Assembly (NCBI GenBank): GCA_001600175.1 | Contig: BCJC01000002.1 | Coordinates: 2,701,111-2,765,110, forward strand | DNA length: 64,000 nt | Direction of reading: 5' to 3' | Origin: Erythrobasidium yunnanense | Taxonomy: Eukaryota > Basidiomycota > Cystobasidiomycetes > Erythrobasidiales > Erythrobasidiaceae | In this document: in pieces, positions 1-64,000 of the stretch | How the letters are laid out: each line of letters starts with the position of its first letter | Numbering within the stretch: position 1 is the first letter of the stretch | Translations under genes and position numbers: made by a program | Notes under the pieces: model-generated | Database searches by the model: none | What the model was told of the DNA's origin: nothing | The model's input: the letters and a program-made list of their open reading frames with translations, nothing else

Positions 1-818
1 TTGCTCTTCCAGCTTCCAGTCATGGGTTTAGAAGGTACGAGCCACCATTGCATGATGATGCAGACTACGAGGAAGGGCAAGATGGTGTAAAAGGCGCTCC
101 TCCAACCAAGAGCTTCGATCAAAACACCTCCAACAGTGGCTCCCCCTCCCGATGCAATTAGACAGACGATCTCAATGACTCCTTGATACTTGCCTCTCTC
201 GCTGTTGGGAATAACGCTTGAAATGGAAGACGTAAGCGGCGAGCGCGCCAGCAGTATGAAGGCGGGAGTGCCGAGCTTACTCTGCAAGAACAATGTACCC
301 CACTGCGACTGATCCGCTTGCCCCGATCCCTTGTAAAGCCCGAAATATGATCAGAGCCCCCATGGAGGGCGCTCCTGCAGATGCGCCAGTGAATATCAGA
401 AAGATGACGGTGCAGGCTTGCATAACGACCTTTCTGCCAAAGACGTCGCTGAGACGACCAAAGACTGGTGCGAAGGCTGCACTACCTAGAAGGAAAGAGT
501 TGACGACCCAGCTGGACTGGTCTGAAGCGCGAAAGTGCGTTCCGATGGCGGGCAGGGCGACAGCTAGAATCGTTTGCTCCATGATCGCCAGGGCAAAGAG
601 GAGTGCCATGGACAGAGTGATTAGGATGATGCGGGATCTCTGTGAAGGAACCAGGTGTGTCAGCTCTGCCCGATGTCGGTAATTCCAACACCTACCGGCA
701 GATACAGACATTGGTCGACGAGGTCAGCTGCAGTGAGGGCTTTGCTGGTGGATACACCGGTGCTACCGTTGCGAGCCAGAGTGGCTACATGCACAGTATC
801 TTCAGGTTGATCGGACAT
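1..818 (-). CDS. MFS drug/H+ antiporter, DHA2-like (3' end outside window)
   Basis: Multi-pass plasma-membrane exporter of the major facilitator superfamily. The first exon encodes a hydrophilic N-terminus (MSDQPEDTVHVATLARNG). A roughly 55-nt intron follows, then RSRIILITLSMALL, the first membrane segment. The loop GRLSDVFGRKVVMQ matches the MFS signature between TM2 and TM3, and FRALQGIGASG lies in TM4. A second intron starts at the GTAAGC near 277, and the next exon carries NSERGKYQG and LGWRSAFYTILPF, typical of 14-TM DHA2 multidrug transporters. The C-terminal half lies beyond base 1. The start is the ATG at 816-818. Substrate is unknown; the family exports toxins and fungicides. The family call is secure, the subfamily less so. 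Confidence 0.85.
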
Positions 819-1335
819 TGAGCTTAGTTACTCCGTGTAGTAAGGCGAACAGAGATGGCAGTGAGGTATACGAGATCAAGGAGGAAAAGAAGTGGCTTCA
901 GGGCTTTAAGAAGTGCATCCTCCACTATTTGTCATTCTGCTTCGCGTCTGTTCTGGACGTCTTGAGCGATAGGTTCGCGAGGACATACGTAGCGACGTAG
1001 CGAGCGTACTATGTACGTCCACTAGAAGACCTTCACGGACTTACATCGATGCATTGGCCGCATCTTCCCTTGCTGCGGAGCAGGATTTTCATGGGAAATG
1101 CGCCCAAGCTCCCTTTGAAGCGTTTGTCTCTCCTAGAACATGCAACCTAGACCAAGGGTGCCCCATATGGGCCATGCTACTCAGAGCACCGTGCATTGAG
1201 AAGTTGTGCGGTTTTCTTGTACAACGACATTGTTTGGACGGTCGGAGACGGAGGTAGGAGCGAGTACCGAGGTGGTAAGGAAGCGAAGAGCAGCAACAAG
1301 ACAGTCGACTTGCTCATCAGGGGTGCGTCGACCTG
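819..1335. other. Intergenic, no gene seen
   Basis: This stretch separates the start of the transporter gene from the stop of RPC31. It holds only short unsupported open frames and presumably contains the transporter promoter. No repeat or RNA gene was recognised. Confidence 0.5.
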
Positions 1336-2208
1336 TTAGTCGTATGTTCCTTCGCCTGCGAATAGCGGGTAAGCAAGAGGAGGAAGAAATGCAACGAAAA
1401 AGCGGCCATACCTGCATCAGCTCCATCGTCATCTGCTTCATCTGCACCATCATCAAAGTAGTTGTTGTCATAGTCCGGATTCTCCTCTTCATCGTCAAAT
1501 TCGTCTGCTTCAGCTTCTTCTTCATCTGAGCGAGCTTCTTGCTCTTCTTTCTCCGGGTTGCCTTCTTCACCGTCTTCGTCGTCCTTCCCGCCTAGGACAG
1601 CTTTAGCATTCCTCTTTACGCGTTGTCGTTTGGCTGTCAAGCGCAATCAGCGATGTACGGCGAGCATGTGACCTCGAGCTCACCTATTCTTGCAGACTTG
1701 TCAAAGTAGTTCGCCCATGTCTGCTTGGGAAAGAACTCTGGATTCAGACGGTCCTTGATGTCGACCAAGCTAGGCAGGCTTTCTGCAGCGTCTTCATATC
1801 GGTCCGAGAATTTCGATTGACTCTCTGCAGGAAAAGCCTCAGTAGCAAGTATACATACCGAAGCGGCACATCCTACCATTCTTCTTCTCTGGTATTGCTA
1901 CGTGATAGGCGCTGAATCGCAGCCGCCGTAGGTAGTCCTTCATTAGCTTCTGGCTCTGGATCTCGCGCTTGGTAGGGTCTGCAAAGTCCGGGATAGGTGT
2001 GCGCTGTTCGCAAGCTTTAGCAGGTTTTCAAGACCCTCGTAAAAGTATCCTGGCTGACCGGGTACAGCACTTCTGCCTGGTCTTTTCCTGGATTGACGAT
2101 ATCGTTGTACGACAGCCCACCCATGAACGAGCTGCCCGTAGAGAACATGCCGCCTCCTCGTCCAGAGGCTCCTCCTCCACGACCACCGCCGCGACCACCT
2201 CTGGACAT
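1336..2208 (-). CDS. RPC31: RNA polymerase III subunit RPC31/RPC7
   Basis: Specific subunit of RNA polymerase III, part of the C31-C34-C82 subcomplex needed for initiation at tRNA and 5S genes in the nucleus. The N-terminus is Gly/Arg-rich (MSRGGRGGGRGGG), followed by LSYNDIVNPGK. The middle exon has a conserved segment (RYEDAAESLPSLVDIKDRL, then NPEFFPKQTWANYFDKSAR). The C-terminus is the family's acidic tail, ending NPDYDNNYFDDGADEADDDG. A last intron (GTATGG...CGCAG) joins to a short final exon encoding EGTYD and TAA. The start at 2208 is preferred because it opens the Gly-rich family N-terminus. Several introns lie between 1640 and 2040. The combination of Gly-rich head, conserved centre and acidic NYFD tail is diagnostic. 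Confidence 0.88.
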
Positions 2209-2313
2209 TGTTGCTTGATTGCGCAAGGATTGGTTTGCACGTGAAAGACGGGCAACATGCAAACCGGATCAGGGTACTCGTATCACAAGCTTCTTTATTG
2301 TTAATTCATAGAC

Positions 2314-4123
2314 CTATGTTACACTGGGCGGCGGCGACTGCTTGCACTCTTTCTCCCACTCTTCCGTCGTTATGCTGATCTGCTGGACAGCTTTGTGGAA
2401 GGCGTCGACTGAAGACGGTCATGGGACTCGCGCATTAGTAAAGAAGTCATGTTATATGCAAGCTTTCTCACTCACAAGTGCATATCGTCCCGTCTGATCC
2501 CTCTAAGTGATCTCCCGGCGCGCTACAGGCCGGTAGCTTAATATTTTTGCTGTTGTATCTGAAGCGGACGTAGTGCTCTTGTGTTGTAGGTGACTTGAAC
2601 GTGGAGAGCCAAGAGGATAGGCCACCCGATGTCGGAGTGCTCGAGGACTTCTTGAACAGCTCAAACGATACATAGGCCGTAAAGACAGGCCATTTGTCGT
2701 CGAAGCAGTTGAGCGCATTCAATATACCTCCGAGCGTAGTATCGTGGCACCCATAAAGCGCAAGCCGAAGCCGATCGCTTGTTGGATTGCTTAACCGCTC
2801 TTGTAAGCGGGAAGTGAGATCGCCCAGCAGTCGACCCATCGAGAGACGTGTAAATTGCCGATCTGCATAGCCCATGAACCACTCTTTTACGATGGCTTGT
2901 TCCTATGAAGGTGCTTTAGCTAGGTTTCCTGTATATACGAGTTAAGCAGGACATACCAAGGCATTCGATACTTCCGGGTCCGCCAGTTCCTTCGGCACTG
3001 ATAGTCCATGCGCTTGAGCAGACTTGACGGTATCGAAAACTCCGTTAGCCGAAGGATGGCTGTCTATCCGCACTGGCCTGGCCAAACAGTATCCGGAGTA
3101 AGCCTTTCGTTCACTGTATATCGGTGCAGGAAGCTTACACGCCGACTAAGCCTGCAATCTTATTGTCAAGCGGTTCTAGGAGTTGTGGATTATATATCTC
3201 TGCTGCTTTCGTTGCAGAGGCTCTGTACATCGTCCGGTACAGAGGACACATGGTGTTTGGGTATAGCGATTCGTCTGATGGCTGTCTAAAGATCTCAGCG
3301 TCAGCTAGCCGGCTGAAGAGACAGACAAGCTGCGAATTACCGGCATATGAAGGTAGGCACATAATCGGGATCTTGCACAGGGTATAGACCATGTAGCTGC
3401 CAAAGGCATTAGCATTTAGCGTGTTGTGAACAGATAGTAGAGACACATACGACTTGTTGCGCGCTCTCAAACGCACGCGGCAGAGCTGTCGACCGTAATG
3501 ACAGCATCGCTTCGTCCTTTGCGCTGATCTTCTCCGGCAGGAAACCCAGTCTGTACAGTATACCAAGCTTCAGTAGTCAGATCGGGAACGATCGCGAAGA
3601 TACTAACTTGTCAACATAGAGCGCGCGTAGCTTCTTGCCCAGCCTCAGTGTCGATAGCCGGCCAACATCTGTCAATTCTCCCCATGTACATTCTGATTCT
3701 CCGTCCAGTACAGCTTTGTTGCCTTGGCCATGTTCCATCCGCCTCCTGAGGAGCATGAGCTGTGACGAGCTGTTCTTGTCTTTGTTCTGCTTTCTTCCAG
3801 CAATGGATGCAGAATCTTCAGGAGCATTGAGTACGCCAGCTGCGAACTCCTTGCCAGCAGAGCATAGGTCCCATCGAGCCGGTATTCCAAGATGCGTCAA
3901 TCGCTTGCGGACAGGCGTCCGTTCACCATGTCTGAACAGATAGTGGGCTAGACAGTACAGATATCTTCTTCAGCATATATGGAATGGAACGAAGCAGTGA
4001 TGCAGCTTGAGCCGATGAAAGCAAGGCACCTTGGAGCAGCTCGAGGCCATCTGGAATCGTCAATTTATCGATCTCGCTGTACGCGGGCGGGTAACCAAAA
4101 ACTGGATTTGGTTTCGAAGCCAT
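2314..4123 (-). CDS. Histidine acid phosphatase (ACP6-like)
   Basis: Histidine-phosphatase superfamily phosphomonoesterase. The catalytic RHGERTP motif near 3925 is rebuilt by splicing exon 1 (MASKPNPVFGYPPAYSEID...LELLQ) to an exon reading AHYLFRHGERTPVRKRL; the phase-1 junction gives GCC. Downstream are WGELTDVGRLSTLRLGKKLR and the C-terminal catalytic HD pair in LALYGCHDTTLGGIL. The last exon encodes FDAFHKAVQQISITTEEWEK and stops at 2314-2316. Domain order and spacing fit the lysophosphatidic-acid phosphatase/ACP6 branch rather than secreted phytases, and no clear signal peptide is seen. At least five introns. The substrate and a mitochondrial location are inferences from the family. Confidence 0.85.
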
Positions 4124-4498
4124 GCTAAAGACTGTGGTAGAATGGACGTGAAACCGGTATCTCGCTTCGATGTGAGCTTGAGGAGCAAGCAATCGGAGTT
4201 GTCGAAGACAACAACTCGCGAGCCGCAGAACATCACAGACCAGTCGATGGATACAGACGAGGACTGCGGAACAGTGAAGCTACTTCAGTAGTCAGCAGCA
4301 AGCTCGGACTAAGGACTATTCTCTGCTGATGCATATCGCAGGAAAATGAGCGAATGAAAGCTGGCATTTCGACTGTCCTCTAGAATGAGTAGTAAACGAT
4401 ACAATATATTGAGAATGTGGGAGATCTTGATAGTGACATATTATAGGCTTCGAGAAGCGGACTCGTGCGCGAAGAAGACACTTAGACTGCGTCCATGT
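4124..4498. other. Intergenic, no gene seen
   Basis: Lies between the start of the acid phosphatase gene and the stop of the ORM gene, both on the minus strand. It should hold the phosphatase promoter. No recognisable element was found. Confidence 0.4.
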
Positions 4499-5674
4499 CT
4501 ACTCGGGTAATGACGGCAGCAGCGCTCGGCCCATTGCTGTCTCGACAGCTGTGACACGGCGAATCAGCGGCTGTCGACCTTGCGACCGTGATTTTTCCGC
4601 AACTCACGTGTATTAGCACCTGTCCCTGCTTCGCTTTGCTGCGCATCTTTCGATGCTCCAAACATCACACGCTGACGATGCAGCTGCGGTAGCTTTGGAA
4701 TAAGAGCTAGTGCGAGTAGCGATACGATATTAAGGGAGAACAGCGCCGGGTGATGATCGTAGCGAGTGTAGTGCGTCGAAAGGAGGAATCTAGTGATTTT
4801 GCTTTGTCAGTGAGTTCGAAAAGATACCCTTCGAGAAGAGCCTGAACTAACAAGATGATGGGCAGGCACGTCAACCACTTCCGCGCTGGCGTGTACTGTG
4901 CACCTCCATCAATCTGCTCCCACATCGTCAATCTGTCATAGACTCCTGAATTGCTCTCGAACGGTACGCCCTCGACGAAATGGAACATGATGTATGTCGA
5001 CTGAGCAAGAAAGCACCGTCAGCGTTTCGGCGACCTAGAATAAGAATGTTTGGCTGAGCAGGCGCACCAGTAGATATCCTTGTAGCACGATTGTCCAACT
5101 CGTATCCTGCTCGATGCCCGGTATGCTGTCCACCAGAACTTTGCCAATAACAATCAGGACAACGTGGATGAGCCAGGCGCCTGCAACCGACAACAGCGAG
5201 AGATGGCCGTTAGCCAGAGATTCTCTTAAAGACAACGTAAGATTGCTGCTCACCCTTGTAGTTGACCCAGTCTGCATTGAGATTCGCAAAGGCCGACTTG
5301 TCGAGGTCATCATCCGCATTCTCCTTGATTTCATGCATTGACAGGATAGACGATGATCTCGGACGTTTGGAGCTTGTGGATATGTTGTTCATTGAGTTTG
5401 CGAACGATGTTCCAGATGAGCTTGCCTGGCTACCACCGCCCATGCCCATCATCCCGCTTAAAAGTGCCGCTGAATCAACGCTCTTGCTGCGATTGAACGC
5501 TGGTATGTCGCCCGATAGACCTCCCGTATGTACTCTCAAGCCTTGCGGTGAGCTGCCTGGACTCGATGGACTCCCTGGCAGCGTCCCTACTATCGTCGAG
5601 CCCCGAAGTCGTGTTCGCGGCGGTGAGCTGACGGAGATGCTGGGCGATGTCGACGTCGATACCGCTGCAGCCAT
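4499..5674 (-). CDS. ORM1: ORM/ORMDL regulator of serine palmitoyltransferase
   Basis: ER membrane protein that binds and restrains serine palmitoyltransferase, setting sphingolipid synthesis. The N-terminal extension of about 140 residues is Ser/Pro-rich and carries KRPRSSSILSMHEIKEN, closely resembling the Ypk1-phosphorylated serine cluster of yeast Orm1/2. Then come ADWVNYKGAWLIHVVLIVIG, MFHFVEGVPF, YDRLTMWEQIDGGAQYTPARK, FLLSTHYTRYDHH and LIPKLPQLHRQRVMFG, all in ORM order and rebuilt over five exons with phase-consistent introns. A short spliced tail ends ALLPSLPE at 4499-4501. The start at 5674 (MAAAVSTSTSP) is preferred; an in-frame ATG at 5752 is possible. The serine cluster implies control by phosphorylation (inference from yeast). 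Confidence 0.93.
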
Positions 5675-5972
5675 CGTGGTCGTAAGATGATGGTGCTTGC
5701 GGGATGTAAAGAGCTTCAATGTCTTGAGAGTTGGCAGAAGCAGGCCAGGCAAGTCTGGATCTCGCCAAGTCGAACCATCAGTTCTCGTGACACTGCAAGT
5801 CGTATCGAATTAGTGCTCGATTATACAAGGCAGTAATCTACATGTCATCGACAGAGCTTTCTAGCGGAACCTGACGCTGATTAAGTGATATGTCATAACA
5901 AGGTGTTAACGAAGTGGGCATGTTTGCGGTAGGTTCTCTGGTCTTCGTCTATTCCCTATCGGCGTCCTTATC

Positions 5973-6884
5973 TCATCTTGCCTCCAGAAGCGTTGCGATC
6001 CGGTTTGCTGCTTCCAGACACATCTGACTCCAGCCGGGCCGCTCAGGTTTCTCTGCGGCTAGAGCCTCGAAGCGTGTCTTCCAGAGCATCCACCTTTCTT
6101 CGCAGAAGCCGCTCTTCCCCTTCCACAGCTGTCCACCTTGGCCTGCTCGGCCGAAATCATCGTCTCGTGCGAAGACTGCTTGTCCTGCGATGCGCACCCA
6201 GTGTGCGGCCACAGGGACAGCGATATGCGCAGGACCAGGAGAACACCAGGGCGTTTCGCCTTCCAGAGCTTCTCGCATCTGCCAGATGAAGTAGAGTGAA
6301 AGGTCCAGAACGGCTTGAGCGGTGAGCTTGCCAGTAAAGAGATTGAGAGCTGTCCAGGCATCTTCTGAACAGCATTCTCCTGGACATGCACCAATACGTG
6401 GTGCAGCTGTGGAGGGCGGAAGACGTCAGATACGATGTCGGATCAGCTATTATAGTCAGATCCAGGGATGGGCGCTGGCTAGCACTTCATCTGAGATAGA
6501 ATGTTACTGACTATTCCATCTTTCGCGCAGTTCAGCGCCTAGCATTGGGAGATCTCGCCAAGGTTGTCCAGCCCAAGTCGTGTAGGGTCTCCCATCCTTG
6601 TCCAGCGGGGACGGCAGTTCCTTGATAGCTTTGCAGAGATGCACAAGCCTGTCTGATGTAGATTCTTGCTTGTCGAAGGTGTCTATGCGCTCCGGCTCAT
6701 CCAGCAAGATCTCGAGGACGGCATAAGCGATGGAATAGCACAGGGCTTCGACTTGCTGCAGGTTCTTGCATTCAGAGATGGAAGATGTGATGTCTTGAGC
6801 TGTAGCTACAGCGTTGGACTCGCTGGACTCGACATATCTTGCTATCTTGACTCGCACATCGCCTTGACCAGCTAGCGACTCCAT
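5973..6884 (-). CDS. DUF3632-like fungal protein of unknown function
   Basis: The first exon contains EALCYSIAYAVLEILL and LCKAIKELPSPLDKDGRPYT, followed by LPMLGAELRERWNSQ. After an intron at about 6420-6505 the protein continues EDAWTALNLFTGKLTAQ, LYFIWQMREALEGETPW, AAHWVRIAGQAVFARDDDFG and WMLWKTRFEALAAEKPERPG. This pattern of an 'AIK.LPS...LRE.WN' half, then a W-rich 'LW.G..GF...RW..WK.RFE' half, resembles the fungal DUF3632 family. No catalytic motif is visible and the function is unknown. I placed the start at 6884 (MESLAGQGDVRV). The same frame is open to an ATG at 7133, which would add 83 Arg-rich residues resembling a mitochondrial presequence. Confidence 0.6.
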
Positions 6885-7792
6885 TGAAAAGGGCTGAACC
6901 ACGCTGACGAGCTTCAACGCATCCTGGCTTGAAAATCTGCGTATGTGATATTGGCGAGATACCAACCTTGGGTGTGAAAGTCGGTGTGCAATGACCGATA
7001 TCGATGTGAAAGCATGCTTGGCTCGAAGCGCCTGTGGAAGCGGTCGCTGCTGCTCAAAACGAGCCCATCGAATCATTGTTACTCGTACACCTCTGGTCTG
7101 GATCACCTGCTTCCGTTTCGTCTGCCCCGACAATGCTCAAGAGCCTGGTGAAACTCGCAGCCTTGCTGATAAGTAACATAACATGGAACAAGTTCCCTAT
7201 ATCTGTCCGATCCAATTCTGCTATATCATAGTCAGATGGTCTACATATCACACGTTAAGCCAGGCTGCCCGTGAAAGGTCAACAAACGATACTTTCCTCC
7301 TCACGCGCCAACTTGAGATCACCACGGCACCTTTCGTACACACACCAAAACCTCCACTCTGAGCGGGTGCCGGGCGTCAATCGCAGTCTTTTGCGATTCC
7401 TTAGTGCATCACGCTTTCAATGTGTCGGCTGAAGGAGAACAGACGGTCTCGACGGAAATTTGCTGCACCGCCTTGCGTCCGACAAAATCTAAATCTACGT
7501 GGATGTCAGTCTGGTCAGTACGTGAAACAGCACTTGGGGCAGATCCGATGACGGTACGACTCAAAGGCCGCCCTCATCAGGCAATGAGGACGTCAGTGTC
7601 GCGATACGATAGCATAGCACGATGCTAGTAGACAGCAGTGCCAGCAAAGATACAAACCCCAGCTCGCTTTGCCAGACTCTCTACTCTTTCCTCCTCAAGC
7701 GATCCAACTCTCCGTCTCTCCCCAGACGTCTATCTGCTTTTCAAGTGCAGCAGCCTCGTGCAGGACAACTCACCAGCCGATCTATCGACCAA
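6885..7792. other. Bidirectional intergenic region
   Basis: About 0.9 kb between two diverging genes. The proximal 250 bases (to 7133) stay open in frame with the DUF3632-like gene and may encode an alternative N-terminus. The rest has only short unsupported frames and a pyrimidine-rich stretch before 7793. Promoters of both genes are expected here; no specific site is recognised. Confidence 0.4.
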
Positions 7793-8175
7793 ATGCCTCA
7801 ACCCGACGATGTTGACAAGTACCCCAAGGCGGGCGATGGCAACAAGCCTAAGCAGCTCCTCTCCGCTGCTGCTAAAGAGCGCTATCGGTGTGTTTAAACT
7901 ATCCCACATATAGTAGTGCACGAATCTGAGTGGCCCTCACGTGTCAACTTAGCTTAAAGGCCCGATCAAAGCGACATATGCAGAAGGAGCGGGCCGACAA
8001 CGATGAAGACTATCGTACTCCTCAACAGAGAAGAGACGATAAGAAGAAAGACTGCCAGCATACCTTTAACTACTTGCAGCCCGCATCGGTTGTGAAGGGG
8101 AAGAACGGCAGGAAAGACAGAAAGAGGCGCAAGTGCACCAACGTGTGCCAGGAATGGATTTGGGTGGACGAATAG
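7793..8175 (+). CDS. Small basic protein, unrecognised
   Basis: Two exons joined across a 65-nt intron (7888-7952, GTGTGT...CTTAG) encode about 105 residues. The product starts MPQPDDVDKYPKAG, has KERYRLKARSKRHMQKERAD and a basic run KNGRKDRKRRKCTNVCQEW, and ends in EWIWVDE. Lys/Arg clusters suggest a nuclear or nucleic-acid-associated protein (inference only). There are no membrane segments and I recognise no family. The frame is open upstream of 7793 without clear coding character, so the first ATG followed by polar, conserved-looking sequence was chosen. The phase-correct junction (CG|C = Arg) and a GTGTGT donor support the model. Confidence 0.55.
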
Positions 8176-8503
8176 GGATTGCCAGCCTTGTTGTCAAATC
8201 CTAGTCGCCAACCCTGACCTTCTTGCTGGCATGTCTCCTACATGTATCCTTCCCTCTCCTCCAATTTCCAGCTTCTTCGGGCAATGCAAAGCTCCGAGTC
8301 TCCTGAACCCGCTATCACAACACGAGAAGCGGATCTTGCTTCTGTTTGACAGTCCTGATGCTTGACAGGCTAAAGCTTAGACGAGAGAGACGAAGCTGAC
8401 AAGTTTGTCTTTGTGATCGATACTTCCATTGTCTCGGCGACAGCATTTGATAAAGCTTTGCTAGAAATACAGCACTGAAGGTAGGTGAGTGGGAAAGACC
8501 ATA
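8176..8503. other. Convergent 3' intergenic
   Basis: Separates two genes that converge (small basic protein on plus, cell-wall protein on minus). No coding or structural signal was found. Confidence 0.4.
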
Positions 8504-10232
8504 TTAAAGGTAGATGGAATACAAAAGCCCGGTGAACGCAGTAATAATCACAATGCTCGAAGCGGTTCCTGCTTTGCTACCGTCTCCACTCTGTCCAGGC
8601 GAGCTAGTAGGAGCCGTACTACTTTGTGGACCAAGTACTCTGATCGAATCAGAAGTAGCGATGCTAGCTGTTATAGTAGCCAAAGTAGTGCTGGTACTGA
8701 GCGAAGTTTGACCTTGTGCGTCCGTAACGACAACGACAGAGACAGCGGTAGACGTGGAGACCGACTGTTCAATGACCGTGACAGTGTTGACGGTCGCAGG
8801 AGGAGAGGACGCAATTGAGCGTGATGTCGAAGTAGAGGGAGAGGACGATGCAGTAGGTGAAGCAGCATATGTGGTCGAAGTGGTCAGCGTGGTGTCGGCT
8901 TGTTGTGAATCGGTCGAAGAGGTAGTGCTGACTTGTGTGACCGCTGCGACTCTGGCATTACCGCTCGGTCTGACCGATGATGAGGAAGAGGAGCTAGGGA
9001 TTCCTTCGTCGCGAGTCTGTCGGGGCGTATTCAAGCAAGCCTCAGAATCGATTTGAACAGCATTGGGAAAGATCACTTACGGAAGCAGAGTTACCGTCTT
9101 CGCGTCCTCCATTATCATTGTTGCCGCCGGTCTTGTCGGTATTGTCATCACCACCATCGACGGCACGGCCAGTGTCGAGCACTATCTTTCTTGCGGTAGC
9201 ACACCAGCCGCGCAGAGCTTGACATCAAACCTCAGCGAAGCTGTTACACTTAGTACGCGCACAGACTCACATCCAATATACGAATCAAAATTGTTGGCGA
9301 AGCCTCCCTGTCCGGACCCATCCAGCGAAGTAAGGATAGCACCTCCGCTGACACAGTTCTTACATGCATTGGCTGCGTTGATGATGTTTGGCGAACAGGG
9401 ATTGGCAGATTGAGCTAGAAGAAGCATGGAATTGCAGCCTTCCTGCAATGAAACAAGGCTTCAGCTTCTTCTTGTCTGGAAAGAGAGTGTTCAACCGACG
9501 AGACAAGTTCTGGTGTTGGGAGTATCGCCTGTTCCCAGACAGCTGGGCAATCCAGATTCGTTAGCCAGAGTGTAGATTGCCGAGAGAGTGACGACTCACG
9601 CAGTAGGTCTTCCATCATCGCTTGGATCGGGCAGAGTGCCTTCGCCTCTGAGCACCGACTGGCATGAAACGCCGCTCGTCCATGAGCCTCTGGACCCATC
9701 TCTCAAGCATGATTCGCATTCCGTCCCGTCTGCTAATGTCACTGTGCTGTAGTCGGGGCAAGCTGGGCAGACAGTAGGCAGCGAAGAAGGTGCAGAGCTA
9801 GTCGATGTAGTAGTGAGCGGGATAGGAGGGCCAGCTACTGTACGAGGTCTGTCCGATGTTTCCGAGTCTCGAGATAAGGTGACTGAGAGCGAAGCGGGAG
9901 GAGAAGGAGTGTGCGGAGGCGCTACATCATCGAAGCTCAGCGTTTCATCAACTCCAGAATTGGTGACAATTGTATCTTCTGGATCTTGACGAGCGTAGTG
10001 TACTCTGTATGGAGCTGGAGAAGGGGTAAGAGCAGGCTGAGCAGCGGGATAATGATGTTCGAGGAGGCCTTCGAGACTAGCAGGGTCGAGGAGGAAGAGG
10101 TTGTCTACGGCAGCGTTGGCTGCACATAGAGTAGCTGAAGACAAAGATTAGCAATTGTAGATCAGTTGACGAAACGAAGGTACCAAATAGCTGTAGAGCG
10201 AAGGTGATGCTGAAGAGCTTGGGGTTAAGCAT
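8504..10232 (-). CDS. GPI-anchored Ser/Thr-rich cell-wall protein
   Basis: Secreted and predicted to be attached to membrane or wall. Exon 1 encodes a signal peptide (MLNPKLFSITFALQLF), and splicing over GTACC...TTCAG gives ATLCAANAAVDN with an AxA-type cleavage site. A middle region has Cys pairs (TVCPACPDYSTVTLADGTEC, ESCLRDGS). A Cys-containing segment follows (EGCNSMLLLAQSANPC, ACKNCVSGGA). The C-terminal 190 residues are a Ser/Thr tract ending in GSKAGTASSIVIITAFTGLL, a hydrophobic tail fitting a GPI addition signal. The stop is at 8504. The Cys-rich portion resembles fungal surface proteins but I cannot assign a family. About four exons. Role in adhesion or wall structure is inferred. 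Confidence 0.72.
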
Positions 10233-10648
10233 GGCGGTAGAGCAGGCAGAATGAGATGTTAGAGAGAAAGAAAGAGATAAACAAGACTGTGAAATGAAGA
10301 CTTCGCCAAACAGCGCCCTGCGAGACCCGCGAACAAGGAGGACAGGGGCAAGGGAGAGCCTAGAGCATTGCAGAGTCTTTGCATGAATAAATGACACTTG
10401 GCTTGCAGATAGCAGTGTAAGGATGCAGTGCTGAGCCTTTCAGAGTAGAGCCACAAAATGCAGGATCCTAGGACGACAGCCAGCGAGTGACGAGGTAGGC
10501 CATGAGCACTTGTAATAAAATGGAGCGATAGCTTCAAGCTGTATACATGACTGTAGAACGTCTGTATATAAGCTTGCTTCGATTGTCGTTGGCATCTTCA
10601 TCGCATCGTCAAGAGACGAGCGGCTCTTTGCATCTTCACGAAATCATC
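10233..10648. other. Divergent promoter region
   Basis: Lies between the starts of the cell-wall protein gene (minus) and the CCDC124 gene (plus). No gene is supported. It carries the TATA-like element listed separately. Confidence 0.45.
10565..10571 (+). promoter_or_regulatory. TATA-like element upstream of CCDC124
   Basis: The sequence TATATAA lies 78 bases before the ATG at 10649, a plausible core-promoter position for the plus-strand gene. Confidence 0.35.
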
Positions 10649-11908
10649 ATGGCACCAAAAGGCAACGCTAAGTGGGCAGAATTCTGAGGAGCTACGATGT
10701 GGACTAACTGACGCATCTCTCGCAGAGCCGTCGCAGCTCGAGTGAGCCATGTCGACAATCTATGACCATCGCTTTGGCCCGGCTGAGCAGACTCGACACA
10801 TCTCTCTTCTACTCCCACTCTACACTCTCTCTACTTCCTTAATAATGCCAGGAAGCGAAAGCCGGTGTAAGCTTGCAGAAACAACCGGTCTGCATCTAAT
10901 GCATGACGATTCTGACATAAAGACTGCGTGCCAGCGCGAAGCGGACAAGAAAGCCAAAGGCGACGCAGCAAAGGTGCTGAAACACAACCACACAATGCGT
11001 AGTTCGACAGAAGAAGCTGACTCTGGCGCGCGACCTCGCAGGAAGCGGCTGAAGCTGCAGACTGGGATAAAGGGAGCAAGAAGGATAAAGGACAAGATGC
11101 GAAAGCGAAAGCAGCAGAAGCGAAGGCCGCGAAAGCTGCGCGAGATGCTGCCCTAGCGTGGGTCCGCATCTTTTCACCTAGTCATCTTGCCTGCTGAACA
11201 GCGTATGTATGATTTGCAGCGCCGAAGAAGCTTCCATTTCTTCCAAACCCAAACAACCAGCGAAAGCAGGCACCAAAGTACCCGCAAAGAAGCCTACACC
11301 GGTCACAAGCAGCGGTGCAACGCCTGCAGGTGGTCGGTCTGCAGAATCCAGTATTCCAGGAACACCGAGACGAGGAGGTGGTGCTGGAGATATTCCAGAC
11401 TTTGATGAAGCCATGAATGCGCCGATTGAGAGTTTCTCAGCGACGAATATCGATGATGCTCTGGATCTATTGTCGCTTGTAAATGAGAAACAAGACAAGG
11501 CGTCTGTGGGCTCGAGGGCAGCTCAGTTGGACGTGAGTCACATCACATACATCGTTCTCGCACCATGGTGGAGTTCTGACGATTCATGTCGCAGGCCCAC
11601 CCGGAAAGGCGGTACAAAGCCGCCCTCGCGGCGTACAAAGAGCGCGAATTGCCCATACTTCGAAAAGACCACCCGGGTCTCCGCTTACAGCAGTACGAAG
11701 AGATCTTATACAAAGGTGAACATATGTCGCTATACTTTTTTTCGTAGCGGCAGGAGACTAAGGCTTGATGTGCTTCGTAGACTTCAAGAAGAGCCCCGAG
11801 AACCCATTCAATCAAGTCAATGTAGCGTTTGATGCGAGCAAGGAGGAGAAGGTAGAAGCGTTGAAGAAGCTGAGAGAGGAGACGGAGAGGCGCTTACGGA
11901 CGGAGTAA
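10649..11908 (+). CDS. CCDC124 / Lso2-like ribosome-associated coiled-coil protein
   Basis: Homologue of animal CCDC124 and yeast Lso2, which bind idle 80S ribosomes and help translation recover. The N-terminus is built from tiny exons: MAPKGNAK, then AVAAR, then a 15-nt exon EAKAG (10852-10866), then READKKAKGDAAK. A basic/Ala-rich coiled coil follows (KGQDAKAKAAEAKAAKAARD). The C-terminal conserved domain is complete: DDALDLLSLVNEKQDKASVG, HPERRYKAALAAYKERELP, HPGLRLQQYEEILYKDF, KKSPENPFNQVNVAF. The last lines up with the human KEWLRSPDNPMNQ block. The protein ends KKLREETERRLRTE with TAA at 11906-11908. About seven introns, unusually many for such a small protein. The family call rests on the C-terminal domain. 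Confidence 0.88.
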
Positions 11909-12248
11909 GCCTGCAAAGTGAGGCATGCTGACGAGCGGCAGTACACGCTTGAGCCCGATCGATGTAATGTGGAAAAGTTATGTAGGCAATCTTGTCCAAC
12001 AGACAACTGTCACATTCTAGCCAGCCGTAACTTCGACAAGGCTCGGCAGAATCGAAGTTTTCCTCTTGCAAGGGTTCTCCCAAACCGTCATGACCTATCT
12101 GACTACATTATGACTTTTCATAACTAGATACACGGGTTTCTTCCCATTTACCATTTAGCAGCTCCTCGCCTGCCTTTTTTTCTTCTTGGAATTCGCTCTC
12201 GTATAATGCCTTTCTTCATCTCCTCTTCTTGATCTCATCCTAACTCCT
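11909..12248. other. Convergent 3' intergenic
   Basis: Separates the 3' ends of the CCDC124 gene and the paraoxonase-like gene. It is T/C-rich in its second half; no gene is supported. Confidence 0.4.
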
Positions 12249-13650
12249 TCATGCACCCGCCTTGAATGCCTCTCCTTCGCAGACCACCATTTCACCTGAC
12301 AATCCAGCCATGTATAGCTTGCCCTTGTAAAGCTGAGCGTTCGTAGTGGTCGGCGAAAGTTTGCCGGTCGAGTCGCTGTAGATCAATGTCTGTTTGTGGT
12401 GTTTTCCGTAGAATCTGCAGCGTAACATATGAGATGAAGGTCAGAGGAGGACGCTCGTGTGGCCTGGGAGGGAGGAGAAGCGCACCTCTGATCACCCGTC
12501 TCATTACCGACTTTCCATACCTGGCTCACAGCATCTCCATATCCCTGCGCTACTCTTTTCGTGAACTGAATAGCGTTCGGCAATACAGCCGCTGTGATTT
12601 CTCCCAATTCATTAACATTTATATTATCGATAGGTCGTCCAATATCTGCTACTTGTTCATTCTCTACCAACGAATAGTCGGATTGGATGTCGAAGGACTT
12701 GATGAAGCCGTCGAATGTAGATGCCATGTATAGTGTTGACCCAGGGCCTTTTGCCAACCCGTTGGGGTGGTAGTACCCGTCCGCTACGCTTTTGCAAGTC
12801 GGAGATGGAGAGGAAGAAGAGGCGTCACAGTAGATTATGCCAGACTCCGTGCCAGGGAAGCGGAAGAGGCACAATGTACGGCTGAACCCAGTCTTGACAT
12901 GATGATCGTTTGTGACATAGAATTTCCTCGGACCAAGTGCAACCATGTTGTTTGGCGTCAGGATCAATGGATGGCGTACAGATTGTACCCAAGTCCACGT
13001 CTTGCTTCCCACTCTCGTCTCAAATATTTCAATCGTGCTATCTGCGCCTACGTTCTTCTCATCTCCTGCATTTGCGACTTTCGGCACCGCGTGGTTGTTA
13101 AGGAAGAAAGTCAACTTCTCTTCGTCTTTCGGATCGATGTACGCTTCGATAGCGTGTAGGTGGAGTTTCTCTAAATGAGGAGGACGGTTCGCGATGGAGA
13201 TGGTGGAGATGGAGCCGCTGTTCAGGTCATACATCTTGATGGTGTCGGAAGGTAGAACTGCGTCCACTGTCCCGTTGAAATGCTCGACTGCAGGAAGCCA
13301 CATCGCCCGGCCTGCAATGCTCGAACATGGTAGATAGCTGATTCCCGAAGCTCTGTGGATCCATTGGTCTGCACAATACCCACATCAGACTGCTTAGCCA
13401 ATACGTGTTGGGAGACGAACGCACCTTCACACGCTTCCAAGCCTGGAACCTGCTTGCATGACCCGGTATTCACGTCTGGGATGATTGATGAGATGACGCC
13501 CAAGTAGGTCAGTCGAGGGATTGCGAAGCGCTGAGCTACCACAGCGATGAGAGCTATCGCGCATCAAAGGATCAGCGGGAAAGTCGAAGAAGCCAAAGCG
13601 GAGAAGTCAGCCTTGCCTAGGATGACGATGGGCACGATGCGGGTAGCCAT
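12249..13650 (-). CDS. Paraoxonase/arylesterase-like lactonase
   Basis: Calcium-dependent six-bladed beta-propeller hydrolase of the serum paraoxonase (PON) family, acting on lactones and aryl esters. An N-terminal membrane or signal segment (MATRIVPIVILALIAVVAQR) precedes GSCKQVPGLEACEGAF. Propeller motifs follow PON1: HLHAIEAYIDP, FFLNNHAVPKV (His of the VVNHP block), MVALGPRKFYVTNDHH (the Asn-Asp calcium ligands), YYHPNGLAKGPGSTLYMAS, and RPIDNINVNELGE (Asp-Asn ligands). The last exon gives LYKGKLYMAGLSGEMVVCE and ends at 12249-12251. The first intron appears to be GC-AG (GCAAGG...GATAG), required to join ILA to LIAVV in frame. Substrate unknown; a quorum-lactone or detoxifying role would be speculation. 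Confidence 0.83.
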
Positions 13651-14215
13651 GCTGGGCGTGTAGATCACAGGCAGAGGGAGAGACAGAGATCAAACGAAGG
13701 TCGTCAGAAGTCAGCGCGAATCAGAAGTATTCGGTCGACGCAATAGCCGGATGCAAGCAGAGAAGACAATCCAAAGGACATGACAACACTACACGGAGGT
13801 GAATGTAGATTCTGTTATAACACTTTCTTGATCCTACATCCTCTAGCATTTAGCTTTCCAGCTTCTTTGATCGCATCGCGCTGGCTTCTCAAGGTATCGC
13901 GCCAGAATCCATCACCAGCTTATCAGTACTTGTTCAAGCTGTTCATCTTGTTTTCTTTATGACTGTTGTGTGCGTAGATATTAGGGCCCAGAGGTCTTTG
14001 AGAGTTGGAGCTGTTCAGAGGAGTGAGAACGATGCAAGTTGGGCTTTAGCTTGAAGCGACATCTCAAACCGTCAAATACCTCGACAGGCTTCTATTGCTA
14101 GTCAGTACAAGATAGCAAGATGGTACATCACATTCGCTACGCTGCCCTACGCTGTACAGAGATCATCCCAGCTGACGACGCCCTGAATCCATGAATCTGG
14201 TCACAGTCGAATCCA
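13651..14215. other. Divergent intergenic region
   Basis: About 560 bases between the paraoxonase-like gene and the proteasome gene, which diverge. No coding sequence is supported. It should contain both promoters and the 5' leader of the proteasome gene. Confidence 0.4.
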
Positions 14216-15174
14216 ATGTATGCAAGATTCAGCTATCACATTCAAGCTACATACTGATGATGTGTTACCAGGCAAATTAACGGCGGGTCCTGCATAGCTA
14301 TGCTAGGGGACAGATGCGTCGCCATCGCTTGCGACCTCAGATTAGGGAATCAAGCATTGACTATTAATTGCGATTTCGAGAAGGTGCATCCAACTCTATA
14401 CCATCCTACAAGAGCTAGTGCTAAACCCTTTGGTATTCGCCAGGTCTTTCAAATGACACCGAGGACGTATGCTGGTTTCCCTGGACTCGCGTCAGACACG
14501 CTTACAGTGTATGCTACTCCTCACTACGCACTTCAAGGAGACATGCTAAGACGATCTATCGGCTCTCAGACACGAGAAGCTACGCAACCGAGTGAACTTA
14601 TACCGCATGAAGGAACAACGAGAGATCAGCCCAAGCACTTTCGCGCACCTCGTCAGCAGCACGTTATATGAGAGGAGGTGCGCTCACTCCCCACACTGTG
14701 AAGAAGATGGACCAGGCTGATAGTTTGATGTTCCGTCAGATTCGGTCCCTATTTCATCGAGCCTGTCGTGGCAGGTGCGCTATCTACACTTTAGATATTT
14801 GAGAAACTCTCGCTGATATTGTCTTTACAGGCCTGGAACAGGACGGCACGCCCTTCATCGCAGCCGCCGATCTGATAGGATGCTTAAACTTCGCCAAGGT
14901 CCGCTATTCTAATTTCCCTCCCCTCTCCTCACCTTCACTAAGCCTTTCTGTGTCACAGGACTTCGTCGTAGCAGGCACTGCTTCATCCAAGTTGTTCGGA
15001 ATGGCAGAAGCGCTCTGGGAGCCCAACCTCGGTCCTGAAGATTTATTCGAGACTATTTCACAAGCGATGTTGAACGCTGTTGATAGAGATGCTTTCTCGG
15101 GATGGGGTGCAGTAGTCTATGTTATCGAGATGGACAAAGTCACGAAGAAGACGCTGAAGGCTAGAATGGATTAG
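14216..15174 (+). CDS. PUP3: 20S proteasome subunit beta-3
   Basis: Non-catalytic beta-3 subunit of the 20S proteasome core. Five exons give, in order, [164 protein letters not shown] and KTLKARMD. These match PUP3/PSMB3 along the whole length. The initiator codon appears split by a 54-nt intron: AT at 14216-14217, intron 14218-14271, G at 14272. Just upstream, the same frame meets a stop with no other Met. The fallback start, the internal ATG at 14300, would remove the first beta strand. There is no propeptide, as expected for beta-3. Confidence 0.92.
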
Positions 15175-15324
15175 AATGTCTGGAGAGAGAGGTGTGGGAA
15201 GTAACCTTGTATTAGAATGTATCGAATATGCTCAATCCAATAATCGTTTACGCAAGGGGATGAAGCGAATCACTCTGCCTTCGTGTTAAAGTGTGCCTTG
15301 CCTTTGTGTCATCATCCGGGAATC

Positions 15325-17036
15325 ATGACTTCCGACCTACCTTCGAAGATGCGAGCTGCGCGCATCACAGAATGGGGAGAGACGTATGCTTTCACTCCGT
15401 CCGTATCTTCCTCTGCGCCCTGCCTGACTGTCCTACTCTTTCATACCATCCACCGGCTTTCTGTCTGTCTTTCTACTTTGACTGCTGCAGCAAATACGAG
15501 TTCCAAGAGATTGATGTACCCAAACCGAAAGGATATGAATTGCTCATCAAGACGGGCGCCGCCGGATTCTGCCATACTGTGCGCTAACCTTTTCTATCTT
15601 TCGACATCTTGCTAATATAGGTACATCATGAACGCAGGACAGCATGGTCGCTGCTGGACAGTTCAAAGATATGGGCGCGAAATGCCCTATCACCGTGCGT
15701 GCTTCCTGTATCCAAGTCTGGCAGGAAGAAGCTGATGCGAGGACTGAAGGGATCCCATGAACCCGCTGGAACGATCGTAGCTCTCGGACCAGGTGCAGAG
15801 AAACAGGGAGACTTCAAGGTGCGCCCGCTTACAACTCCAGATAGTAAAAAGGCAGGCAAGCTGATATTATTAATGTAGGTAGGCGACCGTGTCGGAGCGC
15901 TGGCTATGAAAGGACCCTGTGGGAAATGTCCAGACTGTACCGTCACCAAGGACTTCACGTACTGCACCAACCTCGAAGGGTGCGCTTCTCCCCATCATCA
16001 CACTTACGATGAATGCTCACATAGCTTTCTTGATGTTCCTCAGCATGGTAGGCGTCACTACAGACGGCGGCTTCGCAGACTATACAATCATCGAATCTCG
16101 CTCGGCTGCCAAGCTGCCAGATAGTATGGAGTTCGAACAAGCCGCTCCGCTCATGTGTGCGGGAGTCACGATCTATACGGCTATCAAGAAGGCCGAACAA
16201 TGTGGTTTGCCCAAAGGAGGTGTAAGTCTGCTTGTCTTGTGTGCAGGAGGATTTGCTGATGAGAGGGAATAGACTATCGGTTTCTCGGGATTGGGCGCCT
16301 TAGGTCATTTGGGCGTGCAGTTCGCTAAGATCATGGTGAGACGCTATCATACTATGATACGAAACCAGCTGATATGTCATACCTGATTTAGGGCTACAAA
16401 GTCGTCGGCGTAGATGCCCGTCCTGAGCCTGTCGAGCTTGCTAAAAGCCTCAAGTACCCACCTGATCTGGCACTTCTGACAACCGAAACTAAAGCAGAAG
16501 AGGGACTTGAGCAAATCCAAAAAATTACACCTGAAAAGGCGTTCGAGGGCATTGATGGTATGCCTTTCTCAGCTGATCCGACCAAGCAGAGGTTGAAAGG
16601 TGTTGTGATCCAGCTGTAATACTCCTGGCGGACCCACAAGAAAGCGTGGACTACGCTGTGAAACTGCTAGCGAGGCATGGGCTCTTAGTCCTCGTCAGCC
16701 AGCCTGAAGCGGGCATCAAGCTGCAATTCGTGTAAGCTACATGCACCAACCTTGAACATACTCTAATAATGCTTCTCGCAGGGATCTGATCTTCCGAGAT
16801 ATCCGAGTGGTTGGAAGTCTGCTCGGACACCAGAAGTATCTGCAAGAGACTGTCGATCTGTGTGCCAAGCACGGCGTAGAGGTGAGTCTCACCGCTACAG
16901 CTGTCCCGCGTGCTGACGCGCGAAACGCACACAGAGCTCCCTGGTCACGTATAAGCTGGATGACTTAAACAAGCTTGTTGAAGCCAGTCATTCCAAGCAG
17001 AAGAAGGGCAAGACTGTCATTACATTCTCAGAGTAG
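15325..17036 (+). CDS. Zinc-dependent alcohol dehydrogenase
   Basis: Medium-chain, GroES-like NAD(P)-dependent alcohol dehydrogenase, probably cytosolic. Spliced exons read MTSDLPSKMRAARITEWGET, YEFQEIDVPKPKGYELLIKT, GAAGFCHTDSMVAAG (catalytic Cys), GSHEPAGTIVALGPG (catalytic His), and KGPCGKCPDCTVTKDFTYC, the four structural-zinc cysteines. Then LMCAGVTIYTAIKKAEQCG holds the third catalytic ligand. The Rossmann fingerprint is GFSGLGALGHLGVQFAKIMG, followed by YKVVGVDARPEPVELAKSLK. The C-terminus reads SLLGHQKYLQETVDLCAKHG and stops at 17034-17036. About eight short introns. It lacks the CHTDLH block of yeast ethanol dehydrogenase, so it is a related ADH of unknown substrate. Confidence 0.9.
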
Positions 17037-17153
17037 TCTTCTCGACTCCTCATCCATCATTAGATCTTGTAGCTATCAGCATTATGCATCGTCATGTACC
17101 TTGACCTAACTCCGACAAGCTTAAGCATGATATCGATCTAGCATGAATCCATC

Positions 17154-19961
17154 ATGTCTGCGACCATCCAGAGTCTCTCAGAAGACACGATCAGCCAGCT
17201 TCGTAGCTCCTTCATTATCCAATCCCTACCTTCATGCATCCTCGAGCTCGTCCAGAATGCCCTTGACGCTCAAGCTTCGCACATCGAGATTGCTTTTGGA
17301 CTGCAGAACTGGCAATGTCGCGTAACGGATGATGGACATGGCATACCTCCACCTGGACTGACCAATATCGGGAAACGCTATCGTCCGCCATTTGTCGGCT
17401 TATCGAGATCCTGGAAGCAAGCTGACGAAAGAGAGTAGATACGTCGAAGTGCCATAATCTGCGAGATCTACAACATATACAGAGCTATGGATATCGAGGC
17501 GAAGGTACGAGGAAGTCCATCGGCATTCCATGAAGCCGCCGTTGACACTGTTCAGCCAGCTCTAGCGAGTATAGCAGATGCTTCGCTTTGCGAGATCGTA
17601 AGCAAGCATTCATCAAGCCAAGATAGATGGTCTGCCATTCTTCGAGTATGTCGATACTCTCAAGCTAGGACAAGAAGCTGACATGTAGCAGGGCGGCGAA
17701 AGGATCTATGAGGGACCCTCAAAGACCATCACACGCTCGACATCCGGAACGATCGTCCATGTACGCGACCTCTTCTACAAATGGCCTGTCCGGCGGAAAC
17801 AAGCAGAATCGTCCAGCACATATCGCAACTCCACGATCAGCCAGATCCGAAAAGGCATCGAAGCTCTAGCCATCATCAACTCCCATGTCGCTTTCACACT
17901 GTACGACATGGAAAGGCAAGACGATGCTGCAACCTCTGGAAGAATCCTTATGATTCCGAGAACAGATTCTATCGTTGCTGCTTTCGGGACTATCTATGGA
18001 AGATCCCTCGTTAAGGATGCTGTCGTGGTAGATCAGGAGGACGGAGACTATAGGCTGCTGGGCTTCCTGTCACCTGCTTCTTCCCATAGTAAGCAATACC
18101 AACTCATCTGTAAGCATATTTGCAGACACTACCTTGTATACTCCTCAAGCTAATCTCACTATGATGACAGACGTAAACGACCGGCCCATAGCTACCTGCG
18201 AGCTGCACCGTCGGATCAATCACCTGTTTTCACGGACCGCATTTGCTCGTGTTTCAGAGCTCGATGCACGAGTAAACGACCAAGAAGTCTCAACAGGAAA
18301 GGTGCGGCCGTCGATCGAATCTCCGCGCAAGAATATCGATCGTTATCCTGTTTTCTGCCTTAACTTGACAATGCCTGCGGATAAGGTGGACATCGGCCTA
18401 GAGCCTACGAAGAGACTTGTGCATTTCAAGGTAGGCTTGCATATTGTTGGGGATTGGACGAAAACTGAGACTTCGAAAAGGAAGAAAACCGTATTCTGCG
18501 CTTGGTCGATACGGCTGTCAAGGAATTCCTGCTGCAGCAAGGCTTCATCACACCAGCTGTCGAAAAGCCAGAAGATAGCAGGGAGACGTTACAAGATATA
18601 CAAACTCCGTCTCCTTCGCCAACAAAGAAGCATAAGCCATCCAAGCTGTTCGCGCAGCCTGATATATTCGCATATCCCACAGCAAGCTATCTTCGCTCGT
18701 TTGAGTACGGTATGTAGCTGATCTGTATGACTGTTGCAGCTCCCATCCGACGATGATAACCTGCACTACGAATTAGTCGATCCGTATAGCGGGCAGAAGT
18801 TTCTAGTCGATAAGCGGACTGGAAATTCGTGGGCTGCTCCAGTAGATCCATCAGCGCCAAATGTTGATCGGCTGCCATTCAATCGCTTGAATCTGGATCG
18901 AAAAGCTTTGCGCCGGACCGAGCAGCCTCAAGAGACTGCTGAAGATTCCGGACATACAGAGGGAGCCTTCCCTGCATGGCTCAATAAAGCTCTAAAGGGA
19001 TGGTCGAATCCCGTCTTTCAGCCCGCCAAAAAAGCCATACCTAGCCTAGCTACTTCTCAGCCTATCGGATCACAAAAGCACAACTCGGATTCCAACTCTT
19101 CTAGCAGTATTAGCAAAGAAGATCTTCATGATCTCAGCTTCATCGCTCAAGTGGACCAGAAATTCCTCCTGTGCCGCTCAAAAACCGAAGGCCAAGACCT
19201 GCTCATCCTGGTCGACCAGCATGCAGCGGACGAACGCATACGGATAGAGAACTTCCTCAAGCAGCTCTACACGCAAGTCACGACGTCGATAGTAGAGCAA
19301 ATTGCTCTGCAAGAACCGAAAGTTGTCCTGTTGGCGTCGATTGAGGTCGAGCAAGTCTCGGCCGTCTTGGATGATCTAGCAAGATGGGGCTTCAGAATGA
19401 CCGTTCCACATCAAAGCTTCGGCGACGATTACGGCCAAGTATACGTGCATAGCGTTCCTGCGATCTTGGCAGACCGGCTGGCGAGCGACTCTGCGCTGCT
19501 ACAGCGGCTGTTACAGCGCTATATCTGTCAGCCTTTCTCGGCAGGGATCAATGCAGGACTTGCTGGTCCGCAGTCCTGGTGCAGTGCTTTGAGGAAGTGT
19601 CCGGAAGTCATGATTGATCTGATCAATTCGAAGGCTTGTAGAGGTATGTGACACTTACGTCCACTTTTTCACCTACTAATCGCTCTCGAACAGGTGCTAT
19701 CATGTTCAACGATAGATTAGAAGCGACGGAGAGTCGAGATCTTCTGTCACGCCTCGCTCATACAGACTTTCCTTTCATATGTGCACACGGCAGGTGCGTT
19801 GGCGTGTTGAAAGGATGCTCTTTTAGCTTATGCTCTTTGCTAGACCTTCCATGATCCCAATCGTGGCATTACCTGCTAGCAATGCCCGTAAGACTAGGTC
19901 AATGAAGATGACATGGCAGATGCTACCGCACTTGGCCGCTGATCAGAGCAACTTGGAGTGA
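17154..19961 (+). CDS. MLH3: DNA mismatch repair / meiotic endonuclease MLH3
   Basis: MutL family protein; MLH1-MLH3 nicks DNA in mismatch repair and meiotic crossover resolution in the nucleus. The GHKL ATPase has ILELVQNALDAQASHIEIAF, CRVTDDGHGI and, across an intron, YGYRGEALASIADASL. VRDLFYKWPVRRK lies in the ATPase/transducer region. The C-terminal domain carries the metal-binding endonuclease motif DQHAADERIRIE (DQHA-x2-E-x4-E), then QPFSAGINAG, KACRGAIMFNDRLE and TDFPFICAHGRPSMIPIVAL. The stop is TGA at 19959-19961. Oddity: between IGKRY and SKLTKES the frame shifts across about 25 bases (17383-17407) too short for an ordinary intron (see findings). The endonuclease motif and C-terminal layout favour MLH3 over MLH1. 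Confidence 0.87.
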
Positions 19962-20137
19962 AGAGTGATGTCTAAAGATACAGCTCTATTCCAGAAATCT
20001 ATCTATGCTAGCGATACACCAATCTTTCACGAAGTGTATCGATCAAGTGCACGTCTTCTAGGTTCGTACTTCTACATACGGGAGGAATGTCTTGGCGTCT
20101 TAACAGAAAATCTGAACGCTACGTCCTTCCTTACGTC

Positions 20138-22364
20138 TTATCCCGACGGCGGTGCAGCCGTACCTTCCTTCTTGATCGTAGTCTCTGTCTTGACTGTAGG
20201 CCTGGGTGAAAGCACCACAGGCTCGTCCTCGTCATCGGACGAGCCTATCTCAATGATTTTTCTAGGCCCTTCTTCTTCATCGCTACTAATCTCGACGATG
20301 TCTTGAGCTCTCGCTACTACATGCGTAGGTATGGTCTTCCTAGCGGCGCCGGCTGAATGTGAAGAGGAAGGTCTAGCCGGGGCTACTACTGGTGATTGTA
20401 TTGCAGGAGATTGTGAATAATTTAACGAAGGCGTCTTGAGACGATCTACTTCCTGCGTACTTAAAGGATGCTGCAAGGCGGAATTTTGAGTCTGACTATC
20501 AAATGCAAAAAGTCGAGAATTGGTCGGAGTCGTTCTGACAGATGATGTACCATTTGCACCCTGAGTACCAGGCGAGTGGAGTGGGTCACTTCTTGATCGC
20601 GATACCGAAACCCTGGTTCTATCGAATTGCTCGCGTAGCGGGGAATAGAAGTCGTTTGTCGCTTTTAAAGGCCTAGGAGAATCCTCATCGCTTGCTGGAG
20701 GGGACCCGTAAGGCAGACTCGAAGCTTGCGAGGGCGCTGGCTTCCTTGCCGCCGAACAACGAATCGAGCTTGAGCTCACAGAAGCTCTTCCTTTGCCTTT
20801 GTTGGACCTCGGTCGCGGAGGTGATGAAGAGAGCTCGTCCAGATCATCGTCACTGTCTAACGAGGCAGGTAAAACAGGAAGTCTGTGGGTGCGCTCGGAA
20901 GGTTGGTCTTTGTCGATATCCACTGCCATCGAGTAGTCTTCCCTGTCATCACTCTCGCTAGAATCCTCTATGAGCGCTTCGACCAGCTGGTTAACCGCTT
21001 CGAGGCGTTTGCCATTGCCCGGTATAGGAGCCGTCTTGCGAGGCGGTCGAGTAGAGGCCTCGTCGTCAGAGCTATCCAAACTGCTCTCCTGAGGGTGGCT
21101 TCGCCGCTGCGACGGCTGCCTCTTTCTACCTTTGATGGCTCTGCCAGGCGGCCCTAACTTTTTCTTCGGCTTTGTCTGAGCCTGTGAGCGGTAAAGAGGA
21201 ATTGCAAACAAATTTTCTTTGTCGCTGTCACTGTCCGAGTCGGATGCAGCCACTAAGATAGGTGTAGACTCCGTCTTTCCGGTTGAAGACTTCTTGGCTC
21301 CGCCTGAAGAACGTAGAGGTGGATAGCTGGAAGGAGGTAAAGGAGCATCATCATCTGACTCGGAAGCGGTATCCACAGTGGTCTGGTAGCTTGTAGTCGG
21401 CTTTTTGCCCTTCTCTTTCGGTTGCTTTGCAGGACGACTTGTTGTTCGCGTGCCGTTTGTAGACGGCGGATCCGACGGTAACTTCGACAGAGAAGTAAAA
21501 ACAGATGTATCACTCTCTTCGCTTGCTTCCTCCTTGCGCTTCTTCTCCTCATCGCTCTCTTCTCGCTCTAGCTTTCGTCTCGTTGATTTTCCCATTCGGA
21601 GTCTATGGCGACTGAAGAGCAGTTCCACATTGATACTTGCGGCAGCAAAGGTAAGAATCAGTCGGCTTTGTGAATATAGGAACGCCGCAGAAATCGACAT
21701 ACTTGGGCAGGGTACCTGAGCCGCGATCTTGTTAGGAAATGATACAATTACTGCAGAGCAGCACTCTTACCTCCATGCGGAATGATAACATGGCCAAATA
21801 GCTTGAAGAAATCCTCATCTCGTAGGATGGCCAATTTGACGTGCCTCGGAGTGATACGGTGATTTCCCAATTCTAAGAGCACAGGAGCATTCACGGTTTA
21901 GCTACAAGCTCTCCACCTCTCTAACTGTGAGGCAAGCCCTAGTGAACTCACCGTTCATTTGGTCGATGATCGAGTTCAAGGCCTCTGCAACGAGAACTTT
22001 GTAGGAGAGGGCAGTATGTGTCAGATCAGGCCACAGCAACGTCTGAAAGACATGCTCACATTCGACGCTGGCGGCAGCGTAGACTTGGCAGACACAGATT
22101 AGCTGCCGTATCTCTCGCGAAGCACGGGTCGTACTGGCTGCTGTGGGTGACACTATTTGCGGCACAAGCTGTCGAATGTGACGTGATGTCAGCTCGCTTC
22201 CGGCTCAGACGTGACGGCCTTACTTCTCTTATCGTTCGCTGCGCTTTGCAGACGCTGAAAGTCAGATCGACTGTCACAATGCAACTTGCGTTAAGAGCTA
22301 ATCGCCATATCACGAGCAGGAAAGCTTGACGTCTGTGGGTTATGCACCTTCTGTGTCGAGCCAT
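20138..22364 (-). CDS. Divergent histone H2A with ~485-residue acidic Ser-rich tail
   Basis: Seven or more small exons rebuild an H2A fold. The start is MARHRSVCKAQRTIRELVPQ (a short N-terminus without a Lys-rich tail), then VSPTAAIYAAASVEFLVAE, ALNSIIDQMNELGNHRITPR, HVKLAILRDEDFFKLFG and HVIIPHGGTLPNINVELLF. From VSPTAA onward this aligns without gaps to canonical H2A, including RIxPRH, LAIRxDEE and the docking segment GGVLPNI. Five of six acidic-patch positions are kept (E56, E61, D90, E91 and D at 92; E64 is Asn). All junctions are phase-consistent. From FSRHRLRMGKSTRRKLEREE the frame continues into about 485 disordered residues rich in Ser, Asp and Glu, with basic blocks. Near the end are IVEISSDEEE, IIEIGSSDDEDE, VKTE and IKKE. 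Probably a chromatin protein; its function is unknown. Confidence 0.7.
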
Positions 22365-22825
22365 GACGAGGTTGGGTCTCCTTTCAGTAAGCGGGCAGAG
22401 TCAGCGCAGTTGAAGTAAAGACGACCCGGCAAAGAGGCCAAATTTTCAGCCGCCATTGTGAAGCCATCGAGGGGACTTCTAGGGTAAGGAAGGACAGAGA
22501 TTTGAGGAAGGAAAGCTAGGAGGGACCGCTTGAAGCCAGTTCCGTAATGGCATCGCGCGTCTTCCCAGCTACGCAGCAGGGAAGCAGAAGACTCAGGAAA
22601 CAGTGGAGCTCCTGTATCGACTAGAACATCATCTGCGCGAAACGGAGGTTTCCTTCGAGCAAATGATGTCGGTCTTCTTCGACGGACTTCCCGCAGCGGC
22701 GGCTGAGCAGACTTCCTTCTGCTTAGCTAAAATCATATAATATCAAGATACCAGGATCTGGCCAGCGCTTTATCCAGGCCTTAGGATTTCAAGCCATTCT
22801 TCTCGGGAAAGGCATTGCCAGCAGG
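22365..22825. other. Unassigned region with long open frames on both strands
   Basis: Upstream of the H2A-like gene. A minus-strand frame is open for about 130 codons (roughly 22360-22735), and a plus-strand frame reads KTQETVELLYRLEHHLRETE before a stop near 22740. Neither has a convincing start or a family match, so no gene is called. The promoter of the H2A-like gene must lie here. Confidence 0.35.
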
Positions 22826-23456
22826 ATGCTTAAACAACGACAGCAGCTTCAGCAGGAGGGTTGTGGGTTCTGTCAATGTCAGTGGAAGATATGCAACCGC
22901 GTTGCGCAGAGATCACTGTGAAGAAGCTCGAAGGACAAGACGTGCGCCATCAGCGAGTCTAACATCATTCGGAACTCGCTCAAGAACGATGCTACCACCA
23001 GGCCTGGCTACCACATGATTCTTCTCCACTAGAACCTTTAGCCTAGTATCCGCTGCTTTCGCTGCAGACCCTCCTTCCAAGCCGCCGCGATTCCCCACGA
23101 ACGTCTGGAGCTTTTGCGTCTACGCTGCCTCGTTCATACTTCTCTTACTTGGCGTCCATACCCTTGCAGCACTTCGACCCTGTTCACCTCCCTCGATTTG
23201 GGATCCTCGTTACGACCTAGGACAGACGGCACGAAAGCGTCCACTATCAAAGACCGGAAGCGATACGAACGTCGACCGACAAGTCAGCTCTATGCAGGAG
23301 ATACATTGTATATTTAACGTGCAGAGCGTTCCTGGTCATCGGGAGAGGTCTTTCTCGGGTCGCATATCTGACGATCTTCGTACTGTCACCGTTCCTGCCG
23401 ATTCCACGATAAACATTCCAGCCGTCGAATGTTATACTGATCATCAGCCAGTGTAA
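22826..23456 (+). CDS. Tentative single-pass membrane protein
   Basis: A plus-strand frame open from about 23019 to TAA at 23454-23456 has coding-like codon use. It contains PPSKPPRFPTNVWSFCVYAA, SFILLLLGVHTLAAL (one clear membrane segment), then SPPSIWDPRYDLGQTARKRP and a polar C-terminus ending ECYTDHQPV. It has no ATG before the membrane segment. Splicing from the ATG at 22826 (MLKQRQQLQQEGCGFCQCQW) through an intron of about 115 nt (GTGAAG...CACTAG) would keep the frame. An alternative acceptor at GCTGCAG is also possible. No family is recognised. The second exon is more credible than the first. Confidence 0.35.
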
Positions 23457-23723
23457 GCCGGCCCTGGTATGTGTTGTTTTCGAAGAATTTCGATAACAAC
23501 CGTCCCAAGGAGTTTCACGCACATCTCGCTGCAGTACAAATACCTTCCTGACAGCACCATCTATCTCTTCTTCTTCATTCTCATCTCCATAAGCTACTCC
23601 ATCTCCCTTCCCTTTCCATCTTCACTCTCGGGGCTTCCATTCCAACTATTTACACTCATTCAGTCTAACTCTATACATTCTTTACACACTAAAATACATA
23701 AACCAAAGCTACATCAACCAAAA

Positions 23724-24026
23724 ATGCGCGTCGCAATCTTCCTCTCCGTCTTGGCTTTCCTCGCTACTCCAATTATCGCAAGTGGCACCAGTACTTCCCC
23801 TACCACCTCACCCGACATGGCCAACTGTCAAGACTCTACCGATATGCACTGTGCACAAGGTCCTACGCACAGCACTGGCGATGAACATGCCCACTTCGGC
23901 CACTCGAAAGGCTTTGCTGGTCACCATCTCAAGCAAGCTAGCAGAAGAGACATTGTCGAACGTCAGCAGCACCGAAAGAGAGGTGGTACTCCTGGTCCTT
24001 CTCCATCTGCCCGCTACCGTCAGTGA
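23724..24026 (+). CDS. Small secreted protein with dibasic sites
   Basis: An intronless 100-residue product. A signal peptide MRVAIFLSVLAFLATPIIAS is followed by a Thr/Ser stretch, two cysteines in NCQDSTDMHC, a His-rich middle (GDEHAHFGHSKGFAGHH), then possible Kex2 sites (SRRD, RKRG) and the tail GGTPGPSPSARYRQ. The ATG follows a long pyrimidine-rich then A-rich leader (23560-23723), typical of well-expressed fungal genes. The frame is open far upstream, but that part is low-complexity leader sequence. It could be a wall peptide, effector or peptide precursor. There is no C-terminal CAAX box, so it is not a classical basidiomycete pheromone. Confidence 0.6.
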   Translation: MRVAIFLSVLAFLATPIIASGTSTSPTTSPDMANCQDSTDMHCAQGPTHSTGDEHAHFGHSKGFAGHHLKQASRRDIVERQQHRKRGGTPGPSPSARYRQ

Positions 24027-24737
24027 GCGATTCATGGTGAGTACGACCAGTAACATGCACACAAGGTACAAGACTGAGAGATTATCTAACGCAGATCTCC
24101 TGCTATTGCTTCTCTTTTTACAATTCTGGTACACATCCTTTTGCACCTCAGCCTGTAAGTAATCACGCCCCTCACCATGGCTCCTATGGGCGAATGATGG
24201 CTCAGTCTCACCTATTCGAATAGGTCATGGCCCTTTTCGTAACACTTCACCTTCGTATCTTCTTTCGGCGATGTTTTATTAGCTAGCCCACCTCAGGCCT
24301 ATACAAAAATCGATAGTCATATCGCTTCTCTGCCTTTACCCTTCACCTTTCCAGGAGTAGCTGTTGTCATTTACACACCTTTAACTGCCATCACTCTAGG
24401 CTTTCGGCAATCCATTGTGGCTATCACGCTCGAACCTTTGCGGGTTAAATCACTAATGCGTGCCTGCATTGCTTTGCGTACAAGCGCTGCCTTCGCCCTC
24501 GAATACAAAGAAACCTGTAAGTAACTATAGAACAAAGAAAACGACGACGAAGGAGGGCTGAAGGTCTGGCTAAAAGTGTGTATCCTTTTCGTTTTGGGAG
24601 GAGTCGGCTGACTGAAGACTGATTCCTTTGGCCATTAATACAGAAGTATGAATGTGTCTAGCTGCGATTAGGACGGGTATCTAGTATATTCCTCGCTTTT
24701 ACTGATTACGTGATGCCATGAACCGATTTTGCAGGGA
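24027..24737. other. Convergent 3' intergenic
   Basis: About 0.7 kb between the converging secreted-protein and eIF4G genes, AT-richer than the flanks. Several GTAAGT/GTGAGT-like strings occur just after 24027 but no further exon is convincing. Confidence 0.4.
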
Positions 24738-27700
24738 CTAGCTCTGTGTAGGAATGAGATGAGCGTGAGAAGTGATAAACTCAGATCGAGAAACTTACAG
24801 AAGAATTCGCCTTCTCCCATGCCGACTTGAAGTCTTCCTGGATACCCTCCAGATTCTCCTCATTGCTGACCATAGATTGTTGGAGGATCGCAAAGTCTTC
24901 GTCCGACAAGTCGGCAGCAGCCATGAGGTTGGCAGTGTTGCTATATGCTTTTGGCGCATCTGTAGCGATGTCCTCGAGATCTGTGACGGTCGGCACGAAT
25001 GCTTCTCTAAACATCGCTGCGGGAACGATACTCGCGGAAGCGACAGCCTCGAAGAGATTGACGACGGCATCAACGTCTGCTGCCTTTCCGTCGACAACCT
25101 TGACGATAAATGCTTTGACAAGCTCGCCACGGTGTTGTTCAGGCAGATCAGAGAAGGTTGCTTTGCCCTCTTCGATGTTCCGCACTCCAAGATACTCCTT
25201 GACGGAGTTCTCGATAGATCGCTTGGTAGCTTCGTCCATCTCGCCAGATGCTTCCTCAACAACTTCTCCTTCTTCAGCTTCACCTTCCGCCTCGTCTTCG
25301 GCGGCCGCTGGTGCTTCAGTGGCGTCCTCGGTACCGCTGACTGTCCTAGGCTTGAGTTTAAGAGGTACACGCTGTGGCTTATCTTCTGCAGCAGGTGGAG
25401 AGAGCGGCTCAGCAGCACCTTCGTCCAGCAGAGCGAAAGGATTGCTGGGTCCAGGCGCTGCTTCCTTGACAGCCTGTTTGCCTTGACCACGGACGTAACC
25501 CGGTGCCAAAGCAGGAGAGCCGCTTGTAGACCGTATCTTTCCAAGTTGCGAAAGATCGCCAGCACGCGCTTGCGGTCTCGGTGCTGCCTGTGCTGCTTGC
25601 CAACCGTCTGGGCCAGGTCCTTCTCGCCCTTGACCGCGTCTTGATCCTCCTCGCTCCATTCCCATGTTGCGCGGTGGTAGACCTCTGCCTTGACTGGCAG
25701 TGCGTCGACTCTCTTCCTCCTTCTCTCGAACGTTCTGGATGACATCAGCATCAGTCAAGTTCTTTTGTCCGTCGGGCAGGACAGCGAAACGCTTACGTCT
25801 TTGTGGATGTCGGCAATCGACTTGGGACCGGCTGGTCCTGCTCTCTGCTTCCATCCATTCTTGCGGGTATCCATTAAGTCCAAGATCATAAACTCTAAAC
25901 GGCTCGGTACGCAGTGGTTTGCGACGATCTGCTTGAGGCGTTCGAAGTAGATGTTCATGTACTTCGCACTGGTGTCTTTACCTTCGTCCAATTGCCTGCC
26001 AACAGTAAGAAGAAGTTTGCAGAGCGACTCGATATCTTCCTCTTCCGGAGTGTCGACGTTAGCAATGAGCTTCTTGATGCACTCGTGCATAATCTTCTCC
26101 TTGAGCATCTGAATCCTGTAGAGTTCTCCGATGAAGCGCACAAGACCCAGACCTCGTCGCTTGGCCTTTTCTGCAGCGTAGTACTCGTCCGAGAAATCGA
26201 CACCCTTGACGGCGGTCTCTTTATCGACACCAGCAGCCTCTCCTTCCTTCTCAGCCGTCTCGCGCTTGGCTTTATCATCTGCAGCTTTCGACTTTGCTGC
26301 AGCTGTGGCTGATTCCTTCTGTGCCCAACCCTTCTCGTAGTCTTGTTGACATCTAGTGAGCAGATAACGCCTGAAAAGTCGACCGCCCGTAGCAGGTTGA
26401 CCATTGGCTTCGAGAAGACTATGGTCCGTAACTTCTGCTGAGACTTTGGCGGAAAGGAACAGACACAGCTTGGCGTATACCTCGGACCAGGTTTGTTCAT
26501 CGGTAGCTTTTTCGAAGATAAGCGCAATGACCTGCTTGAGTATCCGTCCGTCTTGTTCTTGAACAGACTTGTCAGCCCATGCTAGGATCTGTTTGCTGAT
26601 AGAGTCGAAGTTCTCGATCGTAAGCTTGTTGAGCAAGGCCTTGACCTTACGCTCGACGAATTCGGGAGCAGTCTCATCTTGTGCTGCGTTTCGAGAGCTT
26701 CCTCCAGCTTGTACAGACGGTGTCCACCTATTCTCACTCATCTCAAGTGGCACAAGATCGCTAGCGGGGATTGTCGGAGCAGAAGGAGGTGCACGACCTT
26801 GCGGTCTGCGGGATCCGCGCCCGCTGCTTCTATCAGCACCGCGTCCACTGCTTCCTCCCATCGGTATACCGCCTCCGAATCCACCTGCAGCACTTGGTGT
26901 GCGAGCCATTGAACCAGGACGACCAGGTAGACCACCTGCATTCGCAGTTGCTTGAGCGAAGCGTTGTTCGGATGTAAGTCCAGTAGCGGGGACGCCCGAA
27001 AAGTTGCCCATGCCGGCAAATCCTGTCGAGACAGCTCTGTTGAAGTTGGGTGGTCCGCGACCGGCGAGGGGAGTGGAAGGTACAGACCCTTGACGAGACT
27101 TGCCGCCGTAAGAAGCAGATCTTGGGATGGGTACTCCTCCTGCACCACCTGAACCTTCATCGGTCATACCGATAGCTTCGAGAGATGGTAGCTGTTCAGG
27201 CTTCTCTTTGCAGACAGCCATGAACTGCAGAAGGAAATCTCGGTCATAGCGGAACTTTCCAGGCTTCGCCTTCGCGTTCAGCGCTGGTTGAGGAGACCTG
27301 ACAGAGTCTGGATAGGGAACGACTGAAAGGTCCTCGATTCTGCGAGCTTGACTCAGAGCAGAGCCTGGTGCGACAATGCTATCGCTAGATACGCCATGCT
27401 TTGCGGCGGCAGAGAGATCGAGAGGTTCAGGAGCAGTTCGTTTCGTGGCAGATGGGGCGTTGATGTCGTTGGAAAAGCTCGCAGGAACGGAGGAATCATC
27501 GGCTGAAGTCTGAGATGGCTCTCGTGTAAGGGAAGCGGAAGGTGTCGAGGGTTGTGCCTGATCTTCTTTCAATTCGTCAGCTTTCGACTGGGCTGCAGCC
27601 TCATCGATGCGTTTCTGCTCCGCCTCAGCGGCCTGACGAGCTGCCTCTTCTTCCTGAGCCTTAGCTTTATCGCTTTCCTCCTTCTCCTTGGCAGCCTTGT

Positions 27701-30217
27701 CCTCGGCTTCCTTCTCTTCGCGCACCCGTTTCGCCTCAGCTTCTTGCTGTCGCAATTGCTCATCGAGCTGTTGCTTCTCCCGCTCTTCGCGCTCTTTCTG
27801 ATCCTTATCTTCCTGCTCATTCTTCGCCTTTTCTGCTGCGGCATCAGCGGCTGCCTTCTCCTCGGCTGCTTTAGCTTCCGTCTGTGCCTTTTCTTTCGCA
27901 GCTTTCTCGTCGGCAGCCTTCTTCTCCTCAGCTGCTTTAAGTGCATCAGCATCCTTCTTGTCTTGCGCCGCCTTGTCGCTCATCTCGGTTGCAGGTTTGT
28001 CCTTCTCCTTGTCGGCGGGTGCAGCGTCTTTCGGCGGCGGCTTCTTGATAGCAATCGCCTTGGAGACGGGTTTAGCGATAGAGACACCAGCCATCTGCCT
28101 TGGAGGACCGAAGCTGAAGGTAGGCGCGCCAGCATTGAGGCCGGCACTCGGTGGAGGACTTGACATAGACGAAGGTGTGAATGCTGGAGCGTGGGCAGAG
28201 CTTGGGGTGAAGTGTGAAGGCGTAGACGGTCCATGATGCATTGATTGACCGAAAGAGGGAGTGTGGACGTGCGAAGGTGTAGATGGATGGCGGAAGTGTG
28301 CTGAAGGGATAGAGGCGTGGGAAGGAGTTGGAGAAGCTATTCCTGCTGAAGGAGCGGGCGTTGTAGCACTCGAATGTGTTGGGTCTCCACTTTGAGTGGT
28401 TGTACTAGCTCCAGGTGTGAAGGAGCCACTTCCAGTAGTAGAAAGAGATGGTCGCATTGAAGGAGCTGGGCTGGAAGGCGTCGACATGCCACTTTGCGAG
28501 CTATGTTGCTGAAGCATAGATGGACGATGTTGAGAACCAGGCGCTTGCTGGCCTTGCTGATAGTACTGAGGAGGATAAGCGCCTTGAGGAGCATAGCCGT
28601 AGTAGCTTCCTGGATATTGCTAGATGCAAGGCAATTCACAAGGTCAGCGATCTGGCACCTCGGTTCTTATATAACAGACTTGAAACGTACTCCATAGGCC
28701 GGTTGAGGGTATCCCTGCTGTTGATAGTATGGCATTCCAGCGGCCTGGGCTGGCGCGATTCGCGGTGACTGAGCCTGCATAGATCGTGTATGCTGATGGC
28801 CCAACCCAGAAGGCTGGCGGTTGATATATGGACCTTGCGCTTGCTGCTGTGGAGTCGGTTGCGACGCAGGACCGCCTGGCTGATTCCTCTGCTGGTTAGG
28901 ACCGCCTGGCTGTCCACCGTTCATGACGATACCGTTAGGCTTGTTGTATGGAGAGTTTGGCACGAAGCCAGCTTGAGCGGGCGAGCCATATCCAGAGCTT
29001 GCGAAAGAGGGAGTCTGAGGCAAGCCAGCGCCAGGGTAACCGGGATAGCCCTGAGGCATTGGCTGACCGGGTTTGCCTAAATTCGACGACGCTGAAGGCG
29101 AAAACGGTCTGGCACCACCTTGCATAAACTGCTGTTGATGAGGGGTGCCTTGCATAGGAAGTTGAGCTGCCATATTCCTTGGTGACATAGCGGCAGTGGT
29201 CGCGTTGTCATATGTTGACGCTCGTCTTGACGAAGCAGAAGACGGCGGTTGCTGATTCGCATTCGCGGAAGCGGGACTGGAAGAGTGCAGGGTCTGCGTT
29301 TGAGGAGCTGCTAGTCGGCCGGACGAAGCAGAGGGAGCGGCATTGGCGGTCTCTTTGGTGGGAGATGCTTCAGGAGACCCACCTCCTCCTTGGAAGAAGG
29401 AGTTCATGTCTAGACTGGCTGGATCGAAAGTCGGTGCTGCTGCAGCAGGAGGAGCAGCGGAGGCTGTCTCCACAGCTTTGCCAGCATTGCTTGCATTCCC
29501 AGATGGAGAGTTACGTCCTGGAGTTCCAGCAGCTGAAGATGCTTGTGTTGCAGGGAGAGATCCAAAGGACATGTTCTTGCCACTGACCGAGCTTGCAGGT
29601 GTTGAGGCTTGAGCTGGCGTGGACGAAGCCAACGAAGAAGCATCGCTGGCGTTGCCGAACTTGACAGATGAAGCTGCAGATGGTGCGACTTCAGTATGAA
29701 AGATGCGAAAGAGAGAAAAGCAGAGCCAAGCATTAGTCAATTTGCCGGTTAAAGCTATCGCGAAAGTAGACTGACCGTTCTTCCCAGGAGCGGACTTGTT
29801 GCTGGAAGCAGTCGCAGCAGCGTCTGCTACAGGCGCCTTCTTATTCTGAGCTACCGAAGCTTGCGCAGGTGCTCCACTCGCTGAGGGCTGTCGATTTCCG
29901 GAGCTGCCTCTCCCGGCAGGACCAGAAGGGTTCAGAGGCTGTTGCGAAGCATTTTGAGACGCGGCGGCGGGCGTTCCAGCTGGTGGTGCCCGATTATTTG
30001 CGCCTGCAGCGATTTTTGCCCAGTTTGAAGCTGCAGGACCGGGGCTTGGGTTGTTTGAGGAAGACAGGTTGTTCGAAGCTGCACCAGCAGAGCTCGATGC
30101 AGACGACGCTCCGTTCACTTTCTGAGGAGCGGCGGCAGCAGACGAAGCACCGGATGACGATTTGGCGTTGCTGGACGAGGACAAACTGGCTTGCTGATTT
30201 GCGGGAGTTCTACTCAT
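24738..30217 (-). CDS. TIF4631: Translation initiation factor eIF4G
   Basis: Scaffold of the cap-binding complex eIF4F in the cytoplasm, linking eIF4E, eIF4A, eIF3 and poly(A)-binding protein. The N-terminal 500 residues are Ala/Ser/Asn-rich, then Gln/Tyr/Pro-rich (YYGYAPQGAYPPQYYQQGQQ). A long Glu/Lys/Ala coiled coil follows. The eIF4E-binding motif is KFRYDRDFLLQFMAVCKEKP (YxxxxLL, near 27250). The MIF4G domain begins at ERKVKALLNKLTIENFDSIS and runs to FMILDLMDTRKNGW. Arg/Gly-rich sequence leads to a C-terminal MA3 domain (SVKEYLGVRNIEEGKATFSD, FIVKVVDGKAADVD). An intron of a multiple of three without a stop lies near 29685-29772. At the 3' end a GTAAGT...ACAG intron would end the protein NSSS at 24738-24740; unspliced, it ends SVSFSI at 24781. 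One of the largest genes here. Confidence 0.93.
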
Positions 30218-30999
30218 TTAACAGTAGACTTTGTAAAGGAGCGAGCACCTTCTTTCGCGATACGTTGCTCCCTAGAGAATAGGATTTGATGGTAAATCTG
30301 GGCGAGATCGGCTCGCAGAACTGAAGCCAGGGAAGTAAGGCGTACAGGCAGAGACAAACTGCTTGAAACCTGCATAACAATCAGCTCTTACATCCTCCTG
30401 CGCCGGACGCTGCTGCGTTTCTCACCTTTTCTCTTCGCTTTTTTGAAGCTTTTCGTGCTCAAGCTGCTGAAATCAGGCGACCTTTCGAGCCGGCCAGAAC
30501 CAGAGTCGCAGATTTGTTGTAGAGCTAACTCTGTAGCAGAAACCAGATTTTCGCAGTATCCCGAGGTGAATCGGGCTGCGAGAATTGGCAGAATTGGGAC
30601 AAGAACGAAACCCAGAGCTGCAAGCTGGACTGTAGCCGTCTCTCGCGTAAAGAGCGTTCTAAAGCTGAGGAAAGTGGAATGATAGCTACTGGTAGCTTAA
30701 GGCTCCAGTATATCAGTGTCACCTTGCGAATGGCGCTGCCTTTTGCCGAAGATCCTGACAATGGGTTCGCCTGGTCTGTCCGTTCGGGAAGGCAAGACTT
30801 CTTTCGCTGAATTGACGATGAGAGCTTAAGGTACCCAAGATGCTTCTCTATGCATGACGCTATGTCTACAAGGCATCCACATCACATCGACATCGCGTCG
30901 CACCCGTCTTCCACTGTGTCTAACAGCAGAATCCCATGATCCCTACCTGTAGGTTCTGTACTGCTCTATTTCTCATGATTAGAAGGGATGCCCGCACTT
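30218..30999. other. Intergenic, eIF4G promoter side
   Basis: About 0.8 kb between the eIF4G start and the stop of the next minus-strand gene. Only short frames occur. It probably holds the 5' leader and promoter of eIF4G. Confidence 0.4.
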
Positions 31000-31756
31000 C
31001 TAGACCCAGCTGCGACCGTCTTGACCGATGTAGTACTGCCGTTCCTCCAGACTGCGCCGTATATGTATCGATGAAGATCGCGACCTTCGAGCGATGTTGG
31101 CACTATCGATCATCCGTGTAGTAAGCAGGACTTCCGCCTCTGATTCCCAAGAGTCTGCTGCACTTCCGATGGAGCTATCCGATATCTTTGATCGATGACT
31201 CCGCTTGCCGTCTCGCATCCGTACGGGAAGACTGTAGTTATCGAACTCGGTCTGACTCTGAGATCGCTGATGCCTCCAGGTGTCAGAGGGTGTAATAGGG
31301 GATGGTGGGCATGAGCTAGAACAGGAAGATTCGAAACCAGTCGGCGATTTGACAAAGCAGTCTGCAGAAGCGAATGACACGACGCTGTCACTCCTTGGCA
31401 GATCTGTCCTTGATCTGGAAAAGAGGCTCATCCTCCTTGCGTCTCGGTTGTCGCTCTCTTTGTGCCTCCGGCGGAAAGTTGACGATGCCCTAGGTACAGG
31501 GGAAGTAGGAGGAGAGCGTAGAGGTATATGGTGTGGTACGTCCGTCTTCACAGGCTCCGTTAACCAGTCTGGTGTCTGCATGCGGTTGCTTGTGAGCGTG
31601 TTGAGGGCGTGCGGTGGCCGAGAAAGCCGCTTCGCTAGGCGTCTAAACACCTGCATTTCTTGATTTAAAGGTAGTATACGACGTGTAGACTATGCGCCTC
31701 ACCGAAGGCCGCTTCTCCTCGAAGACATGTTCGATGTGACATGGACTTGGCTTCAT
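31000..31756 (-). CDS. Ser/Arg-rich hypothetical protein
   Basis: Two exons joined by a 52-nt intron (GTGAGG...TGCAG) encode about 235 residues. The product starts MKPSPCHIEHVFEEKRPSVF, then RRLAKRLSRPPHALNTL. It is rich in Ser, Arg and Pro, with repeated RRxS/RSxS sites (FRRRHKESDNRDARRMSLFS, RRSRSSSIHIRRSLEERQYY) that look like basophilic-kinase targets. It ends IGQDGRSWV at 31000. No membrane segment or enzyme motif is visible and no family is recognised. Phase-correct splicing supports the start at 31756. Function unknown; probably disordered and phosphorylated (inference). Confidence 0.5.
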
Positions 31757-32345
31757 TGTTCCCTCGTTGATGGAATTCTTCGCGCAATGGAGGATAGATA
31801 GGACGAGAGTATACTTAAGGCAGAGGGATAGCAAGGCAGTAACAGTTCATCGGGCTGATTCGAGGGCACTTTGGGAATTCGAGGCCAGGTCTCTTCTTTC
31901 GCAAGAGGACCTGTTCTTCCTGGCTGTTCCAGCTGAATGCATAGCCCATCCTTTCAAGGAAGAGGGACATGGTCTGCGAAGGGTGGTGTGGCTGCGACTG
32001 AACGCTTCTCAGATGCCGGTCAGCTCCCGACCGAATCTGATTTGGGCTGAGTCTGTCTTCGAAGCAGAGCCGTGTCTTCCGGGGCATACATCAGGGACTG
32101 TGTTGAATGCATCAGTTCTTGAGTGCGTTCGGGCAGGAAGGAACAAGCCTGAAGCTCGAAAGCCGTGAAGTAAGTTGGAGGCAGAAAGCACGAAGTTTGC
32201 ACAGCCAGGATCACAGAGACTCGATGACAACAAGATGCCGTATAGCAAAGGAAGGTATATCCAAGTTAAGCGTAGTTGGCTGAGAGTCTCCGACCTTCAG
32301 AGACTCGCAGTCACGAATTCAGTCAGGAAATTCCCAATAGCTGCC
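31757..32345. other. Intergenic, no supported gene
   Basis: Lies upstream of the Ser/Arg-rich gene and downstream of nitrate reductase. A 133-codon plus-strand frame (31767-32168) was considered and rejected. It should contain the nitrate reductase terminator. Confidence 0.4.
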
Positions 32346-35300
32346 TCAGAATCCGAACATATTCTTTCCTTCCTTGAAGCCAATCTTCTGCAATGCTGGG
32401 ATGGCTCCTTTGGCTATCAAGCCAGGCGGTCCGCACATGAAGACTCCCACTTTATCCTCGTTGGGCTTGTAGAAATGCTCTTCCATCATCTTTTGATCAA
32501 GATGGCCTTCAGAGTACTTCCATTCCTTATCTTCTGGCTTCTTGCTGAGCGTATGCCAGAGCTTGAACTGGTCTTTGTGTTGTTGGGCGTATTCTTCGAG
32601 CTCGTCGACCAGAAGAATGTCATCGTATGACTTGTTGGAATCGATGAACGAGATCTGCGTCTTGTCATCCGTGTTCTTGAGTACAGCATGGATCAGCTGC
32701 CAGATGGGTGTGACTCCCGAGCCGCCAGCTACCAGATTGAGCTTGTCGAAATGGTACTGCTCGCCTTCGATGTCGAAGTTACCGTTGCCCTTGTACGCTA
32801 TCTCGCCGGTAGGGCCATTGATGTCGATGTATTCGCCCTCTTGAAGAGCGTCAAGGTAGTTGCCTGCCAAAAAAAAAAGCCTCAGTAACCTAGCTGACTG
32901 TGATACCTAGCGAGCTCACCCATGGTACCACCGGGAGGGAATGGAGAAGCTCTAGGTAGATAGGTTTTGATGAGGAGATCTAATATGACACGGTCAGTCT
33001 GTGTCGCTGCAGCTAAAAGACTGCCTTACCGAAAGTACCGTCTTCCTCTTCAGGTAGGACCGGCCTCGTAGGCGTATACGGCCGCATCACAACGGCGTCA
33101 TTCCAATGCGAAGCAATCTGGATATGCCCGCCGATATGCAAGCCCAGTTTGCCTGGTGCTCCATCAATTTCAGGGACTTGGAATGTGTATAAGCGTGTAT
33201 CGGTGTTGATCTCCTTGCGCTTAATGAGCTTCGCCGGTAGATATTGGAATGGCTTGAGTGCATACTTCTTCCGTGCGGCCTTGAGTTCCGCTTGCTTCTT
33301 GTCCACTTTCTTCTGATCTTCTTCCAGAGTCTTCATACCCTTCTCGCCTGCAGAACCGATCTTATCAGCAGGCTGATCAACTCAAACATCTGACCGCGAT
33401 GCATACTCAGTTTCCCGATCAACACCTCTTGCGTCTTCTTCTGGGCATATGCATCATGAACAGCGTTGTAGTCTGCCGTCGCTTGTGCAGTAGCTTTTCC
33501 AGCGTAGTTCGTGATAGCAGCTGCTCCACCTGGGTGCCAAGCTAGAACTGAAGTAGCGTCATACACCTTGCCATTCAGGATGATCCAGCAATCCTTCTCC
33601 GTGTTATGCTTCTCCACTTCCTCCAAGGTGAATTCTTTGCTGGTAGATTGCGCTGCATCCGACGCTTTCTGCTTGGCGACTTCTTCTGGCGAAGGCTTCT
33701 GCCATCCACCTTCTGCTCCTCCTGGAGCTATTGGGTGTAAAGCTTGCAATACCGGCTCTCGTGCTCCTTCATCGAACGCTGTATGTAATTTGACTCGGTA
33801 CCATGCATTATTCATCATTCCGGTGTAGTTCCATGTTATGTGCTAAAGACGAATTGATAAGCAGTTAATCGTCAATGCTGGTCAAAGACAGGTTGGCTTA
33901 CTTCTGGCTGACTGTTCTTCGAGGCATCGAAGCATCGAACGACGATCTCTCCGGTCTGACAGAGCTCCCGAATGGGGACTTCGCAATACCAGTGGATCCA
34001 TGTCCAAAACTTCTCGCCGTGTCGCAAAGGAGCGTCCGCAAACGTCTTAAAGCAGTATTTCCAATTCTTCCCGCCATCAAGCGAGATCTCGACACGGTGA
34101 ACTGCGTTTCCTGCTCCGTTGTAGGCGAAGCCTTGCACGCGGTAGCAGCTTGCGAGTGGGTCTTTGTCATTGCGATAGGTGACGTTCGGGTTGTTCGAGA
34201 TGGAGGAAGGAGTGATTGGTATGCTCTCGTCATGTGATGGCCGACATATGACGGATTGCAAGCATTGATCGTTAATCTGCGTGTCTGGATGATGGAAGAA
34301 GAACTTCCCTTCGACCGAGTTCTTGTCGTCCACGAAGGGTGGCATCAACCGGTTATCCCAGATATGATAGTGAGATTCGTTTGGTTTATCGGAAATCCAA
34401 AGCTTCTTCAGCCATCTGCAGTATTGTGGTCAGCTCGAAGACTGTCGGAACAGGATATAGACATACTTGACCTGTCGTCCACCAACATAGCCGGGAATAA
34501 TGGATCGTAATGGGTAGCCATGATCAGGCGACAGTACTCTCCCATTGATTGCTGAAAATATGCATAAGCCATCGAGCTGTATTGAACAAAGTACGTGACC
34601 TTACCGTAGGCTAAAAGGACGTCGTTTCTCGGGTTCATAGCATGAGACAGCGCAATTGAAGTAGCATACTTCCCCTCGCTTGGCTCATCAGCTCCCTCGT
34701 AATGGAGGTACAGCCTGCTTGAGCGTTCCTGACCATCGAAACCGCACTGAAGCAGAAGATCGCGGACCAATACACCCTTCCATTTGCACGTCGAGACTCC
34801 GGACGAAGACCATGTAAAACCAGACGAACGCTTGACCATGTTGACTTCTCCACGTCTGTTTCCATCGCATGCGATCGTGACAGCCAATTCGACGGCAGGC
34901 AGTTTAGCAAGCTCGTCCATAGAGAAACTTCGGCTTTTCGATAGCAGGTCTGGAGGGTCAGAGAAGACTTCAAGAGTGTGAGTCTCCCAGGCCAGCTTAG
35001 GCACAGAACCGTGGTTTCGGACATAGTGAAGCTGGGTAGGGGTGATCATCCCGGCATCAAAGAGCTCGCGGAGATCCGCTTCAGCATTGAGAGGATGCTA
35101 CGATTAAGGCTTAGCGACTGGATTGAACGGGGCGAGAATTGAGCCCACCTTGCCAGTGAGCCTCTTCAAGTGGCTCGTTCTGGGTATCCAGTTATCAGGT
35201 GTGAACTGATCGTCTGTCTGAATCTCGTAGCCTAATTGGCTTGTCCCATCAGATTTCTGCACAGGCGGACCTGGCTCTCCGCTGGCGTTCGTGAACTTGC

Positions 35301-36075
35301 TAATTGCCTTCGCTTCCGCTACGAGGTGATCCATGAATCGCTTCTTCTCTGGTGACATATCGTCTGTAGAGTCTCCATGCTCTGCGCCAGGATCTTCCTC
35401 TCTGTTGGTCTTTTGATCTTGATAGTCAGCTCCGCCCTTGTTGTCATCGTCCTTCTTATCGTCCTTCTTGTCTTTCTCAGACTGCTTGCCATCGTCTCCT
35501 TTCTGTTGTTGCTCCTCCTTCTGCTTCTTCTCCTGTTCTTCCTTCTTCTTGCGCTCCGCTTCCTCCTTGCCGGGCCAGTTTTGTGCCTTCAATTCAGCAT
35601 CCGACACCTGCAGAGAGAAGCGTGCCCATCCATGTTTATCTTCATGTCCAGGCTCGTGACGGAAATTGGGAGTGAGCTTCTTCACGTCCGCTGCACTGAT
35701 GACGACCTTTGGATCTTCGAAGAGCTTCAAGAAGTCCTGACGGACCTTCTCTGGCTGCGAGGCATCGCTAATAGTTTTGCATACGGTATCTCGCTCTTCT
35801 GTGGACAGATTCGACTGCTCATCCAGTACGCTCTGCAGTTCAGCGTACTCGAAGTCGTCGGGATGCGGAGCACCGTCAGCGGGCGCTCCAGAAGTGCCAG
35901 CTCGTCGATTTCCATGAGTGACTGAGTTGTTCAGAGGTCTATGCCTGTTGCGACTGCTGCTCTCATCTGCCAGCTCCTTGTCAGAAGATCCAGTATAGGA
36001 GTCGAGGAGTTTGGTGCGATGCGCCTTTGGCCAGACAGGCCGCTTCAAGTAGTCGCTGTAGTCACTGTCAGCCAT
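32346..36075 (-). CDS. Assimilatory nitrate reductase, NAD(P)H (eukaryotic type)
   Basis: Cytosolic molybdo-flavohaemoprotein reducing nitrate to nitrite. After the N-terminal region the domains are complete. The sulfite-oxidase-like Mo domain has DNWIPRTSHLKRLTG, ITPTQLHYVRNHG, VTIACDGNRRGEVNMVK with the Mo-binding Cys, and SPDHGYPLRSIIPGYVGGRQ. The dimer domain has CYRVQGFAYNGAGNAVHRVE. Cytochrome b5 has EVEKHNTEKDCWIILNGKVY and VLAWHPGGAAAITNYAGKAT with a haem His. The FAD domain has IQIASHWNDAVVMRPYTPTR, and the NAD(P)H domain has LVAGGSGVTPIWQL and VGVFMCGPPGLIAKGAIPAL. It ends KNMFGF at 32346. The region before DNWIPR is unusually long (about 285 residues) and holds a charged run (EEAERKKKEEQEKKQKEEQQ). 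No nitrite reductase or nitrate transporter gene is in this window. Confidence 0.93.
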
Positions 36076-36242
36076 ACTCAGACACTGATTGCGAAGGAAG
36101 AGAACGAGCAACAACGCTGAAGAGCGCAATTACCGGAGACTATTTTGGGAGACTTGCTGTTCCTTGGTGAGATCACTCAGACGTTGAAGTGCGGTTAAAG
36201 CAAGCACAACAACAAGACTGATTTAACGTAAAGAACCGAAAC

Positions 36243-39200
36243 TTATATACGAACGCGCTTCGAAGAGCCGGAATCGCTGACGGTATCGCTGATATCCTTC
36301 CGCTTCGGCACGCGTGATTTCACCACTTCAAGAGACTGTTCCTCTTCGATCTTCTCAAACATATTCACAGCAGCAAGCACACTGCGGCCTTTGATTGGCA
36401 TAGCCTTCTTGGGCCGCATGTCTGCAGCGAGATCGTCCAGAGGTGGGTAGAGCTTGCTCACGCGGGAGCTCAGAGGCTGAGGCTTGCGAAGCTGTGGCAT
36501 AGCTTCTACATCCGTCAAAGAAGCCGCTCGTCGATGGATGCCATCTCGCATGGACGTCGATGGATGCCGAGAGGATAGATGCGAATAGCCATCCCGCTTC
36601 TCGTAGATCTTGCCTTGTGGCTCAGCGCTGCGCGCATAACGTCGTCCTGTTGCTGCAAGGCCACCTGGTACCTGCAAGAAGCTGCCTTCCTCGGTTGATG
36701 TCGATTGACCTCCAGCGCCGATGCGAGAATCTTCTCTGGACAGGAATTCTGAAGGTGCTCTTGACCATACAGAGCTTACAAAGGATGTAGATCGCGCTCG
36801 CTGAGAGGCTTCCTCTTCTTGTTTCTGCACCTTCCTTGCCTGAAGTGCCTCGACTCGCAGCAATATTTTCTCGCTAAAAGAGCAAAGAGTCAGCATGCAA
36901 AATGTGACGGACTACTTGCAACAGTGCACTCACGTGTCCCATTCGCCAAGACAGTCGACAAGTGCCAATTGCTCGTTCTCCAAGAATATCCTGACCACCT
37001 CGTTCCGATCGAAGTCGATGCGTGCAAGCTTTGTCCGTCTCCGCTCATCGATGAAGCATTGTTCCAGATTACGCCAGTCATGTCTCGTCCAGACTGCCAG
37101 TCTATGGCTACCATGCTTCAGACTTCTGCCCGGCAATAAGCTTTGATTGGGTTTTGTATCTTCGCTCTCGACCGAGATGTCCGCTTGACTCGCGTTCTCA
37201 TACGCTTCCGTGTACATGCTGACTTCAAGCTCTGCTTCTTTGAGCAGCTCGTCGAGCACGCGCTCGCCTTCTGGACTGTTTCCAGACTGCTCCGCAAAGT
37301 CCAGACTTTGAGTAGGCCAGTTGCCTTCTTGTACGTACTTGTGGTGTATCTTAAGGATGGCAGCGGCTCGAGCAGCTGCTTTCGGATCATTGCTAGAGAC
37401 TTGCACGACGGTGGACGCGTTGCTGACAGCTGATCCTGCTCGTGAAATTGTTGAACCGGAGCGAGCGCGCTGCGGAGCAGGAGGAGAAATCTGTACGCTT
37501 GTAGTCTCCACTTGGACAGGTTCGATGTCTGATATATCTGGATTGCTGAATGGACGGGATCTTCTGCGTCCAGGAGCCGGACGAGAGTGTTTCGTCAAGG
37601 GTGGAGGTACAAGCCGGGTACGAGGGCGAGCTTCATCGAGGGCGATCGACATATTGCTTGAATCGCCTTCGAGAGAATGATCTGAATATGCAAAATCAGG
37701 TAGTGTCAGCTAGGAAAAAGAGTCAATGCGCACCTGCTTGTGCCAATCCGACTAAATCGGCTTCACTGCTACATCCCTCTACCATTAGCGACGGCATATC
37801 ATCTCCTGGAACGGGCATTAGCACCCTATAGCCTCGACTAGTCACCGAAGCAGACTAACCTTCACTTCCGACAAAGCTGCCAGCTTCTACGAACATAGAA
37901 TCCTCATGCAGGTTCTGCTCGTCTTCGACTGGAGGAACGGATGCTTCGGGATACAATGCGGGACTGCGCGATGCGATAGGGTTTGCGAGAGCATTGGGGC
38001 GGCCTGGCGTGGAGGTAGTAGGCAGCTTGGGCTCTGGCGAAGACGTCGAGCTCGCCAAATCCATGGCAGTCATCCTCTTGGCTGGTGTGGACGAGACCGT
38101 TACAGTGTCTCGTAGTATTTGCTGAGATGTCTGGACCAGTATGCTATCGATGTCGTCGTCACTACCACTTTCTCCTTCCTCGCTTGCTTCAGAACTAGAA
38201 GACGATAGGGTGCTATCGAATCGAGCCTTCTGCTGCTGAGCGAGCTCCTTAGATGGCGAAGGTCTTGCCAAACTTGCCTGAGCATCCTCGTCGTCGCTGT
38301 TTCCATCTAGAGCTTCGAAGCTATGGCATCCGATGGAAGCAGCCACTGATAACGGCGACGAATCGAAGCTGCCCAGCTCGGTGAACGAAAGCTTGCGGCC
38401 TCTGACAACTTGCTCCCTCGGCGTATTAGGCTTCGATCTAACACTCATCGTGCTCGCTGAGGAATAGGAAGCAGATCGACCTCGCCTGACTGTCACATTT
38501 GGCGAAAGCTGAGGGCTGTCAAGCGGTGCCAGAGCTCGCTGAAGAGCTGGCGACTTTCCAAGCAGAGCTGCATTCGGTGTAGACTTGTGCGCGGTTCCAG
38601 AAGGTGATTGCACCGAAGTCTGCTTTGTTCGGGTTCTACCAGCAGCTGAAGAGTCTATGCGAGCTGGGCTCTGCAGCGATCCCGGTGCGCTCAAGCCCGG
38701 TGTTCCGGTAAGCTCCATGGCTTTTGTAGCGTGTCTCGATACTGCTTGGCGTTCTGACTGACTCTGTGTCGCCTGCCTGACGGGTGTTGCAGGCATAATT
38801 ATTGCAGCTGCAAGTGGTGCAGGAGAGGTCTGAAGAGCGTTTATGGCATTAGCTGAATACCAGAAGCTGGCTGAAGGGTTGCTCACATTGCGCAGAGCAG
38901 GCTCCGATTGTCCCTCGATCGGCGACTTGCTGCGATTGATATGAGGGCTGGCTCGAGTAGTCTGAGCTGTTTGTGCTTGCTCGGTGTTCTCCGTTTGCTG
39001 TACAGCGGACATGTCTTCCGACTTCTGAACTTCGACACTGATGCTTGGCCTATGATGATCGATTCGCTGCAAGAGTGATGTTGCCGCATCTTGTTCAGCG
39101 CTGCCGCCTGGCCTACTGCTTGAAATTGAGGGTGAGAGTGCAGGCCGCAGTACGTTCGTCTCTTTTGATTTTGTAGTAGAATGGACGGCTGCCGTACGCA

Positions 39201-41723
39201 GCATCTGCAGTAAAGAAGCTTGGGGTTGAGCTGCATGAGCTTGATTGGGAGTAAGAAGGGGAGAAACCGAGCGCGCAGATCGCAGTCTAGCCGGAGTTGA
39301 GAAGAGGGAAGGGTTGGGCGCGGGCGATACTGGCATTAATGTCTGCGCAAATCCAGCTGGCGTGGGTTGAGGTGAGGTTGATGAGCTGGGAGCTCGAGGG
39401 GATCGATAGGAGCCGGCTATTGCGGCTGCCTTGAGTACTACTTTTGGCGAGGCTTCGGACATTTGAGACAAGGGACTCGGAGATCTCGAGACAGAACGTC
39501 GGATACCCGCCTTGGGCGAAAGTAGACCTTCCAGTTTCGCGAAGGGAGATGCACGGTTCTGTGCGAATGTTACCGGCAATCGGGGTGAGCCTAAGCTGGG
39601 TGATATATGTCGCGCCTGCTCCTCTTGTTGTTGCACCGGAAGAGAAACGTGCACATCCGGCATTGCGGAGCGTCTTGCCGTAGGCAATGCTGTCCTAGAG
39701 TCGGAGACGAACAGGGAAGGCGTGACATCCCTGGGATGGCTCAATGTGCGGGGAATCTTTTCAAGCATATCCGAAGCTCGGGGAGAGGAGGATGGAGCTA
39801 CCACAAGCTCTGGGCCTCTCGTTATACCAACCATCTGGACGAACGAGTCTGCTTCAGGTTGTACGTCTGTATCGCTAGCTACCTGTAGGCGCTTCACCAG
39901 CTTGCCTGCGCGTGGTGTAGACTGAATTGCTGCTGTCAGACCCGATCGCAGGTCATTTCGTGCATACTGATCAGCATGTTCGTATTCTTGAAGCTCTTCT
40001 CGCAGCTCCTGCTCTACCGGATCTTCTGCAGCGACCTCATTCGATGCTGTAGACTCTCGGCTTGCAGGTAGCGGAGGCGGCGAGGAAGGAGGTAATGGAC
40101 TGGTGGTCCGCCGCTCGATCTTGCTTCCTTGTATCGATAAACTGCTTGTGCGCTCACTTGGCTGCGATAGCGCAAGGCTGCCTGCAGAAGGCTGTTCTTG
40201 ATGCACAAAACGCGCCGGTTCTTGACTTCGAAGAGCATGCTGCTCTTGTGCATCCACCTTGTCATTTGTATCCTGGAAACTATCAAGAAAGCTATCCTGT
40301 TCCGTAACGTCGTCCCGCTCCTCTTTGATGATTGGCGGATCCGCATCGTCCCGGTCAACTTCAAGTTGACTACCATCATTCGAAAAGTCTACTGCCATTG
40401 AAACGTCCTCTTCCACTTCTCTGATAGGTATCTGCTGAACACTCCGCTCAAAAGCATCATCCTCGGATTCGGATTCCGAACCAGCTATGGACGAGGAAGC
40501 TTCGCCGCCCTTTGTGAAGTCGTAGACGGGCGGATCGGCTTCTCCTGGTTCTGCCTGAATATCGTCGGCAAGCGGCTGATGCTGGTTGAATAGGCCTTCA
40601 TCCATGTAATTGTCGTGATGACCCTGCGGCTGCTCGACATTTGGATTGTCGTGGAGCCCGTCCAGGATATTCGAGTCGTTTTGATACGTTGATGCATCTT
40701 CTATTTCCATCTGGCTTTGATCCTTGAACCCGCTTTCGCTTTCGTCGGAATCTGCCATTTCTGGATACTCCTCTTTCGCAACTAAATTCGCTCGGCCACT
40801 TTGTACTGCTGTGTAGGCAGCAAGACTGCGACTCCTGCTCCTTTCGCGCTTGACTATGCAACTCCGACTCTTTTCATCCCATTCAAACTCTCCTGCATTC
40901 GGCTTCCGGCGTTTCTTGCTCTTCTGTGATGTAAGAGAGGTGTCCGAGCTACGCGATGCCCGTAATAGAAACTCATCGTCTGAGCCAGATGCGGAAGAGG
41001 CGGAGTCTGAGATCTTGATAACGCGCGGTGGTGATGATCGATAGACTGTCTTGAGCGGCACGGGCTTGATTGCGGACCATACTTCGCCAATTCCAGTTAT
41101 TACGGAGGATGTTCTCGCTCGAGAGCGAGATCTTGCTCTGACTGCTGAAGATGGAGGTGGTGCTGGCTCTTTCGCAGACGTTTTGACTGGTATCTTACTT
41201 GCAGTAGGCCGCGTCTGAGATGACTGTTTAGGGATCTTACTTGTTGTGAGTACTTTTGGCGAACGACGAGGCTGAGAAGTAGATGCTTTGGGCTCCGAAT
41301 CGAAGACGTCGCGCTTGGATGGCACTTTCTTGCGAGGGAGGCGCGACTTCGGCGCAACGAACTCGTCTGTATCCATCACCGCATCTTGAGATACAGCTCT
41401 CTGCTTGCCCTTGTCGACCTTAGCCTTGACGGGTGGCCTTCGTGTCCTGGGGGTCCTCGATGATGCTACCGCAACTGGCGCATAAGGAACCTGAGTAAGC
41501 GGGAAGCGATTAGACTGTATAGCAGCTCACCACTATCTGAGTCATCGCTGCTGTCCTCTGCAGCTTCCTCCTCGTGATTCTGCTGCAGTTCAGGACTCCC
41601 GCTTGTATCGGGCGTCGGAGGGTGCTGTAGCTTGATGGCTTTCGCTTTGCCTTTAGCTTTATGTACAGGCGTAGGCTTTGTATGCCGTTGCTGGCTCTTT
41701 GCTGCTACTACTTTGCTTGACAT
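36243..41723 (-). CDS. Very large disordered protein with conserved C-terminal domain
   Basis: Exon 1 starts MSSKVVAAKSQQRHTKPTPV. A main exon of about 1,180 codons (about 37855-41400) and two C-terminal exons (36930-37652, 36243-36870) follow, joined by introns of about 50-60 nt. Most of the protein is Ser/Pro/Arg-rich with acidic patches and many SP/TP sites (GLLSPKAGIRRSVSRSPSPL). The C-terminal part has an ordered-looking segment: LAVWTRHDWRNLEQCFIDER, IDFDRNEVVRIFLENEQLAL, GEWDTEKILLRVEALQARKV. This looks like a fungal C-terminal domain built around a W-x-x-x-DW motif, but I cannot name it. It ends VSDSGSSKRVRI, a basic tail. Probably nuclear (basic tracts, SP sites; inference). I have assumed one gene because every intron is in phase. 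Confidence 0.62.
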
Positions 41724-42083
41724 TTGCGATCTCTTTTGTTGTTTATCGACGTCTTGTCTTTACGCGTGCGATGTCGATCCAGCGTACAGCAAGCGGCTTC
41801 ACGCGTGTAGCAACGGCAGCATAGAGGCAGCAAGTGATTCCAACTCGAGATGGCGCAAACTCGTAGAGAAGATTGGTCAAGAAGCGAGTCGCGACCGGTT
41901 GACTTCTTTCATAAATTGCGGTTATCCTCTCCGGCGGACGCAGTCACCATGATACCCTACCAATGTACACCTTCGAGAAATGGTAGTAATGATACAAGCT
42001 ATCAAACCTTTCCTTGGCTCCAAAATCTCGCACTTTTCAGGCTTGTCCGAACCTTTCGCTCAGGTTGCTCCTACATTTTACTA
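41724..42083. other. Intergenic, no gene seen
   Basis: Sits between the start of the large disordered gene and the stop of the Cys-rich secreted gene, both on minus. No element was recognised. Confidence 0.4.
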
Positions 42084-44360
42084 TCAAACGAACTTTCCAA
42101 ATCGAAAGTTGCGCTTTCGAGTTGTCGGGGTGGGAGTGCTGTCTCCACCTGCACCACCGTCCGAACCGCCAGAGCCCGAGCCAGAATCGCCAGAGCCAGA
42201 TCCTGAGTCACCTCCTCCACCACCTCCTGATCCTGAGTCACTACCTCCTGATCCTGAACCTGAACCTGATTCCCCTCCCGACCCTCCGCCAGAGCCGCTG
42301 CCTGAAGTAGGCTCTGGCTCGGGCGGAGTGTACTGGTCAGAAGTAGTTGCTGGGGCAGTATCCTCGGTCGTCGAACTATCTCCTCCACTAGGGAGATCAG
42401 TTGGACCAGCAGCGTCGGTGCTGTCAGTCGTGGTGGCCGTAGGCAGACTAGTGTCCGTAGATGTAGGTGTGCCAGAGTCTGTTACATCAGCTGTGGCAAC
42501 AGGGAAGCTCGACGTCGCATCGGTTGGCACAGGTCCAGCATCGATAGTCTCGATGGTCAACGGTGCATCCGTATAAACAGCCTGAGTGGCCGGGTCTGTG
42601 TAGGCACTAAGGTTGTAAGTTGTAGTTTCTGCATACGTTGTCGGTGCCGGAAGACTCGTGGTGAAGCTCTGCACGAAGCATCATATGTCAGACGGTTCTC
42701 AAAGCCAAATGCAAGCTGAACTTACGACGAGGTCGGTCGTTGCGGTAATCGTGACCGTAGGGAAGTTAGAGGCATCCAAGCCTGGATAGCAGGCTTGCGT
42801 GTAGTCAAAGCATAGTGGGACGGCGCAGCTTCCACTGGTGGTGTCATAATTTGGATACCAGCATCCGCATGTACCGTAGTAATCGAACTAGACATCAAGA
42901 GATGCGTAAGATATGGCTTCTATCGCGAGCTCACGCAGACTTACCGAATAATTAGGCTTGTCGCAGGCCACCTTAACGCACCGTCCGTTTACGGTTGCAT
43001 ACCCGTAGCGGGTTGGGCAGACCTAGAAAACAGTAAGGTAAGATATGGCATACAAACTCCTTGAAGTGTGCCGATCATGCCTACACATTTGTTGTTGTAG
43101 TCCAGTATGAGCGGCGGTTGGCAGATATCGACACAGTCCCCTCGATCATTCCTCTGCTGCCCTTGTGGACACGTAGGGACGCATCTTTGCTCGAAACGCT
43201 CCGTACCGCCTGGGCAGATACAGTACGAGCCATAGGGTGTGATGACACGGACTGAACCGTTGATAGGACACGGAGGAACGACGCAGCCGTCTTCTCCATC
43301 TGGTCTGAAGCCATACGGACATACGCATTGACCGTTACTGTTAAGCTCCTTGGGTTCTTTGCAGGTCTGGCATCCGCCCGGGCAGGGAGATGTGACAACC
43401 GGAACGCAGCATCCGTTGACTCTGTCGTATCCTTCTTGACAGGCTGGGCGAGGCTGTAAAAAGCATCGCATATCATTATTAGCGCCTTTACATGTTGTTA
43501 GGTGGCCGATATAGCCTTACAGGTTTTACGGGAGGTGGGCAGCCGCAAGGAGGCTGAGGGCAAACCTCTGGATTTGGGGTCGTCGATTTAGCTGGGCACC
43601 CCTGCTCTGGGGGAACTATCGCATCGCCAGTGAAGCCTTTGATATAGGGTACGACAGGTGAAGCCGTCCGATTGTAGGTGACATCGTAGCCAGTAACACC
43701 GCAGTAGCAATCGTATGTGTATCTAATTCGCAAAGTAAACTCTTCCTATACATTTCCAGTAAGGTATCGCGAGAACTTACGTCAGAAAGCTTTCGTAGTA
43801 ATCGGATCGCTTGGTGCGGTCAGTCATAGCAGAGTACTGCTTCGCAAAGCATTGTACGACCTGCACCGAGCTCCGTCAGCGAGTCCTCTGCTCATATGTG
43901 TGCTGGGACTTGCTTGATACGCTGTGTCCGGAGAGCAAAGACATTCGTGCTCTGCAGAGCTGTAGGACGGATGCTCAGCGCAAGTCCTACTCATGCAGAT
44001 TCTCGACATGTTGTAGGAGAACTCACTAGCTTCCCTTGGTAATTGACTCTTGATAGCATTTCGATCGTATAGCATGAAGATTGGGACAAGCGGTCTGTAA
44101 ACACCGTCGAGCGGTTAGTACTAAGAGATTGGGCTTGACGGGTCTCTGCAGCACCTTGTTTCCATTAGGAAAAGCGACGTAGTCCACATCTTGATAGATG
44201 AGAAAAGCTGCGGGCCGGCAGCTCAGTTGCATATTCTCAAGGGGCATATCAGGAGATGCTGACCTGGATCTCCTCTGTTTGCAGGGGGTGGGTCCACCTT
44301 CGTTCGTTGCGCGACCGCTACGGCCAGTGTTGCCCAAAGGGCGACGAAAGCAGCCTTCAT
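42084..44360 (-). CDS. Secreted Cys-rich protein with Gly-Ser tail
   Basis: A signal peptide (MKAAFVALWATLAVAVAQRT) opens a multi-exon extracellular protein. Exons downstream carry many cysteines: LSCRPAAFLIYQDVDYVAFP, ACPNLHAIRSKCYQESITKG, YTYDCYCGVTGYDVTYNRTA, PQPPCGCPPPVKP. A tandem of EGF/TIL-like units follows (GYDRVNGCCVPVV, PCPGGCQTCKEP, GQCVCPYGFRPDGEDGCVVP, YCICPGGTERFEQRCVPTCP, CQPPLILDYNNKC). The last exon is a Thr/Ser-rich linker, then a Ser-Gly repeat (about 42150-42320), ending TPTTRKRNFRFGKFV. There is no hydrophobic C-terminal tail, so a GPI anchor is unlikely. Likely a wall-associated or matrix protein (inference). Confidence 0.68.
42150..42320 (-). repeat. Gly-Ser coding microsatellite
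   Basis: A low-complexity stretch on the minus strand encodes runs such as SGSGSGGGSGG and DSGSGSGDSGSGSGG inside the last exon of the Cys-rich secreted gene. The plus strand is correspondingly Pro/Glu-coding and gives spurious open frames. The repeat length probably varies between strains. Confidence 0.7.
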
Positions 44361-45058
44361 CGAGGCTGAGTATCTGGAAAGAGGTTAGCTGTCTGGTCAG
44401 ATAGAAAGGATGAAGAGAAGGAAGAGAGAGTCAAGTTATAAACTGGTACATCCAACCTTGTTGTGAGCGGGGAGGGGGGAACAGTCCAAGACCGCCGGGC
44501 GGAGGCTGTATATACGGGTGTCACGGTCTGTTCCTTGCTTCATGATTCAGGGCTCGTCAGAAGCGTGGTAGGGAAGCTTTGCAGTGAACACAGTGGGCGT
44601 CTCGATGGTGTGCCAAGATGATCTGTGAGCTCCCGAATGAGTTTTGCGGAGAAGATCATAGAGACCCGCACAGCTACACCACATTTTGCCAGGCAGTGTC
44701 GTAGAGCATAGAAGCGTAATTTGAAAGGACCCACTGCACCTCACTATACCCAGATGACATGCCAAGATAGCACCTGACAAGTCCGCCCGGAAAGTCCCCC
44801 TAATTGATCAGTCCAGGCCTTCAAGAGAACGATTCAGTACTCGGATTGGCTGAAGTTTTTGGCGGGTTCTGGCGATGGGCTTATAAAGATGGGGGTCAGT
44901 ATGTGCATAAGGAAGTACGAAATTGATTTCGTAATAAGCTTCGTCATCGCGGACGGCCTGATCCAGCAAAAAGCGCTGTCTAATCGAAGCCCATACAAGC
45001 TGCGGTGATATCCCCGTGCACAGTCTATATTGTGAAGTTTTGTCAGGGTGCAGGCCGT
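44361..45058. other. Intergenic, Cys-rich gene promoter
   Basis: About 0.7 kb between the Cys-rich gene and the stop of the Dal5-type permease. It holds the TATA-like and CCG-N5-CGG candidates listed separately; no gene is supported. Confidence 0.4.
44492..44514 (-). promoter_or_regulatory. CCG-N5-CGG palindrome next to a TATA-like box
   Basis: CCGCCGGGCGG (44492-44502) is an inverted repeat of the kind bound by fungal Zn2Cys6 factors. On the minus strand TATATAC (44508-44514) lies about 150 bases before the ATG of the Cys-rich secreted gene. Position is plausible; function is untested. Confidence 0.25.
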
Positions 45059-47226
45059 CTAGTAGATATATCTGAATTCTGGGTGTCGACTGGAAGGTGT
45101 GAAGCAAGTCAGCCATGCTTAGCTCGTGCATGCAGAACAGAGCAACATACCTTCCAAGAGTATCGACGTCTTTTGCTTGCAGTCGTTGATCGCGTTTGCC
45201 GCTGGCGCGAGCTCTGTTTTCGTAGACCATGTAGAGGGTGAGCAAACCTGCAACAACGAAGACACTGGAGCCAGTAGCTAGGTTGAGCCGGTTCCCAATG
45301 CTGTATCCTGATTTGGCGTCTGTGTTAATGTATGACCATGTGCTGTAGACAGAGAAAACGGTGTGAGAGTGTTTACTTGGAGGCAAGCGCATATGAAGCG
45401 TACCCTGTGATACTGCCGATAGAGGACAGACCGGTCACAGCTGCGACTGTTACTGCTCTGACTGTGTCTGGCGATGCGTTGGCAGTTGCCCAACCCAAGA
45501 CTAGCGGCCCGTATGCGAAGCCACCCATCTGAGTCAGGAAGAGAGCTGCATATCGGACTTTTGCATCGGTCAAGAAGTGGTACCAGAGAGCATAGCCGAT
45601 GATGGCCAGGGCTGTCGAGCGTGTCAGGCTATGAATGTCGGATAGAGGGTATGCATCGCTTACAAACGCTAAACATGATAGATAGACCATGTTGCTTGGT
45701 GCGCTGAGCGATGTAGCACATCGTCAATGCGAAAGCGACTCCAACTACTGGCGGTGGGACGGCATATAGCTGAATTTGTACGGTCGTCTTGCCAGGGTAG
45801 ATGACGCTGTAAAACAGAACGATCAGAGAGGAAAGGACAAGCCAGCAAGTGTACTTCGGCCTACCGAAGGATGGAGACAGTGAAGATACTGAGACCTTGT
45901 ACGGTGATGTTATTGCAGATGTAGAGCCAGATGCAAGCGAGTGTGACGGGTGAGAACAAAGCTTGTTGGACGAGCTTGAAGGTTATTGCTTCTTTGTGTT
46001 GCGAGACAGCAGGCTGATCTGCGAAGAACCGAGCTTTGGAAAGCGCGCGTTCTGCTTCGTTGAAAAGGCGCGTCCTGCTTGGGCTTTTGACCGAAGGTGA
46101 CTTAGCACAGAAGCTGAAATTGTTAGATGAGAATCAGACTTACTCGGCAGGGAAGATGACGAAGAGAATAAGAGCAACTCCAATGGTAAGAATACCCTCG
46201 ACCTAAGCAGAGGAGGCGGACGTTAGTGAAGAGCGACTCCGATAGATTATAACTCGTTGCCCACCAAGAAGATGTTTCGCCATTTGGCATCTAGCGATCC
46301 AATGGCGGAAAGGGACAGCAAGCCAGAAGCGAGCAGTCCACCAAAAGCTGAATAGACACATCGACAATTAGCGAGTCGCTCCGCAGATCTCGTGCAGAGG
46401 GAGACTGACCTGAGGAACAGCCTGCTGAGAACAGCAGAAAGAAGCCAATACGTACAGTGAGTTCGCTGCGTCGATAGTATCTCGTGAGGAGATAGGCGCA
46501 TCCAGGCATCGTAAAGGATTCCGTCAAGCCGAGGAGGACTCGGACGGTGAAGAACTGCCCTCGATTGTGGATGAATGCAGTGCACATAGTGACGATGCCG
46601 AAGAGGAGAGTCGCAAAGGGTACTAGCCAGAAACCATACTTCTTGACTAGAAGGCCGGCAGGAATATCGGTGAACTGGCAAAAGATAAGGGATGTCAGCG
46701 TAGGTGAGGAGAATATATCTCAGACGCACGAAGTAAATGATGAAGTAGATACTGGCTCCAATATTGAAGTCGTAAGTTCCCAAGCCAAGGGACTTCTCCA
46801 AGCCTGCGACCTTTGCATTTCCAAGATTGGTCCTCTAGAGTCTTCTGTCAGCGTCAAGGTAAGGTTTCATCGAGAAGTTACTCGCATCGATAAACTGGAA
46901 TAGATAGGCGATCCAGACCTGGGCGCAAGGAAGTCAGTGCATTGAGCAAGCTCTTCGGAACATATGGACACCTACAACCGGTAGGATGTATAGATCCTAT
47001 TAGGAAGACTTGCTTGTCAGCATTCTAAGCGATTCTTTACATCGGGTCGACGCACTTGTTTTCTGACCAGCCGTCTCTCGGCAACTGGGTCAATAGCAGC
47101 CGATTCTGCTGAGGTATCTCTGGTGTGTGCGGCAGAAATGTCTTGCTTTTCTGAGTCTTCGGAGCTGAACTCGCTCAAATGGCTCGCCTTGTGAGCCAAG
47201 ACTGGCGCAACTACCTCAGCAGACAT
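45059..47226 (-). CDS. MFS permease, Dal5-type anion:cation symporter
   Basis: Twelve-TM plasma-membrane importer of the ACS family (allantoate, nicotinate, vitamins, small carboxylates). The first exon encodes a hydrophilic N-terminus (MSAEVVAPVLAHKASHLSEF ... ERRLVRKQ). Spliced exons then give DLYILPVVWIAYLFQFIDAS, NLGNAKVAGLEKSLGLGTYD, KYGFWLVPFATLLFGIVTMC, RVLLGLTESFTMPGCAYLLT, RYYRRSELTVRIGFF and WRNIFLVEGILTIGVALILF, the family's typical blocks. The C-terminus reads VDTLGSRHPEFRYIY with TAG at 45059-45061; the last junction removes a short intron. About ten introns. It diverges from the FAD monooxygenase gene, suggesting it imports that enzyme's substrate (inference). Confidence 0.88.
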
Positions 47227-48133
47227 AACGCCTCAATGTCTGTCAGGTGTGTAGCGAGGAATAATGAGGGATAGGTAGTCTAGTGCGGATGGGCTTAAGG
47301 ATGCGAAAGGAAAGGGAAGAAGAGGGAAAAGACGAAGAAAGTTCAGGAAGAAGAGAGAAGACAAGAGGAGCTCGAGCTTGAGCGAATCGCGAGCGAAGGT
47401 GACCTTCCCGTCTGCCTCTTGTGCTTCTTGCACGGTCCACACGGGGAAGCCTCGCAGTCGACATGGTAAACGCGGGCTGAGTGCAAATTCGGCAGAGATC
47501 TATGCTGACTTTCACCGCGTTCAGTCCTTGTTTACGACGGAGGTTCAAGCGTTTCGCCAGCGGTTTGACAGAAGACACGCGAGTACCCAGTCCGATATGG
47601 GCTGTCCGCATCGGGGCAGGTGAAAGATTTTGTCTTCTGAGGCTCACGGTGATGTGATGCAGCCATCGATGCGATTTCCAGGCTTCCTTTCGCGAGCGAG
47701 CTGCTGAGCTGGGATCGCGAGCGGCCTTTATTGCATTGAAAAGCACACTCCTCTGCCTTGTCTTGGACTCGTTGCAGCAACCCGCGCAACGATTGGGTGT
47801 CTTAGACGTTCAAGAGTCTAGCGTACCCCTCGTTACTCGAGCTCATTGGCGTAAGTAAGAAGCCAAAGACAACCAGAATTGTCGCCTTGGGTTTAGATCG
47901 CAAGAAACAGCCCAAGAACAGCAGAGGGATCCCATCGGGCATCGTCTTGGTCGTTCATCATCCTTCTGGCTTCTGCAGCTGCTCAGTTGCCTTCAGCCTT
48001 TATCGCTCGGATCCGCTGCTGGCCGTGGCCTCGTTCGGCCGTCGCAAGGTGATAAAGAAGACGGCAAAGCTGGACCGGCTCTTGTGTCTCAAGACTTAGA
48101 CACGACTTCTCTTCCTAACAATAACTATCAAGC
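47227..48133. other. Shared divergent promoter region
   Basis: About 0.9 kb between the diverging permease and monooxygenase genes. Open frames here are short or antisense-like. It includes a CGGATCCG palindrome. Confidence 0.45.
48008..48015. promoter_or_regulatory. CGGATCCG palindrome
   Basis: An 8-nt perfect palindrome (CGG-AT-CCG), about 119 bases before the monooxygenase ATG, in the shared divergent promoter. It resembles paired half-sites of Zn2Cys6 regulators, but an 8-mer can also occur by chance. Confidence 0.2.
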
Positions 48134-50289
48134 ATGGCTGACAGAACCGAAGTTCTCGTGGTCGGAGGTGCGCATGCTCGACAGCCCTGAGTATATGTGT
48201 CACGCTGAAACTCCGACTTATTGGACAGGTGGACCTGTGGGCACGCTCATTGCAGCTCAGCTATGGAGGTTCAAGCATAGCGCTATCGTGATAGACAAGG
48301 AGAACAAAGCAGGCGTGCCGATATATGGGAGAGCATGCACTCTGTAAGTCGGCTGCTCATTGCTAGTCAAGCATGCGAGTCGCAACTAGTCAAGTTACTG
48401 ACTGCCTCTCTGCAGATGGTGCCGTACTATGGAGCTGCTGGACCAGCTAGACCTCTGCGAACCTCTGCTCGAAGCCGGATGTTACACCAAAACGGGCTAC
48501 AACTACCGCAATGGTATATCGCAGCCAGGAGGGTGAGTACTCTCTGATGTGAGCCCATTCAGCTTAGACGCAAGCTGACTTCCTGATGCTAGACTGACGT
48601 TCGGTCAGGTTCGCATTATATCTCTTGTCAATGTATGGGGAACCCAACAAGCTGATCCATATTTGTGCCTTCTTTTGTAGCGTATGGACAAGCACGGCGA
48701 TACTCGCTTCGGATTCGCCCTCCATCTCCGCCAGCGCATCATCGAAAGGTGTTTTGAACAGGTATTGGCGGACTACGGCAGCGCACCAAGGCATCAGACA
48801 GAGATCATCAGCTACACAATCGATGAGAGTCGAGACTATCCCGTCGTCGCGGTTGTCAAGGACCTAGTGAAGACTGAGGAGTACGAGATCCATTCGTGAG
48901 TGTACGACTGCCTCCTTGCCTGCTTTCTTATTAGCTGATCAAATTTTCTTGTGTACAGTAAGTATATCGTAGGAGCAGACGGCGCCCGCTCTCCTGTTCG
49001 TCGTATTGCAGAGATTCCTTTCATCGGCGAGCGAACAGGCAACAAATGGATTCGCCTGGACGCGACAGTCACTACGAACATGCCTTCCCCTCGGACACTC
49101 AACTCGGTACAAAGTGAAACGCACGGTCTGGTGCTGTGGTGTCCGATCGACGAAGGCAAGACTCGCATTGGCTTTGTCTGGAATGCGTCTCTGCAAGAGA
49201 AGTACGGAGAAGACGGAGCCACTGCAGAGAATGTCATGGCAGAAGCAAAGAAAGCTGTTGCACCTTTTACACTGGAATTCAAAACGCTCGACTGGCATAC
49301 GCTTTATGGCATCGGACAGTGCATCGGAGATTCCTTCGTGAAAGGCAGAGTTCTGCTTGCTGGTGATGCTGTGCACACACATAGTTCTGGAAGTGCTCAA
49401 GGTCTCAACACCGGAACGTTCGATGCTACCAACATGGCATGGAAATTGGCGCTCGTCCTGAAGGGAGCAGCTGGTCCAGAGTTACTGGAAAACTACAACG
49501 AAGAGAGGAGAAACAGCGTGCAACAGATGATTGATAACGATAAGATCATCTCATCTCTCATCTCGGGCGTCTTGCCGCCCAAGTTCCAAGGCCGGAAGGA
49601 TCACCCTCGTGATATTCTGGACGAGTTCTTCGAGAATGCCAAGACGATTGCTTTTACCCTTGGTCTTGGTGTTTCATATGGTGAGTAGCAACGGATGATC
49701 CACATCACGAGCGACCACTGACCGTCAACGCTCAGCACCGAACAACCTGCTCAACGTGACGCCTGTCCAGCCGCCAATCGCGAGCATTCTGGCAGGCGAG
49801 CGTGGACCCGACGTGTCTCTGTCTCGTCTAGGTACCAGTGAAGCCTCTCCTCTACAGCGAATCCTGCAAAATAAGGGCAACTTCAATGTTCTCATCTTCG
49901 CCGGTGTCCCACAATCTACCCAGCCGAAGCTCGAGAAGATCCGAAAGTATCTTGACGGGGAGAACAACTTCACAAAGACGTACGGGCTAAATATCGTAAA
50001 TACGCTCACCATCTTCGGACTCGCTGGAACGGGTGCAAGTGACGTAATGAGTGGTCTACGACCTTTCGGCCAAAGCTACTACGACATCACGCAGAAGGCG
50101 CACGAGATCTACGGCATTGATCCCCATCAAGGTGCTTTGATCGTGCTTCGGCCAGATGGTTACCTCGGAAGAGTCGTTCAGCTGGATGAGCCAGAACTGC
50201 TAGAGGAGTACTTTAGCAGGTTCTTGATACCTCTTTCCTCAAGACAGCCAACCAAGTTACAGAATGGGAATGGCCATCACCACGCTTGA
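48134..50289 (+). CDS. FAD-dependent aromatic monooxygenase (phenol hydroxylase-like)
   Basis: Class A flavoprotein hydroxylase of the PHBH/phenol 2-monooxygenase group using NAD(P)H, FAD and O2. Exon 1 MADRTEVLVVG splices to GGPVGTLIAAQLWRFKHSAI, rebuilding the GxGxxG FAD motif. Next are VIDKENKAGVPIYGRACTLW, DTRFGFALHLRQRIIERCFE, the DG motif in KYIVGADGARSPVRRIAEIP, and the GD motif in GRVLLAGDAVHTHSSGSAQG followed by LNTGTFDATNMAWKLALVLK. The last exon (from about 49735) is a thioredoxin-like C-terminal domain ending in GALIVLRPDGYLGRVVQLDE, as in phenol hydroxylases. It stops at 50287-50289. Probably cytosolic; substrate unknown. Confidence 0.88.
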
Positions 50290-50415
50290 GGTGTTTGTAC
50301 TGCATCAGCTGTAATTCAGCAGCGGGAAGATAGTGTAGTCAGTAGATTTGACAGTAGAGTTTCTGTATAGGTTTTATTGAGTACAGTATTACAACAGTAA
50401 AGATGGACAGCGGCT

Positions 50416-51995
50416 TCATGCCCAAATGCCCAAGACTGCCATAATGATCGCGCCCAGCAGCACACAACCAAGTGCATACAGCACTTTGCCTATCGGCGCC
50501 TCTCTCATTTCTTGATGGAACAAGAACTCCGAAGCCAAAAGCTCGATCAGACCGGTATATACGAGTACTCCAGCTGACAGCGCATCCAGTATCCCAGACA
50601 GAATGATAGCTGTCGGTGAGTCTTGGCTGTATGTCTTCCTCACTAACAGGCCTATTGCGAGGCCAGCTGGTGTGATGAAGGCATACAGAATGCCTGCGTA
50701 TAAGGGTACTCGTCGCATCGAAGCTGGTAGCGAGAGGTTCGCCAGTCTTGCTCCCAGGCCAAGTCCTTCGAACATCTGATGCAGCGTGATAACCACGAAA
50801 AGGGTGGTGAAGCGCTCGACGACAGCCAGTGTCATTCCGATGACGAAAGAATGCAGAACCACTCCGACCTCCAGGATGGCAACTCCAATGATCTGCGTCC
50901 TGCTCTGACTCGTTGACTTGCCTCCCTGTTGCTTTGATGTGCCATTCTGATTCCGCTGTACTGCACCGTAATCGCGTTGCTGTTCATTCTCAAGACCGCC
51001 GTGAGGATGTGCGTGATCGTGCGCTTGCACTGAGTACCCATTATACACACTCCCGTATATACTCTTGGTATTCCTCCTGTGATCAGTCTGGAAAGAGCAT
51101 AGTAGCGGCCGTTTGCTTGGGCTATGAGAGATGCTATGGCTTTTTATACTGTTCGCACTCTTAGGCAGGATTGGTACCCTTAAAGTCTCTTCGTCCGTGA
51201 GTGCATGTGCTGACTCGTTGTCGCAGTTGTCCAGTATGTCGTGCTCTGCTGCGGTTGTTGGTGACTCGCCGTTGTCTGCGTCGCACGGCCCATGCGAGCT
51301 ATGTGCGTTCTCGTGGTTGTCACTATACGGACGCTGGTCAGATCGAAAGCGAACATGTATACTCGCAACCTACTAATCCATGCCGATTCGCTTCATGAAT
51401 GCGTTTCCAGCACGGAAGGCCAGCAATTCGACCGTGACTGCATCGCATGTCTGTTAGTACTGACTTTAATGACAGAAGAACTTGCATACATACATATAGA
51501 AAAAACTGCGAACATGGTTATGACCGGTGCCCAGTCGTAGTTGTGCCATATTTCCGGCAATCTTGGATCTTTCAGCTCTTCGAAAGCTGGAGAGAGGAGA
51601 TGTACGAAAGCTGTACTGATGATGATGCCGCTGCCGAGGTATTCTGCGTGAACGTGGAACGTCATATCAGCGGAGCGTCTCTTCGGAGTTCGTAGTCAAG
51701 TCCTACTCGTGAAGTCGAAGAAAGCAGGAGCCAGAGTATTGTTGAAGTAGGAATCGTCTTTCTCGTCATCGCTTGTAAAGCTCTTGACCACCACGGGCAG
51801 AAGGGCTCCAAAGAGAGATGTCTTTTTGTACCAAGAAGATAGCATTCAGCGTCAGCAATGATACATTACCCCCTCCTAGAGGATACCTACGATTAGGATC
51901 ACAAAGACCGCCGCAATCCGCAGTTTAGTATCTGAAGTCTTGCTTTCCGCTTGAATCGCTACGTCAAGTATCGCATCTTGCAGAGACGAAGACAT
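50416..51995 (-). CDS. ZIP-family zinc/iron transporter (Zrt-like)
   Basis: Plasma-membrane importer of divalent metals. Exon 1 reads MSSSLQDAILDVAIQAESKT, then TM1 (KLRIAAVFVILI). Later exons give EYLGSGIIISTAFVHLLSPA (TM3 with conserved His), a His-containing loop (HDHAHPHGGLE), then GVVLHSFVIGMTLAV (TM4, HSxxIG), LHQMFEGLGLGARL (TM5, HQxFEG, the metal-binding signature), and the last membrane segments ending MAVLGIWA at 50416. These are the hallmark ZIP motifs. About six introns, with the GTAGG donor of exon 1 near 51890. Zinc specificity and low-zinc induction are inferences from Zrt1. Confidence 0.9.
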
Positions 51996-52214
51996 CGAGA
52001 CGGCCTGTAAACGCCTTCTAATCAGGATAGAAAGAGATCCGGACCAGACGAAAGCCGAAAGCCAAGAGCAAGCCAGACGTTGTCAAAGGAGGGTGGGTCG
52101 CGAGCCAAAGAAAGGGCGGTAAGGTATCCAAAGCATCTAAATCGCAGGACATCTATATTACGAGCTGTGCTACAAGATCTATGCTACTCTACATCCCCCA
52201 TGCAATATGCACAT

Positions 52215-53286
52215 CTAGCCAAGGACTACGTAGTTCGAAATCATGCCCATCATGCCTGAGCGAACGATCCTGTCTTCCAAGCTTATGACCACGCGAAAGA
52301 CATCCAGATTGACGGTGTGCCACCTGTATTCGTGCCGCTCTACAAGGCCGCGAGTCCGGGAGAGATCAAGTGTTGCTGAATGGATAGTCTTGCCTATCTC
52401 GAGCACCTTCTTACTGCCATCGCCGGTGTCGACCTCTTCCCTGCCCTCTGTGGTTTCGCTCGCATAGGTCGGATCAAAGACCTCCCCAAAGCCAGAGTCA
52501 GATGAGCCAGCAACGGCTTCTTTCATGTCATCGAAGTTGAATGCCGCCTGAGAAGCATGCCGCAGAGGTACATCGTCCCACCAATATCTCCATATACGGT
52601 CTGTTACTCTTGCGATCTCCCAATTGGTCATGCGCCCGTAAAATGCATTTCGAAGATTAGTTGTCGGGACTCGTGCTTGCTCGAAGGGGCTTTCTAAGCG
52701 CGTCACGCTGATGACCATATTTTGAAACACTTGACTATCATCGGCACCCATGGAAGAGGCATGTTTCGAAGCAGGTCCGCAGACGGCCATTCTGGCTAAC
52801 AAGCCAGATGTTCTATCTTGTGAGCGTTCGAAGCCGTCGAGCTGAAGTTGCATGTGTTCGCATGTCTCTATGTTCGATGGCAGTCCCGCTTGTAGCTAGA
52901 TTTGCAAGAGAAACTCAGGTCAGTCGCCGAGATTAGGGACAGATAGCGCGATAAGCATCGACTTACCACAATCGGCTGCGAATGGTCTTGGACCATCTCA
53001 AGCATACGAAGACGTGCTTCTGTATCTACTAGATGCTTCCAATCCTTGCTGCGAACGTCAACGTCTCAGCCTTTATCTCTGAGGCATATCTCATCATAAC
53101 ACAATGAGCTACTCACGAGGCCAGCTTGCATGGCAGCAGCTCTACCAAAGTCAGATGCTGGAATATGTTGCTGACTATCTCCGGCGGAAGCGCAGAGCCA
53201 GCAAAGTTGCAGTCCAAGTCATAGCTGGAGGATGATCCGGATCTTCGGGCTGGCGAAGGCGATTTCGCACGCAGGAAGGAGAGCAT
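52215..53286 (-). CDS. F-box protein, substrate unknown
   Basis: Exon 1 encodes MLSFLRAKSPSPARRSGSSS, then ALPPEIVSNIFQHLTLVELL and PCKLAS. After an intron it continues KDWKHLVDTEARLRMLEMVQ. This LPxEIxxxIFxxLxxxxLxxCxxxSKxW pattern is an F-box, which binds Skp1 in SCF ubiquitin ligases. The remaining 210 residues (LQLDGFERSQDRTSGLLARM, WEIARVTDRIWRYWWDDVPL, RHEYRWHTVNLDVFRVVISL) show no recognisable WD40, LRR or Kelch repeats. Stop at 52215. Three introns. The target is unknown. Confidence 0.68.
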
Positions 53287-53596
53287 GGAGGATGAAGTAT
53301 GAGATGAAGGATCTGTTAGAAGACAATGCCGGGGAGAAGCCTGAACTTGCTCTCAATCTGAGATGACACGATACCGGTAAGGCTTAAAAGAAAGAAGCAA
53401 AGGGAGGCTGAGAGCATTGCAATTCAGACACTCTTATAAGTAGCTCACAGACTGTATACGTTCCGCATACCTCATGCTCGATACATTTGGTCTACGAAAT
53501 CGACCGTCTTCCGGGCGAACGACAATGCTTGTGCTCGATTTTCTGGGGACAACAACAGAGTACTGCCACTAAGTACGGAGGTGACTGAGTACTAGC
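53287..53596. other. Intergenic, no gene seen
   Basis: Lies between the start of the F-box gene and the stop of FIG4. No element was recognised. Confidence 0.35.
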
Positions 53597-56500
53597 TTAA
53601 TCGGATTCATTCCCTCTGATCTCCCCCTCCGAGAAGACCGAGAAGGGCGTTGTGAGCGTAGATTGCGTTCCAGAATAGAACTGCTCTCGTCGGAATCTGC
53701 AATGCTTCTCGTAGATTTCCTCTGAAGACTTGTCGACGGTCGCTACTTCACCTCTGGCTAGCCTGACAGCCTGTTCGTACATGGCCAAATCGCCAGCAGA
53801 GCTTTCATAAGCCAGCTCATTCGAGAGGTTGAGGTTCTTGAATTGATTGACATAGCTCGTGTATTCCGCAGCTTCAGAAGGCCGCACTTTGGGTTTGAGG
53901 AGACGGGTTGCCAGACCCTCCGTAGTGTTTGGCGGCGGAAGGGAGACCTCTTCGTCGGATAATTCGCCTTCGCCCTTCTGGCCATCTCCGGTATTCTTGC
54001 CCTTGCCAGTCTTGGGACCCTTGAGGGTATCGCTTTCGCGAGATGTCTTCTTGTTGACAGTCATCCAGCGCTTGACTCCGACACCGATTCTGTCCACCTC
54101 GTCAGCATGATGAACTAATTTCACTGGCATCAGCACCTACCTCGCAGCATGCATAGGCATGATAGGCCGCTCCTTGAACGGACTGAGCTCACTCGCATCC
54201 GTGATATAGCGATCCGACCCGTTCATACGGGGATTGTAGCGAGTTGTGCTATTGACTTTGTAGGCAAAGTGTCGCTCTAGCTGAGTGAAGAGCTTGGGCC
54301 GGTAGCTGCGATGAGATATGCATAAGCTTTTCAGCGAGTCCGCAAGGGAGTAGCCAACATACTACTCCAGCCAGTAGTTTCCGTCGTGCTTCGAGCCTTC
54401 ATTTGCCCGATCGTGAAGCTCTTCCGGCTGTATTTGCCTGTCTAGGAATTGCCTAGTGAACCAATGTCTGTAGTCGCGCCTTGCCCTCAAGATCTGAGAC
54501 TCTTGCTTGGGTCCTTCTTCCAGGAGAGCATGTTCGCTTGACTTCTCTAGTTCCAGATGTGTCTGTGTATTAGGCGATCCTTCTGCATATTTGAAGCCTC
54601 CTGAAGAGTCCACGATCAGGCTGTCGAGAGCAGGAGTAGGCTTTCTTGACAGCGCGCTGCCGCCGCTCAGAGTTGCTGCTATTGGCTGCGTAGCAAGTAA
54701 ATTACTATCTGCGCCTTCGATACCAAGGAAAAGGTTGATGCTGTTCTGTTTGTCTTGGTCGAGGGCCACATTCGCATAGAAGCGCTTGATTCCCTCAATC
54801 ATGTCTCGAGAGTGAGATGTCCATTGATTGATCTTTCGGTAAGTGTTCATCGTATTGACCAGGTGCGATCCTCCATACTGCAAGGCAATTGTGTCTCCGT
54901 GGCTACGCAGGTATCAGCAAGCTTAAACCGGGGACTGAGCAGGATTTATAGCTCACTCATGGTACATCTCGGTCAAGAGATTAACAGCATCGTTGTCGTA
55001 GCCTAGATGTGGATCGGACAGGACACCCAGAGCGTGCAGCTGATGCCCGAACGCTGCTTTCGCGATAACGAATTGAGCGGCATTTGTACGACTAAAGTAT
55101 ACTCAGCACTTGACTGGTCCACATCAAGTGCCTGCAACCTACTCCAAGCAATCGATACAGTTGGTTCGGCACACGCCCTCTTGCAAAAGTGGGGTAGATC
55201 TGTACGAAGCAGTCTCTTCGCTGTCGTCAGGAACAATTAGCCAGGGTCGATACGGTATTGATAGAACTCGCGCACCCGCCTGCCCGCTTCTCGCGAGCGA
55301 GCATTTCCAGGACAGCAGGTTCTGCGCCTGAATGGAAAAAGCCAGTCGTTTCGATGACTTCCTCAGCTATATCTTCGAGGACGCCTATGACGTCCATCGT
55401 ACGGCTGTGGAGCAGATCTCAGTACATTGCAAGGAGAGTCGACACTTGGCCAACGTACTTCTTGTAAGCTGCGCTCATATCGAAGGGTATGTACCGCACC
55501 CTCTGCTCTTCCGGCAAGAACTGATTCAGGTAGTCGATGCATTCCTTGAATGGTTCAATGAGCCGAGACTCCCGTGCTTCATGTTCTTTCCTCTTGATCA
55601 AGTTCAAGGCGATGATAGGTGCGCCGTAGCGATAGAATAGATCATCGAAATGGAGCGCAGCAGCGGAGTGGTACGGATCGATGAGATGTACTGTAAGTCT
55701 GAATCAACATAGGCCTTCTGGATGATAGGAAGAGACTTACGGTGGATAGGCGGCTTCAAGCTGGCTGTGCTAGTGTCTTGTTGCCAAGAAAGCGGTATAC
55801 TGCCTCGGTTCTGCACATAGCTTGTATATCGAGGATTGAGTTGACGGGTCTCTTCTTCGCCCGACTTGCCAGATGCCGGTACATAGAATGATGTGGTGAG
55901 CGCCTCGGAAACGATTTGCTCGCTTTCGACATCATTAGCTACGTTGCCCTGTTTTTACATCAGCATCAATAGTATATAAGATCAACGGTGTGCCTACCTC
56001 GTCATTGACGCCTCTCTTCAGGAACCTAGCGCCAGCGAAGTATCGGGACCGCCTAGCTATGAGCGTAATGTAGATAGTCCGTCCAAACACTGACACCTCT
56101 GATGAAGCGTGCCTATGTTAGTGCAGTAGCTTCAACAGTTCAGTCCCTACTTACTAGCTTGATCCACATAACCATAAACAAGCGGAAGGACCCAACAACT
56201 CCTTTCTTTCTTTCCATCCCGACCCTCCGTCTCCATAGATTCGAAGAAAGCATTGCTCAACAAGAAATGATTCCACACGAAACGATCGTTGAATCCCCAG
56301 GCTGATTTCGTGATTGTCGCTCTATCGACATTGGGCGTAGAGCCAGCTGGAACTTCGTGGAAAGCGTGGTCTGCAACATGCTGGACTCTTGATGATTCTA
56401 TAGATGAGGCTGGGCGGTTGCCTGTTGGCTGAGTCAGGTTGGCTTGTAAGGTGCTCGTGAGATCGTATGTGTAGCTAGTTGAAGACATATCAGCAAGCAG

Positions 56501-57396
56501 CCTGATGACATGCAAATAATCTCTATACCTGAAGTAGAAATTCTTCGAGAGGTCGACTTGCTGGAAAGCGCTATACAGGCGACTTTCTTCCACTGGTTTG
56601 TCGGGCTTGACATTTGCGCTGACGGAGATCATGAGCGATTCCTCGCAGTGATAAACGTAGTGTCCGCCAATAAGGGCTACTGCAGCTCTCTGCTTGATGA
56701 GAACAGCATACCATCCAGCCGTAAAGCGGATGAAGCCGACGATGCCTGTTTCGCGTAGTTCAGCTCAGCAATACAGTATTCAGACGAGACGACCACACCG
56801 TAGAAGAGAGGGACTACTTTCTGCAGTCCTCCTGTGGTCTTATTGCCATCTTCTATCATCTTGAGCAGATCAGACACCTCCTGCTTCGAGTATATCATAC
56901 CGTCCTCCGTGATGTTCAGATCATGGGTAGGGTCGTTCGTAGAATAGTGTCTATCGATTTTGAGCACTCTATAGCGTGAATCTGACTGGTTTGAAGCGAT
57001 CACATATAGACGCTGTATCGTGCTTCGAGGTCAGTCGCGGGATCTCGACAAGTCCAAGAAGAAACAGCGCACGCTTTCAGTCTTGTACATTGCATACTTC
57101 TCCAGTACAAGTCTGTCTGGTTTGGCAGGCTGGTCTTGCTGCTGAGGTGGATCGAGCGTCGTCTCTTTCGTCTTGCTCGACTGGTCGCCAGGTCCATCTC
57201 GCAAGGGTTTCTCAGACACATCCTCAGGCTGAATCGTTGCTGCTGGTGCTCTCAAAGATCCGCCCTCGTATGCGTCTGCAGCGTGCTCGACATTCGGTCC
57301 TCGCTCGAATGCCGACTCGTGAGGGAGCTCATTCTCTGAGCCTGATACGTCTGCGCCATGGTCCAGCGCTGCTATAAGCTCGTTACTTGAAGGCAT
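53597..57396 (-). CDS. FIG4: SAC-domain phosphoinositide phosphatase FIG4
   Basis: PI(3,5)P2 5-phosphatase acting with Fab1 and Vac14 on vacuole/endosome membranes. The N-terminus is polar and about 110 residues long. The SAC domain follows: [120 protein letters not shown]. The catalytic CX5RT motif is rebuilt across an intron: CRTNCIDCL + [10 protein letters not shown]. After it come [18 protein letters not shown] and the C-terminal region ending GEIRGNESD at 53597. More than ten introns. Order, spacing and the [11 protein letters not shown] start distinguish FIG4 from SAC1. Confidence 0.93.
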
Positions 57397-57509
57397 CTTA
57401 GATTATGCATGGCGTCGTTTGGCGGGAATGCGAACGCATGCAAGCTATACGGCCCATCGCTAATATCGATACGGATGGTCATTCGGAGTCTGCTAAGCAT
57501 ATCGGTACT

Positions 57510-58543
57510 CTACCAAGTGCTAACTTGTCCATCTCCCGTAGCAGTAACGCTGCTGTTCTCCCAGAATTCGCCAGTCTTATTCTCGATATTTCCCACAGCC
57601 AATCTGCATGGAATCTTGGCTCCATCAGCAAGCGATTTAGGCGCATCTCCAATCAGGTTGCCCATGTCGGTATCTACCCATCCTGGGCAGCACGCATTGA
57701 TGTAGTAATCGGGGTTTTCCGCTGCGAATGCTTTCGTGAAAGCTGTGACGAAGGCCTTCGAGACGGAGTATGCCTAAGCGAACACGTTAGCAAGAGCATC
57801 ATATTACGACGCAGCAAGATGCGTACCTGCTGGGCGAAGCCTGCTTTTCGATCCTGGCCTTGTTCAAGCAGTGACTGGGCAATATCGCATCAGTACGGTG
57901 GAATGAGCGATCGATCAGTTTGGAACTCACCTCGTACTCGCTAAGAAGCTTCTCGACACCCTCTGTTGACTTTGAAGCCTCCCGGAATTTGTCCTGCACC
58001 TCTTCCGAGTAGATCTTCAGATGACAAGCTACACTGGCGATATTGACGATCCTTCCCTGCTTCTTGATGAGAGGTAAGAAGGTCTTGCACATCTACAGAC
58101 ATGGTCACTGTAAGCGATGTCCTCCGGTATCGATGTTTCGCGTACATTGGCTGTTCCTCGGTAGTTCGTATCGATCGTCTTCTTTGTATTTTGTACACTG
58201 AATCCTCCGCCTTCATAATCCAGATTGATGCCTGCATTGTTGATCAGAGCTGCAATACTGCCTTTGCCATGCTCTTTCTCGAGCTCGCTCGCGAAAGCCT
58301 TGATGCTCGAAGGGTCGCTGATATCGAGCTTATGATGGCGCGCTTTTGAATCTTCAGGAAGACCAGATCCAGAAGTCGATGTGAGATACACCGTGTAAGG
58401 CTGCTTTCCTGAAAGAAGCGTCTTTGCGATCCCTAGTCCGACTCCCCGGCTCTGGGAAATGACACTCAGCCGTCATGACACTTTACCTGTCAGATTGCCC
58501 TGCTTACTGCGCCTGTAACGACGATGATAGGTGCTGAAGACAT
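57510..58543 (-). CDS. Short-chain dehydrogenase, carbonyl-reductase-like
   Basis: NAD(P)H-dependent SDR oxidoreductase. Exon 1 MSSAPIIVVTGA splices to SRGVGLGIAKTLL, giving the TGxxxGxG cofactor motif. Next are HHKLDISDPSSIKAFASELE, AALINNAGINLDY (NNAG), RIVNIASVACHL (catalytic Ser), AYSVSKAFVTAFTKAFAAEN (YxxxK) and NACCPGWVDTDMGNLIGDAP. The C-terminus is TGEFWENSSVTATGDGQVST-W, with the stop at 57510-57512. A longer insert between the Ser and Tyr blocks (HLKIYSEEVQDKFREASKST) is typical of CBR1-type monomeric carbonyl reductases. Three or four introns. Substrate unknown. Confidence 0.9.
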
Positions 58544-59073
58544 GGTAGAATTGAAGGTGGTCAGGAGCAGAAAAGCGAAATAGCAGGAAAGTCTGCGCGA
58601 TGAGCGATGGATGTGCAAATCATCAGGAACCAGGCACAAATCGCGAAAATAAGAGTTGGTCTAAGCAGATTGAGCATGTAAGTAGTCTATAGAGCATGTC
58701 TGTGTATACAATAGTATCATGAAGCCATCTACAGCGACTGCTTGAAGCCTCTGTCTCCGCGTTTACCGTCTGACTTCATACTCCATACTGCTTCGCTCTT
58801 CTGAATGAGGCGCTTGCGAGGGTGCGGTACAATCTACAGCTTCATCCCCATCTGTTACTCGACAATCTGGTGGACATGTAGCCAGCCATATGTCCGTTAA
58901 AGCAGACCCGCGAACCGTGTCCATTCAGGATTTCTGGTATAGTCTTCTGCTGTGCTTGCGATGTTACAACATCATGTTGATAGATTGATCTTACTGTATA
59001 TCTCGCATCAGTATCTGCACTTGCAGCTGAAGCGCTGAAGTCATGCAGACTCACTTTCCAGGCCCAATCCTAT
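58544..59073. other. Intergenic, no gene seen
   Basis: About 0.5 kb between the SDR gene start and the MDM35 stop. A short minus-strand frame (58842-59054) has no support. No other element was recognised. Confidence 0.4.
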
Positions 59074-59459
59074 TTAGTGAGCGTCCATGTCTACGTCCTT
59101 CGGCACCTTGAGCGGGAACTCTTCCCTTGCTTCTCGTATGAGTCCTTTCAGATCCTTTTCTTGCAGTCCATCCTGACCAAAAGCACAGCGAATCAGCCAT
59201 ATGACATACGTCTAAACGTTCCAGAACGGCGCACCTCCAGACAGTCGCGGTAGGCCTTCCACGTCGCACCGCACTTCTGCTCATACTCTATAGCTTTCGC
59301 CTTGATCTTTGCCTGGCGTTCTTCCTCGACTTTGGGGTTTCCTTTGCCAGCTGAGGGAGGGATAGGCGCTGCGAGCTGCAGGTATTCGTCGAACCAGTGG
59401 TTGAAGCACGAGTCGTACGCCTTCTTGAGAGCTGTACACGGCGGATGAAGCGAGTCCAT
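59074..59459 (-). CDS. MDM35: MDM35/TRIAP1-like twin CX9C protein
   Basis: Small mitochondrial intermembrane-space protein; yeast Mdm35 binds Ups1/Ups2 to shuttle phosphatidic acid and phosphatidylserine. Two CX9C motifs are exact: CTALKKAYDSC and CGATWKAYRDC. The first is followed by FNHWFDEYLQ, matching the FNxWFxEKFL of the family. An insert rich in Lys/Glu separates the motifs. An intron (GTGCGC...GTCAG) directly after DCLE joins to DGLQEKDLKGLIREAREEFP, and the protein ends KVPKDVDMDAH with TAA at 59074-59076. The start at 59459 (MDSLHPPCTAL) gives the usual short N-terminus without a presequence. Its promoter is shared with SUS1. Confidence 0.9.
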
Positions 59460-59564
59460 AGCGAAATAGAACGAGGAATCGGTCAAGTCGCAAAGGCACA
59501 GGTAGTCCTCTTGACAATTGTGTTAAAAAGATCCTCCTGATTCTGAGATCCAAGATCCCTTACG

Positions 59565-59980
59565 ATGTCCTCTGAGCTGGATCCTGCGCTGGCGCCTCTG
59601 ATAGCGTCCCTACAAACGCGACTCGTCGAAACGGGAGAATGGTCAAAGATGCTTAACCAGCTCGCAAGTCAGCTAGATGACTCGCAATGGATGCAAGGTT
59701 TGAGACAGCATGCTCGAGGTGTGCAGCGACTCGCCAGGCCGTTCATCATCCCACATCCTAACTCTCGAGATTGCCCAGATCAGCTAGCTGAAGCGCAAGG
59801 CGAGCTCAGCGAGAAGCAATTAGCAAGCTCTATCCAGACTCTCGGGGAATGTACGTGTACACTCGATGTGTCTTCATTGCGGATCTCGCTAACATTGATT
59901 GCCCAGCTTCCATCCCGCAAGATACGAAAGACGGTGTTCTGGCCAATCTACGTGCCTTCGTGGACAAGAACGTCGAATGA
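59565..59980 (+). CDS. SUS1: SAGA/TREX-2 subunit SUS1 (ENY2)
   Basis: Small helical nuclear protein joining the SAGA deubiquitinase module and the TREX-2 mRNA-export complex. Spliced product: MSSELDPALAPLIASLQTRL, VETGEWSKMLNQLASQLDDS, QWMQGLRQHARDQLAEAQGE, LSEKQLASSIQTLGESSIPQ, DTKDGVLANLRAFVDKNVE. The RLVETGEW block and the final VLANLRAFVDKN helix match the family. It has two introns, one after HARD (GTGTGC...CCCAG) and one after TLGE (GTACGT...CCCAG), both phase-correct with CTAAC-like branch sites. Stop at 59978-59980. The length of about 99 residues is normal for the family. Confidence 0.9.
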
Positions 59981-60514
59981 CTACGAGCTATGTTAGTCGA
60001 GCGCGACTGGAGGCCTCTGTCCCGCGACAGACTGGCAGCCATAAGGGCGGACCCCTCAACGCACACCTAAGGCTGTCCTGCTCTTTCTCTCTCTACATCT
60101 ACTTTCCTTGGCAAGCATTGTGAAGCTGGGGTTTACGAGATAGCTCATATTCATCCAGCTACAAGATCTTCGGAAACCCGGCACAGGTGATTACATCTAG
60201 CCGTGAATGCACGATGCAAGCTCTGTACACTCTATGGAGATGCTCAAATGTCTTCCTTCGAGTTAAATAGCCACACTTCGATCTTCCGCAAAGTTTCGTA
60301 CTCCCTTTCTTTCGCCGGACTTCTACTTGTAGGAAAGCAAGTTGGGCGAGAGAAACCTGTCAGCATGCCTGATAAGTACAAGCCCGGAATCTCAGCTCTT
60401 CCACCTTTGCTGGGCAATGCTGCTTGTCCGACCAAGCTCGCATCGCCTCTACCGCTCGCTCGCAAAAGTCAGCAGTCCGCAAGGCCTGCTCGCAACGACA
60501 TCTTCATCAGTTCG
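59981..60514. other. Intergenic before tandem family
   Basis: Contains the promoter and leader of the first tandem-family gene. An in-frame extension of that gene reaches 60203, but it is leader-like sequence and overlaps the 35-nt repeat. Confidence 0.45.
60438..60472 (+). repeat. 35-nt upstream element, copy 1
   Basis: Its last 20 bases are CGCTCGCTCGCAAAAGTCAG. It matches the copy at 61514-61548 with about five mismatches over 35 bases, and ends 42 bases before the ATG of the first tandem-family gene. Probably duplicated promoter/leader sequence. Confidence 0.6.
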
Positions 60515-61342
60515 ATGTCTCGTCCCCGATATCCACATCGATATCAACACAACAATCAGTTTACAAGCGACGAATGGGACGCCCGAGTACCCTCTCCCCC
60601 TCCTGTGAGACCGTTTGGACAGTCGAGCTGGCATGGGCATGGACATGGCATGCCGCAACAAGCTGGTCGCCCACCTCTTCAACCTCGGACAAATTCTCAG
60701 CGACGACCTACATACTCTCGAGTCCCTACCTCAGCCCCGCGAGCCTACGATATACCCAACTACCCCGTCAAGGAAAGTTGGGCTCCTAGGGGTCAGCGCG
60801 CCAAGTTCTCTAATACGGGATACGACGACTACATCGATCCGCCCTGGCACTCTTCAGCACCACCTCCAACGCGGCCGCGACAGGCTTCCAGAGCTGCCAG
60901 TCGCTCGGCAAGCTTTGCGGAACCTGCTAGAACCCCCAACGAAGAGGTGTGGACTCTGTCACGCGGTCAAGCTACTGTCACTTTCGAGGTTGTGATGCAA
61001 TATCCTCGCGGTACACGAAATCTCATCATTCCAAGTACTCTTCAGCTGCTACAACTTCGCAATGGTCCAAAGTACTGCCTTGGATCTGCTGAAAACGAAG
61101 CGAAAGTGCGGAGATACGTGCTAGGCCAAATGCGCAGAATCATAAAGCTGCATGAGGAGGGCGGATGCCACTTCGGCTTCGCAGACAAAGTCAGAGTCCA
61201 GTTCATACCCCTTGGCGACGACAGCTGCGGAAGAGACGATCACTCATCCTGCGAAAGATATTGCGCTCGTCGCCTGTTGGCGCACGATCAGCTTGTCGCG
61301 CGCTACGAGAGGATTGTCCGTCTCCCTCACCGACCTATATAA
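60515..61342 (+). CDS. Tandem family member 1, intronless, function unknown
   Basis: 275 residues, first of three adjacent plus-strand genes of similar length. The first 150 residues are disordered and rich in Pro, Arg, Ser and aromatic residues (MSRPRYPHRYQHNNQFTSDE). The C-terminal domain reads NGPKYCLGSAENEAKVRRYV, LGQMRRIIKLHEEGGCHFGF, ADKVRVQFIPLGDDSCGRDD, then a Cys cluster HSSCERYCARRLL. The pattern KYCLGS...V..QM..II...E.G...C....SC...C is shared with member 2. There is no signal peptide or membrane segment. The start at 60515 mirrors the position of the shared 35-nt element in member 2; longer in-frame starts exist upstream. No known family is recognised. Confidence 0.6.
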   Translation: MSRPRYPHRYQHNNQFTSDEWDARVPSPPPVRPFGQSSWHGHGHGMPQQAGRPPLQPRTNSQRRPTYSRVPTSAPRAYDIPNYPVKESWAPRGQRAKFSNTGYDDYIDPPWHSSAPPPTRPRQASRAASRSASFAEPARTPNEEVWTLSRGQATVTFEVVMQYPRGTRNLIIPSTLQLLQLRNGPKYCLGSAENEAKVRRYVLGQMRRIIKLHEEGGCHFGFADKVRVQFIPLGDDSCGRDDHSSCERYCARRLLAHDQLVARYERIVRLPHRPI

Positions 61343-61513
61343 TTGCGGGGAAGTACATCTGCAGGCGCGCCAGTCTGAACATGGGGCAATGTAGCGAGTG
61401 TTCTTTTCGCTTCAACCGCACGATCGAGTCCTTACGCACAGGCCGCAAGCACACTTTGCGATCGGCAATATCATGTCGTCCGCTTGCTGAAAGGGACTGT
61501 ATGTACGACGAAC

Positions 61514-61548
61514 TCGCACTGCCTCTCTCGCTCACTCGCAAAAGTCAG
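61514..61548 (+). repeat. 35-nt upstream element, copy 2
   Basis: The second copy, ending CTCGCAAAAGTCAG, lies 52 bases before the ATG of tandem-family member 2, the same relative position as copy 1. No copy was seen before member 3. Confidence 0.6.
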
Positions 61549-61600
61549 TCGCTGGTAACGTAAAGGAACTCCTTATCACACGAATCCCACCCCCTGTGAT

Positions 61601-62461
61601 ATGAACAACTGGCAGGGTAACAATGACAGCGGTGATAGCTGGAATCGCCTCCATTCCAGTAGTCAACGACCGCTCCCTTCTTGGTATGGGCCGCGTCAGA
61701 TTGGACGACAGAATCCAAGCTCCTATCAAGGTTCTCGCGATCACCGAGGCAATGGGGCTGCTATGCCGAGAGTTCATCATTCTCAGCACCCCCAGCAGCC
61801 TCCTCGACCCGCAACATCCCGTCGCTCAACACCTCGTCATTTCACCGCGGCACAACCGCAAGCGGGAAGGCACTCGAATCCACCATATCCTGAGACAGAT
61901 CTTGGATATTCCGAGTCAGACTGGGGTCAACACGGGGAAGAGTCTTATTACGGCAGCGACCACATCGAACCGCCTCCGCAACCACGCGTTCCTCTTCAAA
62001 CGCCTCAACCGCGAAGCAGAGGTCCCAGCCGGCGACAAAGCTATACAAAGCCTCTCAAATATAGTCCTGTACAGACTCTTCTGCTCCCAAGTGATCCAGA
62101 ACACATCTACTTCGACTGTGAACTGCACTCTTCCACACCTGGAAGCGAACGGCCTGTGCCAAACGTACCTAGATTGCTTCCAGAATCGCGAGCCAAGTAT
62201 TGTCTCGGCTCTCCAGCCAACAGGAAAGCAGTTCTTGAGCACGTAGGAAAGCAAATGCTTGCAGTGATTCGCATATACCGGCAAGCTGGGTTCGATTTGC
62301 AGTCGGAGGATAGATTGAAGATGGATTTCGTATCTGCTGGCCGAGGATTTTGCGGTACATCGAAGAAGTCTTGCCGCGACAAGGCATGCCGTCGCTACGT
62401 TCTGACGCCGAACAGTTTGCTGGTCTATTACCACGAGGTGGCACACATGCCACGGCTGTGA
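61601..62461 (+). CDS. Tandem family member 2, intronless, function unknown
   Basis: 286 residues. The N-terminal two thirds are Pro/Arg/Ser/Tyr-rich and disordered (MNNWQGNNDSGDSWNRLHSS; RPATSRRSTPRHFTAAQPQA). The C-terminal domain reads AKYCLGSPANRKAVLEHVGK, QMLAVIRIYRQAGFDLQSED, RLKMDFVSAGRGFCGTSKKS, CRDKACRRYVLTPNSLLVYY. It shares with member 1 KYCLGS, the QM..I.....G helix, R(V/L)(Q/M)F and the Cys cluster, while the N-termini do not align. Similar length, no introns and the shared upstream element point to tandem duplication with fast divergence. Function unknown. Confidence 0.6.
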   Translation: MNNWQGNNDSGDSWNRLHSSSQRPLPSWYGPRQIGRQNPSSYQGSRDHRGNGAAMPRVHHSQHPQQPPRPATSRRSTPRHFTAAQPQAGRHSNPPYPETDLGYSESDWGQHGEESYYGSDHIEPPPQPRVPLQTPQPRSRGPSRRQSYTKPLKYSPVQTLLLPSDPEHIYFDCELHSSTPGSERPVPNVPRLLPESRAKYCLGSPANRKAVLEHVGKQMLAVIRIYRQAGFDLQSEDRLKMDFVSAGRGFCGTSKKSCRDKACRRYVLTPNSLLVYYHEVAHMPRL

Positions 62462-62864
62462 TGCGGACTGTACATCATATCGATGGATCAGTCAGTCTGT
62501 CAGCTCCAACGGCATTGTCTCCATGATGTAGCCTTCTGCGAATCACTCGCTTTCCTCCTCAGCAAGCATCTGTGTTGACCTAGCTACCCTCCGCGCTCGA
62601 TGCTTTCAGGCGTTCCTGCACCTCTTCTCAGTAAAGGCTGAAAATCTTGCATCTGCGTAAGGTCTGTTCGACATGCAACGCTGGGATCACAGTCTCACCA
62701 GGCGTATCGCCTCGACGCTGATGTCGCTGTACGACGCAATAGGGTTTTCAGCCCTACTCCGTTGACAGAGGGCGTGTGCTTGGTTTCTTTCCCTCCCGCA
62801 TTCACTTCTTACCCATCTGCGAGACCTTCATACTCTTCTCTTCGACACTTTCACCAGAGTCATC
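62462..62864. other. Intergenic between family members 2 and 3
   Basis: About 400 bases without a supported gene. Pyrimidine-rich from 62780 up to the ATG, as expected of a fungal leader. Confidence 0.4.
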
Positions 62865-63704
62865 ATGCCCAAGAGATACAACGATCGTTACTCTGGTAGC
62901 GAGGCAAACAGGAAACTACAGCGCGATCCTGCCACTGGTAGCAGGTCGGACGCATCTTCAGCATACCATCGAGACATTGGCGGAGGTAGAACGCTGTCTG
63001 TTTCTCAGGAGTACAGAAATGGTGCTAGGCATGTCTACCTCAACATAAATCAGCCTTCAAGATCTAAAGGCAAGGGCCCCTCAACATCTGATCATAGGGA
63101 GAATACATTGAGAAATAAATCTCCTGCCATGTCTAGAAGACAGCCAGGTTACGATCGCTACCCGACCCGTGCCAGCCGCAAACAGCCGGAATATGTGTCC
63201 CGAGGCTCACACTATGATGCGCCCCCGTCTGACTACTACGGATGTTACAATCATGCTCCTCCGGCCCCCTCTCATGGCTATCCGCTGCGACATCAATCTC
63301 GAAACTACTATCATGACGATGTCGTTTCCTCTGAAGACGATCTGGCTCATGTTTACAACGCGCCGTCCGCAAGCAGCATGATGGATATTGTCAATGTCAC
63401 CGCGAAAGTGAGACGATCGCGCAGTCGTGGCTTCGGTATTCCCGTGCTGAAGTGGGAAGGGTATAATGGCCGTATCGATGTAACGGCGCCATGCGCGGAC
63501 AATGCCAGGCACGATCTTATACATGCTATCAAGCTCTACAAGCAATCCACAGGCCTCAAAGTCAGAGAGGGTGATATATTGAGCATGGCCTTCAAGCGAA
63601 ATTACCACAAGGTTCCAAGCAGACAAGGACATACTACGATCGTAGAAGCCTTCCAACCTCTCTGGAATTTGACACTCACGCATGCCAATCCTGAACGATT
63701 CTAG
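62865..63704 (+). CDS. Tandem family member 3 (divergent), intronless
   Basis: 279 residues. The disordered N-terminus is rich in Arg, Ser, Tyr and Asp (MPKRYNDRYSGSEANRKLQR; MSRRQPGYDRYPTRASRKQP). The C-terminal domain reads PVLKWEGYNGRIDVTAPCAD, NARHDLIHAIKLYKQSTGLK, VREGDILSMAFKRNYHKVPS and ends NLTLTHANPERF. The helix-plus-strand core (IHAIKLYKQSTG...DILSMAF) lines up with members 1 and 2, but the KYCLGS motif and C-terminal cysteines are absent. It is the most diverged member, or only analogous in layout. No signal peptide. Confidence 0.55.
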   Translation: MPKRYNDRYSGSEANRKLQRDPATGSRSDASSAYHRDIGGGRTLSVSQEYRNGARHVYLNINQPSRSKGKGPSTSDHRENTLRNKSPAMSRRQPGYDRYPTRASRKQPEYVSRGSHYDAPPSDYYGCYNHAPPAPSHGYPLRHQSRNYYHDDVVSSEDDLAHVYNAPSASSMMDIVNVTAKVRRSRSRGFGIPVLKWEGYNGRIDVTAPCADNARHDLIHAIKLYKQSTGLKVREGDILSMAFKRNYHKVPSRQGHTTIVEAFQPLWNLTLTHANPERF

Positions 63705-64000
63705 GGCTACATGTGTATTGTAAGCCCTCCTACTCTTTTGCCAATCGCGGATTTCTTAAACTCTCCTTGTTTCGAGAGGTATCACCCGTGGCTGTTCTCT
63801 GCATCCATCAACATAATGCCCTACAATCAAGCGATGCATAAGCTCAGACTTGACTGCCACAGCAGATTTTTAACGTTACACCGCCGCTACAGGCTGACCT
63901 CTGCAGATCGACCAGCAGCTCCTTGCATGTTTGCTGACACTCCACTCCACTCTGCTTAGTACCAGTCAGCCCTTTTCAGCCTCGGTATCCAATCAAAGCA
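63705..64000. other. Window edge, no gene seen
   Basis: Downstream of member 3. A short plus-strand frame (63711-63959) has no support; a further family member could begin beyond the edge. Confidence 0.3.

Follow-up and report, generated by a model that had tools for sequence, protein, structure and literature searches.

Few proteins are as strongly conserved as the core histones, and the locus described here raises the question of how far one of them, H2A, can be altered and enlarged. The window, by which we mean the whole 64,000-nucleotide stretch analyzed, covers C2:2701111-2765110 of the 20.9-Mb, 10-contig genome of Erythrobasidium yunnanense, and its minus strand carries a gene in which an H2A-like fold appeared to run into a much larger C-terminal region. 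Judged from its sequence, the gene encodes an H2A variant whose C-terminal tail is exceptionally long and contains no recognized domain.

Gene structure and coding potential

The four peptides from which the earlier note had assembled an H2A-like product were located on the minus strand, where GT-AG introns join them in consistent phase. The revised model consists of eight exons and 623 codons with the start at 22456, and contains seven introns of 51 to 79 nt. The exons are listed in order of transcription.

22348..22456, minus strand: exon 1 (tentative), start codon and a 36-residue Lys-poor N-tail, from the best-scoring ATG/donor pair
22224..22270, minus strand: exon 2 (47 nt), alphaN and alpha1 (DLTFSVCKAQRTIRE), aligning with SGLQFPVARILRHLKK
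22135..22168, minus strand: exon 3, last part of alpha1 followed by loop 1 (LVPQIVSPTAA)
22060..22083, minus strand: exon 4, start of alpha2 (IYAAASVE), holding the equivalent of acidic-patch residue E56
21952..21996, minus strand: exon 5, remainder of alpha2, with E61 kept and E64 replaced by Asn
21771..21872, minus strand: exon 6, L2 (HRITPRH), alpha3 and most of the docking domain, including the acidic-patch DED; site of the Histone_H2A_C match
21703..21715, minus strand: exon 7, a 13-nt microexon coding for part of GTLPN, both flanking introns having the position and phase found in the paralog varL028 (see below)
20138..21635, minus strand: exon 8, end of the docking domain (INVELLF), the entire tail and the stop codon; 498 open codons

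Exon 8 is 1498 nt long and opens inside the docking motif, between LPN and INVELLF, with no stop codon between INVELLF and the tail. The union of fold and tail thus requires no extra join, and because the end of the docking domain and the tail share this exon a single transcript spanning fold and tail is strongly indicated. An open exon of 498 codons has a chance probability of about 2e-10 given the base composition. Codon preference, learned from seven window frames (some of them lacking a Pfam match and treated as coding because of their length), gave the tail a log-odds score of +104.8 bits in its own frame, the other five scoring between -46 and -264. This frame was the best in eight of nine sub-windows, with another frame higher in the remaining one (12.3 against 5.1). 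The fold exons scored only +0.7, the other five frames giving -16 to -67, and the concatenated introns were negative in all six frames.

On the plus strand a MutL-type gene occupies 17689-19961, and its frame 18731-19648 matches MutL_C (3.7e-11). This gene and the H2A-like gene are arranged tail to tail: the last exon of the former apparently stops at 19961, leaving about 180 bp to the end of the latter, which lies between the MutL-type gene and eIF4G.

H2A paralogs and intron positions

The genome contains three canonical H2A genes (C2:872k, C2:970k and C6:1641k), each adjoining an H2B gene on the opposite strand. One of the three (L009) was reconstructed and serves as the canonical H2A in what follows. 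It ends in SQEV, an H2A.X-type end, and the bulk H2A of this organism may therefore double as H2A.X. Two further H2A variants were found: varL012 at C5:509192 (L012 1-3057), with 168 residues, eight introns and a fold 68% identical to canonical H2A, and varL028 at C5:1487490 (L028 1-3087), with 178 residues, seven introns and a fold 76% identical. The Histone_H2A_C score of varL028 was slightly below the cut-off when exons were searched separately and above it once the gene was spliced. Both variants have extended C-terminal tails rich in Lys, Glu and Asp, one of them with the acidic stretch EESEEEDEDFEDEG.

Six of the seven introns of the window gene interrupt the same aligned codon in the same phase as an intron in at least one H2A gene of the genome, with two exact matches to canonical H2A, four to varL012 and five to varL028. 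The remaining intron agrees in phase but is displaced by one or two columns, within a loop where the alignment has gaps. The match of intron 1 is not independent, because its acceptor was chosen with the paralogs in view. Introns 3-7 had been positioned by H2A similarity before the introns of the paralogs were examined, and all five matched exactly, for which a simple chance estimate that assumes equally likely sites is about 2e-7. The shared positions tie the gene to the H2A family beyond residue similarity and support the splice model. The first residues of the tail weakly resemble the tails of both paralogs (scores reached by 11/1000 and 3/1000 shuffles), which suggests that the tail grew out of an existing variant tail. 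The best explanation is that the gene is a divergent, probably lineage-specific H2A paralog that originated among a few intron-rich H2A variants whose C-terminal tails are extended.

The paralogs also bear on the 5' end of the gene. An initial model, with the same 5' end as the earlier note, started at 22364 and opened exon 2 at CGTCTGC. It was replaced because residues of alphaN and alpha1 were missing, whereas a longer exon 2 restores them together with the length and phase seen in the paralogs. If the acceptor lying 16 nt farther upstream is used, exon 2 measures 47 nt, encodes DLTFSVCKAQRTIRE, is entered in the same phase as in both paralogs, and aligns with their segments SGLQFPVARILRHLKK and AGLVFPAARLHRYLKK; the 47-nt length of exon 2 in varL012 and varL028 was derived from their intron codons and phases. 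Five ATG/donor pairs were in the right phase for exon 1, the best scoring 1.3 (start at 22456) and the runner-up 1.1. The donor of intron 1 (GTGCAT) therefore has a score of 1.3 against 3.7-8.9 for 24 other introns, on which the donor score was itself trained, and because this donor is weak the N-terminal exon is regarded as tentative. The modeled N-tail of 36 residues, encoded by this uncertain exon, contains one Lys and two Arg. The description of the N-tail as nearly absent depended on the doubtful 22364 start and the short exon 2, and gives way here to a tentative Lys-poor N-tail of 36 residues.

Identity of the histone fold

The predicted protein aligned with canonical H2A without gaps over the region that runs from loop 1 through the docking domain, as had been claimed. 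The fold was 43% identical to the canonical H2A of the same genome over 93 positions and 39% identical to Htz1. Comparison with canonical H2A gave a z-score of 32.7, with none of 1000 shuffles reaching the score; by the same procedure z was 28.4 for varL028, 26.8 for varL012, 22.9 for Htz1 and 0.0 for the organism's own H2B. A fold of NF-YC/DRAP1 type, which had been named as the outcome that would overturn the H2A assignment, was rejected: the two comparisons were near shuffle level, with z of 0.7 (239/1000) and 2.4 (29/1000) against 32.7, and H2A was kept. The Htz1, DRAP1 and NF-YC sequences used here were entered by hand.

The best PDB match was an H2A chain (2.6e-18) that contains part of H2A twice, and the second was also H2A (2.4e-15). 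At E <= 1e-12 there were 15 distinct PDB sequences, all of H2A types (2.6e-18 to 9.5e-13), and in a wider search the best 60 of 209 matches were likewise all H2A types. Profile searches, proposed earlier as a check, agreed in part. Histone_H2A_C (PF16211) matched residues 110-131 at 29.2 bits (cut-off 20; E 8e-07), while the core histone profile PF00125 stayed under its cut-off of 26.4 bits with 12.3 bits for the fold alone and was not listed for the whole protein. When PF00125 and PF16211 were run exon by exon against the genome, the window gene was absent from the matches listed, and an NCBIfam scan gave no relevant match. In a tree whose supports were mostly low the gene had a branch of length 1.78, and this placement was not taken as evidence; among the rows of the tree the Gonium sequence was a wrongly cut tandem fragment and one plant sequence was probably mislabeled. 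An H2A-type histone followed by a very long tail whose composition is of disordered type is thus well supported by the z-scores, the PDB matches, the introns and the shared exon, and descent from H2A with fusion of the tail is very probable.

Conservation of the docking domain and acidic patch

The acidic patch, which we take to consist of E56, E61, E64, D90, E91 and E92, was aligned with the window protein. Five of the six positions are acidic and four are identical, with E92 replaced by Asp and E64 by Asn, in agreement with the claim that the patch is mostly kept. The docking core GG-LPNI-LL is retained. Identity to canonical H2A is unevenly distributed, with 7/26 residues from alphaN to L1 and 8/28 from alpha2 to L2 (together 15/54), against 25/41 in the part that starts at RIIPRH of L2 and takes in alpha3 and the docking domain. 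The difference gave a Fisher p of 0.0016 for counts from a hand-set alignment with one gap, whose split point was picked after the alignment had been viewed. The two paralogs have no such contrast (43/55 then 29/40, and 37/55 then 28/40). The Arg of loop 1 is lost, and in L2 the Arg before I-T-P is kept while the two preceding Lys are lost; we assume for these residues the roles generally assigned to them in H2A, and without the three lost ones nucleosomes containing this protein may be weak or may not form.

A fold that is degenerating, or H2A-like exons that belong to a gene separate from the tail exon, could also account for the strong divergence of alpha1-L2, the weak first donor, the near-zero codon score of the fold exons and a search of the protein collection and of prokaryote and viral contigs that returned no homolog. 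Such artefact or decay is very improbable when set against the exon shared by docking end and tail, seven introns that keep phase and GT-AG borders with six at exactly shared positions, the strong coding signal of the tail, and the identity of 25 of the 41 residues from L2 onward.

The docking domain ties H2A-H2B to H3-H4 (PMC11500106). Its retention is most simply read as a sign that selection for seating on H3-H4 continues, and would favor a nucleosomal variant. The protein had previously been described as either an H2A-type histone or a histone-fold adaptor, and the first description is favored. As a non-nucleosomal adaptor it would pair with H2B or another histone-fold protein and serve a chaperone, remodeler or transcription cofactor complex with the tail as its working part, for which the diverged alpha1-L2 (15/54 identical), the missing loop-1 Arg and L2 Lys and the predicted Lys-poor N-tail can be cited. 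An adaptor has no evident need of the acidic patch, which is kept, or of the docking domain, which is the most conserved region and whose described function (PMC11500106) is to tether H2A-H2B to H3-H4. When the genome was searched with the organism's own H2B, the only exons found belonged to three H2B genes, and no special partner emerged, although a divergent one could be missed. The adaptor is accordingly less favored and is considered rather unlikely.

Composition and motifs of the C-terminal tail

The tail, claimed to be about 485 residues and five times the size of the fold, comprises 490 residues in the revised model, about five times the histone part, with 16.5% Ser and 10.6% Pro. Its disorder was judged by composition. 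The label acidic did not hold, as the tail is neutral overall (75 K+R against 72 D+E), though its charge is blocky: acidic D/E/S runs of six or more gave 12 overlapping matches against 0.42 expected (0/1000 shuffles), and basic blocks are also present. Three features were recorded, their motif statistics having been picked after the sequence was seen.

21119..21172, minus strand: basic stretch KPKKKLGPPGRAIKGRKR, NLS-like by eye alone; net charge +10 over residues 271-300
20411..20731, minus strand: SQ/TQ cluster, six motifs in about 106 residues; 20/5000 tail shuffles, with the window length chosen afterwards
20210..20302, minus strand: two SIM-like motifs (DIVEISSDEEE and IIEIGSSDDEDE); 2 against 0.18 expected, 22/1000 shuffles

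The NLS pattern K[KR]x[KR] had no match in the basic stretch and was not enriched in the tail (555/1000 shuffles). Over the whole tail eight SQ/TQ motifs were counted, a borderline number (59/1000). Sites for CK2 (154/1000), CDK (589/1000) and SP/TP (748/1000) and SUMO-acceptor sites (168/1000) were not above shuffles in the tail, acidic-aromatic motifs were not enriched (1 against 0.56 expected, 418/1000), and HP1-type and D-box patterns were absent from it. A KEN motif at residues 264-266 (44/1000) was set aside, and a pattern trimmed to the VEISSDEE stretch, which no shuffle in 1000 reached, was discarded as circular. The SIM-like, SQ/TQ and NLS-like motifs are treated as leads, not findings.

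The tail had been proposed to act as a chaperone-like or recruitment platform. Recruitment is plausible; the chaperone-like half is no better supported than other roles. In a chaperone-like histone the acidic stretches would cover the DNA-binding face of the same histone or associate with further H2A-H2B dimers, which the excess of D/E/S runs (12 against 0.42, 0/1000 shuffles) and the acidic stretch with an aromatic residue in the 168-residue paralog (EEEDEDFEDEG) would suit. The neutrality of the whole tail (75 against 72) and its unenriched acidic-aromatic motifs (1 against 0.56) weigh against such a protein, which appears improbable.

Charged insertions were seen in two other frames of the genome. 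A PCNA-like frame at C6:48592-49128 (L034, minus strand; PCNA_C 1.5e-36 in two stretches) has about 115 in-frame residues rich in Lys, Glu and Asp separating its two conserved parts. An SMC-like head region at C1:949862-950188 (L035, plus strand; AAA_21 7.4e-07, SMC_N under cut-off), presumably SMC3-like, has an in-frame stretch of about 118 residues, acidic and then lysine-rich, that is longer than the loop usually present there. Together with the window H2A, these two cases hint at frequent charged disordered additions to nuclear proteins in this genome.

Distribution and comparison with known H2A variants

Relatives were sought in a protein collection of NCBI, UniRef and EukProt records, eukaryotes included. 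Residues 1-102 of the first-model protein gave 36 candidates, none at E <= 0.001; candidates were restricted to 0.55-1.75 times 587 aa, so short-tailed relatives fell outside this search. The tail, from MGK on, had no relative among 8000 scored candidates. When prokaryote and viral contigs were scanned with the first 167 residues, there were 108 and 15 pattern matches, of which none was confirmed, and a search of the organism's own genome found no relative beyond H2A exons. With varL028 as the query, 7931 of 8000 scored candidates were at E <= 1e-10; among the best 120 matches 107 carry the H2A motif twice and are tandem H2As, and the only recognized fungal row is an H2A of Phaffia rhodozyma (P0118). 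Since the searches need shared 5-residue words (and one of them similar length) and could miss a distant ortholog, the window gene is no more than likely to be lineage-specific. Among the literature matches listed, titles and abstract openings reported no such fungal H2A.

H2A.Z was not found in the genome by protein and pattern searches, which are weak for genes with tiny exons, and YL1 had no match over the cut-off. These searches also missed varL012, and the histone-family searches missed the window gene. The absence of H2A.Z and YL1 may be a real loss or a limit of exon-wise searching.

In macroH2A of animals the region C-terminal to the H2A fold exceeds the fold in size. The window protein likewise has a larger-than-fold C-terminal addition, and because both additions follow the H2A fold they would exit the nucleosome at the same point. 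macroH2A is defined by its macro domain (PMC3380720). Pfam scans at E up to 1 found no macro domain in the window protein, and its tail, unlike that of macroH2A, looks disordered while its fold is more divergent. Bdelloid rotifers have lineage-specific variants (H2Abd, H2Abd1 and H2Abd2) with enlarged, unrelated C-terminal tails and intron-bearing histone genes, and their tails extend 28-43 residues beyond LLPKK on a near-canonical fold (PMC2642717); by contrast the window protein has a tail of about 490 residues and a fold 43% identical to canonical H2A. Like H2A.Z/Htz1 it has RITPRH in loop 2, which was found uninterrupted in no other histone of the genome. Unlike H2A.Z/Htz1, its docking region (LFGHVIIPHGG) is of canonical length, the form in the Htz1 sequence with which it was aligned being one residue shorter. 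It ends in APPSG and so differs from H2A.X in having no terminal SQ(E/D)-hydrophobic motif. The H2A of Medusavirus is described (PMC11500106) as having a longer tail, taking part in nucleosome-like particles and having a diverged docking domain. On that description a lengthened tail is common to the viral H2A and the window protein, whereas the docking domain is the part that the window protein has kept.

Proposed role

In the proposed mechanism the window H2A would pair with ordinary H2B, no divergent H2B having been found, and the dimer would dock on H3-H4 and join a subset of nucleosomes. The Ser/Pro-rich tail of about 490 residues would leave the nucleosome where the docking domain ends and could recruit partners through short motifs, namely the SUMO-interacting-like motifs near its end and the alternating charge blocks, and its SQ/TQ cluster could be phosphorylated by checkpoint kinases. 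Recruitment by such a platform is a plausible mechanism, and the tail may let nucleosomes that contain the window H2A recruit other proteins. That the protein is a nucleosomal platform with a recruiting tail is given an even chance, and a SUMO or DNA-damage theme is unlikely. A still bolder scenario is a long shot: the lineage would have lost H2A.Z and its deposition machinery and evolved its own intron-rich, long-tailed H2A set, in which a 623-residue scaffold histone gathers SUMO-modified or checkpoint-kinase-regulated repair factors on the nucleosome.

If the nucleosomal reading is true, the gene would show the limits of H2A remodeling, in a protein that preserves the surface docking on H3-H4, differs strongly elsewhere and still serves chromatin, and it would offer a natural nucleosome-anchored disordered platform for study. 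The two shorter tailed variants in the same genome form, with the window gene, a graded series in which the role of the tail could be tested.
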